This document shows positions 1-64,000 of a stretch of 64,000 nucleotides of DNA, piece after piece. The stretch is from NCBI RefSeq assembly GCF_000403395.2, contig NZ_KE159674.1:112702-176701 (forward strand), in the 5' to 3' direction. The first letter of the stretch is position 1. The number at the start of each line of letters is the position of its first letter. The position numbers were made by a program, and so were the translations under genes. The DNA comes from Anaerotruncus sp. G3(2012). GTDB lineage: Bacteria; Bacillota; Clostridia; Oscillospirales; Ruminococcaceae. The notes below the pieces were generated by a model, which worked only from the letters and a program-made list of their open reading frames with translations, was not told the origin of the DNA and ran no database searches.

Positions 1-967
1 GTGCCGCGAATGCCTCGTTTGCCTCGATCAGGTCCATATCCTCGATCTTGAGTCCGGTCTTTGCAAACAGTTTTTGGGTAGAGGCGGCAGGGCCAATGCC
101 CATGTATGCCGGGTCGACACCAGCGGAGGCACCGCCGATCCATTTCGCCATCGGCTTGATGCCCAGTTCAGCCGCTTTTTCAGCGCTCATGACGACGATC
201 GCAGCCGCACCGTCATTGATGCCGGAAGCGTTTGCAGCGGTGACAGTGCCGTCCTTCTTGAATGCGCCCTTGAGCTTTGCAAGCCCTTCAACGGTCACAC
301 CGTCGCGCGGGAACTCGTCCTTATCGAACATCACGGTCTCTTTTTTCACCTTGACCGGCACCGGGACGATCTCTTCATCAAATTTACCGGCTTTCCGGGC
401 AGCTTCACATTTCTGCTGGCTCTGCGCGGCAAACGCATCCTGCATCTCGCGGGTGATGCCATATTTCTCGGCGACATTCTCTGCGGTGATGCCCATATGG
501 TAGTCATTGAACGCATCCCAGAGCGCATCTTTAATCATTGTGTCAACCAGCGTGCCGTTGTTCATGCGGTAGCCGTAACGCGCCTGCGGCAGCGCAAACG
601 GAGCCGCCGACATATTCTCCATGCCGCCTGCAACGATGATATCCGCTTCACCGGCTAGGATCATTGCAGCCGCCATGTTGACGCATTTCAGGCCGGAGCC
701 GCAGACGTTATTGACAGTCAGTGCAGGGACGTCGACCGGAACCCCCGCCTTCACTGCGGCCTGACGTGCAACGTTCTGCCCCAAAGCGCCCTGGAGCACG
801 CAGCCCATCAGCACCTCATCGACCGCCTCCGGCTTGACCCCGGCGCGGTTGAGCGCTTCCTTAATCACGATAGAACCCATCTCCGCCGCCGGAACATTCG
901 CCAGCGAGCCGCCCATTCTGCCGAGCGCGGTACGCACAGCGCCAACCAGTACTACTTCTCTTGCCAT
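1..967 (-). CDS. Acetyl-CoA C-acetyltransferase (thiolase), 3' end outside window
   Basis: Condenses two acetyl-CoA to acetoacetyl-CoA (or the reverse) in the cytoplasm, feeding butyrate or polyketide-type carbon flow. The reverse-strand translation begins [20 protein letters not shown], typical of biosynthetic thiolases, and has the nucleophile Cys89 in [11 protein letters not shown]. The reading frame is open to the window edge after about 322 codons; the family is about 392 residues, so the C-terminal part with the second catalytic Cys and the His is missing only because the window ends. The ATG at 967 is preceded by GGAGGCG. No partner gene (such as hbd or crt) lies upstream on this strand. 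Confidence 0.93.
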
Positions 968-1140
968 AATAAACGCCTCCGTTATTTATTTTGGTCTTCC
1001 ACTTCTTCAACCCCGCTCACAGGCGGTGAATTACTAGCCCAGTATACACCAGTTTCGCACAAATTGCTAGAATCCTTCCGTTTTTCCGCAAATTTTCCTG
1101 CAAAAAACACAACCTAATGCAGTTTTTTGTCTCCTGTATC

Positions 1141-1172
1141 GGGAAAAGCAGGAAAAACGCATTTTTTCCTGC
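1141..1172 (-). terminator. Hairpin terminator after the small DUF1576 partner gene
   Basis: GCAGGAAAAA at 1148-1157 pairs perfectly with TTTTTCCTGC at 1163-1172. Read on the minus strand it ends in TTTT and lies 15 bases beyond the stop of the gene ending at 1187. Confidence 0.55.
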
Positions 1173-1186
1173 AAGTACCAGCCCTG

Positions 1187-1552
1187 TCAATCCCGCTGTT
1201 TGAAAAGCACCAGATCCACCCGTTCGTCGGTGATCTGTACCGAAGCGCGGTCGATCATCTGCCCAATCAAATGCAGTTCGGAGTCCTGCCCGCCCCCGTT
1301 ACGGTTAGAGCCTGCGAGCTGCCAGAAAAATTCCTCCAGGCTTTGGTCCCGTTCGGATTCTTCCACCTGTAGAAAGCGTTCAAGGTCGTTGACCCGGGCG
1401 CGCTCCGAAGGGCTGTATCCGCTTGAAAAGTGCAGTTCGCATCCGTTTTCCAGCCGCAGCAGGTTAATCCGTATCCCCTGAGAGCCGACACTAAAGAAAA
1501 AATAAGTCAGCTCATCCATAATTCGGGTCATCTTTTTGATAGTCGCATTCAT
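1187..1552 (-). CDS. Conserved-looking small cytoplasmic protein next to DUF1576 gene, function unknown
   Basis: A 121-residue soluble, acidic protein I cannot assign. It has no membrane segment or cysteine motif. The middle contains ELHFSSGYSPSER and the end QITDERVDLVLFKQ. I start it at the ATG at 1552 because AGGAAGTGG precedes it; an upstream in-frame start at 1612 has no such site. It follows the DUF1576 membrane protein by 116 bases on the same strand, so the two are probably co-transcribed and this may be a soluble partner. A weak similarity in style to histidine-kinase-like ATPase folds is possible but unproven. Confidence 0.6.
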   Translation of the reverse strand: MNATIKKMTRIMDELTYFFFSVGSQGIRINLLRLENGCELHFSSGYSPSERARVNDLERFLQVEESERDQSLEEFFWQLAGSNRNGGGQDSELHLIGQMIDRASVQITDERVDLVLFKQRD

Positions 1553-1668
1553 CCCTACCACTTCCTTTCCTGTTTTTATCGCGAAACAGCGAAGCGCTGC
1601 TTCCTGAACCATCCAGGGGCTGCCTGAAAGCTAAAATGATCGTCCGGTTTACAGTTTTCAAGCAAGCC

Positions 1669-2940
1669 CTAATCACCATCTTCTTTGCGGAATGCCTCGA
1701 TCAGCGGCAACAGCACCATACAGACCAGCCCCGCAGCAAATCCGTTGTTGTAAAGATTCAATCCGCCGTGTAGAATGTTGGTGTTGAGCACGACCGAAGC
1801 GTGCAGGATTCCCGCAAGGATCCCCCATTTCCAGCCGTACTGCCCAGAGATCGGGGCGAGCCCGGTCGAAAAAAGGGCTGCCAAAAGCACGCTGGGGGAA
1901 TCCAACTTCCAGACCATAAAATAAGAGCTTATGACCACCCCCGCCATCACTGGGACGATATTGCGCATATGCTTACCAAATGCACCAAATCCACAGATGG
2001 TCAGGATACCGCCGATTGTCGGACCGTTGAGATCACCACCGACCAGCAGCACATAAGCGGTCGCGAAACCACCAACCACTCCCATGTTAATCAGCACGAG
2101 GGGGTAACCGTCGAGCAGGATGAAGTCCGCCACCGAGCGGCCAGTGTGGCGATGGATACGGGAAAAACCGGAAAAGCACTTCCCATTTAGCCAAAAGCCG
2201 GTAAAAACCATAATTCCAAAGAGTAAAAACAGGAAGATTGAAAACGGCAGGTTATACCCGGTGCTCCAAACCATCCGGGAATCAAACTCATGTCCGAAGG
2301 ATTTGAACAGGGAAGCGAGCACCATGCCGATCAATCCGGCAGTAAAGCCGACATTATAGAGATTGTATCCCTGGTGCACCCGCAAGGTATAGGCGGCGAG
2401 CGGCGGCAGAACAAACCCGATCAGCAGACCGATCAGACAGCCGATAAGATAGCGAAAAAGCGGGGTGCCATTCTGCCCGATCGAAGCGATCTCGGTGACG
2501 ACCGGAGCGAGCGCTGTTCCGAAAAGGGATATGTAGATATAACGGGAAAAAGGCTCTTGCTTATAGAGAGAGTAGAGGTAGCCCCCGATGATGATAGGGA
2601 AGATGTTGCTGATGTCTTTACCGAACAGGGAAAAACCCGCCATCAAAAACAGGCAGGCCACACTGATTCCGGAAAATGGGACCTTGGCTATCCGAAGCAG
2701 AAAAACCGAGATGAGCGTCACCAGCCCCGCATTGACGAATGCCGCGCCAACTCCACCAATCAGCATGGAATCGGTAATTAAGACTGCCTGCGTGGTGACG
2801 ATCTGATAAAGCCCGATTGCGATCTGCCAGGGCGGATCGCACAGGAAGCCATATCCGATCAGCAAGAGGGAAAAGATGAGCATGGTGGATTGGATGAAAT
2901 CGCTGGGATGTTTGGCATTGTAGGTTAAAGAACGCCGCAA
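1669..2940 (-). CDS. DUF1576 family polytopic membrane protein
   Basis: A membrane protein of about 423 residues with roughly ten hydrophobic segments, matching the DUF1576 family of Clostridia; transport is likely but the substrate is unknown. The two halves look like an internal duplication: FGKDISNIFP and NLYNVGFTAGL in the first half recur as FGKHMRNIVP and NLYNNGFAAGL in the second. The start is most likely TTG at 2940, because AGGAGG sits 7 bases before it; the frame extends to another TTG at 2961, but that would place the ribosome site inside the gene. The C-terminus is short and charged. It precedes the small 121-residue gene in a probable two-gene operon. Confidence 0.82.
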   Translation of the reverse strand: MRRSLTYNAKHPSDFIQSTMLIFSLLLIGYGFLCDPPWQIAIGLYQIVTTQAVLITDSMLIGGVGAAFVNAGLVTLISVFLLRIAKVPFSGISVACLFLMAGFSLFGKDISNIFPIIIGGYLYSLYKQEPFSRYIYISLFGTALAPVVTEIASIGQNGTPLFRYLIGCLIGLLIGFVLPPLAAYTLRVHQGYNLYNVGFTAGLIGMVLASLFKSFGHEFDSRMVWSTGYNLPFSIFLFLLFGIMVFTGFWLNGKCFSGFSRIHRHTGRSVADFILLDGYPLVLINMGVVGGFATAYVLLVGGDLNGPTIGGILTICGFGAFGKHMRNIVPVMAGVVISSYFMVWKLDSPSVLLAALFSTGLAPISGQYGWKWGILAGILHASVVLNTNILHGGLNLYNNGFAAGLVCMVLLPLIEAFRKEDGD

Positions 2941-3053
2941 ATCCACACCTCCTGTAAGCAACGGCCGTACTGGTTGTCGGGTCAGTATGTGCTGATTTTA
3001 CCATATTTTTAGAGATACGCCAAGGTGTTTTTTGGTAAAATTACAGGATTTCA

Positions 3054-3446
3054 TCAGGTTTTCCCCAGAAATTGATTTCCACATCTGGGGCAGGTGATGC
3101 TTACCTTTCCGCGGCCGCGTGGAACACGCAGCTTCTGCCCACAGTTGCGGCATTTAAAATGGCGATGGGTACGGCAGTCCCGCAGGTTATCGGTCATCCG
3201 GTACCAACGTTCACGCATGGGGAACCAGTAGCGCAGGAACTTCTGGTTTTCTTCATGCCGCCGCGTGATATTGCGGGAAAACATCCGCAGGTAGCAGAGT
3301 ACTAACAGAATAAACGACAACCAATAAAAAATCCGGATTCGCAGAAGCCTGCTGACCAGCAAGAGCGCAATACTCAAGACCAGCATCGCAACATTGAGCT
3401 GATCCGAACCATATCTTCCGTACATCATCCTTCTAAGCCAGTTCAT
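3054..3446 (-). CDS. Membrane protein with C-terminal zinc ribbon
   Basis: A 130-residue protein. Two adjacent hydrophobic segments (about residues 17-35 and 38-55) are followed by a basic linker and a C-terminal zinc ribbon with two Cys pairs (CRNCGQ and CPRCGN). Small membrane-anchored zinc ribbons of this kind are common in Clostridia without known function. It lies downstream of the rpsF-ssb-rpsR terminator. A tandem TGTGAACA pair at 3521-3537 lies about 75 bases upstream and may be a regulator site. Confidence 0.75.
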   Translation of the reverse strand: MNWLRRMMYGRYGSDQLNVAMLVLSIALLLVSRLLRIRIFYWLSFILLVLCYLRMFSRNITRRHEENQKFLRYWFPMRERWYRMTDNLRDCRTHRHFKCRNCGQKLRVPRGRGKVSITCPRCGNQFLGKT

Positions 3447-3597
3447 AATCGTCCTTCTTTCATTTTACATTCCATGTTCAAAATACTACCATAAAATCCA
3501 CAAACGATCAATGTATCCGATGTGAACAGTGTGAACAAAAACCAAATAAAAAAATCCGAAAAGGGAAGTCTTAGGAGAGAATCAAAAAGGGTGAACA

Positions 3598-3632
3598 AAT
3601 AAAATATAGCTGCTGTTTCCAGAAACAGCAGC
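3598..3632 (-). terminator. Intrinsic terminator of rpsF-ssb-rpsR
   Basis: GCTGCTGTTTC at 3609-3619 pairs perfectly with GAAACAGCAGC at 3622-3632. On the minus strand it is followed by a T-rich stretch, about 30 bases after the rpsR stop. Confidence 0.85.
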
Positions 3633-3663
3633 CATAAAAATCGTTCAGTATCTATCAGCAAAA

Positions 3664-3918
3664 TTAGTCGCTGACATAGGGCAGCAGACCAAGATGACGG
3701 GCGCGCTTAATCGCAATGGTAAGCTGACGCTGATGGCGCGCACAGGTACCGGTTACACGGCGGGGAACAATTTTTGCACGTTCGCTCAGGTATCTTCTCA
3801 GGCGCGGGACATCCTTATAATCGATCGGGCCGAGCTTATCGACACAGAACGAGCAGACTTTTTTTCTGCCTTTTCTGCCGCCGGAGCGGGGACCTCTGTT
3901 TTCTCTCTCGAAAGCCAT
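3664..3918 (-). CDS. rpsR: 30S ribosomal protein S18
   Basis: Small-subunit protein that packs against S6 on the 30S platform. The 84 residues contain the S18 core ([19 protein letters not shown] and ARHQRQL) plus an N-terminal KVCSFCVDK pair of cysteines, as in the zinc-binding (C+) S18 form. ATG at 3918 is chosen because AAGGAGG lies 9 bases upstream; a GTG at 3924 is too close to that site. Last gene of the rpsF-ssb-rpsR operon. Confidence 0.97.
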
Positions 3919-3987
3919 AATCACAAACCTCCTTATACGGTTTCTTCAGTGTGCCGCGGAAAATGCGGGGGAGAATACTCTAGTTAA

Positions 3988-4443
3988 TTAGAACGGCAGA
4001 TCGTCCGAATCAGCAGGCATCTCGGCAAAGTCGCCCACATCACCGCTCGAATAGGAAACAGCGGGCTGAGGGGGAGCCTGTGTTGGCGCAGGAGTACGAT
4101 AATCCTGCGGTGCGCCCGCACTGGCATTTTTGGATTCGCCGAACTGCACATTATCCGCGACCACTTCAACCGCCTTGCGCTTATTGCCGTTTTTATCCTC
4201 ATAGAGGCGGGTCTGAATCGAACCCTCCACAATAATCATCTTGCCTTTGGCAAAATACCGCGAAACAAATTCCGCGCTCTGCCGCCATGCAACGATGTCG
4301 ATAAAATCAGCCTGACGTTCCCGGTCCTTGGCGTAGTTGCGGTCGATCGCAATGGTGAACGAACAGACCGAAATGCCGTTTGGGGTCTGTCTCAGTTCAG
4401 GATCGGCAACGAGACGGCCCATCAGGATCGCTCTATTTAACAT
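3988..4443 (-). CDS. ssb: Single-stranded DNA-binding protein
   Basis: Binds single-stranded DNA as a tetramer in replication and repair. The 151 residues comprise an N-terminal OB fold (MLNRAILMGRLVADPELR, then FIDIVAWRQSAEFV and KGKMIIVEGSIQTR), a Pro/Gln/Ala-rich linker and the acidic tip DSDDLPF that recruits partner proteins. It sits between rpsF and rpsR, the standard Firmicute arrangement, and is transcribed with them from the promoter at 4876-4904. Confidence 0.97.
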   Translation of the reverse strand: MLNRAILMGRLVADPELRQTPNGISVCSFTIAIDRNYAKDRERQADFIDIVAWRQSAEFVSRYFAKGKMIIVEGSIQTRLYEDKNGNKRKAVEVVADNVQFGESKNASAGAPQDYRTPAPTQAPPQPAVSYSSGDVGDFAEMPADSDDLPF

Positions 4444-4464
4444 AGCCGTACACCATCCTTGTCC

Positions 4465-4782
4465 TTATGCTTCCTCCGCCTGGGTTGCTTCCTCTTTCGC
4501 AACGATCAGGCTGCGAAGAACGCCGTCCGTAATCTTGTAGATACGGTCAAGCTCTGCAGGGAATTCTGGGGACGAGGTAAACTCAACAACTACATAATGA
4601 CCAACCGTCTCGTCGTTGATCGGGTAGGCCAGTGTGCGCTGCCCCCAGGTATCCACCTTGTTGATGGTCGCATTGTCGGCGATCAGAGTGTTGAACTTCT
4701 CAACCAGAGCGTTCACCGATTCCTCACCGTTCTTCACACTGAATACCATGACAGTCTCGTAATTTGCTTTCAGCTGTGCCAT
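4465..4782 (-). CDS. rpsF: 30S ribosomal protein S6
   Basis: Small-subunit protein that pairs with S18. The 105 residues carry the S6 core (TWGQRTLAYPINDETVGHYV) and a short Glu-rich C-terminal tail. First gene of rpsF-ssb-rpsR; GGAGGTG precedes the ATG at 4782. In Firmicutes the S6:S18 leader can be autoregulatory; I did not resolve such a structure in the 93 bases between promoter and start. Confidence 0.97.
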   Translation of the reverse strand: MAQLKANYETVMVFSVKNGEESVNALVEKFNTLIADNATINKVDTWGQRTLAYPINDETVGHYVVVEFTSSPEFPAELDRIYKITDGVLRSLIVAKEEATQAEEA

Positions 4783-4875
4783 TTGAACACCTCCTTTTGG
4801 ACTTTAGGCCCTGCCTCGAACGGACAGAGCAAGGATGTTGAAGTTACAGGACATGATCCCGTGACTAACCAGTAA

Positions 4876-4904
4876 ATTATAGCAGAAGCGGAAAGGTTCG
4901 TCAA
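4876..4904 (-). promoter_or_regulatory. Sigma-A promoter of rpsF operon
   Basis: On the minus strand, TTGACG (4904-4899), a 17-base spacer, then TATAAT (4881-4876), about 95 bases before rpsF. Confidence 0.85.
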
Positions 4905-4975
4905 GTGCCAGTGGAGGAAAATTCGACGTTTTTTCGAAAAGGCCACTCTAAAAGCGTTTTTCGAGAAATGGTAGG

Positions 4976-5035
4976 TTGACAAGATATGCTGTTTTTGCTA
5001 TAGTAATTCTAAAATTGAATAGTTCATTTTTGAAT
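4976..5035 (+). promoter_or_regulatory. Sigma-A promoter and likely operator of the marR gene
   Basis: TTGACA (4976-4981), 17 bases, TATAGT (4999-5004). Just downstream, at 5015-5035, three half-sites TGAA/TTCA/TGAA form overlapping inverted repeats across the transcription start. That is where an autoregulating MarR protein would bind. Confidence 0.75.
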
Positions 5036-5052
5036 AATAAGGAAGTGAATCT

Positions 5053-5493
5053 ATGGACTTTATAAAGGGGATTGAACTCCCCTATAAAATTCTGCGGGCC
5101 TATGGACAGATCTGCAAGGGAATCTGCAAGAAGACGCAGATTCCGCAGACTGCTTTTGACATCCTCATGTTTCTTGCAAACAATCCGAACCTGAATACTG
5201 CGCGGGATATTGTGCAAATCAGAGGCATCAAGGCCAATCTTGTTTCGATCAATGTGGATCGCCTGGTGAATGAAGGGCTGCTGGAGCGAAGGCCTGCGCC
5301 CGGAGACCGCAGGAAAACGATTTTGGTCTGTACCGAAAAAGCCGCTCCTTTTATAGAACAGGGACATATCATTCAAAGCCAGTTTTTGGAGCAGCTTTTC
5401 CAGGGCATTGATGCGGCACAGTACCAGAATTTCCTTGGAACATTGGACAGGATTGATCAAAATACAACGAACATGATGAAGGGGAAGATGTGA
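5053..5493 (+). CDS. MarR family transcriptional regulator
   Basis: A 146-residue winged-helix repressor. The recognition region (KANLVSINVDRLVNEGLLER) is followed by the wing (RPAPGDRRKTILVCTEKA), and helical dimerisation segments flank it. MarR proteins bind palindromes as dimers and release on ligand binding. The exporter gene starts 2 bases after the stop, so the regulator probably controls its own operon through the half-sites at 5015-5035. The inducer is unknown; given the exporter type, a sulfur oxyanion or organic sulfonate is a guess. Confidence 0.88.
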   Translation: MDFIKGIELPYKILRAYGQICKGICKKTQIPQTAFDILMFLANNPNLNTARDIVQIRGIKANLVSINVDRLVNEGLLERRPAPGDRRKTILVCTEKAAPFIEQGHIIQSQFLEQLFQGIDAAQYQNFLGTLDRIDQNTTNMMKGKM

Positions 5494-5494
5494 T

Positions 5495-6268
5495 ATGGAA
5501 CTGCTTATGACAATCGCAGTGACCTTTTTTGCCGGTATGGGCGCGGGCCTCGGGACCGGCTTTGCGGGGATGAGTGCCGCTGCCGTAATCAGCCCCATGC
5601 TTATCAGCTTTCTGCATATAGAGCCCTATATGGCGGTTGGAATTGCACTTTCGTCTGATGTGCTGGCGAGCGCAGTATCCGCCTACACCTATAAAAAGAA
5701 TCAAAATCTGGACATCAGAAATGGATTCCTCATGATGTGCAGCGTTTTATTGTTCACCGTCGTTGGGAGTTATGTTTCGAGCCTGATCCCTTCTGCGGCG
5801 ATGGGGAATTTTTCAATATTTATGACCTTCCTTCTCGGCATCAAATTTATTGTGAGACCGGTGATGACCACCAAGGAAGCGATGAAGCGGACAGCCCCCG
5901 GGAAAAGGGCGGTTCAGTCGGTTGCCTGTGGAATCCTCATCGGCTTCATCTGCGGGTTTGTCGGAGCGGGTGGCGGCATGATGATGCTCCTGATACTGAC
6001 CTCCGTTCTGGGATATGAGCTGAAGACAGCCGTCGGCACCAGCGTATTTATCATGACGTTTACCGCACTGACTGGTGCTGTTTCCCATTTCCGGATTGGC
6101 GGCTCCCCGGACTGGTTGGTTATGGCGTTATGCATACTTTTTACCTTCCTGTGGGCCAGAGTTGCGGCAATCTTTGCGAATAGGGCAGAACCAAAGACGT
6201 TAAACCGGGCGACCGGGGTCATTTTGGTTCTTCTGGGACTTGCTATTTTTCTGTTCAATCTTCTGTAA
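5495..6268 (+). CDS. TauE/SafE (TSUP) family membrane exporter
   Basis: A 257-residue protein with about eight membrane segments in two similar halves; each half has a Gly-rich motif of the family (GAGLGTGFAG near residue 17 and GFVGAGGGMMM near residue 150). TSUP proteins move sulfite, sulfoacetate, thiosulfate or related anions. It directly follows the MarR gene with a 1-base gap, and the pair looks like a ligand-induced efflux operon. No terminator is evident in the next 230 bases. Confidence 0.88.
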   Translation: MELLMTIAVTFFAGMGAGLGTGFAGMSAAAVISPMLISFLHIEPYMAVGIALSSDVLASAVSAYTYKKNQNLDIRNGFLMMCSVLLFTVVGSYVSSLIPSAAMGNFSIFMTFLLGIKFIVRPVMTTKEAMKRTAPGKRAVQSVACGILIGFICGFVGAGGGMMMLLILTSVLGYELKTAVGTSVFIMTFTALTGAVSHFRIGGSPDWLVMALCILFTFLWARVAAIFANRAEPKTLNRATGVILVLLGLAIFLFNLL

Positions 6269-6500
6269 ACGCAGGGAATTCGTTTTGTATCTTCGGCAAA
6301 GAAAGCGTGAAACACGTTCTCAGCCGGTTTCAAACAGACGCGAATAAAAAGAATCCGGCGTTCTGATCGGTTGTGACAGTCTGCGCGGTCTTTTCGCTAC
6401 AAATTTACAGGGTTTTTTAGACAATTCATAGTTTATTAAACAAATTGGAAGCTGATTCGTGTAAACTGGTATCGTTAAGTATCTTGTAATGGAGCACACT

Positions 6501-7379
6501 ATGTTTGGATATGTGAAGCCCTTTAAGCCGCAGATGCGGGTTTGTGAATACGAAACCTACAAGGCGGTTTACTGTGGACTGTGTAAGCAGCTGGGCCGCA
6601 CATACGGCCCATTCTCTCGGCTCACCCTCAGCTATGATTTTACCTTTCTTGCGCTGCTTCAGATGTCACTCCAAGACAAGCCGCAGGATTTTTCGCTTCG
6701 GCGGTGTATGCTGAACCCACTGAAAAAAGCGCCGTGTTGTGAAGAAAGCGGGGCTTTGGAGTTCGCAGGGGGGGCCGCAATGCTGACCCTCTATTTCAAA
6801 CTGCTCGACAATTATAACGACGGCGGGTTTGTTCAGCGGTTGGGTTCTCTGGCCTGCAAGCCTTTGGTATGGTTTGCCTACCGGAAAGCGGCGGACGTCT
6901 ATCCCGAAACAGCCTCAATCCTCTATGAGACGATCAGCAGGCAGAGTCTGATCGAAAGCGAGCGGTGTGACAGTGTGGATCAGGCGAGTGAGCCGACCGC
7001 CCTTGCGCTTTCGGGGCTTTGCGGGCAGCTTTCGGAGGAACCCGGCTGCAAACGGGTGCTGCTGCGGTTTGGGTATCTGCTGGGGCGGTATGTCTATCTT
7101 GCGGATGCGCTGGACGATCTGGAGGAAGATGTTCGTCAGGGCAGCTACAACGCCTTTCTGCTGCGGGAGCATCTGGATGCTATCCCCTCGGACGAACAGC
7201 TCGCGGCCATCCGGGAGAACGCGAAAGGCTCCCTGTTCCTCACGATCGCCGAGCTGGAAAAAACATATGACCTGCTTGACTTGCAGTATTATAAGCCGAT
7301 CTTGGACAACATTGTCTATTTGGGGCTTCGCGATACCGTTGAACGAATCTTGTTGCCAAAGGAGACGAAACGCAGATGA
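6501..7379 (+). CDS. DUF5685 family protein
   Basis: A 292-residue protein of a clostridial family without assigned function. The start is the ATG at 6501 (MFGYVKPFKPQMRVCEYE), preceded by GGAG at 6 bases; homologues begin in the same way. It has a Cys pair near the N-terminus (YCGLC) and a late acidic helix YLADALDDLEEDVRQGSYN that resembles the DDxxD signature of all-helical isoprenoid synthases, though a catalytic role is unproven. It overlaps the J-domain gene by 4 bases, so the two are translationally coupled and may work together. Confidence 0.8.
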   Translation: MFGYVKPFKPQMRVCEYETYKAVYCGLCKQLGRTYGPFSRLTLSYDFTFLALLQMSLQDKPQDFSLRRCMLNPLKKAPCCEESGALEFAGGAAMLTLYFKLLDNYNDGGFVQRLGSLACKPLVWFAYRKAADVYPETASILYETISRQSLIESERCDSVDQASEPTALALSGLCGQLSEEPGCKRVLLRFGYLLGRYVYLADALDDLEEDVRQGSYNAFLLREHLDAIPSDEQLAAIRENAKGSLFLTIAELEKTYDLLDLQYYKPILDNIVYLGLRDTVERILLPKETKRR

Positions 7380-7993
7380 CAGATCCTTATAAGGTCTTAG
7401 GGGTTTCCCCCACTGCAACGGATGAGCAGGTGAAATCTGCCTACCGGGAGCTTGCTAAAAAGTATCACCCCGACAACTATGTGAACAATCCGCTCTCTGA
7501 CCTTGCGGAAGAAAAGATGCAGGAGATCAATCAGGCGTACGATGCGATCCTTGCACAGCGCAAGGCCGGGCAGGGCGGTTCCACCTATGGCGGCGGTGGC
7601 TATACCGGCGGCTATGGCGGCTCATCCCAGTTTGCGGACATCCGCAGAATGATCAATGCGGGAAGGCTCGCCGAGGCACAGGAACTGTTGGACGGGGTTT
7701 CGGCCGGCAGCCGGGATGCAGAGTGGTATTTTCTGAAAGGCAGCATCTACTATTCCCGCGGATGGCTGGACGACGCGCTCCAGAGTTTCCAGAAGGCGTG
7801 TGCAATGAATCCCCAGAACAGGGAGTATTCTGCGGCTTATAACCAGCTTCTCTGGCAGCGTCAGACCGGTCAGGCCCGTTATGGCCAGGGCGGATATACG
7901 ACGCACATGAATGCTGCGCCATGCAGCTGCTGTGATATCTGTGCTGCGCTCTACTGCGCCAACTGCTGCATGGATTGCGGCGGCTGCTTCTAA
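7376..7993 (+). CDS. J-domain protein with TPR-like middle and Cys-rich tail
   Basis: A 205-residue co-chaperone-like protein. The J domain (residues 3-60) has the HPD motif at 31-33, needed to stimulate DnaK ATPase. A Gly/Tyr-rich linker (72-85) leads to a helical region resembling two TPR units (about 90-155). The last 23 residues hold nine cysteines in mixed CC, CxxC and CxC spacing, which suggests metal binding. It lacks the DnaJ zinc-finger and C-terminal domains, so it is a specialised J protein. It starts inside the stop of the DUF5685 gene (ATGA). Confidence 0.88.
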   Translation: MTDPYKVLGVSPTATDEQVKSAYRELAKKYHPDNYVNNPLSDLAEEKMQEINQAYDAILAQRKAGQGGSTYGGGGYTGGYGGSSQFADIRRMINAGRLAEAQELLDGVSAGSRDAEWYFLKGSIYYSRGWLDDALQSFQKACAMNPQNREYSAAYNQLLWQRQTGQARYGQGGYTTHMNAAPCSCCDICAALYCANCCMDCGGCF

Positions 7994-8069
7994 AGCCTGG
8001 TCAAAAAATCGGAACATCCTTTTTGAAACAGGCTTTGGTTTCTATCCCATCCCGCTTTGGAGGCACTCT

Positions 8070-8606
8070 ATGAAAAAAAGTACACAGGTTGCAATCGGCG
8101 GGCTCTCCGCCGCGGTCTGCCTGCTGATGCTGTTCATGACCGGGTTGATCCCGTTTTCTTCCTATGTTTTTCCCGCCTTTGCGGGGATTGTCCTGATTGC
8201 CGTTTCAGAGGAGAATGGTGTTCGGACAGCTTTGATGGTTTATCTCTCGGTTTCTTTGCTTTCCCTTTTTTTGATCCCTGACCAGGAAGCAAAGCTGTTG
8301 TTCATTCTTCTGCTGGGCTATTATCCGATGATCCGCCCGGTATTCCAACGGCTTTTTCGCCCGTTCGCCTATCTGGCAAAGCTCGTACTTTTTAATCTGG
8401 TGCTTGTAGCATTTTATTATATCTGCCTCTATGTGTTTGGCATCCCGGACCTTCTTGACGGCTGGGGCAGTTTTGGACAATATGCCACATATATTGTCCT
8501 AGGCATGGCAAATCTCACCTTTTTGATGTATGATTCCATGCTGACCCAGGTACTGCGATTCTATGTCGAGTGGTTTCGGCCCAAAATCCTACGCAAAATT
8601 TTTTAA
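8070..8606 (+). CDS. Polytopic membrane protein, unknown function
   Basis: A 178-residue hydrophobic protein with about five or six membrane segments (first at residues 8-25). GGAGG precedes the ATG at 8070, which fixes the start; the frame is open further upstream but overlaps the J-domain gene. The pattern of short hydrophobic segments with GYYP in the middle resembles a clostridial family related in shape to ECF transporter S components, but no substrate can be named. Same direction as the J-domain gene and next gene, likely one transcription unit ending at 9195. Confidence 0.7.
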   Translation: MKKSTQVAIGGLSAAVCLLMLFMTGLIPFSSYVFPAFAGIVLIAVSEENGVRTALMVYLSVSLLSLFLIPDQEAKLLFILLLGYYPMIRPVFQRLFRPFAYLAKLVLFNLVLVAFYYICLYVFGIPDLLDGWGSFGQYATYIVLGMANLTFLMYDSMLTQVLRFYVEWFRPKILRKIF

Positions 8607-8619
8607 GGCAGGTGTTTTT

Positions 8620-9156
8620 ATGTCGGTCAGATACAGGTCGCGCTCCCGCACCAATCTGTTCCTTGTTTTGGTACTTTCGCTGTTCTGTATTCTGCTGATC
8701 GGATTCGGCGTATTTCTTTTTTTTAGAGGCGGGATCGACAGAAACGAAATCCAGCGGATCTATCAGGTGGAGGGCTTGGACCCCGCCGCCAAAATCGGCA
8801 GGCTTCCTGGCTCTGAAAACGTGGGGCAGCCAGCCAGTGAAACCGATTTCGTGTATCAGCTCAATACCGCCCCGTCCTTTACCAGGAACGGGAAGGATGG
8901 GGAACTGCTGATTGGGAATCCGGCTGTCAATCAGTATCTGATGGTGGTCGAAATCCGGCTGGAGGGCTCCGAGTCGGTTTGTTACCAGTCCCAGTTTATC
9001 GCCCCCAACCAGTACATAGAAAAGGCATCCCTCAAGCTGATCCCAGGCTCTCCTGGAGCCTATCCCGCGACCGCTTACATCAACGCGGTCGACCCTCAGA
9101 CGCTCGATCTGGTCGGGACGCTGGAGACGCCGGTAACCGTCACTATCCAGGAATAA
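8620..9156 (+). CDS. Single-pass membrane-anchored exported protein, unknown
   Basis: A 178-residue protein. A basic N-terminus (VRYRSRSRTN) is followed by one hydrophobic segment (about residues 14-36) and a polar extracytoplasmic domain of about 140 residues without recognised motifs; the end is rich in beta-type sequence. I start at ATG 8620, 13 bases after the previous stop, with AGGCAGG upstream. No family recognised. Terminator follows at once. Confidence 0.65.
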   Translation: MSVRYRSRSRTNLFLVLVLSLFCILLIGFGVFLFFRGGIDRNEIQRIYQVEGLDPAAKIGRLPGSENVGQPASETDFVYQLNTAPSFTRNGKDGELLIGNPAVNQYLMVVEIRLEGSESVCYQSQFIAPNQYIEKASLKLIPGSPGAYPATAYINAVDPQTLDLVGTLETPVTVTIQE

Positions 9157-9160
9157 ACAG

Positions 9161-9195
9161 CTCCGCGCCCTGAAAAGGCGCGGAGTGCTCTTTTT
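9161..9195 (+). terminator. Intrinsic terminator
   Basis: CTCCGCGCC (9161-9169) pairs with GGCGCGGAG (9177-9185), followed by TGCTCTTTTT. It ends the DUF5685/J-domain cluster. Confidence 0.92.
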
Positions 9196-9307
9196 ATGTT
9201 CTGTTTTTTCGACCGCTTGTTCTTTGGATTTTGCAGCGGAGTGGCGCACATCTAGAGCTGCTGTAATATTTTTCACACAGGTATCTATTCCCCTGCTTGA
9301 TCCACTG

Positions 9308-9934
9308 TCATGCCGGCTCAGATTTTGCCTGTTCGCCGTATGTGTGCACCTTCCCGATCACATAAGAGGAGATGGTGACAGTCACAAGCGAGCAGGCAAT
9401 CTTGCTCAGCGGGAGATAGCTCAGAGAGAGCGCCAGAACGGTGAGGTCTGTGGAAAGGTACGCGCGGGAGATCGGGATTCGGGTGAGATGGGAGATCACC
9501 AGCGCGAGCGCGTCGTCCCCGCCGGAAGCGCCGCCCCTGCGCACCACCAGCCCGACTCCCAGCCCAACAAAAAGCCCTCCAACTACCGCAGCGGTCAGCG
9601 GGTGTCCGGAAAGATCGGGAAGAAGCGGTGGAAACCGCTCATAAAATGCGTAGGAAACCGCAAAACTACAACTGGCAACGAGTGCGTACCGGGCGAACGA
9701 GGTCCCCAGAAACCGAAATGCAAGCAGATAACAGCTCACGTCCATCAGGAAACCGCTGATAGATGGGGAAATGCCGAACCAGTGGTGAAGCAGCAGGGTC
9801 ATCCCCAGTACACCGCCTTCGGTGATCCCACTCGGGCTGTGCACGTTATAAAGCCCAAACGAAAGAATGGAAGCGCCGAGCACCAGCGGGCCATAGCATC
9901 TCAAAAGAGATAATGCCCGATTTGGGGAACGCAT
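9308..9934 (-). CDS. YitT/DUF161-type membrane protein
   Basis: A 208-residue inner-membrane protein with about five membrane segments and the family signatures SGITEGGVLGM (near residue 45) and RRGGASGGDDALALV (near residue 140). YitT-family functions are not settled. It lacks the usual C-terminal cytosolic DUF2179 domain of full-length members (about 280 residues), so it is a short form. ATG at 9934 is preceded by AAGGAG; the frame upstream has no ribosome site. It is a single gene between two plus-strand units. Confidence 0.78.
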   Translation of the reverse strand: MRSPNRALSLLRCYGPLVLGASILSFGLYNVHSPSGITEGGVLGMTLLLHHWFGISPSISGFLMDVSCYLLAFRFLGTSFARYALVASCSFAVSYAFYERFPPLLPDLSGHPLTAAVVGGLFVGLGVGLVVRRGGASGGDDALALVISHLTRIPISRAYLSTDLTVLALSLSYLPLSKIACSLVTVTISSYVIGKVHTYGEQAKSEPA

Positions 9935-10079
9935 GATAACAACTCCTTTTTGGTTTTCCTGTCTTTGTTCCGCTGACAGTATTCTGAGATGAAACCAAAA
10001 ATCAGGTTTCCTGCCTATCATACCACAGAATTTTTACTTTGCAACATAGGCAGAATACGGGTTCAGCTCCAAAATCTGA

Positions 10080-10108
10080 TTGACTTTTTTAGCAGTTTCA
10101 CCTATAAT
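10080..10108 (+). promoter_or_regulatory. Sigma-A promoter of secDF
   Basis: TTGACT (10080-10085), 17-base spacer, TATAAT (10103-10108), 72 bases before secD. Confidence 0.85.
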
Positions 10109-10179
10109 AGAAAAAGTGCCGTATTGCGGCAATTGGCGCGCCCACAGCTGTGCGGCGCGGTGCAAGGAGGATTAAGCAG

Positions 10180-11547
10180 ATGAAAAAAGTTGGCAAGCCG
10201 ATGTTTTTCGTGGTTGTCGCGGTTATCGTCCTGCTTACAGCGATGTCGTTCTTTGGGCTTTCGTACAGCTATGGGGACAACAAGACCACGTTCATCAAGG
10301 GCGCGGGCGATATACGCTGGGGCATCGATATCCGGGGCGGCGTGGATGTAACATTCAGCCCGCCGGACGATTATGACGCGACCGACGACGAAATGGCTGC
10401 CGCGGAATCAATCATCAAGGTGCGTCTGGTTTCGCAGAACATCACCGATTCCGAGGTTTATACCGATTATAATAAGGACCGCATTATCGTTCGATTTCCC
10501 TGGAAAGAAGGGGAGAGCGACTTCAACCCTGAAACCGCTGTGAAAGAGCTGGGGGAGACAGCGCTTCTGACCTTCCGGGAGAACACCAGCGGGCCGGTGA
10601 TCCTTGAGGGTAAAGACGTTGAAAAAGCCGAAGCAGGGATCAATCCGGAGAATAACGAATATATTGTCTCGCTCAAGCTGACCAGCGAGGGTGCGAAACT
10701 GTTTGCGGACGCTACCGGGCGCCTGGTCGGGCAGAAAATTTCGATCTGGATGGACGATACCATGATCTCCGCACCGAACGTCAACCAGCAGATTCCGAGC
10801 GGGGAAGCGATCATCTCGGGAGGCTCCGGCCAGTATGCATTCACTGCGGAGGAGGCCAAATCCCTTGCGGACAAGATTAACGGCGGTGCGCTCCCGTTCA
10901 AGCTCGAGACCGAGAACTTCTCTTCGATTTCCCCGACCCTTGGGATGGGTGCGCGTGACGCGATGGTTATGGCAGGGGCGGTTGCATTCGCTCTGGTTTC
11001 GCTCTATATCATTGTGCTCTACCGCCTGCCGGGTGTGGTAGCCTGCATCGCGCTTGTTGGACAAGTTGCCGGCTCGGTAGCCTGCATTTCCGGTTTCTTC
11101 GGGAATGCCCCGTCGTTCACCCTGACACTGCCGGGTATCGCGGGCATCATCCTCTCGATCGGTATGGGCGTGGATGCGAATGTCATCACGTCGGAGCGCA
11201 TCAAGGAGGAGCTGAAAAACGGAAGAACCCTGGAAGGCGCGATTGATTCGGGTTTCCAGCGCACCTTTGCAGCGATTTTTGACGGCAATATCACAATGGT
11301 GCTGGTGGCTGCGGTGCTGATGGGCGCGTTTGGACCGCCAAACAGCATTCTGGGCAATCTGTTCAGCCCAATTTTCCGCTGGTTTGGGCCTTCCGCAACC
11401 GGCGCGATCTATTCGTTTGGTTATACCCTGATTGTCGGCGTGATCTTCAACTTCCTGATGGGGGTCACCGCTTCCCGTCTGATGTTAAAATCAATCTCGA
11501 AATATAAAGCCTTCCGGAAACCCTGGCTGTTTGGAGGTGAGAAGTGA
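10180..11547 (+). CDS. secD: Protein translocase subunit SecD
   Basis: Membrane partner of SecYEG that uses the proton gradient to pull exported proteins to the outside. The 455 residues have one N-terminal membrane segment (about 8-28), the GIDIRGGVDV motif, an extracytoplasmic domain, and five C-terminal membrane segments including LPGIAGIILSIGMGVDANV. Start at ATG 10180 after AAGGAGGATT. secF follows with a 1-base overlap, so the two are coupled. The protein is of normal length for Firmicutes with separate SecD and SecF. Confidence 0.96.
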   Translation: MKKVGKPMFFVVVAVIVLLTAMSFFGLSYSYGDNKTTFIKGAGDIRWGIDIRGGVDVTFSPPDDYDATDDEMAAAESIIKVRLVSQNITDSEVYTDYNKDRIIVRFPWKEGESDFNPETAVKELGETALLTFRENTSGPVILEGKDVEKAEAGINPENNEYIVSLKLTSEGAKLFADATGRLVGQKISIWMDDTMISAPNVNQQIPSGEAIISGGSGQYAFTAEEAKSLADKINGGALPFKLETENFSSISPTLGMGARDAMVMAGAVAFALVSLYIIVLYRLPGVVACIALVGQVAGSVACISGFFGNAPSFTLTLPGIAGIILSIGMGVDANVITSERIKEELKNGRTLEGAIDSGFQRTFAAIFDGNITMVLVAAVLMGAFGPPNSILGNLFSPIFRWFGPSATGAIYSFGYTLIVGVIFNFLMGVTASRLMLKSISKYKAFRKPWLFGGEK

Positions 11548-12470
11548 TGCGTGATATTGTAGGACGCAGAAAGCTCTGGTTTACCATTCCCTGTGTCGTG
11601 CTGGTGGTTACGCTGGTCGCCTCTCTGGTGTTTGGCGTAGAGCTGGACATCAACTTCCGGGGCGGTTCGCTGGTAACCTACTCATTTGAAGGGTCGGTTG
11701 ACAAGGGCCAGTTTGAGGACACGATTCAGCAGGCTTTTGGCCAGCAGATTTCGGTGCAGGAGCAGCAGGATGTCGTGACCGGCAGGACCAACTATGTTGC
11801 GAACCTGTCGGTGAAAGAGGGGATCAGCCCTGACCAGCAGATTGCGATTACCTCCGCACTTCAGGAGAAGTTCCCGGACAACAAGATAGAGGTTGTCTCG
11901 ACCAGCAATGTTGACCCGGCGATCGGGCGGGATTTCTTCGTCAAGTCCATGGTAGCAGTTGCAGCAGCAGCTGTTTTGATGATCCTGTATATCGCCTACC
12001 GGTTCCGCAGGATGGGCGGATGGTCGGCAGGTGTATTCTCGGTGGTCGCCCTGCTCCACGATGTGATGTACGTGTTTGCAGCGTTTGTGCTTTTCCGGTT
12101 CCCAATCGGGGACAGCTTTATCGCGGTAGCCCTGACCATTTTGGGCTATTCGATCAATGCGACTATCGTGGTCTACGACCGGATTCGTGAAAATAAACGC
12201 TTGCTCGGGAGTAAGGTGACGGTTGACGAGGTAGTCAATGTCTCGATCAACCAGAGCCTGACGCGTTCGATCAATACAACGGTTTCAACCGTGATTGCGA
12301 TGGGAACGGTCTGTGTCATCTCGGTCATCTATCATGTGGAATCAATCCTCGTTTTCTCGCTCCCAATGCTGATTGGCATGGTTGCGGGCGCCTATTCGTC
12401 GGTTTGCCTTGCCGGTCCTCTCTGGGCAACCTGGCAGAACTATAAAGCGGCGCAGAACAAACAGAAATGA
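11547..12470 (+). CDS. secF: Protein translocase subunit SecF
   Basis: Forms the SecDF complex with SecD. The 307 residues have an N-terminal membrane segment, the motif ELDINFRGGSLV, and five C-terminal membrane segments with LTILGYSINATIVVYDRIRE. Either ATG 11547 or GTG 11544 could start it; GGAGG at 11533-11537 fits both, and I prefer ATG. An intrinsic terminator follows. Confidence 0.96.
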   Translation: MRDIVGRRKLWFTIPCVVLVVTLVASLVFGVELDINFRGGSLVTYSFEGSVDKGQFEDTIQQAFGQQISVQEQQDVVTGRTNYVANLSVKEGISPDQQIAITSALQEKFPDNKIEVVSTSNVDPAIGRDFFVKSMVAVAAAAVLMILYIAYRFRRMGGWSAGVFSVVALLHDVMYVFAAFVLFRFPIGDSFIAVALTILGYSINATIVVYDRIRENKRLLGSKVTVDEVVNVSINQSLTRSINTTVSTVIAMGTVCVISVIYHVESILVFSLPMLIGMVAGAYSSVCLAGPLWATWQNYKAAQNKQK

Positions 12471-12479
12471 AACTGAGAA

Positions 12480-12510
12480 CAGACCGCCGGCACCCACGGC
12501 GGTCTGTTTT
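12480..12510 (+). terminator. Intrinsic terminator of secDF
   Basis: CAGACCGCCG (12480-12489) pairs with CGGCGGTCTG (12497-12506), then TTTT. Confidence 0.88.
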
Positions 12511-12533
12511 GACAGAATAGAGTGGAGGATGTT

Positions 12534-13346
12534 ATGGTTGCCGGAATTTCGACTGCCTCATACTATCCAGAAGTACCGGAATTCGCTCTGAAACGGATGG
12601 CGGTTCTGGGGGTAAAAGCAGCGGAGGTTTTCATTAACGCGCCAAGCGAGCTGGAAAAGCCGTATCTGCGGGAGCTGCGCAGAATTGCGGATAGGGGAGG
12701 GGTGCGGATCGTTTCGATTCATCCGTTTACCTCGGAAATGGAACCGCTCCTGTTTTTTTCCGCATATGAACGGCGTTATCAGGATGGTCTGGAGCTTTAC
12801 AAAAAATTTTTTGAGGCGGCAAATCTGTTGGGTGCTGACCTGCTGGTCTTTCACGGGGACAGAAGGCAGACACAAAGAACGGTTGAGGAATACTGTGAGC
12901 GGTTCCAAGGGGTGATGGAGGCCGGAGAACGGATGGGTGTTACGGTTGCGCAGGAGAATGTGCCGCGTTGTGCGGCATGGAATCCCGCATTTTTCCGCAG
13001 TATGGCACACTGCCTGCCGGAAGCACGCTTTGTGCTGGATGTCAAACAAAGTGTGCGTGCAGGTTTTTCCGTCTCGGAAATGGCGGGCGCGATGGGAAGG
13101 CAGATCGCCCATCTGCATATCAGTGACCGGGACGATGCCAGCGACTGTCTTACCGTCGGAAGCGGCAATTCTGATCTGGTCGGATTGATCGCACAGCTAA
13201 AATCGCAGGGGTTTGATGGAGCGGTGATCGAGGAAGTTTATCGCAACAGCTATGGGACCTATGGGGAACTGGAGGCGAGCTACGCACTGCTTTTACAGCT
13301 CGCGGATGGGAAAAAGCCGGAGAGCTTTGGCTATCTGAAAACATGA
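12534..13346 (+). CDS. Sugar phosphate isomerase/epimerase-like TIM-barrel protein
   Basis: A 270-residue protein of the AP-endonuclease-2-like TIM barrel family, which includes sugar isomerases, epimerases and endonuclease IV. Likely metal and substrate positions are visible in order: VFHGDRR, VAQENVPR, FVLDVKQ, HLHISDRD and AVIEEVY; the Glu-Asp-His-Glu set is the usual metal site of these enzymes. The substrate cannot be told. Start at ATG 12534 (GGAGG 5 bases upstream) rather than the GTG at 12522. It stands alone between terminators. Confidence 0.8.
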   Translation: MVAGISTASYYPEVPEFALKRMAVLGVKAAEVFINAPSELEKPYLRELRRIADRGGVRIVSIHPFTSEMEPLLFFSAYERRYQDGLELYKKFFEAANLLGADLLVFHGDRRQTQRTVEEYCERFQGVMEAGERMGVTVAQENVPRCAAWNPAFFRSMAHCLPEARFVLDVKQSVRAGFSVSEMAGAMGRQIAHLHISDRDDASDCLTVGSGNSDLVGLIAQLKSQGFDGAVIEEVYRNSYGTYGELEASYALLLQLADGKKPESFGYLKT

Positions 13347-13421
13347 CATGCCAAACCATCGGTGGGCGCACAACCCCTGTTCTGTGGAAGAAGTTCGGTC
13401 AACAGGAAAAGACCAGTTTAT

Positions 13422-13506
13422 TTGTCCCCTCCACATTTCAAATGTGAAGGGGACAACCATGGTTTTTATCAAATGCGGCATGACCATTTGTGGTCATGTC
13501 GTTTTG
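13422..13506 (+). terminator. Two consecutive hairpins, second a probable terminator
   Basis: TTGTCCCCT...CACATTT pairs with AAATGTG...AGGGGACAA (13422-13456, one mismatch). Then CATGACCA (13479-13486) pairs with TGGTCATG (13491-13498), followed by TCGTTTTGTCTT. They lie between the isomerase gene and the convergent ATP-grasp gene; the rest of 13347-13614 shows nothing else. Confidence 0.6.
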
Positions 13507-13614
13507 TCTTTCCAGGAATGCTTTTTCTGCTTCGCGTATCCTCGGAAAATGACAATCATCCTTCCTTTTTTCCAGCAGAGAGGATGCCGAAAAAAAGAGA
13601 AAGGTGGGCAGGGG

Positions 13615-14625
13615 TCAAATCCCCTCAACCGCCTTGTCGAATCTGGGGGCAAGGCCAATCTTATCCGCGCCGAGATGCACCTGAAACTGATAGATGTCAT
13701 GTCCCGGGAAATGATTTGCCTCAATGATGATGGGGCCTTTCTCGGTAAGTGCGACGTCCCAAGCGATATAGCCCAACTCGGGAATCCGCATGGCGGCTTG
13801 TTTGACCAGCTCGGCTGACTCTTTGCAAAACGGGATCTTTGCCCCAACCAGTGCAACGCCAGTCAGCGGATGGGTGTAATAGGCTTTCCCATCCTTATCC
13901 GCTCCGGGGGTGCAGATTTCGCCGGCTTCCATGTCGACAATGACCGCCATTCCTCCACTGTTAAGGTTGTCCACCCGTTTTCCGTTGCCAATCCGCATAC
14001 TGAAAAAGACCAGATGGACTGTATCATGGTTTTTGATGGTTACCAGCCGCAGTGTATTGACCGAGAGCGGATAGATATGGCTGACCAGTGGATGCTGCAC
14101 AATGAAAGCCTCCACCAGATATTGCCCGCCCTGCATCAGCATTTCGTAAAGCCCTACGATCTCACTTTTTTCCGACTGCTCAATGAATTCCACGCCACGT
14201 CCGCAAGTGCCGTCGAGTGGCTTGGCAACCATCTGGGAATGTTTTTTGCAGAACGCTTCGAACCCCTCTTTCCCGCAGACACGCAGATCGACCCAGTCCC
14301 GCCCATGGAATCCGTCAAACCGTTTGAGAAACTCGACCTTGTCCTCGAGCAGATGCCAGTTTTCCCGCGGGTTCAGAAGGCTGACATACCGGTTATTTAC
14401 CCCGCGGGTGATGTAGGTGGCGCGCTGGGCAGCAGTCAGGGTGTAAAACTCGAAGACCAGATAATCCATATAACCTGCCTGGTATCGAAGGCCGCAGGAG
14501 ATGATGTCGGCCAGGACCGCGAGTGTATTTTTTCCGGTCCGTTCATGGACAGTCTTAGCAGTGCGCACCATTGCGCCGTAGTCCATCCCGGCAATCCGTT
14601 TTATGATATATGTAAATTTAGGCAT
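13615..14625 (-). CDS. Sugar-transfer-associated ATP-grasp family protein
   Basis: A 336-residue protein matching the ATP-grasp family found with polysaccharide genes (often called sugar-transfer associated). Visible ATP-grasp elements: MVAKPLDGTCGRGV (nucleotide-binding loop), YLVEAFIVQHP, NTLRLVTI, GGMAVIVD and the metal-binding end IIIEANHFPGHD. It probably ligates a carboxylate to an amine or similar acceptor; the substrate is unknown. Start at ATG 14625 (MPKFTYIIKRI), with an AAGGGA element upstream; a TTG at 14643 is possible. No polysaccharide genes are adjacent. Confidence 0.82.
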   Translation of the reverse strand: MPKFTYIIKRIAGMDYGAMVRTAKTVHERTGKNTLAVLADIISCGLRYQAGYMDYLVFEFYTLTAAQRATYITRGVNNRYVSLLNPRENWHLLEDKVEFLKRFDGFHGRDWVDLRVCGKEGFEAFCKKHSQMVAKPLDGTCGRGVEFIEQSEKSEIVGLYEMLMQGGQYLVEAFIVQHPLVSHIYPLSVNTLRLVTIKNHDTVHLVFFSMRIGNGKRVDNLNSGGMAVIVDMEAGEICTPGADKDGKAYYTHPLTGVALVGAKIPFCKESAELVKQAAMRIPELGYIAWDVALTEKGPIIIEANHFPGHDIYQFQVHLGADKIGLAPRFDKAVEGI

Positions 14626-14833
14626 AAATTCCAGTCCCTTCAAACGCTATTATGTGAAACTGCCCACCTGAAAAATAGGCGAGTCGTTTTCCCCCTGCGC
14701 ATATTATATCCTGTTTTTCGACTTTTTTCAACCGGCTGTTTTTTGGATGCAGTAATCTGGCTTGTTCCATGCACCTAATACATGTAAGGCAAATTCCTAC
14801 AACGACAAAAAAGATAGAAAAGAGGTTCTTTCC

Positions 14834-15586
14834 ATGAAAAATTTTTGGATTGCAGCAATTTCCCTGATGGCAGCGGTCTCGCTTGCAGCGTGCGGGGCAT
14901 CCGCTCCCGCCGCCTCGTCATCCCCGTCCTCTGAAGCAGTTTCTTCTGGGGTGGTCTCTTCCGAGAAGGCGTCTTCCGAGTCTACTCCGGAAGAATCGGA
15001 TGCATCTCCTGATTCCCAACAGCTCGAGAAGATGAGTGCTCCCCGTTATGTCGGAGTAGTGGACGATTTTGCGGTCAATGATGCTGGGGAGACGGTACTT
15101 ATCATGAAGCCCTCCCACGGCGGAGACGCCAATGGGAGCCTCAATATCGCGCTGACCAAAGATACCTCTTACACCATAGAGGATGGCGCGCTTGCCAACG
15201 GTGCAGAACTGGAGATTTTTTATGTCCTGAATGAGAAGAATGAGGCCGTTGCGGTACAGATTAACGATACAGACGAGGTTCCGGCCGGCAGTGATGAGCT
15301 TCCTGATTTTGATATGGAGGAATCGGTGAGCTACGACGGCGTTGTTCTTTCTGTTTCTTTTGATCCTTCGAACCCCAAAGAAGGTTCGATTGAGATGACG
15401 GATTTTGATGGCCAGATGCCCTATGTCTTTCACTTTAATGAGGAGACTACGGTGGAGGGAATCGACCTGAAGGAAATCCAGCCGCAGACCAAGCTGCATA
15501 TCGAGCACAGCCAGATTTCTACCCGCAGCCTGCCGCCGCAGAGCAATGCGTTTTCGATCTCTCCTTATCAGTCAGACGCACAATAA
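14834..15586 (+). CDS. Secreted lipoprotein, unknown function
   Basis: A 250-residue lipoprotein precursor: basic start, hydrophobic core, and lipobox SLAACG with the modified Cys at about residue 20. A Ser/Ala/Glu-rich linker of about 40 residues precedes two similar beta-rich parts (YVGVVDDFAVNDAGETVLI near 70 and YDGVVLSVSFDPSNPKEGSI near 170), possibly a duplicated domain. Start ATG 14834, GAGG upstream. No known family. It is a single gene ending at the hairpin 15605-15639. Confidence 0.75.
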   Translation: MKNFWIAAISLMAAVSLAACGASAPAASSSPSSEAVSSGVVSSEKASSESTPEESDASPDSQQLEKMSAPRYVGVVDDFAVNDAGETVLIMKPSHGGDANGSLNIALTKDTSYTIEDGALANGAELEIFYVLNEKNEAVAVQINDTDEVPAGSDELPDFDMEESVSYDGVVLSVSFDPSNPKEGSIEMTDFDGQMPYVFHFNEETTVEGIDLKEIQPQTKLHIEHSQISTRSLPPQSNAFSISPYQSDAQ

Positions 15587-15604
15587 ACCACAGAAATAAT
15601 AGCC

Positions 15605-15639
15605 ACAGGGGCGGCAGCATTTCGAGCTGTCGCCCCTGT
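15605..15639 (+). terminator. Hairpin between convergent genes
   Basis: ACAGGGGCGGCAGC (15605-15618) pairs with GCTGTCGCCCCTGT (15626-15639) with one G-T. T-content after it is modest on the plus strand; it probably ends the lipoprotein transcript. Confidence 0.65.
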
Positions 15640-15652
15640 TAATGATCCTGTT

Positions 15653-16534
15653 TTATTCTAATGATTGCATCGTGCTCCGGTATCGCTGCATTTCCTCTTC
15701 TGATACCGTATTGATGATGTTCTGTAATTCCCGGATGATAAAACTGCGTTCTTTTGGCAAATATGCGGCAGTGGGGTAAAAATTAGATTTGGAGTTTGCA
15801 AACAGATGGGTTCGTATCTGCAAATTTTGAATCAGTATCTGCAACTCTTGAATACGCTCTTTTTCTTCAGCAGGCGTGAAAAGACCTCGCTGCACCATAT
15901 CAAAAAATTTTGTTTTTGGGAAGATGGTAAGTGAAGTCACAGAAATAAAGCGTGGATTCAGCTGATTGAACAGCCTTGCGCTGTTTTCCGCACTCCGAAA
16001 GCAGGAACCGTTTCCAGCTAATCCGGTCATATATACAAAATAGTATTCAATTTCTGCTTCCTCCAATTTCCTGCATTGCTCTAAAATATCCTGTGCAGTA
16101 TACCCCTTATTCGCCAGCAGAAGGGTTTCATCGTCTCCACTTTCTACGCCAATACTCAGCCCGTTTACCCCCATGGCCCGCAGTTTCCTCAACTGCCAAG
16201 GTTCTTTATTTTTAATATCACGTATGCTGGCAAACATGGCAATCGTCTGGCACTTAATCAAATAGTCGCGGACTGTCAGCAGGTATGGTTTGAGCTGTTC
16301 GTACCCCAATGCAAATGGATTGGCACCTGTCAAAAAAATTCTTCGTGCATGGGGCTGATATTTTTTGATTTCCTCGAGATCCGCTTCAAACTCCGACAAA
16401 TGGGATAGCCGAAATGGCTCCTGCGCATATAGATTGCAGAAGTGACATTTCTGGTAGGTGCAGCCGGAAGTTAGTTGGATGATGCAGGAACTGGCTTCAT
16501 AATGCGGTCGCCATGTCCTTTCAGTGAAATGCAT
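15653..16534 (-). CDS. Radical SAM protein, second of tandem pair
   Basis: A 293-residue radical SAM enzyme of unknown reaction. The cluster-binding motif is GCTYQKCHFC, that is CX4CX2C, one residue longer than the classical CX3CX2C. Other SAM-barrel features are FLTGANPFAL and LSIGVESGDD. The start at ATG 16534 (MHFTERTWRPHYE) aligns with the N-terminus of its neighbour (MHYTGTIWRPPYE) and has AGAGGTGG upstream. It lies 10 bases after the stop of the upstream paralogue, so the two form an operon. Confidence 0.85.
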   Translation of the reverse strand: MHFTERTWRPHYEASSCIIQLTSGCTYQKCHFCNLYAQEPFRLSHLSEFEADLEEIKKYQPHARRIFLTGANPFALGYEQLKPYLLTVRDYLIKCQTIAMFASIRDIKNKEPWQLRKLRAMGVNGLSIGVESGDDETLLLANKGYTAQDILEQCRKLEEAEIEYYFVYMTGLAGNGSCFRSAENSARLFNQLNPRFISVTSLTIFPKTKFFDMVQRGLFTPAEEKERIQELQILIQNLQIRTHLFANSKSNFYPTAAYLPKERSFIIRELQNIINTVSEEEMQRYRSTMQSLE

Positions 16535-16544
16535 CGGCCCACCT

Positions 16545-17444
16545 CTACAAATGGCGGAGATTTTTGCGGTAATTTCGCAATTCCTCTTCACTCACACGTT
16601 CAATAATCTCGTTCAATATGGACAGGATTTCCTGCTTATCCTCTGGCAGCCTGCCTTGAACGGGTATCGGGTTGGAAGCGCCCAACGCGCCGAACCAAAC
16701 GGGAATGTCCAGATGCTCCACCAATGTTTTTAATTCTTTGTATTTTTCGATTTCGGTTTCTTCCTGCCAGTTCCCTTTTTGCATTTCCGCGTAAAGTTCT
16801 GAATCGGGATAAATCGTCAGCATACTTGCCCCAATGATTTGGGGATGCAGTTGGTTGCAGATCCGCGCGGTCGCTTCCGCACCGGCTTCCCCTTGGCCTG
16901 AGCCGGAAATCCCCGTGAGGTAAAAGAAATGGTAGTGGATTCCCGCGTGGTCCAGCCGCTTGCACTCGGTTAGAATATTTTTTGACAGGTAACCCTTGTT
17001 CATAAATTCCAATGCGTTGTCATCGCCTGTTTCGACCCCGATTGTCAGATAGTCATATCCGGCATCATGCAGCTCTAAAAGCTCCTTATCGCTTTTCAAG
17101 GCAACATCCGTTATCCTCGAGAAACAGCCGATACTCCTGTTACCTGGGAAATGGTTCTGGATGCGCTCTGCGATCTCGATGAGCCGTGAGGTTTTCAGCA
17201 CAAACGGGTTTGCCCCAGTCAAAAAAGTCCGGGTTATCTGCCTGTCTTTCCATAACTGCAACCGTGATTCGGCTTCTTTCAGATCGTCCTCTATGACCTC
17301 AAGCGGCGACATCCTGAATGAAAACGGCAGATCATCATAGAGTGTGCAAAATTTACACTTGTGATGGGTGCATCCTGCGGTAACTTCCAGAAGCAGGGAG
17401 GATGCTTCATATGGCGGACGCCATATCGTTCCAGTATAGTGCAT
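16545..17444 (-). CDS. Radical SAM protein, first of tandem pair
   Basis: A 299-residue radical SAM enzyme, clear paralogue of the next gene along its whole length. It has the same CX4CX2C motif (GCTHHKCKFC) and the same FLTGANPFVL and LTIGVETGDD blocks. AAAGGAG precedes the ATG. Substrate unknown; such proteins are often annotated only as radical SAM. It is divergent from an HxlR regulator with 223 bases between the starts, so HxlR control is plausible. Confidence 0.86.
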   Translation of the reverse strand: MHYTGTIWRPPYEASSLLLEVTAGCTHHKCKFCTLYDDLPFSFRMSPLEVIEDDLKEAESRLQLWKDRQITRTFLTGANPFVLKTSRLIEIAERIQNHFPGNRSIGCFSRITDVALKSDKELLELHDAGYDYLTIGVETGDDNALEFMNKGYLSKNILTECKRLDHAGIHYHFFYLTGISGSGQGEAGAEATARICNQLHPQIIGASMLTIYPDSELYAEMQKGNWQEETEIEKYKELKTLVEHLDIPVWFGALGASNPIPVQGRLPEDKQEILSILNEIIERVSEEELRNYRKNLRHL

Positions 17445-17577
17445 AAAGATCGCTCCTTTTGTTGGTTTTGTGGTTCAGAATCGTCCGGATCAACTCCTGT
17501 ATCTCAAACATATCTCAACATCCCGCGTATTTCAAGTACGGTCTTTTTTTAGCGATAGTATGATTTTGGATACCGAA

Positions 17578-17604
17578 GCAGCCGAAACAGCCTAAACAGC
17601 CGAA
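17578..17604. repeat. Three 9-bp tandem repeats in the radical SAM/hxlR intergenic region
   Basis: GCAGCCGAA, ACAGCCTAA and ACAGCCGAA follow one another without gaps. They sit just upstream of the hxlR promoter and are a candidate regulator site. Confidence 0.6.
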
Positions 17605-17613
17605 TCCCATATC

Positions 17614-17642
17614 TTGATTTGACATCGGCTTTGGGGTATACT
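17614..17642 (+). promoter_or_regulatory. Probable promoter of hxlR gene
   Basis: TTGATT (17614-17619), 17 bases, TATACT (17637-17642), 26 bases before the start codon. Confidence 0.65.
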
Positions 17643-17667
17643 TTTGATGGAAAAAGAGGGGGTTTTT

Positions 17668-18039
17668 ATGGCAGAAAACAAATTCAGCGACGAAAAGACG
17701 ATCGCGCGCTGTGTTCCTATGAGCAGGCTGCAATCGGTCATAGGCGGCAAATGGAAAATTTTGATCCTGTGGTATGTGGCTTTTTATAGAGTGCAGCGGT
17801 TTGGGGAGCTGATGCGGCGTCTGGATGGGATTACACAGTCCACCCTGACGAAGCAGCTGCGGGAATTGGAACAGGATGGATTTCTGCACAGGGAGGTTTA
17901 CAAGGAGATCCCTCCGAAAGTGGAATACTCCCTGACCGCGTTTGGGGAAAGTTTTATCCCAGTTCTCCAAACGATGATGGAGTGGAGCGAGACCTGGTTA
18001 TGCCCGGAATATCAAAATCCATATCAGAAAAATCCATAA
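17668..18039 (+). CDS. HxlR family transcriptional regulator
   Basis: A 123-residue winged-helix protein of the HxlR type: a Cys close to the N-terminus (IARCVPMSRLQSVIGGKWK), then ILILWYVAFYRVQRFGELMR, the recognition helix ITQSTLTKQLRELEQDGF, and the wing VEYSLTAFGESF. HxlR members often sense electrophiles, aldehydes or redox state through that Cys. The start at 17668 follows GAGGGGG; an ATG at 17647 lacks a site. Divergent from the radical SAM pair, which it may control. Confidence 0.88.
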   Translation: MAENKFSDEKTIARCVPMSRLQSVIGGKWKILILWYVAFYRVQRFGELMRRLDGITQSTLTKQLRELEQDGFLHREVYKEIPPKVEYSLTAFGESFIPVLQTMMEWSETWLCPEYQNPYQKNP

Positions 18040-18080
18040 AAAAGAGCGAAACAACGATTGCCGGTTGTTTCGCTCTTTTT
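18038..18080. terminator. Bidirectional intrinsic terminator hxlR/lysR
   Basis: AAAAAGAGCGAAACAAC (18038-18054) pairs perfectly with GTTGTTTCGCTCTTTTT (18064-18080), with A and T tracts that serve both strands between convergent genes. Confidence 0.93.
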
Positions 18081-18082
18081 TA

Positions 18083-19018
18083 TCAGATTTCCGGTGGAGG
18101 GCACTGCAAATAGGTCTGCGCATCCTGCCGAGCCAGTTCGATAAAATCGTTTAGCGCCCGGTTCAGGCGATAGTTTTTGGGGTAGGCCACCCCGAACTGG
18201 AACCTCGGGTAGCCGGGCAGATAAAACCATGCAATGTCCCGGTGATTTGTGACGCGCGACTGTGGCACAATAGAAACGCAGACGCCCAGTGCAGCCAGCT
18301 GTTGCAGGAAAGAGTTAAAGCTGGATTCCATCATAATCCGTGGGTGGAACTGTTCCCGTTCAAAAATCGGGTCGATCAGCTCGGTGCGCATCGTGGAGCT
18401 TTTCAGAGCAGTGGCGAAGGCTTCATCCTTCAGGAGGGAAAGGTCAATGATATTGCAGGGCTGCTGGTCTGCCGGGCCTGCGAGCTGGGCAACCGGATGG
18501 CTGCGCTGCACCCCGAGCAGCAGGTTTTCCGCACTCAGCGGGATATACTCTGCTTCATAGATTTCCGGTCTTCCCCCCAGGACAAAGGCAATGTCCAGCT
18601 GACCCGTCAGCAGCATATCCAGCATTTCCGGCACCAGAAGCTGGTGGCATTGGATCGAGATACCGGGGTATTTTTGATGGAACGGCGGGTAGATGCGTGC
18701 GAACATATCCGAGCTGTGCTCGAAGGTCAGCCCTACATGGTAGGAGCCGGTATGGCAGTTGGCGAGGTCTTGCAGCTGGGCATAGGTAGCCTGCCGCAGT
18801 GCGAGCATCTGCTTTGCGGCATCCAGGTAGACCCGCCCGGCTTCCGTCGGCTCCATATGGCGGCGGCGACGGTTGAAGAGCGGGATGCCCAGGTCTTTTT
18901 CCAGCTTGAGCAGCTGCTGGTTCAGCGCCGATGGGGTGATGAACAACCCCACCGCAGCATCGCTCATGGTTCCATATTTTTCAATTGCAACTATATATTC
19001 CAACTGCTTTAAATCCAT
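18083..19018 (-). CDS. LysR family transcriptional regulator
   Basis: A 311-residue LysR-type regulator: N-terminal helix-turn-helix (MDLKQLEYIVAIEKYGTMSDAA, then ITPSALNQQLLKLEKDLG) and a two-lobed effector domain to the C-terminus. Start at ATG 19018, which gives the usual LysR N-terminus; the frame extends to 19057 without support. It is divergent from the TRAP transporter operon across 316 bases, the typical arrangement for substrate-induced control. The effector is probably the transported carboxylate or a product of the amidohydrolase downstream. Confidence 0.92.
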   Translation of the reverse strand: MDLKQLEYIVAIEKYGTMSDAAVGLFITPSALNQQLLKLEKDLGIPLFNRRRRHMEPTEAGRVYLDAAKQMLALRQATYAQLQDLANCHTGSYHVGLTFEHSSDMFARIYPPFHQKYPGISIQCHQLLVPEMLDMLLTGQLDIAFVLGGRPEIYEAEYIPLSAENLLLGVQRSHPVAQLAGPADQQPCNIIDLSLLKDEAFATALKSSTMRTELIDPIFEREQFHPRIMMESSFNSFLQQLAALGVCVSIVPQSRVTNHRDIAWFYLPGYPRFQFGVAYPKNYRLNRALNDFIELARQDAQTYLQCPPPEI

Positions 19019-19229
19019 TGCCAATCGCTTCCTTCCAGTTTTGCTATAAAAAAACATTGGTGAAAAGATAGAAAAAATAGAGAAAAGTTTATACTATTTC
19101 ACAAGCAATCATTCCTGTTTTATCAATTTGACAAATAGTTGACAGACTGATTTATGCAAATTGTGTATGGATTCCAGGTGAAGAATATAACTATTAGAAA
19201 AACTTAATGAAAAACTAAATTTAATTAAC

Positions 19230-19258
19230 TTTACTTATTTATATGGGAATTTTATAAT
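19230..19258 (+). promoter_or_regulatory. Probable promoter of the TRAP operon
   Basis: TTTACT (19230-19235), 17 bases, TATAAT (19253-19258), 76 bases before dctQ. The surrounding 19019-19334 is AT-rich and must hold the LysR sites, none of which is clear enough to mark. Confidence 0.7.
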
Positions 19259-19334
19259 AAAACCATGACGCAAGAGGAGAGAAACTGTTCAAAAAGCTTG
19301 CAAAGCAAAACGAAAACGGAGGAGGAATTTTTTC

Positions 19335-19817
19335 ATGTCATTTTTGAAATGGCTTGACAAGAACTTCGAATATGTTTGCCTGGCATTCTTCCTGGTAATC
19401 ATGACGGTTCTGTCGTTTGCGAATGTTATCCTGCGGTATTGTTTTAAAAGTCCGCTGGGCTGGTCGGACGAAATCTGCTGCTATTGCCTTGCACTGAGCG
19501 CATTTTTCTGCCTGTCCTGTTCCATCCGGCACCGCAGTGCGATCCGGGTGGACACTTTGACGGTGATGCTGCCCAAAGCAGTGCAAAATGTCCTGAATTA
19601 TGTCTGCAATGCCATTATGATCGTATTTATGGGCTTTTGCATCAAAGGTGGGCTGGAGGTCGCAGCGAACGCGGCAAGCGTCAACCAGAAAAGCCCGGCG
19701 TTGCAAATCCCGGTTGCGGGGCTTTATCATGTCATGACCTTCTGTTTTGCCCTCAGTATCTTCCGATTGGTTCAGATCATCATTCTCGATTTTAAGGGTG
19801 TAAAGGAGGAAGCATAA
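19335..19817 (+). CDS. dctQ: TRAP transporter small permease (DctQ type)
   Basis: The 160-residue small membrane subunit of a tripartite ATP-independent periplasmic transporter, with four membrane segments and the family block LRYCFKSPLGWSDEICCYCL (residues about 36-55). It joins DctM to form the sodium- or proton-driven permease that accepts a carboxylate-type ligand from DctP. AGGAGG precedes the ATG. Its stop overlaps the dctM start by 1 base. Confidence 0.93.
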   Translation: MSFLKWLDKNFEYVCLAFFLVIMTVLSFANVILRYCFKSPLGWSDEICCYCLALSAFFCLSCSIRHRSAIRVDTLTVMLPKAVQNVLNYVCNAIMIVFMGFCIKGGLEVAANAASVNQKSPALQIPVAGLYHVMTFCFALSIFRLVQIIILDFKGVKEEA

Positions 19818-21103
19818 TGGCAATCGGTTTGTTTCTGCTCCTGCTGGCGGTATTTCTGGTCATTTCTCTGCCGGTAGGCGGTGTGTTTGGACTGCTGGCG
19901 ATGCTGCCGAACCTGCTTGGCGGCCTCAACTATGGTCCTTCTGATGTTGTGCGCGGCATGTTCTCGGGCATGAACAGCTTCACGCTGCTGGCGGTCCCGC
20001 TGTTTATGGTATCCGGCATGATTATGGCGGAAGGTGGCCTTTCCAAGCGTCTGTTCGACTTCTTCGCCTACTTCATTGGCAACAAACGTGCAGGTTTCCC
20101 TTGTGCGGTGGTCGTAACCTGCATGTTCTATGCAGCGATTTCAGGTTCCTCCCCTGCGACTGTTTCTGCGGTTGGTGCTATGACCATCCCTTTCCTGGTC
20201 GAAATGGGCTATGACCTGGTATTTGCAACTTCGATCGTGACAGTGGCCGGTGGGCTGGGCGTCATTATCCCGCCTTCCATCTCGTATATCGTCTATGCGG
20301 CGGCAGCGAATACCTCCCCGTCATCGCTGTTCATCGCGGGCATCATTCCTGGCGTGCTGATCGGCGTTGCTTTGATGGTCTACTGCTACATCTACTGCAT
20401 CCGCAAGGGTGAGGACCGCGAGAAGCTGATGGCAAACTACCAGTCCATCCGCGCAAAAGGCTTTCTGCCGCTGTTCAAGGAGAGCTTCTGGGCATTGCTG
20501 ACCCCGGTTGTGATTCTGGGCTGTATCTACTCCGGCATCTGCTCCCCGACCGAAGCGGCGGTGATCTCGGTCATTTATGGTCTGTTGGTCTGTATTTTCG
20601 CCTATAAGACATTGCGTGTCAAGGACTTGGGACGGGTATTCGTCTCCGGTGCAAAGACCTATGTAAATATCCTGTTTGTCATCGCGGCGGCAAATGCGTT
20701 TGCGCGGGTCATGACCCTGCTGCGCTACCCGCAGACGATCTCCAAAGCTGTGCTCAGTGTGACCGACAACAAAATCGTGATCCTGCTGCTGATGAACATT
20801 ATCATGCTGGTGTGCGGTATGATTATCGACAACATCCCGAACATCATGATTCTGACTCCGATCCTGCTGCCGATCGCAACCGCTGTCGGTGTGGACCCGG
20901 TTCACTTCGGTATCATCATGACGGCAAATCTGGCCATCGGCATGGTCACACCGCCGATGGGGATCAACCTGTTTGTCGCCTCGGGTATGACCAAAATTCC
21001 CATGATTAAGCTGGCAAAGGCAACTGTTCCATTCCTGATCGCGTTTATCCTCTGCCTGCTGCTGATTACCTTCTGTCCGCCATTAAGCATGATGCTGGTT
21101 TAA
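19817..21103 (+). CDS. dctM: TRAP transporter large permease (DctM type)
   Basis: The 428-residue large permease, with about 12 membrane segments. Family blocks: the N-terminal FLVISLPVGGVFGLLAM, SGSSPATVSAVGAMTIP near residue 112, and VTPPMGINLFVASGM near residue 378. Length matches DctM (about 425-430). Translationally coupled to dctQ; the binding-protein gene follows after 109 bases. Confidence 0.95.
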   Translation: MAIGLFLLLLAVFLVISLPVGGVFGLLAMLPNLLGGLNYGPSDVVRGMFSGMNSFTLLAVPLFMVSGMIMAEGGLSKRLFDFFAYFIGNKRAGFPCAVVVTCMFYAAISGSSPATVSAVGAMTIPFLVEMGYDLVFATSIVTVAGGLGVIIPPSISYIVYAAAANTSPSSLFIAGIIPGVLIGVALMVYCYIYCIRKGEDREKLMANYQSIRAKGFLPLFKESFWALLTPVVILGCIYSGICSPTEAAVISVIYGLLVCIFAYKTLRVKDLGRVFVSGAKTYVNILFVIAAANAFARVMTLLRYPQTISKAVLSVTDNKIVILLLMNIIMLVCGMIIDNIPNIMILTPILLPIATAVGVDPVHFGIIMTANLAIGMVTPPMGINLFVASGMTKIPMIKLAKATVPFLIAFILCLLLITFCPPLSMMLV

Positions 21104-21212
21104 GCGCCAGAAAATGCAGAACTCTCTGCGAAATCCAAATGGACAATCTTGTTCCAAAGGGTGTAAAAGGTCTTTGCCTTTTCTATTATACCAAACAAAA
21201 GGAGAAAAAACT

Positions 21213-22307
21213 ATGAAAAAAGTAATTGCTTTGACACTTGCTCTTTCTGCCGCTTTGAGTCTGGCGGCCTGCGGATCGTCCGGCTCCTCCAGCAGTGCGG
21301 CGGCTCCGGCAGCTCCGGCTGCATCTTCCGCAGCATCCGCATCTACTTCCGATGCCGCGCCTGCGGCCACCGGTGAGGACTACGGAACCTACAACTGGAC
21401 CGCGGCAATGACGGTTGCGGAGACCACCACCAACTACAAGATGGTTGAAAAATTCAAACAGTTGATCGAGGAAAAATCCGGCGGCAGCATCACTGTGGAT
21501 ATCTATCCCGGCGGGCAGCTTGGCAATACGACCGAGTTCACCGAAGCGGTTGTCGCAGGCTCGATTGACATTGGTACCGGTATGACCACCGACCTGGTGG
21601 ACTTTGTGCCGGAGATGGGGCTGTTTGATATGCCCAACCTGTTCAGCGATGTACAGCAGATGCGTTCGGTGCTTTCGAGTGACTATGCCGCCAACACGCT
21701 GAACAGCTATTGCGAAAATGCGGGTGTGCATATGCTGGGCTACTCGGACGCGGGCTTCCGTCAGCTGAGCACCAATAAGAAGGTAAATTCGCTGGCTGAC
21801 CTGCGTGGACAGAAAATCCGCACCATGACCAACAACTACCACATTGCTTATTGGAATGCGCTGGGTGCAGCAGCTACTCCGATGCAGTTTACCGAGGTGT
21901 TCATGGGCCTGCAGCAGGGCAGCATCGACGGTGAGGAGAACCCTTATATGAACATCGTCGGAAACAACTTCCAGGAAGTCCAGAAGTACATCGTTGAGAC
22001 CAACCATCTTGGCCACATCATCACCTTCTTCATGAGCAACAGCCTGTACCAGAGCCTGCCTGAGAACACCCGCGCACTGGTAGACGAATGTGCAAATGAA
22101 GCGGTTCAGTTTGCCGCAGGCACCGCTGATGAGGAGATCGCGGCCGATAAGCAGGTCTGCATCGATGCCGGCTGCGAGATCCTCACCTTCAGCGACGAGG
22201 ATATGGCAGCCCTGAAAGAGCAAGCCCAGGTCGTTTATGACATGGTTCGTGAAAATCTGGGGGACGAAAAGGTAGACGGACTGCTGGAAGCGATTGCGGC
22301 AGCCTGA
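21213..22307 (+). CDS. dctP: TRAP substrate-binding lipoprotein (DctP type)
   Basis: A 364-residue binding protein, lipid-anchored outside the membrane: signal with lipobox SLAACG, then a Ser/Ala/Pro-rich linker to about residue 55, then the DctP fold. Family features include IYPGGQLGNTTEFTEAV, and FRQLSTNKKVNSLADLRGQK leading to the ligand Arg region KIRTM. Start at ATG 21213 after AAAGGAG. Placing dctP last (Q-M-P) is less common than P-Q-M but known. Ligand unknown; the amidohydrolase next door suggests an amide, hydantoin or related carboxylate. Confidence 0.94.
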   Translation: MKKVIALTLALSAALSLAACGSSGSSSSAAAPAAPAASSAASASTSDAAPAATGEDYGTYNWTAAMTVAETTTNYKMVEKFKQLIEEKSGGSITVDIYPGGQLGNTTEFTEAVVAGSIDIGTGMTTDLVDFVPEMGLFDMPNLFSDVQQMRSVLSSDYAANTLNSYCENAGVHMLGYSDAGFRQLSTNKKVNSLADLRGQKIRTMTNNYHIAYWNALGAAATPMQFTEVFMGLQQGSIDGEENPYMNIVGNNFQEVQKYIVETNHLGHIITFFMSNSLYQSLPENTRALVDECANEAVQFAAGTADEEIAADKQVCIDAGCEILTFSDEDMAALKEQAQVVYDMVRENLGDEKVDGLLEAIAAA

Positions 22308-22315
22308 AATGGAGC

Positions 22316-22348
22316 AAAAGGGGCGCGCTGAATCAGCCGCCCCTTTTT
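22316..22348 (+). terminator. Intrinsic terminator of the TRAP operon
   Basis: AAAAGGGGCG (22316-22325) pairs with CGCCCCTTTT (22338-22347), ending in a T run; it follows dctP by 8 bases. Confidence 0.9.
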
Positions 22349-22380
22349 ACAGTGCAGGATCTCTTTATACAGTCAACATA

Positions 22381-22516
22381 CTTGAAACGGATTCTGGTTT
22401 CAAGCAGCGGGCAAATCCCGCAGGCATACTTGTTGACGATGCAATGTAAAACAGAGCGGCCAAAGGGGCTCCCTGCGCGGCTTTTTGGCCACAGGCTTCA
22501 AAAGAATATTTTGAAG
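22381..22516. promoter_or_regulatory. Region with three inverted repeats upstream of amidohydrolase gene
   Basis: The 368 bases between the TRAP terminator and the amidohydrolase hold no gene. They hold three inverted repeats: CTTGAAAC-N8-GTTTCAAG (22381-22404), GGCCAAA...TTTGGCC (22458-22490), and CTTCAAAA-N5-TTTTGAAG (22496-22516). The first and third have the TTGAAA/TTTCAA pattern that RpiR-type regulators can bind; an rpiR gene lies downstream. Confidence 0.5.
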
Positions 22517-22716
22517 GGTTTCGTTAGAGCTGGTTTGAAAATAGAGAAATGGACGGGTATTTCGTAAAAAAGTGAGCGGCTGCAAGGGAAAGTGCAGAAA
22601 TGCCCGCTGTATTTCATGTGCTTTTGACGCGGAAGATACCAATTTTGCAGCAAAAGAGGCTGACTCGATTTTTCAAATGGCCCCCTAGAATGGCTGGACT
22701 GGAAAGGAGCATTTCT

Positions 22717-23850
22717 TTGGACTTTTTAATCAAGAATGGATTGGTCTACGATCCCGCCCAAGCGTGCCTGGAGCGTCGGGATGTGGCGTTGGAAGATGGA
22801 AAGATCGCCTGTCCCGATCCGCAGAGAAGCTATCGGCAGGTGGTTGATGCCGACAACTGCATTGTGACCACCGGGCTGATCGACTACCATGTACATTATT
22901 TCTACCGTGGCACCGAAAATGGGGTGAATCCGGACGCGAGTTCCTTTTGCTGCGGCGTCACAACTGCGGTGGATGGCGGGAGCTGCGGCGCAGGGTCCTA
23001 CGAACTCTACCGGCGTACGGTGATGGCATCCAGCGATGTGCGAATCCTGAACTGCCTTCTCGTGGCGTCCGGCGGGCAGGCGACCGATCGGTATCCGGAA
23101 AACCTCGATCCGGCTTTCTTTGATGAGGCAAAGATATGCCGCCTGTTCCAGCAGTACCCGGACAATCTGGTGGGGCTGAAAATCCGAATGTCCAACGGAA
23201 TCGTCGCCAGAGGGCAGGCAGAAACTTCCCTGCGGCGGGCTGTCGAGATCGCCGAAAAAGTGGGAACGCGGCTGGTGGTGCATGTGACCAGCCCTGTGAT
23301 TCCACTGGATCAGCTGGCGGCAATGCTCCGCCCTGGTGACGTGATCTGCCATATCTATCAGAACCGCGGGGAACATACCTGTCTGGATGCGCAGGGCAGA
23401 GTGTTGCCCGGCCTGTTGGAAGCACAGAAACGCGGGGTGCTGTTTGATGCATCCAACGGGCGCAGCAACTATGATCTGGAGACCTGCCGGAAAGCGGTGG
23501 AACAGGGATTTGTGCCGGATATTATCAGCAGCGATATCAATACCTCCAGTTGCTTTTTGCAGCCGCTGCACAGCCTGCCGCGCATCCTGTCCAAGTTTTT
23601 GGATTTTGGCATGGGCCTGCCCCAGGTGCTTGATGCGGCGACCGCCGCACCCGCTAGGCTGATCGGCCGGCCTTCTCTGGCGAGCATGGCGGAAGGGACT
23701 GAGGCGGATGTGTGTATTCTGCGGCTGAAAGAAAAAAAGGTGCCATATGAGGATATCAATGGGAACCGCTTCGAAGGCAGCCGGGTTTTGGTGCCGATGA
23801 TGACCTTCAAAGGCGGAGAATGCAAATTCTGTCAGGCCGATTTTTGTTGA
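22717..23850 (+). CDS. Dihydroorotase-like amidohydrolase/deacetylase
   Basis: A 377-residue metal-dependent amidohydrolase of the dihydroorotase/hydantoinase superfamily. Metal ligands can be followed in order: DYHVHYF (HxH), the Lys in GLKIRMSNG, LVVHVTSP, VICHIYQN and the Asp in IISSDIN. The start is TTG at 22717, with AAAGGAG 7 bases upstream; the frame is open further back but unsupported. It follows the TRAP operon on the same strand and precedes rpiR, so it may hydrolyse the imported compound. Substrate unknown. Confidence 0.85.
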   Translation: MDFLIKNGLVYDPAQACLERRDVALEDGKIACPDPQRSYRQVVDADNCIVTTGLIDYHVHYFYRGTENGVNPDASSFCCGVTTAVDGGSCGAGSYELYRRTVMASSDVRILNCLLVASGGQATDRYPENLDPAFFDEAKICRLFQQYPDNLVGLKIRMSNGIVARGQAETSLRRAVEIAEKVGTRLVVHVTSPVIPLDQLAAMLRPGDVICHIYQNRGEHTCLDAQGRVLPGLLEAQKRGVLFDASNGRSNYDLETCRKAVEQGFVPDIISSDINTSSCFLQPLHSLPRILSKFLDFGMGLPQVLDAATAAPARLIGRPSLASMAEGTEADVCILRLKEKKVPYEDINGNRFEGSRVLVPMMTFKGGECKFCQADFC

Positions 23851-23935
23851 AAACAGATTCCTGTTCAAATGGCGCCGATGAAACCTTCTGATAAGCCTGT
23901 AGAAAAAACACAAGAATACATAGAAACAGAAAAAG

Positions 23936-23970
23936 GCGGTATGGCCCTTGCATCAGCAGGGCTATACCGC
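23936..23970. terminator. Strong hairpin after the amidohydrolase gene
   Basis: GCGGTAT-G-GCCCT pairs with AGGGC-T-ATACCGC. An A run precedes it rather than a T run following, so termination on the plus strand is uncertain. The rest of 23851-24228 holds only the rpiR promoter. Confidence 0.5.
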
Positions 23971-24098
23971 TTCATCTGAAAATACGCTTTTTCTTGACCA
24001 TAAGCACTTGTTTGCGAAATCTTTTGCCCTGAAGTACATACCATTGCAGGAGAATGCAAAAAATCCTGCATTTTTCATCCGCTTTTACCGATTTCCTC

Positions 24099-24127
24099 TT
24101 GCGTTTTGCAGGAAATTATGCTATTAT
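24099..24127 (+). promoter_or_regulatory. Promoter of rpiR gene
   Basis: TTGCGT (24099-24104), 17 bases, TATTAT (24122-24127), 102 bases before the start. Confidence 0.65.
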
Positions 24128-24228
24128 GAACCTATATGTTTTGAAAAAATGGCCAGGATGATCCTGAAAATCTGTTTCACATCTTAGGGGAAGGAAAACA
24201 GGATTGGAAAGAACAGGAAGGGGCTTCT

Positions 24229-25107
24229 ATGAACAGAGATTTATTAACCATTATCAGCCAGATGTCCCCTCAGTTTTCCAAGGGACAGCGGCTGATTGCC
24301 AACTATATCGTCAATCATTTTGATAAAGCTGCATTCATGACCGCTTTTAAGCTGGGGACGACCGTGGGCGTGAGTGAATCCACGGTGGTGCGGTTCGCCT
24401 CCGAGGTGGGGTTTTCGGGGTATCCGGAGCTGCAAAAGGCGCTTCAGGAGTTGATCCGCAACAAGCTGACCACTGTACAGCGGATGGATGTGACCAGCGA
24501 TCAGCTGGAGAATGGGAATGTGCTCGCGCGGGTGCTCGGGAAGGATATTGAGAAGATCCGCCGCACCCTTGAGGAGACCAGTGAGCGGGATTTTGCGGGC
24601 GCAGTTGACGCGATCTGCTCTGCCAAAACAATTTATATCATTGGCGTGCGCTCCTCCTCGGCGCTGGCAACCTTCCTGAGCTTCTATTTCAACCACATTT
24701 TTTCGGATGTGCGGCTGATCAACACCAACAGCCGCAGCGAAATGTTCGAACATATCATGCGGATCGGGGAGGGGGATGTGTTCATCGGTTTCAGCTTCCC
24801 GCGCTATTCCAAACGGACGGTGCAGGCGGCGCATTATGCCCGCGCAAATGGCGCAAAGGTTATCGCGCTGACCGACACCGGGAAAGCCCCGATTGCCGAT
24901 GCCGCCCATTTCCTTTTGATGGCGCGCAGTGATATGATCTCGTTTGTCGATTCGCTTGTTGCGCCGCTCTCAATGGTCAATGCACTGATCGTGGCGGTCG
25001 GGCTGAAAAAGCGGGAGGAAGTTTCCCGTACCTACGAGCTGTTGGAACGGATATGGGGAGAATACGAGGTCTTTGAGACCCGCGGGGAGGATCAGGGTGG
25101 GCAGTAA
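24229..25107 (+). CDS. RpiR/MurR family transcriptional regulator
   Basis: A 292-residue regulator: N-terminal RpiR helix-turn-helix (FSKGQRLIANYIVNHFDKAA, then GVSESTVVRFASEVGFSGYP) and a C-terminal SIS sugar-phosphate-type binding domain (TIYIIGVRSSSALATF, then IGFSFPRYSKRT). RpiR proteins in Firmicutes respond to sugar phosphates, but several sit with transporters of other compounds. It may control the amidohydrolase/TRAP block through the TTGAAA/TTTCAA repeats at 22381-22404 and 22496-22516. The next gene overlaps its 3' end by 11 bases. Confidence 0.9.
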   Translation: MNRDLLTIISQMSPQFSKGQRLIANYIVNHFDKAAFMTAFKLGTTVGVSESTVVRFASEVGFSGYPELQKALQELIRNKLTTVQRMDVTSDQLENGNVLARVLGKDIEKIRRTLEETSERDFAGAVDAICSAKTIYIIGVRSSSALATFLSFYFNHIFSDVRLINTNSRSEMFEHIMRIGEGDVFIGFSFPRYSKRTVQAAHYARANGAKVIALTDTGKAPIADAAHFLLMARSDMISFVDSLVAPLSMVNALIVAVGLKKREEVSRTYELLERIWGEYEVFETRGEDQGGQ

Positions 25108-26317
25108 AACGGTTATCATAGGGGCAGGAGCGGCCGGGATGGCCTGCGCAGGATTTGCACTGCGGCGGGGCGCAGAGGTCACGCTGCTCGATAAAAACGC
25201 TCGTCCGGGGCGTAAACTTCAGATCACCGGAAAGGGCCGGTGCAATGTCACCAACAACTGCTCCCCCGAAGAGCTGATCCGGCATGTGCACACCAATCCG
25301 CGGTTTCTCTACAGCGCTTTCCATGCGTTTTCGGCACAGGATACCATGGAGTTGTTCGAATCGCTGGGAGTGCCGCTCAAAACCGAGCGGGGGAACCGGG
25401 TATTTCCGGTTTCGGACCAGGCGGTGGATATTGTCAAAGCGCTCAAACGGTTCTGCGGCGACGCACAGTTTTTGCAGAAGGTCCGCGCGATAGAGGTTTT
25501 GCAGCAGGATGGCGCGGTCTGCGGGGTGCGGCTGGAGGGCGGAGAATGTCTTCCGGCAGATGCAGTGGTGATCGCTACCGGCGGGATGAGCTATCCGCTG
25601 ACCGGCTCGGACGGGGATGGTTACCGGCTTGCTGGGCAGCTTGGGCATACGGTGGTGCCTGTACGCGCATCACTGGTGCCGGTCATTACCCGGGAAAACT
25701 GGTGCGCGGAACTGATGGGTTTGTCTCTGCGCAATGTGACGCTTACCCTGAAAAATGCAAAGGGGAAAACGGTGTTCAGCGAGCTGGGCGAGATGCTGTT
25801 CACCCATTTTGGTGTTTCCGGGCCGCTGGTGCTCTCGGCGTCGGCATATATGGACGGGAACCCGTCCGATTACCGCATGGAGATCGATCTCAAGCCAGGA
25901 CTGGAAGAACAGCAGCTGGACACGCGCCTGCTGCGTGATTTTGAGGAGGCCCGCAACAGGGACTTTTCCAATGCGCTCGATCATCTGCTGCCCCGTAAGC
26001 TGATCCCGGTCGCGGTGCGGCTTTCGGGAATCCCGGCAGATACCAAGGTGCATTCGGTGACAAAGGAACAGCGGCGCTCGTTTGTCCGGCTGCTCAAGGC
26101 GCTGCCGGTCACTCCGGCGGGATTCCGGCCGGTCGATGAGGCGATCATCACCGCGGGAGGGATTTCGGTCCGGGAGATCAACCCCAAAACGATGGAATCC
26201 AAACGGGTGCGCGGGCTGTTTTTCGCTGGAGAGGTCATCGACGTCGATGGCTTTACCGGCGGATTTAATCTGCAAATCGCTTACGCCACTGCATATCTGG
26301 CGGCACAAAGCCTATAA
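25097..26317 (+). CDS. NAD(P)/FAD-dependent oxidoreductase, HI0933/YhiN family
   Basis: A 406-residue flavoprotein. FAD-binding GAGAAGMACAGFALRRGAEV follows the start; other family blocks are GRKLQITGKGRCNVTN, ATGGMSYPLTGSDGDGY and, at the end, GLFFAGEVIDVDGFTGGFNL. These are typical of the HI0933-like family, whose physiological reaction is unsettled. The start is GTG at 25097, with GGGGAGG 6 bases before, which overlaps rpiR by 11 bases and implies coupling. The link to rpiR may simply be operon architecture. Confidence 0.92.
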   Translation: MGSKTVIIGAGAAGMACAGFALRRGAEVTLLDKNARPGRKLQITGKGRCNVTNNCSPEELIRHVHTNPRFLYSAFHAFSAQDTMELFESLGVPLKTERGNRVFPVSDQAVDIVKALKRFCGDAQFLQKVRAIEVLQQDGAVCGVRLEGGECLPADAVVIATGGMSYPLTGSDGDGYRLAGQLGHTVVPVRASLVPVITRENWCAELMGLSLRNVTLTLKNAKGKTVFSELGEMLFTHFGVSGPLVLSASAYMDGNPSDYRMEIDLKPGLEEQQLDTRLLRDFEEARNRDFSNALDHLLPRKLIPVAVRLSGIPADTKVHSVTKEQRRSFVRLLKALPVTPAGFRPVDEAIITAGGISVREINPKTMESKRVRGLFFAGEVIDVDGFTGGFNLQIAYATAYLAAQSL

Positions 26318-26325
26318 TGGAAGCA

Positions 26326-26356
26326 CTTGAAAAGAATTGCGTTGATTCTTTTCAAG
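26326..26356. repeat. Perfect 12-bp inverted repeat after the flavoprotein gene
   Basis: CTTGAAAAGAAT (26326-26337), loop of 7, ATTCTTTTCAAG (26345-26356). It lies 9 bases beyond the stop. There is no T tract, so it is either a weak terminator or a regulator site resembling the TTGAAA repeats at 22381. Confidence 0.6.
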
Positions 26357-26529
26357 CCTGCGGCAAGATTTCTGTAAGAGGCTGATTCCGGCAGCCTTGC
26401 TTCAGATTACATAGCCATCAAGCACACGAAACATGCCGGCGGACTGTTGTCTGCCGCTTCAAAACGAGCAGCCTGTTTTTTAATGTGCTGGCTATAGCAA
26501 TAAAATGACAGTCAGATGGGGGAATGGAT

Positions 26530-27222
26530 ATGATCGCAATCGCGATTGATGGGCCGGCGGGAGCCGGAAAAAGCACAGTTGCACGCAAGCTGGCGCACGA
26601 ATTGGGTTATCTTTATGTCGACACAGGGGCGCTCTACCGGGCAATCGCACTTTATATGACTGCGCACGAAGTGGACATTGATTCGGAAGCATCGGTGGAG
26701 CCAATGTTGGGCGGGGTCAAGCTGGAGCTGCGTTATCTCCAGGGGGAGCAGAGGGTATTCCTGAACGGGTACGATGTCTCGGAAGACATTCGGCGTCCGG
26801 AAATCTCTTCGGCAGCCAGCCATGTGAGCGCACTTCCGGCAGTCCGCACCTTTCTGTTTGCGCTCCAGCAAAATATGGCGGTGGAGCATGACGTGGTAAT
26901 GGATGGACGCGACATCGGGACAGTGGTGCTTCCCAAGGCACAGGTCAAGATTTTCCTGACCGCCTCCGCCGAAGAACGGGCACGCCGCCGCTGTGCCGAG
27001 CTGACTGCCAGGGGGATGGCCTCGGACTATGCACAGGTGCTCCGCGAGATTCAGGAGCGGGATGACAGCGACCGCAACCGTCCGATTGCACCGCTGCGGC
27101 AGGCGGCGGATGCGGTTCTGCTCGATACCACCGAACTGACGCTCGAACAGGTGGTCGCGCGTGCGCAGGATGAGGTGCGCGCGGCGCTTGAAAGGGAGGC
27201 GTGCGTGAAGAATGCTTTATAA
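26530..27222 (+). CDS. cmk: Cytidylate kinase
   Basis: Phosphorylates CMP and dCMP with ATP. The 230 residues show the P-loop DGPAGAGKSTVARKLA (residues 6-21), YVDTGALYRAIALY, the CMP-binding insert, MDGRDIGTVVLP and LTASAEERARRR. The start is ATG 26530, giving the usual MIAIAIDGPAG terminus with GGGGGA upstream; ATG 26524 lies too close to that site. It overlaps plsC by 11 bases, forming the cmk-plsC-ispH/rpsA operon usual in Clostridia. Confidence 0.95.
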   Translation: MIAIAIDGPAGAGKSTVARKLAHELGYLYVDTGALYRAIALYMTAHEVDIDSEASVEPMLGGVKLELRYLQGEQRVFLNGYDVSEDIRRPEISSAASHVSALPAVRTFLFALQQNMAVEHDVVMDGRDIGTVVLPKAQVKIFLTASAEERARRRCAELTARGMASDYAQVLREIQERDDSDRNRPIAPLRQAADAVLLDTTELTLEQVVARAQDEVRAALEREACVKNAL

Positions 27223-27811
27223 GATCGGCTGGGCCGTCTGTGAAATTTTAATCCGGATACTCTTCCATGTGGAGATATATGGGCGGGAAAATATTCCAAA
27301 GGCAGGCGGCTATATGCTGGTGGCCAACCATCGGACCAACTTTGACCCCCTGTTTGTTGTAGCCGGAGTCAAACGCAATCAGGTCTGTTTTATGGCCAAG
27401 GCGGAGCTGTTCAGCAACGGGTTCCAGCGTTGGCTGTTCAAACACCTAGGCGCTTTTCCGGTTGAACGCGGCAAGGGGGATTCTGGTGCGCTCGACTGGG
27501 CCCAAACGGTCGTGCGGGAGGGAAAGATACTTGGAATGTTCCCCGAGGGCACCCGTTCGAAGGACGGTAAACCGCTCCGTCCAAAGTCGGGCGCTGCGAT
27601 GATCGCGATGCAGACGGGGACCGATGTGCTGCCCTGTGCGGTTTGCTTCGGGCCAGAGCTGAAATTCCGCACAAGGGTGGTCATCCGGTATGGCAAGCTG
27701 CTCCAAAACAGTGAGCTGGGGTTCACGCCGGGGGCAAATTCTCCGCGTGAGATCAAGGATGTAAGCCGCCGGATCATGGATCAGGTTGTGCAGCTTCTGG
27801 AGGAGGGCTAA
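27212..27811 (+). CDS. plsC: 1-acyl-sn-glycerol-3-phosphate acyltransferase
   Basis: Adds the second acyl chain to lysophosphatidate at the membrane. The 199 residues have an N-terminal hydrophobic segment, the catalytic HX4D motif in VANHRTNFDP (near residue 37), and the second block FPEGTRSKDGKP. Length is normal for the short clostridial form. Its start lies within the end of cmk; the next gene begins 1 base after its stop. Confidence 0.93.
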   Translation: MLYKIGWAVCEILIRILFHVEIYGRENIPKAGGYMLVANHRTNFDPLFVVAGVKRNQVCFMAKAELFSNGFQRWLFKHLGAFPVERGKGDSGALDWAQTVVREGKILGMFPEGTRSKDGKPLRPKSGAAMIAMQTGTDVLPCAVCFGPELKFRTRVVIRYGKLLQNSELGFTPGANSPREIKDVSRRIMDQVVQLLEEG

Positions 27812-27812
27812 T

Positions 27813-29798
27813 TTGAGGATCACAGTTGCAAAAACCGCCGGCTTCTGCCCTGGGGTGGAGCGGGCGGTTGAGAAGGTCAAAAAACAGGCGGAGCTGGGGG
27901 AGCCGACCTATACGCTGGGGGAACTCATTAACAACCGGCAGATGGTCGACTATTTTGCCGGACTGGGGATTCCGCCGATCCAGTCCCCTGCGGAAAACCG
28001 GGACGGGAGGTGTGTGGTGATCCGCTCCCATGGGGTGCCGCGGCGGGTCTATGAGGAGCTGGAGGCATGCGGGTGCAAGGTGGTCGACGCCACCTGCCCG
28101 TTTGTGAAAAAAATCCATCACATTGTGGAAGAGCATTCCCGGGATCGTGTAGTCCTGATCGCGGGGGACAGCAGCCATCCCGAGGTGCAGGGGATTATTG
28201 GGTTTTGCGATGGCCCTTATATTGCCTTTTCGGACGAAAAAGATCTGGAAACTAAGCTCCCAGAGATTGAAAAAGGTCGCCAAAATGCCTACATATTGGT
28301 TGCTCAGACCACCTTTTCCACCGTATCGTGGGAAAAATCTGTAGAAAAACTAAAAAAGGTGTGTACAAAGCTCGAAATATTTGATACAATATGTATTGCT
28401 ACTGAAAAACGTCAAGCAGAGGCAAAGGAACTTGCTGCCGTCAGTGATGCGATGGTGGTTGTAGGGGGCAGGCACAGCTCGAACACCCGCAAACTCGCGC
28501 AGATCTGTGAATCGTATTGCGATACGTTTCTGGTCGAGGACGCCGGCGAGTTGCGAGGGAAGAATCTGGGCGGTTACTCCCGTGTTGGCGTTACAGCCGG
28601 GGCTTCTACACCGGCTGGTATAATTAAGGAGGTACATAAAACAATGAGTGAGATTCTAAAAGACCAGGATGAACTTTCTTTTGAGGAGATGCTGGAGCAG
28701 TCCTTCAAAACGATATATAACAGGGAGAAGGTAACCGCCGTTGTTACGGGTCTCGCGCCCAACGAGATCTCGGTGGACATCGGTACCAAGCACGCAGGAT
28801 ACGTGCCGCTTGCGGAGCTGACCGACGACCCGAACGCCAAAGTTGAAGACCTGGTTAAGGTTGGGGACGAGCTGGAACTTCTGGTTGTCCGTGTCAACGA
28901 TGTGGAAGGAACTGTGATGCTCTCCAAAAAGCGGCTCGATGCGATTGCTGGCTTTGAGAAGGTTATGAATGCGGTCGATACCAGCGAGATTCTGGAAGGC
29001 ACTGTCGTGGAAGTCATCAAGGGCGGCGTCCTCGCGCTGACCAATGGGGTAAAGGTCTTTATTCCGGCTTCGCAGGCCACCATGTCCAGAAACGACAGCC
29101 TTGAGGATCTGCTGAAAAAGAAGGTCGAGTTCAAAATCCTCGAAGTCAACCGCCAGCGCAAACGTGCGGTCGGTTCGATTCGTGCGGTTCTGCGCGAGCA
29201 GCGTAAGGAGCTGGAGGAGAAGTTCTGGCAGTCGGTCGAAGTCGGACAGAAATTCACCGGTATGGTTAAATCGCTTACCAGCTATGGTGCATTTGTCAAC
29301 CTGGGCGGCGTGGACGGTATGGTCCATATCTCCGAACTGAGCTGGAACCGGATCAAACATCCGTCTGAGGTAGTCAATGTCGGTGATACGGTTGATGTTT
29401 ATATCAAGGACATCGACTCTGAAAACAAGAAGATTTCGCTCGGTTATAAGAAGAGCGAGGACAACCCGTGGGAGATCATGAAGAAGGATTACGATGTCGG
29501 TACGGTCTGCAACGTCAAGGTCGTTTCGATGACTCCGTTTGGCGCATTCGCGCAGATCATCCCGGGTGTTGATGGCCTGATCCATATCAGCCAGATTTCC
29601 AACGAGCGGATCAACAAGCCTTCCGATGTGCTTGAGATCGGTCAGGAAGTCCAGGTCAAGATCACCGAGCTGGACACCGAGAAGAAACGCGTCAGCCTTT
29701 CGATTCGTGCACTGCTGGAAGCCTCGGATGAGGAGTCCGCTCCCGCTGAACAGGCAGATTCGGATGTGGTCTATGAGGCAGGCCCTTCTGAAGAATAA
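27813..29798 (+). CDS. ispH: IspH-ribosomal protein S1 fusion
   Basis: A 661-residue fusion. Residues 1-277 are 4-hydroxy-3-methylbut-2-enyl diphosphate reductase, the last step of the MEP isoprenoid pathway. Its iron-sulfur ligands Cys12 (GFCPGV), Cys95 (DATCPF) and Cys194 ([11 protein letters not shown]), and His73 and His122, are all present. Residues about 300-632 hold four S1 RNA-binding repeats, the last two the best conserved ([20 protein letters not shown] and [18 protein letters not shown]). The start is TTG 27813 with GGAGGAGGG upstream. Such fusions are known in Clostridia. An in-frame ATG at 28644 with AAGGAGG before it could give a separate S1. Confidence 0.95.
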
Positions 29799-29819
29799 AA
29801 AATACTTTTGTTGCTAATA

Positions 29820-29861
29820 AAACGCGCTGCAAGATGTTTTGATACATCTTGCAGCGCGTTT
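29820..29861. terminator. 18-bp perfect hairpin between ispH-rpsA and murC
   Basis: AAACGCGCTGCAAGATGT (29820-29837) pairs perfectly with ACATCTTGCAGCGCGTTT (29844-29861). It separates convergent genes and probably works for both. Confidence 0.85.
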
Positions 29862-29892
29862 GAAGTAAATACGGTTTTGTATGGATTTGACA

Positions 29893-31260
29893 TTATTGGC
29901 ATAGCATGATTTTTGCACATTTATAGACATCCCCGCATCCGAGGGTGATCACCAGGTCCCCCTCCTGTGCATGTTCCATGACATACGCCGCGATCTCCGG
30001 GAAGGCGGGGAACCAGACCGAGCCGGGGATTTTTTCAGCAAGCTGACCGGTATGGACGCCATAGGTATTTTTCTCCCGCGCCCCCATAATCTCGCTCATC
30101 ACAACCTGGTCAGCAATTGAAAGTGCAGCCGCGAAATCGTCCATCAGAAGCTGGGTGCGGGAGTAGGTGAACGGCTGGAACACTGCCCAGATCCTACGGA
30201 AATCCAGCTCTTTGGCTGCCTTGAGCGTGGCTGCGATTTCAGCGGGATGGTGCGCATAGTCATCCGCAATGGTGACCCCACGCACTTTGCCGAGCACCTC
30301 GAACCGCCGGCCTGCGCCGTGGAAATGCCCGAGGAATTCCGCCAGTGCAGTCACTGGGACGCCCGCATGGATCGCCGCAGCACAGGCAGCAACCGCATTA
30401 AGGATGTTGTGTCTGCCGGGGATATTGAGGGTCAGGCGGGTGAGGGTGCGCCCATGACAGCGAAGGTCGAACGAGCTGACCACCCCTCCTTCATGCCGCA
30501 GGTTGGCAGGCGCGTAGTCGCAGGCTTCTTCCCATCCAAAGGTGATGACCTCTTTGCCGGGAATCCCCTCAATGGCCTGCATCGTGTTTGGGTCGCTGCC
30601 GTTGACAATCAGCGTCCGGGAGGTCATCTCTGCAAACCGGTGGAACGAATGGATGATGTTTTCCAGAGAGCCGAAATACTCCAGATGGTCGGCATCCACA
30701 TTTAGGATCACCGCCACATCGGGGGAGAGCTGGAGAAAATGGTCGGCAAACTCGCACGCCTCGCAGACCATCAGATCGCTTTTTCCGGAACGTCCGTTTC
30801 CGCCAATCAGCGGGAGTTTTCCGCCGATCACCGCAGTGGGGTCCAGTCCGGACTCAAGGAGCATCTGGGTGAGCATCGCAGTAACAGTGGTTTTCCCGTG
30901 GGTGCCGCAGACACAGATGCAGTTCGCATACTGCGCGGTCAGATAGCCGAGCACCTCCGCCCGCTCCACAGTCGGGATGCCGCTTTGGCGGGCAGCAAGC
31001 AGCTCGGGATTATCGTCCATAATGGCTGCGGTGTAGACAATTAAGTCAGCGCCGGCGATGTTTTCGGCGCGTTGTCCCAGCGGAAGAACGTGGACTCCCA
31101 TGGCCCGCTCGAGCGCGAGGGTGTCGCTCTCGTTATTGTCCGAACCGGAAATCTGAAAGCCCTGTGCCAGGAGGATTTCCACGATCGGGAACATGCCCGA
31201 TCCCCCAACGCCGATAAAGTGGATGTGTTTTGCATCTTTCAGTAAGGCTCCATCAAACAT
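29893..31260 (-). CDS. murC: UDP-N-acetylmuramate--L-alanine ligase
   Basis: Adds L-alanine to UDP-MurNAc, the first amino acid of the peptidoglycan stem, using ATP. The 455 residues contain the N-terminal HFIGVGGSGM loop, the ATP site CGTHGKTTVTAML (near residue 112), the middle block LNVDADHLEYFGS, and DDYAHHPAEI near residue 310. Length and motif order are those of MurC rather than MurD-F. GGAG precedes the ATG. Single gene with its own promoter. Confidence 0.96.
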   Translation of the reverse strand: MFDGALLKDAKHIHFIGVGGSGMFPIVEILLAQGFQISGSDNNESDTLALERAMGVHVLPLGQRAENIAGADLIVYTAAIMDDNPELLAARQSGIPTVERAEVLGYLTAQYANCICVCGTHGKTTVTAMLTQMLLESGLDPTAVIGGKLPLIGGNGRSGKSDLMVCEACEFADHFLQLSPDVAVILNVDADHLEYFGSLENIIHSFHRFAEMTSRTLIVNGSDPNTMQAIEGIPGKEVITFGWEEACDYAPANLRHEGGVVSSFDLRCHGRTLTRLTLNIPGRHNILNAVAACAAAIHAGVPVTALAEFLGHFHGAGRRFEVLGKVRGVTIADDYAHHPAEIAATLKAAKELDFRRIWAVFQPFTYSRTQLLMDDFAAALSIADQVVMSEIMGAREKNTYGVHTGQLAEKIPGSVWFPAFPEIAAYVMEHAQEGDLVITLGCGDVYKCAKIMLCQ

Positions 31261-31310
31261 ACGGATTCAACTCCAAAATTTCTCTATAATCTCTTGATCT
31301 ACTGGTATGT

Positions 31311-31339
31311 AGTATAAGACGATTTTGTGAAAAAAGCAA
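31311..31339 (-). promoter_or_regulatory. Promoter of murC
   Basis: On the minus strand TTGCTT (31339-31334), 17 bases, TATACT (31316-31311), 51 bases before the start codon. Confidence 0.75.
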
Positions 31340-31440
31340 GCCTGCACCGGCGGATATGTATAAGATTTGCAGAAATGCCGAATACTATACCATAACGAAT
31401 CCACAAAAAGTAAGACCATTTCATCATGAGGAGGAACAAC

Positions 31441-31734
31441 ATGAATATCACCGATATTAAAATCCGCCGTACCTATCAGGATACCCGACTGAGGGCACTT
31501 GTTTCGCTGACGATTGATGGTGAACTGGCAGTTCACGACATCAAAGTGATCGAAGGCCCGGAGCGGCTTTTTGTTGCGATGCCCAGCCGCAGGGATGATA
31601 ACGGTGTTTTCCGGGACATCACCCATCCGATCACAACTGCGGCGCGCCGCTTGATCGAAGACAGCATTCTTGAAGCCTATCATGAGCATATCTCCCACCA
31701 GCAGGAGCAGCCTGAATCCTCGCCGGATGCCTAG
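31441..31734 (+). CDS. spoVG: Septation/sporulation regulator SpoVG
   Basis: A 97-residue protein starting MNITDIKIRRTY, with SLTIDGELAVHDIKVIEG and FVAMPSRRDDNGVFRDITHP, the core of SpoVG. It binds RNA and DNA and affects asymmetric septation, sporulation and surface gene expression. Start at ATG 31441 behind GAGGAGG; the ATG at 31426 lacks a site. The last 15 residues are a divergent acidic tail. It is divergent from murC. Confidence 0.96.
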   Translation: MNITDIKIRRTYQDTRLRALVSLTIDGELAVHDIKVIEGPERLFVAMPSRRDDNGVFRDITHPITTAARRLIEDSILEAYHEHISHQQEQPESSPDA

Positions 31735-31886
31735 AGGGCTGTTTGAAAATCGGAGCCAGGAGGGGCGGCGCCATCGTGTGCACAGGAACTGCCCTGACAG
31801 GTGGGCTGTTCTCCAAGCTGGTTTTCTGATCTTTGGCGTGATGCTTTCTGCGGGAGCAAAAATTTCAGGGGAATTTTAACGTTTTT

Positions 31887-32017
31887 TTTACAACCATTTT
31901 TTTACGATCTGGTATAATATATCATACCAGAGTTGTGGTCAGAACGATGTGCAGGCAGAGCCTGCCCCCCGCCCTGGTGGTCCATTCAGCCGCATCGTTT
32001 TGCGATTGTGGCTGAAT
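31887..32017 (+). promoter_or_regulatory. Palindromic extended -10 promoter and structured leader of the carboxypeptidase gene
   Basis: TATAAT (31913-31918) lies in an extended -10 (TGG before it) and inside the palindrome CTGGTAT-N8-ATACCAG (31909-31930). TTTACA (31887-31892) is a poorly spaced -35. The block at 31932-31951 matches 17 of 20 bases of the ispE leader (48712-48731). A hairpin ATTCAGCC...GGCTGAAT (31984-32017) follows. The rest of 31735-32080 shows nothing more. Confidence 0.7.
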
Positions 32018-32080
32018 CGTTAAAAAATGGTTGTTATCATGTTAGAGCGCACCGAGGTTATAGCGAGGGAGGAGGCTTAT

Positions 32081-33577
32081 GTGGAGAAAGCAGCAGTTTC
32101 TTTTTTGACAGCACTCATACTGCTTGTTTCCCTTTCTATGCAGCCGGTTTTGGCCAGTACGATTCAGGTGTTTGGGGAGGAGGAACCCGGCTCCGGAATT
32201 GATCGGACAGCTTCCCAGGGGAACGATCATTCCTCTAATTCTGCGCAGAAGGCCGGTGCACCGGCATCCAGAGGGCAGCGTCTTCAGCCGCCGGAACTCT
32301 ATGCAGAAGCGGCGATCCTGATGGACATGGACACCGGACAGGTGATCTATGGGAAAAATCCCCATCAGAGGATGTACCCTGCCAGTTTGACCAAGGTGAT
32401 TACCTGTCTGCTGGCGATCGAGGAGGGCAATTTTTCAGATAAGGTGACCATCACAGCGGAGATGATTGACACGGTCCCTCGCAGCTCCACCCACATTGCG
32501 CTGACTTATGGGGAGGAGCTTACGTTGGGACAGCTTGTCAACGCGATGATGGTGGAATCGGCCAACGATGCGGCCAATGCGGTGGCGGTGCATCTGGGTG
32601 GATCGCTGCCCGGCTTTGTAGAGATGATGAACCGCAAGGCGGATGAACTCGGCGCGGACGGTACGCATTTCTCCAATCCAAACGGACTGCCGGAGGACGA
32701 CCACTATACAACCGCATACGACCTCGCGCTCTTTACCCGGGAGGCACTGGCCCATGAGGAGTTCCGGACACTAGCAGGAACGCAGCATTACGAGATTCCG
32801 CCGACCAACCTACAGCCGCAGACCCGGCGGATGAACAACAGGCAGTATATGTTTTGTCTGAACGATACCTATCCGGGTGCATTTGCCGGGAAAACAGGCT
32901 GGACTGAGGAAGCGGGAAACACCCTGATTACGATTGCCGAGCGGGATAACGTAACGCTGACCAGTGTGGTGCTCAAGTCTAACGGTGTGGCGGACGCCGA
33001 ATTTATCGACTCAACCAACCTGCTCGACTACGGATATGACAATTTCCATCGGGTATTCATCCCCAAAGATGGGGTGGAGGACCGGAAAGTTGATGGCGGT
33101 ACGCTGGTCGCACAGGAGATGCCGGTTCTGCTCCCCGACCTGCTTTCTGTCGATCAGCTCAATTTGCAGGTGAATACCGAATCTCCCGGACAGGAAGCGG
33201 TTACCGTTCTGGCACCCAAATCGGTGTCCGCATTTATGGAACCGCAGGTGGGCTATTTTCCGTTCCTTCTGGTACCGGATGATCTCCCGGTATCGGCCGA
33301 AGGTTCAGACCCGGAATCGCAGAGGGCGGCAGTATGGAGCCATATCAAGTGGGAGCGTCTTGTGCGGAGCCCCGTCGCATGGATTGCTGGTGGGGTACTG
33401 TTCTTCCTGCTGGCAGTGGCCCTGCTGGTACGCGGCATCTCGCGGATGCGTTACCGCAGGCGTCAGCGCAGAATGCGGGATCAGCGGATACGCGGCCCCA
33501 TACAGGAACCTCCCACCGGGACAGTCCGGGTCTACCGGCCAAAGGAGCGGATGGGCGGTCCTAAAAAAAGAAGATAA
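32081..33577 (+). CDS. D-alanyl-D-alanine carboxypeptidase (DacF/PBP5 type)
   Basis: A 498-residue penicillin-binding protein that trims the terminal D-Ala of peptidoglycan stems outside the cell. Signal peptide in the first 25 residues (VSFLTALILLVSLSMQPVLA), then the S11 peptidase motifs SLTK, SAN and KTG, then a C-terminal membrane segment (about 440-460) and a very basic cytoplasmic tail. The start is GTG 32081, placed 5 bases after GGAGGAGG; the upstream ATG at 32027 would put this site inside the gene. DacF-type enzymes can be sporulation-related, and the gene lies beside spoVG and dpaA. Confidence 0.9.
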   Translation: MEKAAVSFLTALILLVSLSMQPVLASTIQVFGEEEPGSGIDRTASQGNDHSSNSAQKAGAPASRGQRLQPPELYAEAAILMDMDTGQVIYGKNPHQRMYPASLTKVITCLLAIEEGNFSDKVTITAEMIDTVPRSSTHIALTYGEELTLGQLVNAMMVESANDAANAVAVHLGGSLPGFVEMMNRKADELGADGTHFSNPNGLPEDDHYTTAYDLALFTREALAHEEFRTLAGTQHYEIPPTNLQPQTRRMNNRQYMFCLNDTYPGAFAGKTGWTEEAGNTLITIAERDNVTLTSVVLKSNGVADAEFIDSTNLLDYGYDNFHRVFIPKDGVEDRKVDGGTLVAQEMPVLLPDLLSVDQLNLQVNTESPGQEAVTVLAPKSVSAFMEPQVGYFPFLLVPDDLPVSAEGSDPESQRAAVWSHIKWERLVRSPVAWIAGGVLFFLLAVALLVRGISRMRYRRRQRRMRDQRIRGPIQEPPTGTVRVYRPKERMGGPKKRR

Positions 33578-33628
33578 ACGCGGCTGAGGGCGGTTGATCG
33601 GATGTCCGATCAATCACCCCAAACGCAC

Positions 33629-33678
33629 AACCCTCATAGGATGGAGCATACTGATTTTGTATCAATCCTATGGGGGTT
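33629..33678 (+). promoter_or_regulatory. Hairpin covering the dpaA ribosome-binding site
   Basis: AACCCTCATAGGAT (33629-33642) pairs with ATCCTATGGGGGTT (33665-33678), one T-G; an inner ATAC/GTAT pair is also possible. The 3' arm contains the GGGGG used by dpaA. It may end the carboxypeptidase transcript, hide the dpaA ribosome site, or both. A shorter inverted repeat, TTGATCGGA/TCCGATCAA, lies at 33594-33613. Confidence 0.6.
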
Positions 33679-33683
33679 ATTTT

Positions 33684-34439
33684 ATGATACCATATAAAAC
33701 CTATGCCGTTGTAGGCGGGGACCTGCGTCAGGCTCACATTGCGAATCTGCTCGCTGCCCAGGGCAAGACGGTCTGCGCGCTGCTGCTCGAACAGAATACG
33801 ACGGTCGATCCTGCCCTGTTTCGGACCGGGCCTGTGGAAGCCATCCTCCACGACTGTGATGTGGTGATCTTTCCGCTGCCGCTTTCGACCGATGAAAAAA
33901 CGGTTCATGCACCATTCTCCAATCAGAAGCTCTTGCTGGAAGACTGTTTTTCTGCCCTCAGGCCAGATGCACAGGTATTTGCGGGAAAGATCAGCAGTGC
34001 GGCGTCAGAGCTGGCGGACCGACACGGAATAACACTCTGCGATTACCTAGAACGGGAAGAACTGGCGGTCAAAAATGCGGTCATTACCGCGGAGGGTGCG
34101 CTTGCGATCGCGCTGGAAGAGCTGCCGGTTTCGATATCGGGGCTGAACTGCCTGATTACAGGGCATGGGCGGATTGCGCGGGCGCTGATCCGGATTCTTC
34201 GGGGGATGGGCGCACAGGTAACGGCTGCGGCGCGAAAGCAGGGGGACATTGCGGAAATCGAGGCGGAAGGGTGTCGGGCGGTACATATCAACGCGCTTCC
34301 CCGTGAGATCGGAAAGTCTGGACTGATTTTGAACACTGTCCCGGCGCATATTCTCGGGCGGGAGGCGCTTGCCAATATGAAGCCGGATGCCCTGTTGATC
34401 GACCTTGCTTCAAAGCCGGGCGGGGCTGGCTTCGGATAG
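33684..34439 (+). CDS. dpaA: Dipicolinate synthase subunit A, 5' segment of split gene
   Basis: DpaA and DpaB make dipicolinic acid from dihydrodipicolinate in the mother cell; it is the main solute of the spore core. This frame gives MIPYKTYAVVGGDLRQAHIA, the SpoVFA-type N-terminus, and runs through the Rossmann block LITGHGRIARALIRILRGMG to LIDLASKPGG. There the conserved sequence stops: after GGGG at 34422-34425 the frame reads four foreign codons and ends at 34439 (251 residues). The missing C-terminus (VDLEAAAELQRKTIWALSLP...) lies 13.4 kb away at 47867-48007. Joining at GGGG gives 293 residues, the normal family length. Confidence 0.93.
   Translation: MIPYKTYAVVGGDLRQAHIANLLAAQGKTVCALLLEQNTTVDPALFRTGPVEAILHDCDVVIFPLPLSTDEKTVHAPFSNQKLLLEDCFSALRPDAQVFAGKISSAASELADRHGITLCDYLEREELAVKNAVITAEGALAIALEELPVSISGLNCLITGHGRIARALIRILRGMGAQVTAAARKQGDIAEIEAEGCRAVHINALPREIGKSGLILNTVPAHILGREALANMKPDALLIDLASKPGGAGFG
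34413..34429. other. Left attachment site of the dpaA intervening element
   Basis: AAGCC-GGGC-GGGG-CTGG. The right site at 47855-47871 reads AAGCC-ACGG-GGGG-TGGA. The shared GGGG (34422-34425 and 47864-47867) is where joining restores the dpaA frame. Confidence 0.8.
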
Positions 34440-34465
34440 GGGCGGATTCCGTCGGATTTTATGGG

Positions 34466-34494
34466 TTGATCAGGAAGGAATTTTCTGCTATCAT
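34466..34494 (+). promoter_or_regulatory. Promoter of methyltransferase operon in the element
   Basis: TTGATC (34466-34471), 17 bases, TATCAT (34489-34494). An inverted repeat TTGTAGC/GCTACAA lies just downstream. Confidence 0.6.
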
Positions 34495-34626
34495 GAAGCT
34501 TGTAGCGAGGAGATGCAGCCGGCTACAACCAGCAGACCTGCATGGTTATGAATCAGGTAAAGCGTGCTTGTATGCTTTTGTCCGCCGTTCAAAAACAACT
34601 GTTTGATGTATACAGGAGGTGGTTCA

Positions 34627-34779
34627 ATGGATCAGGCATATCTGGATTTGAAAGCATGGTTGGAGCAGACCAGGGACGAGCCTCTGGAAGGGATGGACAC
34701 ATTTTTTGACCTGCGTATCGACGAATACGAGGCGCATATGTTGCCGTGGCAGACGAATAAGATTCTTGTCATATCCTGA
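34627..34779 (+). pseudogene. N-terminal fragment of SAM-dependent methyltransferase, split by nested element
   Basis: AGGAGGTGG precedes the ATG. The first 42 codons (MDQAYLDLKAWLEQTRDEPL to EAHMLPWQ) are the N-terminal part of a class I methyltransferase. From 34753 the frame reads into the nested element and stops at 34779. The remainder of the enzyme is at 44035-44607, in phase: joining after TGGCAG gives 232 residues. Confidence 0.88.
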
Positions 34780-34888
34780 AACCTCTTGAAAGTATTGATA
34801 TTCCGGGCCTTGCAGGTGTTTTGCGACATTTTCTCCTGCTCATTCTCTTGGCATATCCCGGCATAAAATAGCACAGCTTTGACCCCGA

Positions 34889-34911
34889 AAGTAGTAGAAA
34901 AGGTAGTAAAT
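34889..34911 (+). repeat. Left-end integrase arm-type repeats
   Basis: AAGTAGTAGAA (34889-34899) and AGGTAGTAAAT (34901-34911), in tandem. They resemble the DR2 sites bound by the N-terminal domain of Tn916 integrase and match the pair at the right end (43941-43962). Confidence 0.75.
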
Positions 34912-34933
34912 CAAGGGTGCTTATCCCGTTTTA

Positions 34934-36133
34934 CTACCCGCCGCTGGCAACCCGTTCCAGCTCCGCCTGCGCGTCCTCAAAGCCCAGGTGGGTGTAGGTG
35001 TTCAGCGTGACGCCAATATCCGAGTGACCCATAAGGTATTGCAGCGTCTTGGGGTTCATACCGCTCTTTGCCATGTTGGAACAGAATGTGTGCCTGCAAA
35101 CGTGCGGGGTGACTTTGGGCATCTGCACCTTGTAGATGCTGTTGTACTTCTGACAGATGTGCTTGAAGTAATGCTCCCAGTGAAGTGCCACCATCGGCTT
35201 GCCGTCCTTATCCAAATACAGAAAGCCGCACCTGCCGCCGATCATTGGCTCGGTTTTGGGTTTCGGCCTGTTGACGATGATGCGCTGGAAACACTGGTAC
35301 ACATCGTCCGTCATGGGGATTTCCCGCGTCCCGCTGGAGGTTTTCGTGTCCTCAATGATGTACTCCATGTTCCGCTTGCGCTGAAGCTGGTGATTGACAC
35401 TGATTTTGCGGTTTTTCATGTCCAGGTCAGCCAGGGTCAGCCCTACAAACTCCGAAATGCGAAGTCCCGTCTTGAACAGGATATAAATGCCGTCGTAGTA
35501 CCGGGAAAAGTGCTTGTCACCCTTTACAAATTCCAGAAACGCCCGTTCCTGTTTCCTTGTGATCGCTTCCCTTGTCACGCTGTCGTTGACAACGACGGTG
35601 GCAAGCTGAAACTCAAACGGATTTTTGCGTATCAAATCATCGTCCACGGCCATCTGAAACGCAGGCCGGACAACGCCCCGAATGGAGTGGATGGAGCTGT
35701 ACCCCCTGCCGTCCTGCTGTAACTTGATAAGCCAGCACTTGGCGTCGGACAGCTTCACCCGGTCAATGCGCTGTCTGCCGAAGTCCTCTTTCTTGATGAT
35801 ATTGAGGACAAAGTTATAGTTGGCCTCGGTGTTGTGCCGGACGCCAGTTTTCTGGGAGAGGTACTTTTTCACCAAATCCAGAACGGTCATCTCCCCGCCG
35901 CGAGGAATAATGGCGTCCTCAATGTCCCGCCGGATTTGCTTCTCCTTTTCCCGCAGGGAAAGCCCGTCCCGTTTGCCCTGGGGTGTGCTGTCCGTGGCTT
36001 CCAGCTTCCAACTGTAAACAAACTGGGGCTTGCCTGTGGCATCGATGTATTTGTACGCATATCGTCCGTCCTTGCGTTGGCTCTCTCCGCTGCGAAGAAT
36101 GCGGTTCTTGCTGTCACGTCGCTTTTCGCTCAC
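34934..36133 (-). CDS. int: Tyrosine integrase of the Tn916/Tn1549 type
   Basis: Cuts and joins the element ends for excision and integration. The 399 residues have an N-terminal arm-binding domain (1-75), a core-binding domain (about 80-180) and the catalytic domain with Arg225, Lys264, His344, Arg347, His370 and nucleophile Tyr380, almost the same numbering as Tn916 Int. The start MSEKRRDSKNRILRSGESQ is typical of Tn1549-like elements. It reads outward to the left end, 182 bases from the junction, as in this family. Intact, so excision looks possible. Confidence 0.96.
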   Translation of the reverse strand: MSEKRRDSKNRILRSGESQRKDGRYAYKYIDATGKPQFVYSWKLEATDSTPQGKRDGLSLREKEKQIRRDIEDAIIPRGGEMTVLDLVKKYLSQKTGVRHNTEANYNFVLNIIKKEDFGRQRIDRVKLSDAKCWLIKLQQDGRGYSSIHSIRGVVRPAFQMAVDDDLIRKNPFEFQLATVVVNDSVTREAITRKQERAFLEFVKGDKHFSRYYDGIYILFKTGLRISEFVGLTLADLDMKNRKISVNHQLQRKRNMEYIIEDTKTSSGTREIPMTDDVYQCFQRIIVNRPKPKTEPMIGGRCGFLYLDKDGKPMVALHWEHYFKHICQKYNSIYKVQMPKVTPHVCRHTFCSNMAKSGMNPKTLQYLMGHSDIGVTLNTYTHLGFEDAQAELERVASGG

Positions 36134-36253
36134 GTCTATGCTCCTTTCTGTGAAAAGAGCCTCGGCACGATATAATCATATTATACCATAACCGAGGCCC
36201 GATTTCCATATAAATCTGAATGTCTTACAGGAACTTTTCGTAAGGTACGGCGC

Positions 36254-36460
36254 TTAAATCGACGATAGCTTATCCAAAAACTGCTCAAACCGCTGGCGTT
36301 TGATTAGAATTTTTACGCCGTTCTGAATGACAAAACCAGCGTCCAGGTTGCTGTTTACCAGCTTTCGCAGTTTCTTTTCTCCAATTCCGAAATAGCGGGA
36401 GGCTTCCTCAATGGTGAGGCAGAATTTGTCCTTTACCGAAATGCCGATTTCCTCGGCCAT
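36254..36460 (-). CDS. xis: Excisionase of Tn916 family
   Basis: A 68-residue DNA-bending protein with the winged-helix pattern LTIEEASRYFGIGEKKLRKLV followed by a basic C-terminal half (VKILIKRQRFEQFLDKL), typical of Tn916/Tn1549 Xis. It pairs with Int to promote excision. It lies 120 bases upstream of int in the same direction. Start ATG 36460. Confidence 0.93.
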   Translation of the reverse strand: MAEEIGISVKDKFCLTIEEASRYFGIGEKKLRKLVNSNLDAGFVIQNGVKILIKRQRFEQFLDKLSSI

Positions 36461-36549
36461 AGTTCACCAGCCTTTCTTTGAAATGCCCAGGTCCACAGGC
36501 GGGAGGAACAGGGAAAGGGTAAGCTGTCCCCCCCAACCGGGGCCGGTTA

Positions 36550-36786
36550 TCAGTTCATGCCGAGAATGGCGCGGATGAGTTTGTTTTCCAGACGGCTTTT
36601 CATGTACTCGTCCAGGCAGGCGTGGGGACAGCCGTTTTCGTCGTAGACCGTCCGGGTACAGAGCTTGTTTATGTAGCCCTCGTAGTAGCGTAAGACCTGT
36701 TCCACGGCATCGGCATCCCCGGCGCGGGCCGCATCGCTCACCGCCAGCGGCAGCAGTTCACGGCCTTTGTAATTACGGTGCTTCAT
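36550..36786 (-). CDS. Small helix-turn-helix protein (Tn916 Orf8-like position)
   Basis: A 78-residue basic protein (MKHRNYKGRELLPLAVSDAA, ending ENKLIRAILGMN) of the kind that precedes the sigma-like factor in Tn916/Tn1549 regulatory modules. The adjacent sigma-factor gene ends 4 bases before its start, so the two are coupled. Probably a transcriptional regulator or partner of the sigma factor; direct function unknown. Confidence 0.78.
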   Translation of the reverse strand: MKHRNYKGRELLPLAVSDAARAGDADAVEQVLRYYEGYINKLCTRTVYDENGCPHACLDEYMKSRLENKLIRAILGMN

Positions 36787-36790
36787 GGCG

Positions 36791-37216
36791 CTAACCTCCT
36801 TTCCTCGCTGTCAGTTTCGTCCGCAGGACATTCAGCGATTTTGTTCTGCGCCGCTGGACGGCACTCCGGGACAAGCCAAGGGCCTCGCCGATCTCGCTGT
36901 CCGTCAAATCCAGAACCAAGCGCAAAATCAAAATACTTTGCTCCTGCTCCGGCAGACTGGCAAAGGCGTCGGCCACCCGTTCATTGCTGATCGGCAGGTC
37001 ATAGCCGCAGTACGAGAATACATAGCTGTCGCTGGGGTAATCGTCCGCCGAACACAGCTTGTCCATCGCCGTTTGGGGCAGACGCTCCAAGGACATTTCC
37101 CGGTTAGCCCGCCGCTTCATTTCCCGGATGTAGTCGATTGCCTCATGCTTCAAAACGGTCTTGCAAAAGGCGTCAAACCTGCACCGTTCGCCATAGTCGC
37201 GGGGGTTGGTTTCCAT
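36791..37216 (-). CDS. Sigma-70-like factor of the element (Tn916 Orf7-like)
   Basis: A 141-residue protein with a short region-2-like part (FCKTVLKHEAIDYIREMKRR) and a clear region 4 helix-turn-helix (LILRLVLDLTDSEIGEALGL then SRSAVQRRRTKSLNVLR). In Tn916-like elements this small sigma factor activates excision and transfer genes. The start is ATG 37216, preceded by GGGGGTGAGAAG; the frame continues upstream without support. Genes it would normally activate in a conjugative relative are missing here, apart from xis and int. Confidence 0.88.
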   Translation of the reverse strand: METNPRDYGERCRFDAFCKTVLKHEAIDYIREMKRRANREMSLERLPQTAMDKLCSADDYPSDSYVFSYCGYDLPISNERVADAFASLPEQEQSILILRLVLDLTDSEIGEALGLSRSAVQRRRTKSLNVLRTKLTARKGG

Positions 37217-37638
37217 CTTCTCACCCCCTTTCCGTTGGGGATGGCGGTGGTACTTTCCCTTTCCGCTAACAGAGCGTTCAGCGGCACAGGTTTTGCGCGC
37301 AAAACCGCTTTCCGCAGAGATAAAAGTGAAGAAAAATTTTCGGGCCGCAGAAAACGACAAAAATCGCCCGGCAGGTCAGAAACCCGCCGGGCAAAAGATG
37401 AACAATAATGTATAGAACCTACACTGTATAGTACGTACTCGTGGTCGCAATAGTCCCCGGTGGAGGCTGGGATTTTTTTGACAACTGCTTTCCTAGTTGT
37501 CTACAGTGTAATACCCACATAGCGGCTACCTCCCAAAGCCGCCAAAATCACAGCGGCGGCACTTTTTACCAAAGTACCGCCGCCATGTGGAACCTATATA
37601 AAGCCAATATGGAACCTGTGTGAAACGGGAATTTTTTC
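37217..37638. other. Non-coding control region upstream of the element sigma factor
   Basis: No gene seen. TACACTGTA (37419-37427) and TACAGTGTA (37502-37510) are inverted copies about 75 bases apart. Between them are the palindrome AGTACGTACT and GACAACT-N8-AGTTGTC. A hairpin GGCGG...CCGCC lies at 37555-37584. At 37586-37625 are three half-sites of the response-regulator box (TGTGGAA, TATGGAA, TGTGAAA) with 22- and 11-base spacing. Confidence 0.6.
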
Positions 37639-37902
37639 TTACTCCCTCGGTGTGACTACAATGCCGTCCGCATTATCCGGGTCGCGGAAGCTGTAAGTAA
37701 AGCCGTCAGATAAGGTTACATTGTCGGAATTGTCCTCGGTGTCCAGCCCCGGTTCGGTGTCGATCTCAATGTCTGTATCATCAATTTCCACGGAGTTCCC
37801 CACGTTTGTGTCCTGATCGCTTCCGTCTTTCAGATTGGTACAGCCGGTGAACAGCAAGAAGCAGACCAGCATACACGCCAAAATAGCAGTAATTTTCTTC
37901 AT
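37639..37902 (-). CDS. Small acidic lipoprotein, last gene of ABC operon
   Basis: An 87-residue lipoprotein precursor: [21 protein letters not shown] is signal plus lipobox (Cys about 21), followed by a very acidic Asp/Glu/Asn-rich segment and a short beta-like end ([11 protein letters not shown]). Start ATG 37902, which shares its A with the ABC ATPase stop, so the genes are tightly coupled. Possibly an accessory or immunity-type protein for the ABC transporter; no family recognised. Confidence 0.7.
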
Positions 37903-38537
37903 CACATTTCCCTCTCTTTCAAATGTCCCCGTTTGATTTCCAGCACCACATCCGCCTGCTTTGCCACCTCGCCAGAGTGCGTCACGACCACCACGCACTT
38001 ACCGAACGCATGGGCGCTCTCTTTCAAAATCGCTGTGATTTCCTCGGCGGTGTCAGCATCCAGGTTCCCGGTCGGCTCGTCCGCCAGAATGACCGGGGCA
38101 TCGGAGGCCAACGCCCGCGCAATCGCCACCCGCTGCTGTTGTCCGCCGGACAGTTTCAGCACATTCCGGGTGATCTCGTCCTGCTCCAGCCCCAGCCGCT
38201 CCAAAATAGGGGCGGCGTCCAGCTTGGCGGTGAGCCGTACATTTTCAACAGGCGTCATGTAGTCGATCAGGTTATAACTTTGGAAAATCAGCGAGATATG
38301 GTTCCTGCGGTGATGTTCCAGGCCCTTTGCCGCAATATCCTCGCCGTCAAACAGGACGCTGCCCTGTGTCGGCACATCCAGCCCGCCCAGCAGGGACAGC
38401 AGCGTGGTCTTGCCCGACCCGGACGGGCCGAGGATGGCATACATCTTCCCGGTTTCCAGTGACCCGCTGACGTTCTGCAAAACCGCCTTACCCTTTTCAT
38501 AGGCGTAAGAAACATTTTTCAATTCCAATGTAGGCAT
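37902..38537 (-). CDS. ABC transporter ATP-binding protein (MacB/LolD type)
   Basis: A 211-residue ATPase: Walker [11 protein letters not shown] (near residue 38), Q-loop [11 protein letters not shown], signature [15 protein letters not shown], Walker [13 protein letters not shown], and H-loop VVTHS. This class works with FtsX-type permeases to move peptides, lipoproteins or antibiotics, or to signal their presence. It lies 13 bases after the permease gene. Cargo of the nested element. Confidence 0.94.
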
Positions 38538-38550
38538 GATAGTCCCTCCT

Positions 38551-39984
38551 TCAGCTCATTTTTGACAGGATTTCACGGGGTTTCAGCCGCATGACCGTGA
38601 TGGACGATGTACTGACGGCCACAATGACAATGGCAAGGCCGATCAGATAGAGTTGGGCGAGGTTGTCCAGTCCAACGGACACCTGAATGCCGTTCTCCGT
38701 AGGCAGGGGCTTTTGAAGCAGATTATCCGCGCCCACATCAACCGCGGCAGCAGCTACAACATCGTTATCATCCTCCGGCTCCGTCTGCATACTCTGCTCC
38801 AACAGGTGGTTGCCGATTTGTCCCGCTATGGCGTTGCTGGTGAAGTAGGACAGGCCAAAGGCGAGGACGGCGATCAGCAGCACCTCAATCAAATACTGGC
38901 CGATGATGGCCGATTTTCTGATACCAACGGACAAGAACACGCCGATTTCGTGAATACGTGTCTTTGTCCAAAGGGTCAATATCAAGGCCAGAATGATGGC
39001 GCTGACAACGATAATCACCACCAGAAGGGTCACGACCAATTCATTCAGCGTAGCCAGCGGAGCGGCGGCGTTTTCGTAAGTTTCATTGTCCATCTCCACA
39101 GTAAAGGCTTTCCAGTCGATACCCGGCAGGGCCTTGACTTCGGCTACGACCCGCGCCATGTCCTGCGGGTCGTCTATGGTGACATGGAGCGCGGAAAATC
39201 CATAGTTGATTTCTTCGCCGTCAAACTCTTTCGAGGACTGCAAATCCACAAACACTCGGTTCTGGATTTTGTCATAGGTGGTGACAGTTTCCCCAAACTG
39301 TTCCACCGCATGAGGGGTAAACAGTCCAATAATTTGTATCCTGATTTCCAGCCCGGTAAAGCCCTGATCTTCCACGCTGTAACTGTGGGCGGTGAGATAA
39401 TCCCCGATCTTCAACTCGTTTCTTTCCGCCAAGTCCTGGCTGATGATTGCCACATGGGTATCGTCAGTGGTAATATGCCGTCCCTCTGCCAGCGTCAGTG
39501 TGCCGGTGGTGAAAAGTTCATCATCTTCCGTGTTGCAGACGCCCAGGGCCTTTGTATATCCCTGATATTTTGCGTCGGTTGAGATTGTCCCGGGAAACAG
39601 GGAAAGCCCATCAAACGGCAAAAGATTGTCCTGCCTTGCGCTGCAATACTTTACGCCGGGAACGCCTTTGATGGCGGCAATGTTCTCCGGGGTAAATTGT
39701 ACGGTGGAATACATAATAAAGCCGTTGCTTGCCTTGCCGGTTTCCTCGTCGTACTCCTCTTTGACAGTTTCTTTGACTACATAGGGGCTGTTGTTCCAAT
39801 CTACGAAAACGTCAAATTTGCCGCCCAGGCTCTGCCGCAGGTCGAGTTGCGTGGCCTCCGACGCTTTCCAGATGGAAAGCCCCGTCAGGACAAGGGTTGC
39901 CATAATCAGAAGGATGGCGAACAGGAGAATGGTTTTCCCCCGTTTTCGTGTGACGTATAGAAACGCCCTTTTGAAAATACTCAT
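38551..39984 (-). CDS. FtsX-like ABC permease
   Basis: A 477-residue permease with four membrane segments: one near residues 18-38, three near the C-terminus (about 330, 375 and 450), and a large extracellular domain between the first and second. Such MacB-type permeases use a mechanical cycle to expel or sense substrates from the outer face. The insert before the last segment is rich in Glu, Asp and Ala (EPEDDNDVVAAAAVDVGAD). Start ATG 39984 with GGAGG at 8 bases. A response-regulator box and -10 lie just upstream (40031-40063). Confidence 0.9.
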   Translation of the reverse strand: MSIFKRAFLYVTRKRGKTILLFAILLIMATLVLTGLSIWKASEATQLDLRQSLGGKFDVFVDWNNSPYVVKETVKEEYDEETGKASNGFIMYSTVQFTPENIAAIKGVPGVKYCSARQDNLLPFDGLSLFPGTISTDAKYQGYTKALGVCNTEDDELFTTGTLTLAEGRHITTDDTHVAIISQDLAERNELKIGDYLTAHSYSVEDQGFTGLEIRIQIIGLFTPHAVEQFGETVTTYDKIQNRVFVDLQSSKEFDGEEINYGFSALHVTIDDPQDMARVVAEVKALPGIDWKAFTVEMDNETYENAAAPLATLNELVVTLLVVIIVVSAIILALILTLWTKTRIHEIGVFLSVGIRKSAIIGQYLIEVLLIAVLAFGLSYFTSNAIAGQIGNHLLEQSMQTEPEDDNDVVAAAAVDVGADNLLQKPLPTENGIQVSVGLDNLAQLYLIGLAIVIVAVSTSSITVMRLKPREILSKMS

Positions 39985-40030
39985 GTTTGATACCTCCATA
40001 TTGTTGTGCTGTTCTTCTGAACGCACCCGT

Positions 40031-40063
40031 AGAATAGCATCCCAATGTGGAATGGGTATGAAA
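40031..40063 (-). promoter_or_regulatory. Response-regulator box and -10 of the ABC operon
   Basis: On the minus strand, TTTCATA-N4-TTCCACA (11-bp direct repeat) is followed at a fixed distance by TATTCT. The same arrangement occurs at 41902-41934 upstream of the response-regulator gene. Confidence 0.75.
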
Positions 40064-40120
40064 CGGAGATGGAATTGTGGTGGAAATGAAAAAACTCCCC
40101 GGCTGGAGAGTTTTTCACGC

Positions 40121-41218
40121 TTATAGATGGATGGTAAATCGCATCCCCAACGGGGATTTCATCGGTGCAAAGGCATAGAAAATATTCATAGAGGTCAAGA
40201 TCGTATCCACGATATAGAGGCCCAGGCCATTGCCGCCGCTCTCCCGGCTTCGGGAGAAGTCTGGACGATAGAACGGTTCAAACAGGCGGCGAATTTCACG
40301 ATCAGGGATAGGGTCACATTCGTTTTCAATGATTAGGCAGTTTTCGTCCATATAGACAGAAACGGATTTTCCGGCTTCCGTATAAGCAACAGCATTTGCA
40401 AGAACATTCGATACCGCCTTGCTAAATCGGCCAGCCGGAAGTGTCGCGGGAAATTGTTCCGGCAGATCAAGAGAGAAGATGATTTGATGCGCTGCCGCAA
40501 TCATCTGATACGGCGCACACAGTTCTGCCATCAGCTCCGCTATGTCAATCAGTTTCGCTGGTTCATCGGTAGTGTTCAGCTTGGAGGTTTCCAAAATTTC
40601 ATGTACCATCCCGGAAAGCTGCTCCACCATTTCTTTGCACTCTGGGAGATAAGTAGCATAATCCTGATATTTCCCCACGCCCAAAATCATATTTTCCAGG
40701 GTGGCGTTCAGTGCGGTCACGGGTGTTTTCAGTTCATGGGACGCCGCCCGCAGGAAGTCCACCTTGGCCCGCTCCATATCACGCACAGCGTCTTTTTCCC
40801 GTTCTAAATGTTCAATGGTAGACAGCAGATTAGAGTACAGATCATTGACGTTCTGCGCCAGTGTACCAATTTCATCCTTTGTATGGATAGGGCAGCTTGC
40901 TCCGTGGTCTAATTTCATCATCTGCTCGGTTGACGCAGAAATCTTCTTGATAGGGTCGGCAATCGCTTTGGAAAACAGGAGGGAACAGACAACGGAAATC
41001 AGCAGGGAACAGATTAACGAGATAGGCAGGGCTTTTTCTACTGCCTCGGTCACAAACTGCTCCTGCCGGATGCTGACAACAACATCATCTTGGGTACTCA
41101 ATGCAAGCTGCATCTGTGGGGCAAGCAGATAGATCAGCCCATGCGTGACAACAACGACAAATAACATGATGCTCATGGTATAGAGAAATATCTTCGGAAA
41201 CAATTTTAAGCGTTTCAT
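40121..41218 (-). CDS. Sensor histidine kinase
   Basis: A 365-residue membrane kinase: two membrane segments (about 10-33 and 64-83) around a very short outer loop of 30 residues, a HAMP linker, the phospho-acceptor His161 in AASHELKTPVTAL, and a C-terminal ATPase domain with NVLANAVAYTE and GGNGLGLYIV. The short sensor loop is the intramembrane-sensing type often paired with ABC transporters that report antimicrobial peptides. It overlaps the response-regulator gene by 4 bases. Confidence 0.93.
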   Translation of the reverse strand: MKRLKLFPKIFLYTMSIMLFVVVVTHGLIYLLAPQMQLALSTQDDVVVSIRQEQFVTEAVEKALPISLICSLLISVVCSLLFSKAIADPIKKISASTEQMMKLDHGASCPIHTKDEIGTLAQNVNDLYSNLLSTIEHLEREKDAVRDMERAKVDFLRAASHELKTPVTALNATLENMILGVGKYQDYATYLPECKEMVEQLSGMVHEILETSKLNTTDEPAKLIDIAELMAELCAPYQMIAAAHQIIFSLDLPEQFPATLPAGRFSKAVSNVLANAVAYTEAGKSVSVYMDENCLIIENECDPIPDREIRRLFEPFYRPDFSRSRESGGNGLGLYIVDTILTSMNIFYAFAPMKSPLGMRFTIHL

Positions 41219-41880
41219 GGCTGCACCTCATATTTATAGCCGATACCCTTGACTGTTACGATACAGTCAAGCCGCAGTTTCTTCCGCAGATTTTTGATAT
41301 AAGTGTCCACGGTTCGGTCGATGATCGGATAGTCAGCGCCCCACAGTTCGTCCAAAATCTGCGAACGGGTCAGTACCAGCCCCCTATGCTCCACCAGCAG
41401 CCGGAGCAAATCAATTTCCTTTGGCATGATGTCGATTTTCCCGGCGCGGTCACTGGCGGTATAGCCGGAGAAATCAACGGTCACATCACCAAAGGTTATC
41501 GTTTGGGGTAACGGGGCCTGCCCACTCCGCCGCAGGAGGGCGGTGATCCGCCTCCCCAGCAATACCATAGAAAAGGGCTTTGTCATGTAATCGTCCGCCT
41601 GTTCATCAAAACTCATGACCTGGGTATATTCGTCCTCAAGAGCCGTAAGCATCAGAATGGGCGTTGCGCTTGTCCGCCGTATCTCATGCAGAATGGACAG
41701 GCCGCTGACATGGGGTAGCATAATATCCAGCACAACAAGGTCGATGCTGTTCTCACGGAAAAGCTGTAACGCCTCCACACCGTCGTAAGCTGGGATAACC
41801 TTGTGGCCTGTGGGCTTTAGGTATTCACAAATCGCATCGTTGGTCTTGCGGTCGTCCTCAACAATCAGTAACGTTGCCAT
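41215..41880 (-). CDS. OmpR/PhoB family response regulator
   Basis: A 221-residue regulator: receiver domain with acidic Asp9/Asp10, phosphorylation site Asp52 (VVLDIMLPHVSG) and Lys in YMTKPFS; then a winged-helix DNA-binding domain (DIMPKEIDLLRLLVEHRG and RTVDTYIKNLRKKL). Start ATG 41880 after AAAGGAGG. OmpR-type proteins bind direct repeats with 11-bp period, which are found ahead of this gene and ahead of the permease gene. It is first in the regulator-kinase operon. Confidence 0.94.
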   Translation of the reverse strand: MATLLIVEDDRKTNDAICEYLKPTGHKVIPAYDGVEALQLFRENSIDLVVLDIMLPHVSGLSILHEIRRTSATPILMLTALEDEYTQVMSFDEQADDYMTKPFSMVLLGRRITALLRRSGQAPLPQTITFGDVTVDFSGYTASDRAGKIDIMPKEIDLLRLLVEHRGLVLTRSQILDELWGADYPIIDRTVDTYIKNLRKKLRLDCIVTVKGIGYKYEVQP

Positions 41881-41901
41881 TAACTCGCCTCCTTTGGAAA
41901 T

Positions 41902-41934
41902 AGTGTAACACGGGAATGTGGAATGGATATGAAA
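41902..41934 (-). promoter_or_regulatory. Response-regulator box and -10 of its own operon
   Basis: On the minus strand, TTTCATA-N4-TTCCACA, then TACACT exactly as far downstream as TATTCT in the 40031-40063 copy. This suggests autoregulation. Confidence 0.75.
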
Positions 41935-42101
41935 TGATAGTAAACTTTGTTTCTCCCGTTGTAAAATTAAGGGGAACGCTTTCAGAGCAAGCATAGGGAG
42001 TGTAGCCACACTCCCGAAAAACGTCCAAATCCGCCCTTGCCGGGCCGTGTCCGTTTTTGCTTGTTGGGATAGTCCCAAACCCTTTATGGTTTCCTAATCA
42101 C

Positions 42102-42213
42102 TTGACGTATTTATGAAAGTAGAGTAACATATTAGTAGTTGGCTGTAGTTGCCCAGAGTTGCACAAAGTTCGCCAATAGATTAGACTCACGGCTTCTATC
42201 GTAGTCAGACTAC
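42102..42213 (+). promoter_or_regulatory. Promoter and repeat-rich leader of the DUF6414-like gene
   Basis: TTGACG (42102-42107), 17 bases, TAACAT (42125-42130). Just downstream AGTT recurs every 10 bases at 42137, 42147, 42157 and 42167 (units such as AGTTGGCTGT and AGTTGCCCAG). A palindrome GTAGTC-A-GACTAC lies at 42201-42213. Both are candidate regulator sites. Confidence 0.65.
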
Positions 42214-42274
42214 CGAAATACTTATATTGCGGCGTTGATACGATAAATCAAATAGCGACAGAAAAGGAGAAGAA

Positions 42275-43171
42275 ATGAAACAATTTATTTATCTTGATAC
42301 AGACATTGTTAATTCAATCATTGCCCAAAAAGATAAAGGGCTTGTGCTGGAAACTGCCAGCGAACATGAAGATACCAGTGGCGATGAACGTGGAAAAACT
42401 GGAAGTCTAACGTTTAACGGCTCCGCAAGTGGCGGGATATGGAAGTTTGCGCAAGCACAGGCAGAATTAAGTGGAACTGGAGAAGTATCGTTCAATAAGC
42501 ATTCTCAAACTGTATTAAAAGAAATCGCAACCAAAACCTTGCACGACGCTGCATTTGATATTGCTTACAAGCAAATACGTGGGGAATATGACTTGAGTTT
42601 AGAAAATGCAGACTTGGGTTCTTATGTTGAACTAACCCAAGCGTTCGAGTTTGTTGATTTGGTGTATATTGAGGGGCTCTTTTCGAAAGGTTCTTTTATA
42701 GATTTCCTAAAAAAATCGGAGCGAGAAAAAATTGAACAAGAATTAAATGAAAGTGTTTCGAGCGAATTGAATCGTGGACAACAGAGAAAAGGCGGTGTAG
42801 ATGTAAAAAAAGAAATAAAAAAGCTGCTTGATGCTAATGACAAACAATATGATGATATAGCGGAAATCATCAAAGCTATTCGACAAATGATTCCTTATGA
42901 TCGGATGCTTGTTTCGCATGATGGGTATCTGATTCCGTTGGAAGATAAGTACTTTAGGGATAATCCGCAAACAATGGGGTTCAAACATGGTGGGTATATC
43001 ACTTGTGTAGGCTATATCACCAATGTAATCGGTGAGACAAGTGACGCTACAAGTGAAAATATTTTTTCACAATTACAAACGTTAGTAAATCAGGCCTTAG
43101 TATCTATGTTACCCACAAAGGAAAAGGATTTATTTGTCGTTCATCCCATTGCGATTTATTACGGTCAATAA
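42275..43171 (+). CDS. DUF6414-like protein, element cargo
   Basis: A 298-residue protein whose N-terminus FIYLDTDIVNSIIAQKDKGL resembles the DUF6414 family. No catalytic motif is recognised. The middle has a charged helical region (EREKIEQELNESVSSELNRG, then VKKEIKKLLDANDKQYDD) and the end is hydrophobic (LFVVHPIAIYYG). It has no signal peptide. The DNA is clearly more AT-rich than the flanking chromosome, so it was probably acquired separately. AAAGGAGAAGAA precedes the ATG. Its position in element cargo, alone on the opposite strand with its own promoter, fits a defence or host-interaction gene, but this is inference only. Confidence 0.7.
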   Translation: MKQFIYLDTDIVNSIIAQKDKGLVLETASEHEDTSGDERGKTGSLTFNGSASGGIWKFAQAQAELSGTGEVSFNKHSQTVLKEIATKTLHDAAFDIAYKQIRGEYDLSLENADLGSYVELTQAFEFVDLVYIEGLFSKGSFIDFLKKSEREKIEQELNESVSSELNRGQQRKGGVDVKKEIKKLLDANDKQYDDIAEIIKAIRQMIPYDRMLVSHDGYLIPLEDKYFRDNPQTMGFKHGGYITCVGYITNVIGETSDATSENIFSQLQTLVNQALVSMLPTKEKDLFVVHPIAIYYGQ

Positions 43172-43940
43172 TTTCCAGTTTATATTTGAATTTTTCAGGT
43201 TACTCCTGAAAACATGGCGTACATCAAAAAATACTGGTGGAAACATAATCGGTGCATCTGTGTGCATTATCAGAGTAATGATGGAAAACAAATTTAATTG
43301 ATAGTCCCCAATTAGCCCACCAGCCTACGCATTTAGGGCCTGTTCAGCACCCTATTTTCAAGACTTCCAAGCGGCGGTCACACAGGGTGCAATACGATTT
43401 GACCTATACCCTCAAAAATGAGGTTCTAAATGCATAGAAATAGGCATGGAAACGCCAGGGCGGGAGGCCAACGCCCCGGCACTCCTGTCCCGGCTTCTGC
43501 TGGGCTGTGAAACTGTACTGTCACGCAAGAGGGCCACGGCCCTCTTGCGACACCCGCAGAAACCGTACACCCGCTTCGCGTCTGTACGCTTCCAGTGGGT
43601 CAGATAACGCCCATGATACCCCCCTGCTGCTATTTAATCTCCCTGTGTCTCGCTTCCGTTCCATTCCTTTCCGGCGGCTTTGCCGCCCGTTCCTCAACGG
43701 GAAGGGTAGCGGAAAGGATAGGAAAGGAATGGGTAATTGATAAGTCTTTACTTGATTTTATCTTTAGTTACTTATATCTATATTTTATTGTGTTGGATTT
43801 TCCGACGTCGGTTTTCCCGTTGTCGGATTATCCGACGACGGAAATGCCAACAACGGCAAAAAGGGCAAGGCACGTCTATCTGTGTCTTGCCCTTTATCGT
43901 CCATATCGTGCCGAGGCGGGTGTTATCGTCCAGACCGCAA
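43172..43940. other. Structured non-coding right part of the nested element
   Basis: I see no convincing gene. CGCAAGAGGGCC/GGCCCTCTTGCG (43524-43549) is a perfect 12-bp hairpin with a 2-base loop. CCATTCCTTTCC (43661-43672) pairs with GGAAAGGAATGG (43721-43732), enclosing two smaller hairpins (43673-43687 and 43686-43701). Near 43795-43855 the minus strand reads SDNGKTDVGKSN, a pattern like the repeats in replication initiators of this element family, broken by a stop: probably a remnant of a lost rep gene. Confidence 0.6.
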
Positions 43941-43962
43941 AAGTAGTAAACAAGTAGTACAT
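43941..43962 (+). repeat. Right-end integrase arm-type repeats
   Basis: AAGTAGTAAAC (43941-43951) and AAGTAGTACAT (43952-43962) in tandem, about 70 bases from the right junction. They match the left-end pair at 34889-34911. Confidence 0.75.
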
Positions 43963-44028
43963 TTGCGGGGGTATCTGCTGAAAGTCCAGATATATCAACC
44001 ATTTTCAAGGACAGGATGTGTACCTCCA

Positions 44029-44607
44029 TGGCAGGCACACTACCAGTGGATGGCGGAACTGCTGCCGGACGGGATCGGAACACTGCTCGATATTGGCTGT
44101 GGAAGCGGCTTGGAATTGGACACGGTCTTTCAGCGGTTCCCGTCTCTACAAGTGACGGGCATTGACCTTTCGGAAAAGATGCTCGACAGACTTGTCCAGA
44201 AGCATGGCGGGCGGGCACTGACCGTCATTCAGGAGGATTATTTTCTCCATCCGTTTGAAAGCGCGCATTTTGATGCAGCAGTTTCTTTCCAGACGCTGCA
44301 TCATTTCTCCGCAGAGAAAAAGACCCAGCTTTTTTCCAAACTGTATGGCAGTTTGAAGCCCGGCGGGGTCTATCTGGAGTGTGATTACGTCGCAAAAACG
44401 CAGGAGATCGAGACGCTGTGCGCTTCGGAGTGCGAAAGGCGGCGGCTGCGCGACGGGATTACATCCGACAGGTCTATACATTTTGACACACCCCTCACGC
44501 TCGAACATGAGATACAGTCGATGAAAGCCGCCGGTTTTGGACAGGTTGAGGTAGTGGGGTACCTGCCCGGGGATGACCATACACCAATGATCCGGGCGTT
44601 AAAATAA
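44029..44607 (+). pseudogene. C-terminal fragment of SAM-dependent methyltransferase
   Basis: From TGGCAG onward this reads WQAHYQWMAELLPDG, then the SAM-binding motif LLDIGCGSGLELD, VTGIDLSEKML, and the rest of a class I methyltransferase (190 codons after the junction). It continues the fragment at 34627-34752 in the same frame. The 5' part was cut off by insertion of the nested element. The frame is otherwise intact, so precise excision would restore a 232-residue enzyme. It is followed 11 bases later by a cysteine hydrolase gene. Confidence 0.9.
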
Positions 44608-44618
44608 GAAGGGTTAAA

Positions 44619-45152
44619 ATGGTTCTGCTCGTGGTTGACACACAGGAAATGCTTGTAACAGAAAAGATGTACCGGTGCAAAACATTTTTGGAACGTGTCA
44701 AAAAACTGATTTCCACTGCGCGGGAACAGGGGGGCGAGGTCATTTATGTCCGGCATGATGATGGGATAGAGCTGACAAGAGGTGTCCCTGGTTTTGAAAT
44801 CTCGAAAGAGGCCGCACCCATGCAGGGGGAGAAAATTTTTGACAAACGGGTCAACAGAGCCTTTAAAGGCAGTGGGTTGTTGGAATATCTGAGGGAGAAA
44901 CAGGAAAACAGCGTTATGATCGTGGGGCTACAGACCGATTACTGTATTGACGCGACGGTCAAATGTGGCTTTGAGCATGGGTTTGAGATGATCGTCCCGG
45001 CAGGCTGCAATACGACCGAGGATAATGCGTTTCTGGCCGCAGAAAAGACCTATCGATATTATAATGAAATGATGTGGAACCGGCGCTATGCACGTTGCGT
45101 GGAGCTTGGTGAGGCGGTGAAGCTTTTAGAATCCGGACGGCAGGAGCACTGA
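44619..45152 (+). CDS. Isochorismatase-family cysteine hydrolase
   Basis: A 177-residue alpha/beta hydrolase of the isochorismatase/nicotinamidase family. The catalytic triad is visible: Asp7 (LVVDTQ), Lys in IFDKRVNRAF, and Cys in GLQTDYCIDATVK. Such enzymes cleave nicotinamide, ureido compounds, maleamate or similar; the substrate is unknown. It forms an operon with the (split) methyltransferase in the dpaA intervening element. GAAGGG precedes the ATG. Confidence 0.87.
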   Translation: MVLLVVDTQEMLVTEKMYRCKTFLERVKKLISTAREQGGEVIYVRHDDGIELTRGVPGFEISKEAAPMQGEKIFDKRVNRAFKGSGLLEYLREKQENSVMIVGLQTDYCIDATVKCGFEHGFEMIVPAGCNTTEDNAFLAAEKTYRYYNEMMWNRRYARCVELGEAVKLLESGRQEH

Positions 45153-45377
45153 ACTCCTTCTGGAATACCCCCTCCCCCTCCAAAAACCGGCGGTATCCAC
45201 GGGAATCTGTAAATGCGGCAGTAAGCATGTCTGCGAATGGAAGGAAGATTCCATAGATCAGGCGGATTGTCCTGCATATATTTTGAAAATATAAAAAATA
45301 GATAGTTTTTATAAACTAAGTTGAATTTTTATATAAAAATAATACAATAAAAATGACAATCTGGTAACAAAAACCTC

Positions 45378-45406
45378 TTGAAAAATCGCTTTGCCTCGGA
45401 TATACT
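45378..45406 (+). promoter_or_regulatory. Promoter of the surface-protein gene
   Basis: TTGAAA (45378-45383), 17 bases, TATACT (45401-45406), 73 bases before the start. The remaining bases of 45153-45478 are AT-rich and show no gene. Confidence 0.75.
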
Positions 45407-45478
45407 GAGACACGTTCCAAGCGGCCCCGACGATGGGCGCTGCGGATCGAAACTTTTCTTTCAGGAGGCACCTAAACC

Positions 45479-46690
45479 ATGAAAAAAGCGATTGCGATGC
45501 TGCTTGCAGTTTCTTCTATGATGTCGATGAGCGTGGCTGCTTTTGCCGAGGATCTGTCCGATGAGTCCAGCAGCTCTTCGATTGTAAGCTCTTCCGAGAC
45601 TTCTTCGGATGAGAGTTCGTCGGACGTTTCGTCTGACAGTTCGTCCGAGGACACCTCTTCGGATGATTCCTCCAGTTCCGAGGATGAGACCCCTGCGGTA
45701 GAGCCTTCCGCATTTGTATTCAAGGCGGATGACGAAGGCAGCCTGCTCAGTGAGACGATCCTTGAGCCGGGTAAGGAGTACCGGTTCCCGGCCTATGTCG
45801 AGGTAGGCGGAAAACAGGTGGCGATCAGCGACGAGCTGCTCAAAGACTATAAGTTTACCTACACCCGGGTAAGTGCGTCGGGCGTTAAAACCTTCAAGAT
45901 CGAGGAATACAAAGGCAATTACTACCTCTTTGTTGAGGTGAAGGACACCACTCCGGCAAAACCGGTCGACGTAAAATACAACGTCAAGCTGGTGCGCAAA
46001 TCCAACAATCTTTCGGTGTTCAGCCAGGAGGTTAAGTTCTCCTACGGCTACGACGAGAGCAATGACGACTATATCAACGACCTGGACAAGGGCGACATTG
46101 TGGAGATCGACAACGACCGCCCGGTCATCACCAAGGAGCAGTTCAACAAAATTGCGAAACTCAACGACTATAAGAACGTCACCCTGGCGGGCGCCGGCTG
46201 GCAGTTCACTGTCAATGTGACCGACGAGCCGACTAAAAATATGGTATTTTCGAATGCGGGCATCAAGGAAATCCTCTCCAAGCTGCCGGATCAGGACTTC
46301 AAGTTCTTCCGGTTTGCGGGTAAGCCGTCCTTCCAAGCAACCGGCAAGGTATCCCTGGATGTTTCAGACGTTGCGGATGATTTCGCCAAGCTGTACACAT
46401 ACCGCTATGCAGATGGAAAGATGTACCGGATCAACGCGACCTTCAACGCGGAGGACAACACCCTCAATTTCCGCACCAACAAGCTGGACACTTTTGTCGT
46501 GACCGATCAGCCGATCAAAGATGGGTTCGCCGTTTCGGATGCACAGGAGAACACCTCCGGTGATTCCACCAATGCTGACAAGGAGAACCCGGGCACAGGT
46601 GCAGGCGATATGATTCATGCGGCTGTTATGGCGGGGATCGCATCCCTCGCGGCTGCGGGCGCACTGGCCGCCAAAACGAACAGAAAATAA
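45479..46690 (+). CDS. Secreted, wall-anchored protein with Ser/Asp/Glu-rich stalk
   Basis: A 403-residue surface protein. A signal peptide (about residues 1-23, ending VAAFA) is followed by a low-complexity Ser/Asp/Glu stretch (about 25-72) reminiscent of serine-aspartate repeats, a globular domain of about 270 residues without known motif, and a C-terminal sorting signal: NPGTGAGD, a hydrophobic segment and KTNRK. The NPxTG form is common for sortase substrates in gut Clostridia. AGGAGG precedes the ATG. Cargo of the dpaA intervening element. Confidence 0.8.
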   Translation: MKKAIAMLLAVSSMMSMSVAAFAEDLSDESSSSSIVSSSETSSDESSSDVSSDSSSEDTSSDDSSSSEDETPAVEPSAFVFKADDEGSLLSETILEPGKEYRFPAYVEVGGKQVAISDELLKDYKFTYTRVSASGVKTFKIEEYKGNYYLFVEVKDTTPAKPVDVKYNVKLVRKSNNLSVFSQEVKFSYGYDESNDDYINDLDKGDIVEIDNDRPVITKEQFNKIAKLNDYKNVTLAGAGWQFTVNVTDEPTKNMVFSNAGIKEILSKLPDQDFKFFRFAGKPSFQATGKVSLDVSDVADDFAKLYTYRYADGKMYRINATFNAEDNTLNFRTNKLDTFVVTDQPIKDGFAVSDAQENTSGDSTNADKENPGTGAGDMIHAAVMAGIASLAAAGALAAKTNRK

Positions 46691-46725
46691 CAGCTTGTCC
46701 GATTTTAGCGGACTGGCAGATCGGG

Positions 46726-46765
46726 GAGGCCCGGGACAGTTTCGTCCCGGACCTTCTGCTTTTTT
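46726..46765 (+). terminator. Intrinsic terminator of the surface-protein gene
   Basis: GGCCCGGGAC pairs with GTCCCGGACC (one mismatch), followed by a T run ending near 46765. Confidence 0.85.
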
Positions 46766-46881
46766 CAGCAAGGACATCCTTCCCTGCCGCATATAGTGGT
46801 GTAAAGCCGCAATGCGCCGATTTCTGCGGAATGTTTTCCGCAGGAGAGAAACATCTTGGATGACAGGGGAGGAAAAGCAGC

Positions 46882-47976
46882 GTGGATCAAAGAGGAACAG
46901 CGCTCTATCTAAGACTTTCGCGGGAGGATGGCGAACGGCAGATGGAATCGCAGAGTATCGCCAACCAGAGGGCATATCTGCTTCGCTATGCACAGGAGCA
47001 TGGTTTCGTGGTTACGGGAATTTTTGTGGACGATGGATGGAGCGGCACCAGTTTTGAGCGGCCTGCATTTCAGCAGATGGTGCAGGAAATCGAAGCAGGG
47101 CGGGTTGGTACAGTGATTACCAAGGATCTCTCCCGCCTGGGAAGGGACTATATCCAGACCGGGCATTTTCTCGAGCGATACTTTCCAGAACATGGGGTAC
47201 GGTATATTGCGGTCAATGACCGGATCGACACCGGAGAACAGGAGGGGAACGACCTTGCACCGTTCCTTTCGGTTGTCAACGATATGTATGCGAGAGACAT
47301 TTCCAAAAAGGTACGGGCAGCGCTCTCAGTTCGAAAAGAGACGGGACAGTTCATTGGTTCTGTGCCGCCGTTTGGCTACCAGAAAGACCCGGAGCAGCGC
47401 GGGAGGCTCCGGATTAATCCGCAGGCAGCACCGGTGGTGCGGATGATCTATCGGGCTTATCTGCGGACAGGGCAGATCAGCCAGGTGGTACGAGCGCTCA
47501 ACGCCAGGCAGATTCCTCCGCCATCTGGAAGAAAAAAGGACTCATCCGTAGGATGGAACGATGTGACGGTGAGGCGTATTTTAAGCAATCCAACCTATGC
47601 TGGTCATCTCACCCAGAACCGCACGCGGAAGATCAGCCACAAGGTGGGAAAAAAGGTCTGCCTGCCACCAGAGGAATGGGTGACAGTTCCAAACACACAT
47701 GCGCCGATCGTACCGCAGGAGCTGTTTGACCAGGTGCAGGCCATATTGAAAATGCATGGGAGGTCTCGTAAGGAAAGAAGTCAACAGTTGCCACAGGGTC
47801 AGCCAGTAGAGGTCCAGTTTCATTCTTGCACACCACTCCCGCCAACAATATTCGAAGCCACGGGGGGTGGATCTCGAAGCTGCGGCGGAACTTCAGAGAA
47901 AGACCATCTGGGCGCTTTCTCTACCAGGAAAAACAGCGCCGATTTCCGCAGGGGAGATCATCCTGTCGACGATTGA
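46882..47976 (+). CDS. Serine recombinase at edge of the dpaA intervening element
   Basis: A 364-residue recombinase: resolvase domain with catalytic Ser13 (ALYLRLSRED) and TKDLSRLGRDYIQTG, then a recombinase DNA-binding domain (PPFGYQKDPEQRGRL, VRRILSNPTYAGHL, THAPIVPQELFDQVQ). It is the SpoIVCA type that removes sporulation-gene inserts. The start is GTG 46882 behind GGGGAGG. After residue about 298 the usual zinc ribbon and coiled coil are absent, and the last 36 residues are read from dpaA sequence beyond the crossover point. It may therefore be truncated, or have a C-terminus that changes on excision. Confidence 0.9.
   Translation: MDQRGTALYLRLSREDGERQMESQSIANQRAYLLRYAQEHGFVVTGIFVDDGWSGTSFERPAFQQMVQEIEAGRVGTVITKDLSRLGRDYIQTGHFLERYFPEHGVRYIAVNDRIDTGEQEGNDLAPFLSVVNDMYARDISKKVRAALSVRKETGQFIGSVPPFGYQKDPEQRGRLRINPQAAPVVRMIYRAYLRTGQISQVVRALNARQIPPPSGRKKDSSVGWNDVTVRRILSNPTYAGHLTQNRTRKISHKVGKKVCLPPEEWVTVPNTHAPIVPQELFDQVQAILKMHGRSRKERSQQLPQGQPVEVQFHSCTPLPPTIFEATGGGSRSCGGTSEKDHLGAFSTRKNSADFRRGDHPVDD
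47855..47871. other. Right attachment site of the dpaA intervening element
   Basis: AAGCC-ACGG-GGGG-TGGA, partner of 34413-34429. It lies inside the recombinase reading frame and at the first codon of the dpaA 3' segment. Confidence 0.8.
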
Positions 47977-48007
47977 CAACTGCCTGAACGAAAGGAGCGG
48001 TGTATGA
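47868..48007 (+). CDS. dpaA: Dipicolinate synthase subunit A, 3' segment of split gene
   Basis: In the frame starting with GTG at 47867 this reads VDLEAAAELQRKTIWALSLP, then GKTAPISAGEIILSTIDNCL, the C-terminus of DpaA/SpoVFA, and stops at 48005-48007 overlapping the dpaB start (ATGA). The first G of the GTG is supplied by the 5' segment after joining at GGGG. On its own it has no start region. The recombinase frame runs through part of it in another phase. Confidence 0.92.
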
Positions 48008-48585
48008 TGGGGAAAAAACGGCTCGGGTTTGCAATGACGGGTTCCTTTTGTACATGGTCATCGGTGATTCCGCAGATGGAGAAGTTGACTGAATTTTATG
48101 AGATTTATCCGATTTTTTCTCCGATCTCCTATTGCTCGGACAACCGCTTCGGTAAGGCTGCTGATTGGATCGAACGGGTAGAGGAAATCTGTGGAAGAAA
48201 AATATGGCACACTATTGAGGAAGTAGAACCAATAGGGCCTAAAAATCTGCTTGATTTGCTGTTAATTGCGCCCTGTACAGGCAACACATTGGGGAAGCTT
48301 GCCAATGGAATCAACGATACACCAGTAACGATGGCTGCGAAATCGAGTTTACGCAATGGGAATCCGCTTATCTTGGCAGTTTCAACCAATGATGCGCTTG
48401 GAGGTTCAGCACAGAACATCGGACGGCTAATGAATGTCAAGCAGGTTTATTTTGTTCCGATGGCACAGGACGACCCGAAGAACAAGCCCACTTCGGCTGT
48501 GGCTTTTTTTGACCTGATTGCCCCCACACTTTTATCAGCTGCATCTGGCGAACAGATACAGCCGGTGTGGAGACAGCGCTTGTAG
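48004..48585 (+). CDS. dpaB: Dipicolinate synthase subunit B
   Basis: A flavoprotein-fold subunit that acts with DpaA in dipicolinate synthesis in the mother cell. The 193 residues include GFAMTGSFCTW, LLLIAPCTGNTLGKLANGI and AVSTNDALGGSAQNIGRL, all typical of SpoVFB. AAAGGAG lies 6 bases before ATG 48004, which overlaps the dpaA stop by 4 bases. With dpaA interrupted, dpaB is cut off from the dpaA promoter, so its expression also depends on excision unless the element supplies a promoter. Confidence 0.95.
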   Translation: MMGKKRLGFAMTGSFCTWSSVIPQMEKLTEFYEIYPIFSPISYCSDNRFGKAADWIERVEEICGRKIWHTIEEVEPIGPKNLLDLLLIAPCTGNTLGKLANGINDTPVTMAAKSSLRNGNPLILAVSTNDALGGSAQNIGRLMNVKQVYFVPMAQDDPKNKPTSAVAFFDLIAPTLLSAASGEQIQPVWRQRL

Positions 48586-48606
48586 TCGTCATAGATAACA
48601 TAACAT

Positions 48607-48642
48607 AGCCTTGAAAGCAAAACTGTTTTCAAGGCTTTTTCT
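48607..48642 (+). terminator. Intrinsic terminator of dpaAB
   Basis: AGCCTTGAAA (48607-48616) pairs with TTTCAAGGCT (48627-48636), followed by TTTTCTT. Confidence 0.92.
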
Positions 48643-48667
48643 TATTCTTCCAAAGAGTTGTAAAGGA

Positions 48668-48731
48668 TTGAGAATTAGAAAGATCCATGGTATAATAACC
48701 TATTATACCAGGTTATGGTCAGGACGATATG
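48668..48731 (+). promoter_or_regulatory. Palindromic extended -10 promoter and leader of ispE
   Basis: TTGAGA (48668-48673), 17 bases, TATAAT (48691-48696) in an extended -10. The -10 lies in the perfect palindrome TGGTATAAT-N5-ATTATACCA (48688-48710). The 20 bases at 48712-48731 match 17 of 20 in the carboxypeptidase leader (31932-31951). Confidence 0.75.
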
Positions 48732-48840
48732 TGAATGACAGGGAAGGCCGCGCCCGTCCCGATGGCCGGTATATAAAACAGACATGCTATGGGCCACTGC
48801 GTGGGAGCCATTTGAGCATGGAAAAGGCAGGTGGCGGATT

Positions 48841-49725
48841 TTGAAAAAAACAGTAATTGTGGATGCGCCAGGAAAGATCAACCTTTCGCTGGATATTACA
48901 GGTGTGCGCGAGGATGGATATCACGAGATTGACACCATTATGCAGGCGGTTGACCTGCGGGATACAGTGACAATCACCCGTATGTCCGGGAAGGGAATCT
49001 TCATCTCCTGTGACCGGCCGCGCGTCCCGAGCGATGATACCAATTATGCTCATATTGCCGCGCGTCTTTTCTTTGACCGGTTCGGACTGGATGCATCTGC
49101 AATCTCGATTGATATTCAGAAGCGTCTGCCGATGCAGGCGGGCATGGGCGGAGGAAGTGCAGATGCGGCGGGCGTTCTGGTGGGAATGAATGCGCTGTTC
49201 GAGGTCGGTGCGGACATGGAGACGCTTTGCCGGCTGGGCAGGGAGATTGGTGCGGATGTGCCGTTCTGCATTATGGGCGGGATTCAGCGGGCCCGCGGGA
49301 TTGGGGAACAGTTGACCCGGCTGCCAGACCTGCCAAAGTGTCATATTGTTGTCGCCAAACCGACGGCGGGCGTTTCGACTAAGGAGAGCTACCGCCGATA
49401 TGACCAGCAGGGTGCGGTACGGCGTCCCGATACCGAACTGCTGCTCAGAAAGCTGAAAGAGGGAGATTTGCATGGCCTGGCTAAAGGGATGTATAATGTA
49501 TTAGAGGAAGTTGCGGGTCTTGATGAGGTGTGCAAGCTGCATGAAAGGCTGCTTTCGGGCGGTGCCGCTGGTGCGATGATGAGCGGAAGCGGATCGGCGG
49601 TATTTGGGCTGTTTGAGAAGCGGTCGCACGCGCGGCATTGTATGCGCAGGCTCTACGATCAGGCCGGCATGGTTTTTCTGACCCATCCGGTTGGCTGCGG
49701 AGCCGTCGTTGTGGATCTGTTTTAA
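48841..49725 (+). CDS. ispE: 4-diphosphocytidyl-2-C-methyl-D-erythritol kinase
   Basis: Phosphorylates CDP-methylerythritol with ATP in the MEP isoprenoid pathway, upstream of IspH. The 294-residue GHMP kinase has the substrate region APGKINLSLDITGVREDGYH, the ATP loop PMQAGMGGGSADAAG (near residue 95) and the C-terminal SGSGSAVFGLF. The start is taken as TTG 48841 (LKKTVIVDAPGKINL), with GCAGGTGG upstream; a longer reading to 48784 is not supported by the family. Confidence 0.95.
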   Translation: MKKTVIVDAPGKINLSLDITGVREDGYHEIDTIMQAVDLRDTVTITRMSGKGIFISCDRPRVPSDDTNYAHIAARLFFDRFGLDASAISIDIQKRLPMQAGMGGGSADAAGVLVGMNALFEVGADMETLCRLGREIGADVPFCIMGGIQRARGIGEQLTRLPDLPKCHIVVAKPTAGVSTKESYRRYDQQGAVRRPDTELLLRKLKEGDLHGLAKGMYNVLEEVAGLDEVCKLHERLLSGGAAGAMMSGSGSAVFGLFEKRSHARHCMRRLYDQAGMVFLTHPVGCGAVVVDLF

Positions 49726-49785
49726 ACAAAATGCGTCTTTGTTCCAGTTCTGTGTGGAGGAGATCAGGACTTTTGGAGCATTCTA

Positions 49786-49814
49786 TTGTGTTTTATTGAA
49801 AAAAGTGTTAAAAT
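49786..49814 (+). promoter_or_regulatory. Probable promoter of recJ-rel operon
   Basis: TTGTGT (49786-49791), 17 bases, TAAAAT (49809-49814). Confidence 0.6.
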
Positions 49815-49921
49815 AGTCCCAATTCGACGATGAACTTCTGAAAGTTCGATTTGTTCCAGGGGATACATAAGGAATCTGGATTACAGGGCAAATGTAAATT
49901 GAGAGCTACGGAGGAATCGGT

Positions 49922-51958
49922 GTGCCCATCAAACATTGGAGTTTCAAAAAGTCAGATGAATCCACTGCCACTCGCCTTGCGGAAGGGCTGAAACTACCGC
50001 TTCTGGTGGCGCGGGTGCTGGCGGCAAGAGGCTATGACACAATAGAAAAAGCAGGCGCGTTTCTTTCAGGGAGCAGTCTCACCGACCCAATGTCGCTGAA
50101 GGATATGGACAAAGCGGTCGCGCGCATCCGGCAGGCTGCGAAAGATGGCGAACGGGTGGCGGTCTACGGAGACTACGATTGCGACGGTATCATGTCGACG
50201 GTGCTCCTTTACAGCTATCTCGAGTCGATGGGTGTGGATGTCTGCTACTACATCCCCGATCGGGATCGCGAGGGCTATGGCATGAATAAAAATGCACTCA
50301 AACAGATCCACGATTACGGAGTTTCACTGGTTGTGACGGTCGATAATGGGGTGACCGCGCTCGAGGAGGTTGACTATGCGGTTTCGATCGGTCTGGATGT
50401 GGTCGTTACCGACCATCATAAGCCGCGCGATGTTCTGCCCCGGGCGGTTGCGGTCGTCGACCCGCACCGGCTGGACGATGAAAGCGGGTGCGAGTATCTG
50501 GCAGGAGTGGGCGTAGCCTTCAAGCTGGCTTGCGCACTCGAAGGCTCGGACGATGAGATGATGCTTGACCAATATGGGGACCTGGTAACAGTCGCTACGA
50601 TTGCGGACATTGTGCCTCTGTCGGGAGAGAACCGGCTGATTGTCCAGCGGGGGATGGAGTTGCTGCAAAATACCGGGAACGAAGGGCTTGCCGCGCTGAT
50701 TCGGGTTTGCGGGATGGCAGACAAAGCCCTCACATGCGAAAATATCGCCTATGGGATTGTGCCAAGGATCAACTCTGCCGGGCGGTTCGATCAGGCGGAC
50801 CAGGCGATTGAGCTGTTTGCGGGCGGTGCAGATGAACCGGATACCCTCGCCGGCGGGATCAATGCGCTCAACGAGAAGCGGCGGGAGATCGAGGATCAGA
50901 TCGTCGCGCAGATCATGGAGCGGATCAACGCAGACGAACAGCTGCTCCGCCACCGGGTCATTGTGATCTGCGGGGAAAACTGGCATCATGGAATCGTTGG
51001 GATTGTGGCATCCCGGATGGTCGAGCGGTTTGGAAAACCCTGCATTGTTCTTTCAATCGAGGGGGAGACCTCCCGCGGGTCGGGGCGGAGTATCGAGGGG
51101 TTCTCGATCATTGACGCGATCAATGCCTGTTCCGAACATCTGACCCGCTATGGCGGGCATAACCAGGCAGCGGGATTGACTGTCAGGACCGACAGGATTT
51201 CAGATTTCATCGAGGCAATCAACAGGTGGGCGGAGGCGCACCACCCGCAGATGCCCCAGCAGACCCTCCGGATCGACTGTACGATTTCCCCGCGTGTTCT
51301 CACAGTCGAGGGGGTACAGCCGCTTTCGATGCTGGAGCCGTTTGGTTCGGGCAACGAGACGCCGGTATTTGTCGTGAAAAACTGCACCCTCCAGGGAATC
51401 TACCCGATTGGCGACGGAAAGCATCTGCGCCTGCGGTTTTCGGGAGACGGTGTCGTATTTTATGCGGTCTATTTCGGGATGACCCAGCAGAGCTTTCCCT
51501 ACGCGGCCGGGGACGCGGTTGACCTCGCGGTGACAGCCGATGTAGGGGAATGGAATGGGGAACTGCGCGTCTCGGTCAAGATCAGAGACATCCATCTGGC
51601 GGGAATTGATTACGACCAGATTCACCATTCCGAGCAGCTCTATCAGCAGATTGCCCGTAGGGAGACGCTCGAAAAACCAGTGCGTGTGCAGGTATGTCCC
51701 AACCGGGATGAGATTGCGGTGGTCTACCGTTACCTGCGTTCCAGAGGAGAGTTGGAGGCGTCCGACGAGCTGCTCTATGCCCGGCTTTGTGAAAGCATCT
51801 CCAGCCTGTGCAAACTCAAGATTGCGCTGGATGTTCTTGACGAGATGCGGCTGATCACCTGCCGCCCCAGCAGCTGCGGGAAAAGCCTATCGGTGGTGCG
51901 CAATCCGGAAAAGGTGGACATCTCCAGTTCAAAAATTCTGCGCGCATTGCAGGCGTAA
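49922..51958 (+). CDS. recJ: Single-stranded-DNA-specific exonuclease RecJ
   Basis: A 5'-3' exonuclease in recombination and repair. The 678 residues include the DHH phosphoesterase motifs VYGDYDCDGIMSTVLL, VTVDNGV, VTDHHKPRDVLP and AGVGVAFKLA; the DHHA1 part with CGENWHHGIVGIVASRM and GGHNQAAGLTV; then an OB-type domain. The roughly 100 residues after the OB domain are an extension common in clostridial RecJ. The start is GTG 49922, with GGAGG 7 bases upstream. Confidence 0.95.
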   Translation: MPIKHWSFKKSDESTATRLAEGLKLPLLVARVLAARGYDTIEKAGAFLSGSSLTDPMSLKDMDKAVARIRQAAKDGERVAVYGDYDCDGIMSTVLLYSYLESMGVDVCYYIPDRDREGYGMNKNALKQIHDYGVSLVVTVDNGVTALEEVDYAVSIGLDVVVTDHHKPRDVLPRAVAVVDPHRLDDESGCEYLAGVGVAFKLACALEGSDDEMMLDQYGDLVTVATIADIVPLSGENRLIVQRGMELLQNTGNEGLAALIRVCGMADKALTCENIAYGIVPRINSAGRFDQADQAIELFAGGADEPDTLAGGINALNEKRREIEDQIVAQIMERINADEQLLRHRVIVICGENWHHGIVGIVASRMVERFGKPCIVLSIEGETSRGSGRSIEGFSIIDAINACSEHLTRYGGHNQAAGLTVRTDRISDFIEAINRWAEAHHPQMPQQTLRIDCTISPRVLTVEGVQPLSMLEPFGSGNETPVFVVKNCTLQGIYPIGDGKHLRLRFSGDGVVFYAVYFGMTQQSFPYAAGDAVDLAVTADVGEWNGELRVSVKIRDIHLAGIDYDQIHHSEQLYQQIARRETLEKPVRVQVCPNRDEIAVVYRYLRSRGELEASDELLYARLCESISSLCKLKIALDVLDEMRLITCRPSSCGKSLSVVRNPEKVDISSSKILRALQA

Positions 51959-51995
51959 TGCGGGAATTTGGAAACCCGTCGTAGGAGTGATAGCA

Positions 51996-54197
51996 ATGAA
52001 ATATTACGAGATACAGGACCTGCTCGATCTTCTGGACAGGAGCGGCAAGCCCCATGACAAAAACAGCATCATCAATGCATACGATCTGGCCAACGCTGCC
52101 CACAAAGGGCAGTGCCGGGTTTCGGGGGAACCGTATATCTCCCATCCAATCGCGGTGGCAATGATTCTGGCGGATCTGGGGATGGATGACGAATGCATTC
52201 AGGCGGCGCTTCTCCATGACGTGGTGGAGGATACCGAAATCCCGCTTGAGCAGATTTCACGGCAGTTTGGCAGCGATGTCGCCCTGTTGGTGAACGGCGT
52301 GACCAAGTTGGGGCAGATCAGCTATCAGACCTCGCGTGAGGAGCGGCAGGCGGAGAACGTCCGAAAGATGCTGCTGGCTATGGCGCAGGATGTGCGGGTC
52401 ATCATCATCAAGCTGGCCGACCGGCTGCACAATATGCGCACGATCGAGGTCATGCCCGAGCAGAAACGCCGTGACAAGGCGCTTGAGACGATGGAAGTCT
52501 ATGCGCCGCTTGCACACCGGCTGGGTATCCGCGCGGTCAAGGAGGAGCTGGAGGACCGCTCGCTGCGGTACCTCGACCCAGTTGCCTACCGCGAGATCGA
52601 ACGGATGCTCGCGCTCAAGCAGGTGGACCGCCAGAACTTCCTCGAGAAGATCAAACAGAAAATCCGGGAGCGGCTTTCGTCCGAATACAGCGAAATCCAC
52701 ATCGACGGGCGGGTCAAGAGCGTCTATGGCATCTACCGGAAGATGTATATGCAGGGCAGGGCGTTTGAGGAGATCTTTGATATCTATGCGGTGCGGATCA
52801 TTGTCGATTCGGTGATGGACTGCTATAATGTTCTGGGGATTATCCACGACCTGTTCCAGCCGATCCCCAACCGGTTCAAGGACTATATCTCCACCCCGAA
52901 ACCCAATATGTACCAGAGCCTGCATACCACTGTTATTGATAAGGAAGCGATTCCGTTCGAGGTGCAGATCCGCACCTGGGATATGCACCATACGGCGGAA
53001 TACGGCATTGCGGCGCACTGGAAGTATAAGGCGGGCATCTCGGGCAAGGATAAGCTGGAAGAACGGCTCGCATGGATTCGGCAGCTCATTGAAAACCAGA
53101 AAGAGGCGGACGACGTCGAGGATATCGTCCACTCGATCAAGAGCGACCTTGCCCCGGAAGAGGTCTATGTGTTCACCCCGAAGGGGCGGGTCATCAGCCT
53201 GCCTGTAGGCTCGACAGTGATCGACTTTGCCTATGCAATCCATACCGAGGTCGGCAACCGGATGGTGGGCGCGAAGGTGGACGGTCGGATGGTCGCGCTC
53301 GACACCAAGGTGCACACCGGGCAGATCATCGAGATCATCACGACCAACTCGAAGGACCACACCCCCAGCCGTGACTGGCTCAAGATTGCCAAGACTTCAC
53401 AGGCGCGCAATAAGATCCGCAACTGGTACAAGAAGGAGCGCCGGGAGGAGAATATTGAGCAGGGACGCAACGAGCTGGAGCGGGAGTTCCGGCGGAATAT
53501 GATCTCCCTGCCTGACGGGAAACTGAAGGAGTTTTTGCTGGGGATTGCCAGACGCCAGCATTTTGAAGCGGTGGAGGACTTCCTCGCGGCAGTCGGATAT
53601 GGAGGCGTGCTGCTTTCCAAAATCATGCCGCGGATCAAGGATGATTTTACCCGTCAATACCGCTCCAACCTGCCTGAGGACCCCACCGAGCGGGTTCTGG
53701 CGACAAAAGTACCGCCCCGCAAGAACAGACGGGCCTCGAGCGGCGTGATCGTCGAGGGGCTGGACAGCTGCTTGGTCAAATTTGCGCGGTGCTGCAATCC
53801 GCTCCCGGGGGATGAGATCATCGGGTTTGTTACCCGGGGCTATGGAGTTTCGATCCACAAGAAGGACTGCCAGAATGTCGTCAATTCGCTCAATGACCCC
53901 AACAATGCCGAACGGTGGGTGCACTCCGAATGGGCGATGGAGTCGGCCAAAAAGGAGAGCTTCAAGAGCACAATCGAGATTCTCACCGATGGCAGGATTG
54001 GATCGCTTGCGGATATTTCGGTCGCGCTTTCCAGTATGCGGATTTCGATTTCCACGCTGGTCGCGCGGGAGGCCAAGCAGGGAGAGAACATTGTCACTGT
54101 GACCTTTACGGTCAGCGACATCGAACAGCTCCAGTTTATCATCAATAACCTGTCTAAAATCCCGGGCGTGGAAAGCGTCTCGCGGTCGGTGCAGTAG
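51996..54197 (+). CDS. rel: Bifunctional (p)ppGpp synthetase/hydrolase
   Basis: Makes and degrades the stringent-response alarmones. The 733 residues hold an HD hydrolase domain (His50, His74, Asp75 in ALLHDVVEDTE), the synthetase domain (VKSVYGIYRKMYMQG, IYAVRIIVDSVMDCYN), a TGS domain (VYVFTPKGRVISLPVGSTVI), a zinc-finger/helical region with CCNPLPGDEIIGF, and a C-terminal ACT domain. All key residues are present, so both activities are expected. ATG 51996 is preferred (AGGAG 8 bases before) over GTG 51987. Confidence 0.96.
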   Translation: MKYYEIQDLLDLLDRSGKPHDKNSIINAYDLANAAHKGQCRVSGEPYISHPIAVAMILADLGMDDECIQAALLHDVVEDTEIPLEQISRQFGSDVALLVNGVTKLGQISYQTSREERQAENVRKMLLAMAQDVRVIIIKLADRLHNMRTIEVMPEQKRRDKALETMEVYAPLAHRLGIRAVKEELEDRSLRYLDPVAYREIERMLALKQVDRQNFLEKIKQKIRERLSSEYSEIHIDGRVKSVYGIYRKMYMQGRAFEEIFDIYAVRIIVDSVMDCYNVLGIIHDLFQPIPNRFKDYISTPKPNMYQSLHTTVIDKEAIPFEVQIRTWDMHHTAEYGIAAHWKYKAGISGKDKLEERLAWIRQLIENQKEADDVEDIVHSIKSDLAPEEVYVFTPKGRVISLPVGSTVIDFAYAIHTEVGNRMVGAKVDGRMVALDTKVHTGQIIEIITTNSKDHTPSRDWLKIAKTSQARNKIRNWYKKERREENIEQGRNELEREFRRNMISLPDGKLKEFLLGIARRQHFEAVEDFLAAVGYGGVLLSKIMPRIKDDFTRQYRSNLPEDPTERVLATKVPPRKNRRASSGVIVEGLDSCLVKFARCCNPLPGDEIIGFVTRGYGVSIHKKDCQNVVNSLNDPNNAERWVHSEWAMESAKKESFKSTIEILTDGRIGSLADISVALSSMRISISTLVAREAKQGENIVTVTFTVSDIEQLQFIINNLSKIPGVESVSRSVQ

Positions 54198-54209
54198 AAC
54201 GGAGTTTTT

Positions 54210-54668
54210 ATGAAAGCAGTGTTGCAAAGGGTCTCGTCCGCGAAGGTCGAGACCGGCGGAAGGATTGCCGGCGAGATCGGGCAGGGGCTTTTAATCCTGC
54301 TCGGCGTGACCGGGAAGGATGGGGTTGATGAGGCCGACTTCCTTGCGGAAAAGTCGGCCAATCTGCGGATTTTTGAGGATGAAAACGGTAAGCTCAACCG
54401 TTCTCTGCTCGATGTGGGCGGCGGGATGCTGGTCGTCTCCAACTTTACCCTCTGTGCCGATGCGCGGCATGGGCGGCGCCCGTCGTTCACCAATGCGGCT
54501 GGGCCGGAAGCGGCCAATTCACTCTATGAACGGTTTGTCGCAGCGGCGAAGGACACCGGAATCGCGACAGTTCAGACCGGTGTTTTTCGGGCGGATATGC
54601 AGATTTCGCTGGTCAACGACGGTCCGGTCACCATCCTGCTGGATACGGATGAGATCATGAAAAAATAA
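54210..54668 (+). CDS. dtd: D-aminoacyl-tRNA deacylase
   Basis: Removes D-amino acids (and Gly mischarged on tRNA-Ala) from tRNA. The 152-residue protein begins MKAVLQRVSSAKVE, has the catalytic SNFTLCADARHGRRPSF block and ends with GVFRADMQISLVNDGPVTIL, the Gly-Pro substrate-chirality motif region in this family being slightly varied (TNAAGPEAAN). It follows rel by 12 bases, a widespread gene order. Confidence 0.95.
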   Translation: MKAVLQRVSSAKVETGGRIAGEIGQGLLILLGVTGKDGVDEADFLAEKSANLRIFEDENGKLNRSLLDVGGGMLVVSNFTLCADARHGRRPSFTNAAGPEAANSLYERFVAAAKDTGIATVQTGVFRADMQISLVNDGPVTILLDTDEIMKK

Positions 54669-54683
54669 GGGAGGCGCGGGAAG

Positions 54684-55331
54684 ATGGAAATTTACATCAA
54701 GCCGGTTGGCCCGATCGGGACCAACTGTTATATCATTTCAGAAGAGGGCGGCGGCTGTGCGATGGTCGATCCGGGCGCACAGCCGGAAAAATTGATCGGC
54801 TTTCTCGACGCCAAAGGGCTGAAGCCGGAATATATCCTGCTGACCCACGGGCATTATGACCACATTGGCGGAGTCAAGGCGATTGCACAGAAGTATGGGG
54901 CAAAAATCGTCATCAGTGAGCAGGACGCCGAGCAGCTCACCGACCGGAGCAAGAGCCTCGCGTCCGCGCGGTTCCCGGCAGGGGAGGACCCCTATCTGAT
55001 GGAGGCTGATCTGATGCTGAAGGATGGCGATACCGTCCGGACCGGAGATCTGGAGTTTACCGCTATCCTGACCCCCGGTCATACCAAAGGGGACATCACC
55101 TATCGCTGCGGGGGAGTGCTGTTCACCGGGGACACCCTCTTTGCCGGGGATTGTGGACGGTGCGACCTCTATGGCGGCAGCTACCAGACAATGCTCAAAT
55201 CCCTGAAAAAGCTCGCCGCACTGCCGGGGGACTACCGGGTCCTGCCGGGACACGGGCCGGAGAGCACGCTGGAGCAGGAGCGCAGGTATAACCAGTATGT
55301 GAGGATGTCGCCGGATGACCTTCTATATTAA
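54684..55331 (+). CDS. Metallo-beta-lactamase-fold hydrolase (glyoxalase II-like)
   Basis: A 215-residue MBL-fold enzyme with the two-metal motif THGHYDHIGG (HxHxDH), the third His in LTPGHTKGD, Asp in FTGDTLF and the last His in LPGHGPEST. It belongs to the small glyoxalase II-like group that often follows dtd in Firmicutes; a thioester is a likely but unproven substrate. It overlaps hemZ by 17 bases, pointing to one operon rel-dtd-MBL-hemZ. Confidence 0.93.
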   Translation: MEIYIKPVGPIGTNCYIISEEGGGCAMVDPGAQPEKLIGFLDAKGLKPEYILLTHGHYDHIGGVKAIAQKYGAKIVISEQDAEQLTDRSKSLASARFPAGEDPYLMEADLMLKDGDTVRTGDLEFTAILTPGHTKGDITYRCGGVLFTGDTLFAGDCGRCDLYGGSYQTMLKSLKKLAALPGDYRVLPGHGPESTLEQERRYNQYVRMSPDDLLY

Positions 55332-56820
55332 GGGCCACCGGTTTGGCTACGAACTGCAGCGGCTTGCACAAACCTTTTTTTTCGGAGAAAAGATCGAGGT
55401 GATCGAGGGTGCGCCTGACGATGGGGTGGAAAGGGAATACCTTTACGCCCTGCTCGACGGGCAGCGCCTGCTTTTGCGTGCGCGCCTGCGTGCCCGTGTG
55501 CAGAGCGGGCTGTTTGCTGATGCAGCGGGCTGGGAGGACAAAAAACCGGTGGTGATCCTTCTGGAGGACCGCGCTGGACCGGGGGATCCTCCCAAACAGC
55601 TCGAACACAAATTTGCAGCCCTGCTCTATGGATTGCTTTCCCAGTTGACCGGCCTGACGCCCCAATGGGGGGTATTGACCGGTATTCGCCCGGTCAGGCT
55701 GTTTCTCACCCAGATGGAAAACGGCCTGGATGAACCCGCCCTGCGCCGGCATTTCATCGGGGAGCGGCAGGTAAGCGAGGAGCGGTTCCAGCTCGCACTT
55801 GACACCGCGCGGATCGAACGACCGCTGCTTTCCCGGCTTTCCGAGCGGGATTTTTCGCTCTATGTGTCGATCCCGTTCTGCCCGACCCGGTGTGCATACT
55901 GCTCGTTTGTTTCGCATTCGATAGGTCGGGCGGCAAAGCTGATCCCCGCCTATCTCGACCGGCTCTGTGAGGAACTGGCCGATCTTGCGCGGATTATTTC
56001 CGAACTGGGGCTGCGGCTGCGGACGGTCTATTTTGGCGGCGGCACCCCGACCACCCTCACAGCCGAGCAGCTCGCGCGGCTGATGGATACGATCTCTGAT
56101 TCGTTTGATCTGAGCGGCCTTTGGGAATATACCGTGGAGGCGGGGCGTCCGGACACCGTTACCGCGGAAAAACTGCGGACGATCCGGTCCCACGGTGCGC
56201 ACCGCATCAGCATCAATCCGCAGACGCTCGAAGAGGGGGTACTTAGGGAGATTGGGCGCAGGCACACATCGGCGCAGCTGCTGGAGGCATATCAGATGGC
56301 GCGGAGCGAAGGGTTTGACAGCATCAATATGGACCTGATCGCCGGGCTTCCGACCGATACCCGCGAAGGGTTTTCCCGGACGCTTGATGGGGTTCTGCGG
56401 CTCGCTCCGGAAAATATCACCGTACATACCCTTACGGTCAAGCGGGCGGCAGACCTGACCTTCCCGCAGGCACGCGCGGAGCTGGATCTGGTGTGCGGCA
56501 TGGTGGATGAGGCGCGCCAGCGGATCACCAGTGCAGGCCTGAACCCCTACTACCTTTATCGGCAGGCGGGGAGCCTTTCAAGTTTGGAGAATGTGGGGTA
56601 TGCGAAGCCCGGTACCGAGGGGCTTTACAATATCTATATCATGGACGATTCCCACACCGTTCTGGCGGTCGGCGCGGGAGGAGCGACCAAGCTCTGCCGC
56701 CGCTCAGACGGCCGGATCGAGCGGGTTTTCAATTATAAATATCCGTATGAGTACATCGAACGGTTTGATACCGTCCGGGCGCGCAAGGAGAAAATCCGGC
56801 AGTTCTACGGGCGGGGATGA
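55315..56820 (+). CDS. hemZ: Oxygen-independent coproporphyrinogen dehydrogenase HemZ
   Basis: A 501-residue radical SAM enzyme. The first 180 residues are the HemZ-specific N-terminal domain. The iron-sulfur motif CPTRCAYC (CX3CX2C) follows in VSIPFCPTRCAYCSF, then FGGGTPTTLTAEQLARL and SINMDLIAGLP. The family is annotated as oxygen-independent coproporphyrinogen III oxidase, but no other haem genes are near, so the true role is open. It starts within the end of the MBL gene. Confidence 0.92.
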   Translation: MTFYIKGHRFGYELQRLAQTFFFGEKIEVIEGAPDDGVEREYLYALLDGQRLLLRARLRARVQSGLFADAAGWEDKKPVVILLEDRAGPGDPPKQLEHKFAALLYGLLSQLTGLTPQWGVLTGIRPVRLFLTQMENGLDEPALRRHFIGERQVSEERFQLALDTARIERPLLSRLSERDFSLYVSIPFCPTRCAYCSFVSHSIGRAAKLIPAYLDRLCEELADLARIISELGLRLRTVYFGGGTPTTLTAEQLARLMDTISDSFDLSGLWEYTVEAGRPDTVTAEKLRTIRSHGAHRISINPQTLEEGVLREIGRRHTSAQLLEAYQMARSEGFDSINMDLIAGLPTDTREGFSRTLDGVLRLAPENITVHTLTVKRAADLTFPQARAELDLVCGMVDEARQRITSAGLNPYYLYRQAGSLSSLENVGYAKPGTEGLYNIYIMDDSHTVLAVGAGGATKLCRRSDGRIERVFNYKYPYEYIERFDTVRARKEKIRQFYGRG

Positions 56821-56847
56821 AAATTGAGCCTGTTCCCAAAAACCTAC

Positions 56848-56876
56848 TTGTAACAACTGTTTCTTTGCGCTATAAT
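56848..56876 (+). promoter_or_regulatory. Promoter of zinc-ribbon protein gene
   Basis: TTGTAA (56848-56853), 17 bases, TATAAT (56871-56876). Confidence 0.8.
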
Positions 56877-56994
56877 AAAAGAGGATTTTCAAAACAAAGA
56901 CGAAACAGACGATGCGTCCGCAAATTTTTCTTCGCAGCGGAAACGCATGGTAAAGGATGAAACAGCCGGGGCGAAGCGGCGGAATGGAGTGTTT

Positions 56995-57477
56995 ATGGGA
57001 AAACTGGATGAAGTCCTTGCAAAGGCGAAAGACCTGGCGAAGGTAGCGGGAAACAAAACCGAGGAGGTCGTTGAGCTGACCCGCCTTAAGATACAGGCTT
57101 CGCAGCTTCGCGGGGATATTGATGCGAACTACCTCAAGCTGGGTGAGATCATTTACGAGCTGAACAAGGCGGGGACCGAGAACGAAGAGCTGATTAGCAT
57201 GTGCATTGCTGAGATTGAGTCTCAGAGGACAGAGCTTGCCGAGCTGACCAACCGGATCGACGAGATGAAAAATGTCGTGAAATGCAGCGAGTGCTTGGCG
57301 GCGAACCCCGTAGGTGCGCTTTACTGTGCGCGGTGTGGTGCCCGTCTGGAGAAAAAGCAGGAGCAAGAGGCACCGACGGAGCAGGAGACAGAAACAGCCC
57401 AGGCAGAGGAAGCGGATGCGGCCAAGGTACCCGCCCAGCTTGAGAGTGCAGAAAAAGCGGAGGATGCGCAGGCGTAG
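56995..57477 (+). CDS. Coiled-coil zinc-ribbon protein
   Basis: A 160-residue protein: a helical, probably coiled-coil N-terminal half (MGKLDEVLAKAKDLAKVAGN to about residue 95), a zinc ribbon with CSECLAANPVGALYCARCG (two Cys pairs near residues 102 and 117), and an acidic Glu/Ala/Gln-rich tail. Short proteins of this design are common in Clostridia, function unknown. The start is ATG 56995 with GGAG upstream. Single gene between hemZ and the purine operon. Confidence 0.78.
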   Translation: MGKLDEVLAKAKDLAKVAGNKTEEVVELTRLKIQASQLRGDIDANYLKLGEIIYELNKAGTENEELISMCIAEIESQRTELAELTNRIDEMKNVVKCSECLAANPVGALYCARCGARLEKKQEQEAPTEQETETAQAEEADAAKVPAQLESAEKAEDAQA

Positions 57478-57567
57478 CCCTCGGATTGTGTGCCTCTGTC
57501 CGATATAAGTCCTGGATCAACAGAGAATGCCTTGTGCGAATTCACAAAAATGGGCATATGATCCTAT

Positions 57568-57594
57568 AAGGATTGGACCAACCCGCCAATCTTT
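57568..57594 (+). terminator. Probable terminator after the zinc-ribbon gene
   Basis: AAGGATTGG (57568-57576) pairs with CCAATCTTT (57586-57594) with one G-T, ending in a T run. Confidence 0.6.
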
Positions 57595-57615
57595 TGAATG
57601 TTTACAGTTTTCTAA

Positions 57616-57644
57616 TTGAAATTATCGGTATTTTCATGTAGAAT
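57616..57644 (+). promoter_or_regulatory. Promoter of the purine operon
   Basis: TTGAAA (57616-57621), 17 bases, TAGAAT (57639-57644). It makes a leader of about 190 bases before purE. Confidence 0.75.
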
Positions 57645-57784
57645 CTAAAAAAGAGGATCCAAAAGGGAGGCGTCAGGATGATGTGGCAGGCAGCGGGATA
57701 TGGCGGTTTGCACCGCTATAGCTGCATCTTCGGACGCATTTTCGCAGTTTGTCCGGGAATCCGGAGATAGTTGCGGGATTTTTG

Positions 57785-57823
57785 CAGGTTGCGGGCCAAA
57801 CCGCAGCCTGTTTTCATTTTTTT
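57785..57823 (+). terminator. Intrinsic terminator in the purE leader (attenuator candidate)
   Basis: CAGGTTGCGG (57785-57794) pairs with CCGCAGCCTG (57801-57810, one T-G), followed by TTTTCATTTTTTT. It lies between the promoter and purE. Upstream leader hairpins (TATGGCGGT/ACCGCTATA near 57697-57720, TCCGG/CCGGA near 57753-57766) could compete with it. I could not match the leader to a known riboswitch. Confidence 0.75.
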
Positions 57824-57843
57824 GCAGAAAAGGATGTGTCAAA

Positions 57844-58344
57844 ATGGCTGAAAAAAAAGTGGCGGTCATCATGGGCAGTGACAGCGACCTGCCTGTGGTA
57901 AAAAGCGCGATAGACATTCTAAAGGAGCTTGGGATTCCGACCGAAGTGCATGTGATGAGTGCTCACCGCACCCCGGCGATCGCCTGCCAGTTCGCAGCCA
58001 ATGCGCGCGAAAAGGGATTTGCTGTGCTCATTGCGGCAGCGGGCAAGGCTGCCCATCTCGCGGGGGTTCTCGCCGCACACACCACCCTGCCGGTTATCGG
58101 GATCCCGGTCAAGTCCTCCACCTTGGACGGGTTGGACGCACTGCTTGCGACCGTTCAGATGCCTGCCGGCATCCCGGTTGCGACCGTTGCGATCGACGGT
58201 GCAAAGAATGCCGGCCTGCTCGCTGCCCAGATCATTGGGGTGTTTGACGCAGAGGTTGCCTACCGGCTCACTGTGCGCAAAGACCAGATGGAACAGGAAG
58301 TCCTTGAAAAAGATGCAAAGATACAGGAACAATTTCAGTCCTGA
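57844..58344 (+). CDS. purE: 5-(carboxyamino)imidazole ribonucleotide mutase / AIR carboxylase
   Basis: Carboxylation step in purine synthesis. The 166 residues have VAVIMGSDSDLPVV at the start, VMSAHRTP and GIPVKSSTLDGLDALLATVQ. The loop AAAGKAAHLAG differs from the usual AGGAAHLPG of PurK-dependent enzymes, and no purK is present here; it may use CO2 directly, but this is inference. The start is ATG 57844 after AAAGGATG; a longer frame back to 57700 would cross the leader terminator. First gene of the operon. Confidence 0.95.
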   Translation: MAEKKVAVIMGSDSDLPVVKSAIDILKELGIPTEVHVMSAHRTPAIACQFAANAREKGFAVLIAAAGKAAHLAGVLAAHTTLPVIGIPVKSSTLDGLDALLATVQMPAGIPVATVAIDGAKNAGLLAAQIIGVFDAEVAYRLTVRKDQMEQEVLEKDAKIQEQFQS

Positions 58345-58376
58345 TAGATTGATAGATGGAGAAGGAGACGATAATT

Positions 58377-59087
58377 ATGAAAAAACTGGAACAGCTTTAT
58401 GAAGGAAAAGCGAAAAAGGTGTTTAAAACCGATGATCCCAATGCCTACATCGTTGATTACAAGGACGACGCGACCGCGTTTAACGGTCTGAAAAAAGGCA
58501 CGATCGCCGAAAAGGGGATGATCAACAACAAGGTTTCCAACCACCTGATGCGCCTGCTTGAGAAAAATGGCATCCCGACCCACCTGATCGAGGAGCTTTC
58601 CGACCGTGAAACCCTTGTGAAAAAGGTCACGATCGTCCCGCTGGAGGTCATTGTCCGCAACATTGCGGCCGGTTCGCTCTCCAAACGGCTCGGGCTGCCC
58701 GAGGGCAAAAAACTTGCCAAAACCGTCCTTGAGTACAGCTATAAGGACGATGAGCTGGGCGACCCGATGATTAACGACTATCATGTGTTTGCGATGGAGC
58801 TTGCCACCCCGGAGGAGCTTCAGACAATCGCCAATTATGCGTTCAAGGTGAACGAAATCCTGACCGCCTATCTGAAAGACCTTGGGATCGAGCTGATCGA
58901 CTTCAAGCTCGAGTTCGGCAGAACCAGCGACGGGACGATCATCCTCGCGGACGAGATTTCGCCTGACACCTGCCGGTTCTGGGACAGCAAGACCGGTGAA
59001 AAACTGGACAAGGACCGGTTCCGCCGGGATCTTGGCGGCGTGGAGGATGCCTACCACGAGATTATGAAACGGCTGATGGGGGAATAA
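58377..59087 (+). CDS. purC: SAICAR synthase
   Basis: Joins aspartate to CAIR with ATP. The 236 residues begin [20 protein letters not shown], with [31 protein letters not shown] and [14 protein letters not shown], all hallmark PurC blocks, at normal length. AGAAGGAG precedes ATG 58377. Second gene of the operon. Confidence 0.97.
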
Positions 59088-59136
59088 TCCTGGTGGAAAC
59101 ATCCGCCCGGGAACCTGATTTTATAGGAGTGAAAGC

Positions 59137-60588
59137 ATGTTCGATACAATCCATGAGGAATGCGGCGTATTCGGTATCTACGAGAAAGAGCAGTCGGATG
59201 TCGCGAGCAGCGCTTATTATGCGCTTTATGCGCTTCAGCACCGCGGGCAGGAAAGCTGCGGGATCGCGGTCAACGATGATGGGCTGATCGTCTGCCATAA
59301 GGACGTGGGGCTGGTACCTGACGTATTCAGCCGCGACAATCTGGAAAAACTCGGATGGGGGACCATGGCAGTCGGGCACTGCCGCTATTCAACTACCGGC
59401 AACAGCAGTGCGGTCAACGCCCAGCCGCTGGTGGTGCGTCACTGCAAGGGTGCAATGGCGCTGGCTCATAACGGCAATCTGGTCAACGCGCCCGAGCTGC
59501 GCCGTCAGCTGGAGCTGAACGGCGCGATCTTCCACACCACCAATGATTCGGAGGTCATCAGCTATATCATCACCCGTGAGCGGCTGCTCTCCCCCAGCAT
59601 TGAGGACGCGATTGCAAAGGCGATGTACTCGATTAAGGGTGCCTATTCGCTGATCGTTATGTCCCCGAAAAAGTTGATTGCGGTGCGCGACCCCAACGGG
59701 TTCCGCCCGCTCTGCATCGGCGAGACAGCGAGCGGCGGCGTGGTGTTTGCGTCCGAAACCTGCGCGCTCGACAGCATCGGCGCGAAGTTTGTGCGGGACG
59801 TTGAGCCGGGCGAGATCGTGATCGCCGATGAGAACGGCCTGCATAGCCTGTACTCCCATTGCGGCGGCGAATCGAGTTTCTGTGTCTTTGAGTATGTCTA
59901 TTTCGCGCGCCCCGACTCGGTGATACAGGGAGTCAGCGTCCATGAGGCGCGGCAGCGTGCCGGACGCATCCTCTATCGGGAAAATCCGGTGGAGGCGGAT
60001 GTGGTGGTCGGCGTGCCGGATTCGGGTCTGGATGCTGCGCTTGGCTATTCCCAGGAGAGCGGTATCCCGTATGGGGTCGGGTTCATCAAAAACCGCTATA
60101 TCGGCCGTACCTTCATCCAGCCCACCCAGGGCCAGCGGGAGGATTCGGTGCGGATCAAGCTGAACGTGATTGCTGAAACCGTCCGGGACAAGCGGGTGGT
60201 GTTGATCGACGATTCGATCGTCCGCGGAACCACCTGTGCGCGGATCGTCCGTCTGCTGCGTGATGCAGGTGCGCGCGAGGTGCATTTTGCGGTCACAGCG
60301 CCGCCGTTTAAAAATCCCTGTTATTTCGGCACCGACATCGACAGCCGGGACAAGCTGATCGCCTGCCGGATGACCGTCCCCGAGATCGCCAAACAGATCG
60401 GGGTGGATTCGCTGACCTATCTCAGCATTGATGGGGTCAAGGAGATTGCCCAGGGCGCCAACTGCGGGTTCTGCGTGGGCTGTTTCTCAGGGGAATACCC
60501 GATTGCGGTGCCTGATAAGATGCAGAAAAACAAGTTTGAAAAAAAGATCAGCGCAGCGAAGCAGGAGGAAGAGACAGATGCAGAATAG
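59137..60588 (+). CDS. purF: Amidophosphoribosyltransferase
   Basis: First committed step of purine synthesis: PRPP and glutamine to phosphoribosylamine. The 483 residues carry a short propeptide ending before the nucleophile Cys9 (HEECGVFGIY), the glutaminase domain, and the PRPP-binding loop VVLIDDSIVRGTTC. Late cysteines (ANCGFCVGC and the earlier Cys set) match the iron-sulfur-type Firmicute enzyme. It overlaps purM by 11 bases. Confidence 0.97.
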   Translation: MFDTIHEECGVFGIYEKEQSDVASSAYYALYALQHRGQESCGIAVNDDGLIVCHKDVGLVPDVFSRDNLEKLGWGTMAVGHCRYSTTGNSSAVNAQPLVVRHCKGAMALAHNGNLVNAPELRRQLELNGAIFHTTNDSEVISYIITRERLLSPSIEDAIAKAMYSIKGAYSLIVMSPKKLIAVRDPNGFRPLCIGETASGGVVFASETCALDSIGAKFVRDVEPGEIVIADENGLHSLYSHCGGESSFCVFEYVYFARPDSVIQGVSVHEARQRAGRILYRENPVEADVVVGVPDSGLDAALGYSQESGIPYGVGFIKNRYIGRTFIQPTQGQREDSVRIKLNVIAETVRDKRVVLIDDSIVRGTTCARIVRLLRDAGAREVHFAVTAPPFKNPCYFGTDIDSRDKLIACRMTVPEIAKQIGVDSLTYLSIDGVKEIAQGANCGFCVGCFSGEYPIAVPDKMQKNKFEKKISAAKQEEETDAE

Positions 60589-61615
60589 TTATTCCGACGC
60601 CTATAAAGCGGCAGGCGTCGATGTGACCGCCGGATACAAGGCTGTGGAGCTGATGAAAGCGCATGTTGCACGAACGATGACCAGCGGGGTACTCGGCGGG
60701 ATCGGTGGATTCGGCGGCCTGTTTGAGATGGATCTCACAGGGATGCCGCATCCGGTTCTCTGTGCGGGCACCGACGGAGTCGGCACCAAGCTCAAGCTGG
60801 CATTCCTGATGGATAAACATGATACTGTCGGGATCGACTGTGTTGCGATGTGCGTCAATGACATCATCTGCTGCGGCGCGAAGCCGCTCCTCTTCCTGGA
60901 CTATATCGCCTGCGGGAAGAATGTCCCGGAAAAGATCGCGACCATCGTTTCGGGCGTGGCCGAAGGCTGTGTGCAGGCAGGCTGCGCGCTGACCGGCGGC
61001 GAAACTGCCGAGATGCCTGGGTTTTACCCGGAGGAGGAATACGACCTTGCGGGGTTCTCGGTTGGGGCGGTCGACCGCTCCAAAATTCTCGACCCTGGCC
61101 GGGTCGAAGCGGGGGACGCGCTGGTTGCGATCGCCTCCAGCGGGGTGCATTCCAACGGATTCTCCCTCGTGCGCAAGGTATTTGATGTCGAGAAGGGCGG
61201 GCTGTCCCAACATCACGACGAACTGGGCATGACCCTTGGCGAAGCGCTGCTCACCCCGACTAAAATCTATGTCAAACCGGTGTTGGCGGTGATGGAGGAG
61301 CTGACAGTCAAATCGGTCTCCCACATCACGGGAGGCGGCTTCTATGAGAACATTCCGCGCGCCCTGCCCAATGGGAAGCGCGCCAAAATAGAACGTGCGG
61401 CAGTCGAGGTTCTGCCAATCTTCGACTTGATTCAGAAGACAGGCGGCATTCCGGAACATGATATGTTCAATACCTTCAATATGGGGGTCGGGATGATCCT
61501 GGCAGTTGGCAGGGAGGACGCGGACCGCGCGGTCGCGATCCTGAACGCGCATGGCGAGCGGGCGAAGGTTATCGGACAGATTGAGAACGGCGAAAAGGGG
61601 ATCGAATTATGTTAA
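60578..61615 (+). CDS. purM: AIR synthase (FGAM cyclo-ligase)
   Basis: Closes the imidazole ring with ATP. The 345 residues start MQNSYSDAYKAAGVDVTAGY, with GTDGVGTKLKLAF, CVNDIICCGAKPLLFLDYIA and LTGGETAEMPGFY, and HITGGGFYENIPRAL near residue 250. Start ATG 60578 behind GGAGGAAG. It overlaps purN by 7 bases. Confidence 0.97.
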   Translation: MQNSYSDAYKAAGVDVTAGYKAVELMKAHVARTMTSGVLGGIGGFGGLFEMDLTGMPHPVLCAGTDGVGTKLKLAFLMDKHDTVGIDCVAMCVNDIICCGAKPLLFLDYIACGKNVPEKIATIVSGVAEGCVQAGCALTGGETAEMPGFYPEEEYDLAGFSVGAVDRSKILDPGRVEAGDALVAIASSGVHSNGFSLVRKVFDVEKGGLSQHHDELGMTLGEALLTPTKIYVKPVLAVMEELTVKSVSHITGGGFYENIPRALPNGKRAKIERAAVEVLPIFDLIQKTGGIPEHDMFNTFNMGVGMILAVGREDADRAVAILNAHGERAKVIGQIENGEKGIELC

Positions 61616-62208
61616 AACGGATTGTGGTACTGGTTTCGGGCGGCGGCACCAACCTTCAGGCGCTGATCGACGCGCAGGCCCGTGACGAGCTGGGTGCGGG
61701 TGAGATCGTTCAGGTGATCAGCTCGAATCCGGATGCTTACGCCATCAAACGGGCGGAAAAAGCGGGGATTCCCTGTGAGGTCATCCCCCGCAGCTTTTAT
61801 AAGGCGCGTGAGGACTACGATGCGGCAATCCTTGCGGCGCTCCAGCGCGCTGATGCGGATCTGGTTGTGCTGGCCGGATTCCTGCACATCCTTGGGAGCG
61901 AGATCGTGAGCAACTACACACGCAGGATCATCAATGTGCATCCTTCTCTGGTTCCTGCGTTCTGTGGGGACGGGTATTATGGTATCCGGGTACATCGGGC
62001 GGCGCTGACCTATGGGGTCAAGGTGACCGGCGCAACGGTACATTTTGTCAACGAGGTGACCGACGGTGGGCAGATTATCCTGCAAAAGGCGGTGGAGGTG
62101 CTGCCGAGCGACACCCCTGAGACGTTGCAGCGGCGGGTGATGGAGCAGGCCGAATGGGAACTGCTGCCCCGCGCGGTCGCGCTGGTCTGCAACGCGAAAT
62201 CCAACTGA
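61609..62208 (+). CDS. purN: GAR transformylase
   Basis: Transfers a formyl group from 10-formyl-THF to glycinamide ribonucleotide. The 199 residues include VLVSGGGTNLQALID, LVVLAGFLHILG, the catalytic Asn-His in IINVHPSLVPAF, and Asp in HFVNEVTDGGQIIL. Normal length. Next gene starts 15 bases after the stop. Confidence 0.96.
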   Translation: MLKRIVVLVSGGGTNLQALIDAQARDELGAGEIVQVISSNPDAYAIKRAEKAGIPCEVIPRSFYKAREDYDAAILAALQRADADLVVLAGFLHILGSEIVSNYTRRIINVHPSLVPAFCGDGYYGIRVHRAALTYGVKVTGATVHFVNEVTDGGQIILQKAVEVLPSDTPETLQRRVMEQAEWELLPRAVALVCNAKSN

Positions 62209-62222
62209 GACGGAGGATGGAG

Positions 62223-63038
62223 ATGTCAAACAGACAAAATCTGGAACAGCTTCTGCAAAACAACAGCTATCCCGGGCGCGGTATCGTGATTGGAAAACAT
62301 GCCGACGGCCAACATGCGGTAATCGCCTATTTCATCATGGGGCGCAGCGAGAACAGCCGCAACCGCGTCTTTGTGGAGGACGGGGAGGGGATCCGTACCC
62401 AGGCGTTCGATCCCGCCAAACTGACCGACCCTAGCCTGATTATCTATCATCCGGTGCGGGTGTTCCGGTCGTTGGAATCGGGAACCGGGGACGGGCCAAT
62501 CGCTTTTATCCGCGCGGGGGAGCAGCCCCCCGTTGTGCAGGGCGCAGGGTCAGCCCCGATGCGGGGATACTCCGACGGCGTTGTGACCGTCGTGACCAAC
62601 GGCGACCAGACGGATACCGTCTATGAAGCGTTCCAGCAGGGCAGGACCTTCGAAGAGGCGCTCCGTACCCGCACTTTTGAGCCGGACCCGCCTAACTTCA
62701 CGCCGCGCATCTCGGGTGCGCTTGAGGGATTCCGGTATCAGCTCTCGATTCTCAAGAGTGCGAACGGCAACCCGGACAGTGTCCAGCGGTTTTTCTATGA
62801 ATATATGGAACCGGTTGCAGGAGAGGGGCATTTTATCCACACCTACCGGTGCGACGGCAACCCGATCCCGTCGTTTGAGGGGGAACCGGCCTGCGTCGGG
62901 ATCGACGGTGGGATCGACGCATTTACCGACGCGGTCTGGAATGCGCTCAACCCGGATAACAAGGTTTCGCTTTTTGTGCGGTATATCGACGTGGAGGCGG
63001 GCACCTGCGAAACACGAATTGTGAATCAAAACCAGTGA
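62223..63038 (+). CDS. IMP cyclohydrolase (PurO-like family)
   Basis: A 271-residue protein of the IMP cyclohydrolase family related to archaeal PurO, which closes FAICAR to IMP. Features: SYPGRGIVIGKHADGQHAVI near the start, IAYFIMGRSENSRNRVF, IIYHPVRVF, VVTNGDQTDTVYEAFQ and PNFTPRISGAL. The start is ATG 62223, 6 bases after GGAGG; ATG 62217 is too close. It sits directly before the AICAR transformylase gene, so the two together replace bifunctional PurH. Confidence 0.9.
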   Translation: MSNRQNLEQLLQNNSYPGRGIVIGKHADGQHAVIAYFIMGRSENSRNRVFVEDGEGIRTQAFDPAKLTDPSLIIYHPVRVFRSLESGTGDGPIAFIRAGEQPPVVQGAGSAPMRGYSDGVVTVVTNGDQTDTVYEAFQQGRTFEEALRTRTFEPDPPNFTPRISGALEGFRYQLSILKSANGNPDSVQRFFYEYMEPVAGEGHFIHTYRCDGNPIPSFEGEPACVGIDGGIDAFTDAVWNALNPDNKVSLFVRYIDVEAGTCETRIVNQNQ

Positions 63039-63049
63039 GGAGGAACAGC

Positions 63050-64000
63050 ATGGCAAACCAGCTCGAACTCAAATACGGCTGCAACCCCAACCAGAAACCA
63101 GCCAGAATCTTTATGCAGGCGGGGGAACTTCCGGTTGAGGTACTGAACGGCAAACCCGGCTATATCAACTTTCTCGACGCGTTCAACAGTTGGCAGCTTG
63201 TCCGGGAACTCAAAGCGGCAACTGGCCTGCCGAGTGCAGCTTCATTTAAACATGTCAGTCCGGCAGGGGCGGCGGTTGGATTGCCGTTGACCGAGACCGA
63301 AAAGAAGATTTATTTCGTGGATGACCTCGCGCTTTCACCAGTCGCCTGTGCCTATGCGCGCGCGCGCGGCGCCGACCGGATGAGCAGCTACGGCGACTGG
63401 GCCGCGCTTTCGGATATCTGCGACGCGGAAACCGCTACCCTGCTCGCGCGGGAGGTCTCGGACGGGATCATTGCGCCCGGTTATACCGAGGAAGCGCTCG
63501 CGATCCTGAAAACCAAGCGTAAGGGCGGATACAACGTCGTGAAGATCGACCCGGACTATTGTCCCGCGCCGGTTGAGCATAAGGACGTGTTTGGGATCAC
63601 CTTTGAGCAGGGCAGAAATGAGCTGGAGATCAGCGGGGCGCTGCTGGAAAATCTGGTCACCGACGAAAAAGAGATGACCGAGGACGCAAAACGTGACCTT
63701 ATCATCGCGCTGATTACCCTGAAATACACCCAGTCCAATTCGGTCTGTTATGCCAAAGGCGGGCAGGCGATCGGCGTGGGGGCAGGCCAGCAGAGCCGGA
63801 TCCACTGTACCCGTCTGGCGGGCAATAAGGCGGACATCTGGTATCTGCGCCAGCATGAAAAGGTGCTGAACCTGCCGTTTAAAGCGGACATCCGCCGCCC
63901 CGACCGGGATAACACGATCGACGTTTATATCTCGGACGATTACATGGATGTACTCGCCGACGGAGCGTGGCAGCAGTTTTTCACCGAATGTCCCGCACCT
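63050..64000 (+). CDS. AICAR transformylase (stand-alone PurH-type), cut at window end
   Basis: Transfers a formyl group from 10-formyl-THF to AICAR. The visible 317 codons read MANQLELKYGCNPNQKPARI, with the catalytic Lys-His in AASFKHVSPAGAAVG, DLALSPVACAYARARGADRM, and LKYTQSNSVCYAKGGQAIGV then GAGQQSRIHCTRLAG. The start is preceded by GAGGAGG. There is no N-terminal MGS-like IMP cyclohydrolase domain, which agrees with the separate cyclohydrolase gene upstream. The 3' end is outside the window. Confidence 0.95.
   Translation, partial: MANQLELKYGCNPNQKPARIFMQAGELPVEVLNGKPGYINFLDAFNSWQLVRELKAATGLPSAASFKHVSPAGAAVGLPLTETEKKIYFVDDLALSPVACAYARARGADRMSSYGDWAALSDICDAETATLLAREVSDGIIAPGYTEEALAILKTKRKGGYNVVKIDPDYCPAPVEHKDVFGITFEQGRNELEISGALLENLVTDEKEMTEDAKRDLIIALITLKYTQSNSVCYAKGGQAIGVGAGQQSRIHCTRLAGNKADIWYLRQHEKVLNLPFKADIRRPDRDNTIDVYISDDYMDVLADGAWQQFFTECPAP

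Follow-up and report, generated by a model that had tools for sequence, protein, structure and literature searches.

In the window, by which we mean the whole 64,000-nucleotide stretch of DNA that was analysed, the open reading frame of a serine recombinase runs across its own putative attachment site and stops inside another gene, the spore gene dpaA. The question raised by this locus is whether such a recombinase is a working minimal enzyme, an enzyme switched by the state of its element, or the remnant of a truncation that has trapped the element in dpaA, the three options left by an initial annotation. The features that bear on the answer are the following (window coordinates; G005 is a genome of the same genus).

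33684-34423, forward strand: N-terminal part of dpaA (spoVFA), some 247 codons up to the att core (TIGR02853 / PRK08306)
34407-34437: attL (attB left half 34407-34421, GG core 34422-34423, attP right half 34424-34437)
34424-47865: dpaA-intervening element, 13,442 bp, or about 4.2 kb minus the inner element
34628-34752, forward strand: 5' part of a methyltransferase cargo gene that the inner element interrupts, from its match to G005
34753-44028: inner Tn916-like element, ends approximate, absent from G005
44029-44607, forward strand: 3' part of the cargo methyltransferase gene
44619-45152, forward strand: cysteine hydrolase-like cargo gene (biuret hydrolase-related), match under the family cut-off
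45479-46690, forward strand: Ser-rich surface-protein-like cargo gene, 93% identity in the G005 element (L088)
46882-47976, forward strand: serine recombinase ORF, GTG start, 364 aa
47850-47880: attR, within the recombinase frame (attP left half 47850-47863, GG core 47864-47865, attB right half 47866-47880)
47867-48007, forward strand: C-terminal part of dpaA (VDLEAAAELQRKTIWALSLPGKTAPISAGEIILSTIDNCLNERSGV followed by the stop), 98% identity to G005
48004-48585, forward strand: dpaB (spoVFB), TIGR02852 above cut-off (NCBIfam)

The N-terminal part of dpaA aligns to the spore_dpaA profile TIGR02853 up to position 245 of 287; with the end of the gene missing, its score stays under the cut-offs set for the whole protein. 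When the flanks of the element were joined in silico, IDLASKPGG was followed directly by VDLEAAAELQRKTIWALSL in an unbroken dpaA frame; precise rejoining yields a full dpaA frame in G005 and G189 as well. The limits of attL were defined by comparison with the uninterrupted dpaA of congeners and by the dyad test described below. It should be noted that GGGG is common to the left and right junctions, so that the crossover is fixed only to within these four bases; GG was taken as the two-base core (34422-34423 and 47864-47865), and the length of 13,442 bp follows from that choice. As the initial annotation had stated, the crossover GGGG lies within the recombinase gene and the frame crosses its attachment site: attR is inside the ORF, the stop codon of which falls in dpaA DNA. 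The crossover comes after recombinase codon 328, and the tail lengths given there proved correct when recomputed, with 36 residues past the crossover in the integrated state (364 aa in total) and 60 different residues in the predicted circle (388 aa). A search of IMG/VR for the exact predicted attP gave 0 matches, and no circular form was found there.

The inner Tn916-like element is separate from the serine-recombinase unit. It contains a tyrosine integrase gene (34934-36133, reverse strand), an excisionase-like gene and, by eye, a sigma-like gene, a two-component system and an ABC transporter. The cargo methyltransferase gene is broken in the window by this insertion and in G005 by a one-base frameshift. 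For the surface-protein-like gene at 45479-46690, an NCBIfam search returned no match. Upstream of the recombinase gene, 37 bp at 46762-46798 are the same in the window and in G005 despite near-saturated synonymous sites in the gene itself. They sit downstream of a terminator-like hairpin and contain CATATAGT, in which we presume a likeness to sigma-E/sigma-K sites; the block is a possible candidate for a developmental (mother-cell) promoter.

A Pfam search of the window recombinase found a Resolvase domain at residues 7-156 (PF00239, E 1e-25) and a Recombinase domain at residues 180-290 (PF07508, E 8.3e-26), and nothing else. The zinc ribbon PF13408 was not found by this search in the recombinases of the window, G005 and L097, and was present in seven others searched alongside. 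In the alignment, the conserved part stops near residue 295, leaving no room for the coiled-coil insertion; the absence of both domains after residue 298, first noticed in the initial annotation, is thus borne out. The catalytic-domain residues R11, S13, D82, R85 and R88 are invariant in all ten aligned recombinases. The AF2 model has a mean pLDDT of 82.9 and a pTM of 0.56, and the PDB structures that match it best are complexes of serine integrases, at low TM-scores over the whole chain (0.46-0.47). Residues 1-295 are conserved, residues 296-328 are weakly conserved up into attR, and residues 329-364 are translated from dpaA DNA in a different frame. In full-length relatives, the Recombinase domain is followed by the zinc ribbon, the coiled coil and a last strand, e.g. 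VEIYFRF or IEIQFKF. A sequence resembling this strand, GQPVEVxFxS (GQPVEVQFHS in the window), is retained at codons 306-315, before the crossover. The loss therefore has the look of an internal deletion rather than a simple truncation; it would span the stretch from about residue 296 to the last strand and be common to the window and G005.

The congener G005 carries the same element at the same site without the inner insertion (3,383 bp), and its recombinase has the same short frame, likewise running through attR. The initial annotation had named as its refutation a recombinase of full length in an element otherwise the same; the search for one turned up a single near-identical element, that of G005, with its short frame. 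Between the window and G005, residues 1-298 of the recombinase show an omega of 0.076 (Nei-Gojobori; dS about 1.0; 119 synonymous and 49 nonsynonymous differences), with 0.049 for residues 1-150 and 0.103 for residues 151-295; residues 296-322 are hardly conserved, GQPVEV excepted. For dpaA, omega is 0.108 in the N-terminal part and 0.012 over the 45 codons of the C-terminal part. On these sequence comparisons, strong purifying selection acts on the recombinase and on each half of dpaA. A recent deletion in the recombinase is ruled out by the short frame in G005 and the omega of 0.076. Past the crossover, the 14 differences between the two genomes are distributed 13, 1, 0 over the recombinase codon positions and 1, 0, 13 over those of dpaA, so the integrated tail follows dpaA, and the recombinase is under selection only to about the end of the Recombinase domain.

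Among the ten other genomes of the genus, dpaA is uninterrupted in seven (G002, G003, G004, G006, G007, G008 and G010), split in G005 and G009, and cut by a contig end in G001. In G005, dpaB is interrupted as well, with similar inverted ends (..TAGTACAAAAAA..) and its halves on separate contigs (L085; L029 15820-15972); given this interruption, sporulation may be impaired in G005, which is a MAG.

For 80 public loci at which the recombinase has relatives, the fetched flanks were scanned for dpaA fragments. Five contained them, namely the four closest, L088 (the G005 contig), L089, L090 and L091, plus L097; only the N-terminal half of dpaA lay inside the fetched flank of L090. A profile of the C-terminal part of dpaA matched in at least 336 of 396 genomes of the order and at least 289 of 396 of the family, with two or more matches in at least 10 genomes of the order set and at least 18 of the family set; these prevalences are lower bounds among the matches listed, and the order-level search left G146 and G246 unflagged. 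Two-match genomes not already known, together with three odd-frame cases, were re-examined (12 loci of the order set, 14 of the family set). Among them, G108, G214, G220 and G339 (four of nine) and G624 and G676 (two of 14) turned out not to be splits of the KPGG^V type.

The split at KPGG^V, with the variants KPYG in L097 and LPGG in G437, has both dpaA halves on one contig in the window, G005, G009, G344, G189, G375, G437, G501, L089, L091, L097, G146 and G246. The halves are on two contigs in G446; in G278, the N-terminal half and the recombinase were found, and the C-terminal half is absent from the 17 kb fetched. No recombinase was recognised in the G501 element or in the fetched parts of G446. 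Elements at this site range from 3.4 kb (G005) to 23.5 kb (G009); by eye, the latter (L030/L084, C7:1018971-1042505) contains type IV pilus-like genes and a gene for a very large repeat protein.

Two observations concern dpaA at large. A second split site, in the codons for LSLPGK, was seen in three genera and 11 genomes, where the elements measure about 5-9 kb (L250-L259, i.e. G588, G688, G713, G578, G753, G037, G675, G527, G635 and G668, and on two contigs G626). In some of these elements, a serine recombinase of a different kind was noticed by eye, along with a sugar ABC transporter and its LacI-type regulator. Among the matches listed, the dpaA match contains one in-frame TGA in seven genomes of family f24 (G083, G121, G148, G160, G214, G241 and G256) and a TAA in two more (G134 and G309), which may reflect recoding or sequence error.

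Thirteen recombinases were found in elements at the KPGG^V site, that of G278 next to the N-terminal half of dpaA only. Zinc ribbon and coiled coil are both missing from six of them (window, G005, L097, G146, G246 and G278, from at least two genera); three have the zinc ribbon and lack the coiled-coil segment (L091, 399 aa; G344, 417; L089, 433), and four have both (G189, 483 aa; G437, 505; G009, 540; G375, 551), the presence of the coiled coil being judged from the alignment. Only three of 89 other complete homologues are shorter than 450 aa, the 89 including L011, the full-length recombinase of the G009 dpaA element itself. The recombinases of G146, G246 and G278 (three species of a genus other than that of the window) and of L097 are 296-304 aa long and end directly after the Recombinase domain. 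They form a supported clade, in which L097 is 81% identical to G146 and the three sublineages share 59-63% identity, with 0.75-0.83 synonymous differences per site; omega is 0.12 for the closest pair, and dpaA halves lie on both sides of the element in three of the four. Partial frames (285-287 aa) searched against the profiles contained both domains, and the absence of the zinc ribbon from them rests on stop codons. With about 40% residue divergence, near-saturated synonymous sites and the same short end, the two-domain enzyme has thus been kept for long.

The six ribbon-less recombinases do not group as a single clade in the tree, and one clade is not rejected (p-AU 0.366). In a larger tree, ten dpaA recombinases are not one clade (four changes; 0% of bootstrap trees with one) and fall inside one supported clade of 16 rows (99/94), with non-dpaA recombinases, of 530 aa and others, in or near it. 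Short relatives were also seen among the matches listed: L293 (G398 C31:164401), 294 aa without zinc ribbon, where the fetched 13 kb contained no fragment of dpaA, L270 (G293), 432 aa, and L272 (G153), 377 aa. In IMG/VR, relatives of the recombinase were found at 15 loci, with at most 41% identity.

The attachment sites were analysed as dyads centred on a core consisting of the first two Gs of the GGG codon. In the window, the two arms of the predicted attP agree at 14 of the 22 positions compared (shuffle p about 0.0006), and at 10 of the 11 inner ones. Summed over 11 elements, the attP dyads gave 134 matches at 242 positions versus a shuffle mean of 69.7; the highest of 10,000 shuffles was 99, and none reached 134. 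Taken singly, the dyads of L089, L091, G344 and G375 are within chance (shuffle p 0.81, 0.11, 0.07 and 0.16); another offset scores best in L089, L091 and G375 and equally well in G344, and in G005 a single offset (+6) within +-8 scores higher. The dyads of G437 and G189, the enzymes of which have the zinc ribbon, extend 18-24 bases outward, and ATTTGGATAAGG occurs in both arms of G437 and G446, at positions 13-24. For the ribbon-less window, G005, G146, G246 and L097, inner matches are 10, 11, 8, 10 and 8 of 11 and outer matches 4, 0, 0, 1 and 1 of 10, compared with inner matches of 6, 11, 6, 8, 7, 4 and 4 and outer matches of 5, 7, 2, 10, 4, 2 and 4 for seven other elements (one-sided Mann-Whitney, inner p 0.029, outer p 0.011, for a small sample of related rows); G446, with no recombinase recognised in the parts fetched, was excluded. 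The att sites tend to be dyads centred on one GG, of which those of ribbon-less enzymes show the inner half only. In LI integrase, the Recombinase domain and the zinc ribbon jointly read a 25-bp half-site (PMC3783163), which fits shorter sites for enzymes without a ribbon.

Considering that the recombinase and both dpaA halves have been kept intact by evolution, the enzyme probably still cuts the element out at sporulation. Judging from the sequences, we consider it likely that the window encodes a working serine recombinase of about 300 residues with two domains, catalytic and Recombinase, that is, a large serine recombinase minus zinc ribbon and coiled coil, which excises the element and rebuilds dpaA. 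Of the options in the initial annotation, the minimal enzyme is the one supported, by the short form in G005, the low omega and the six ribbon-less recombinases. This enzyme would derive from a large serine recombinase by loss of both domains, and its element is lodged at one pair of dpaA codons. The recombinase would join attL and attR in the mother cell during sporulation, and the restored dpaA would make the synthesis of dipicolinic acid possible. With the loss of the coiled coil, which probably prevents attL x attR synapsis in other members of the family, a directionality factor (RDF) would perhaps be unneeded, and the att sites may be short because the Recombinase domain alone reads them; an element that needs only to exit from dpaA could dispense with coiled coil and RDF. 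The overlap of the recombinase 3' end with attR and the state-dependent tail would then be by-products of having attP at the end of the gene. In line with this mechanism, the model for LI integrase has excision blocked by mutual contact between the coiled coils on attL and attR (PMC3783163), and LI integrase without its coiled coil recombines attL and attR without RDF about as well as attB and attP, 2.2% and 1.6% (PMC10754689). The 3.4-kb element of G005 has little room beyond its three genes; frames of 30-83 codons occur in its three gaps, and by eye none is like anything known. Two findings count against the proposed excision: in vitro, deletion of the coiled coil left LI integrase at about 2% and abolished the activity of phiC31 integrase, and the zinc ribbon aids half-site binding in LI integrase.

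The weakness of integrases without coiled coil in vitro also speaks for the alternative that another recombinase of the genome excises the element in trans, the short gene being kept for some other job, e.g. as a regulator or a partner subunit. Candidates exist, since the genome of the window contains 34 Resolvase-domain matches, the window's own included. However, the next best relative by E-value, among the matches listed, has 44% identity in this genome and 42% in G005, constraint on the protein is strongest in its catalytic domain (the omega of 0.049 for residues 1-150), and the att dyads fit the missing zinc ribbon of the short form; excision in trans appears unlikely. That the element is dead, a deletion having removed the recombinase C-terminus so that dpaA is permanently lost, is more improbable still. 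The missing domains do matter in model integrases, and the cargo methyltransferase is broken in both genomes, but the selective constraint on the recombinase and on each part of dpaA and the persistence of the short form across deep divergence in a second lineage (G146, G246, G278 and L097) do not support the trapping truncation that had been proposed. A state-dependent switch, in which the change of C-terminus between integrated and circular forms would alter activity, is hardly credible even though the frame crosses attR in the window, G005 and G189 with tails that differ by state, because the circular tails are 60, 12 and 87 aa long, respectively, and agree only in their first residues, 13 of the 14 differences past the crossover are at dpaA third positions, and the other ten of the 13 recombinase frames do not enter dpaA.

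A broader proposal can be made, tentatively and with somewhat less than even confidence: in elements locked in dpaA, which needed excision only, the recombinases may have lost the coiled coil first and the zinc ribbon later, and so have become a natural class of minimal serine recombinases, RDF-independent enzymes of about 300 residues with sites of about 30 bp that would have long served sporulation in at least two genera. With this element, dpaA joins the spore genes interrupted by apparently excisable elements, and these recombinases provide a natural test of the roles of zinc ribbon and coiled coil in serine integrases. Should the two-domain enzyme excise the element alone, it would offer a pared-down natural case for work on how direction is controlled in this family, and its short sites and size of 300 residues would make it useful as a tool.

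Among known systems, an att site within the recombinase's own gene is found in the tyrosine integrases of SSV1 type, where integration splits the gene. The dpaA element is similar in that the integration state alters the recombinase reading frame, but it belongs to another recombinase family and merely has an unconstrained tail swapped. Further parallels are the skin elements of sigK, with the recombinases SpoIVCA in B. subtilis and CD1231, with the RDF CD1234, in C. difficile; CD1231 has zinc ribbon and coiled coil, and CD1234 is required for excision (PMC5025042). In both cases a mother-cell sporulation gene is split by an element with a serine recombinase inside, and the skin gene is rebuilt by attL x attR recombination. 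In contrast to skin, the target here is dpaA and not sigK, both domains are absent, and no RDF-like gene was recognised by eye in the gaps of the G005 element. No skin-like split of sigK was seen in the genome of the window, which has two near full-length sigK matches; their open frames are 235 and 252 aa long, and both score under the family cut-off.

In the coiled-coil deletion of Listeria LI/A118 integrase (PMC10754689), attL x attR recombination proceeds without RDF, as is proposed for the dpaA form. However, this is a laboratory mutant, poorly active and with its zinc ribbon kept, whereas the dpaA form is natural and has lost both domains. As to targets, the papers found name sigK, spsM, spoVFB, spoVR, gerE and yabG as sporulation genes hit by such elements, with vfbin in spoVFB (dpaB) of B. 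weihenstephanensis, gin in gerE, yin in yabG and SPbeta in spsM (PMC10747680, PMC6957869, PMC5595907). No report of an intervening element in dpaA (spoVFA) was found in the open-licence literature searched, and the terms 'dpaA' and 'spoVFA' are absent from PMC5595907 and PMC10747680, as far as their available text goes. Like vfbin, gin, yin and SPbeta, the element described here intervenes in a sporulation gene, and vfbin even hits the other subunit of the same enzyme; it differs in having dpaA as its target and in being small, and it carries a reduced recombinase. On this footing, the dpaA element is of a known kind, with a new target gene and a reduced recombinase.
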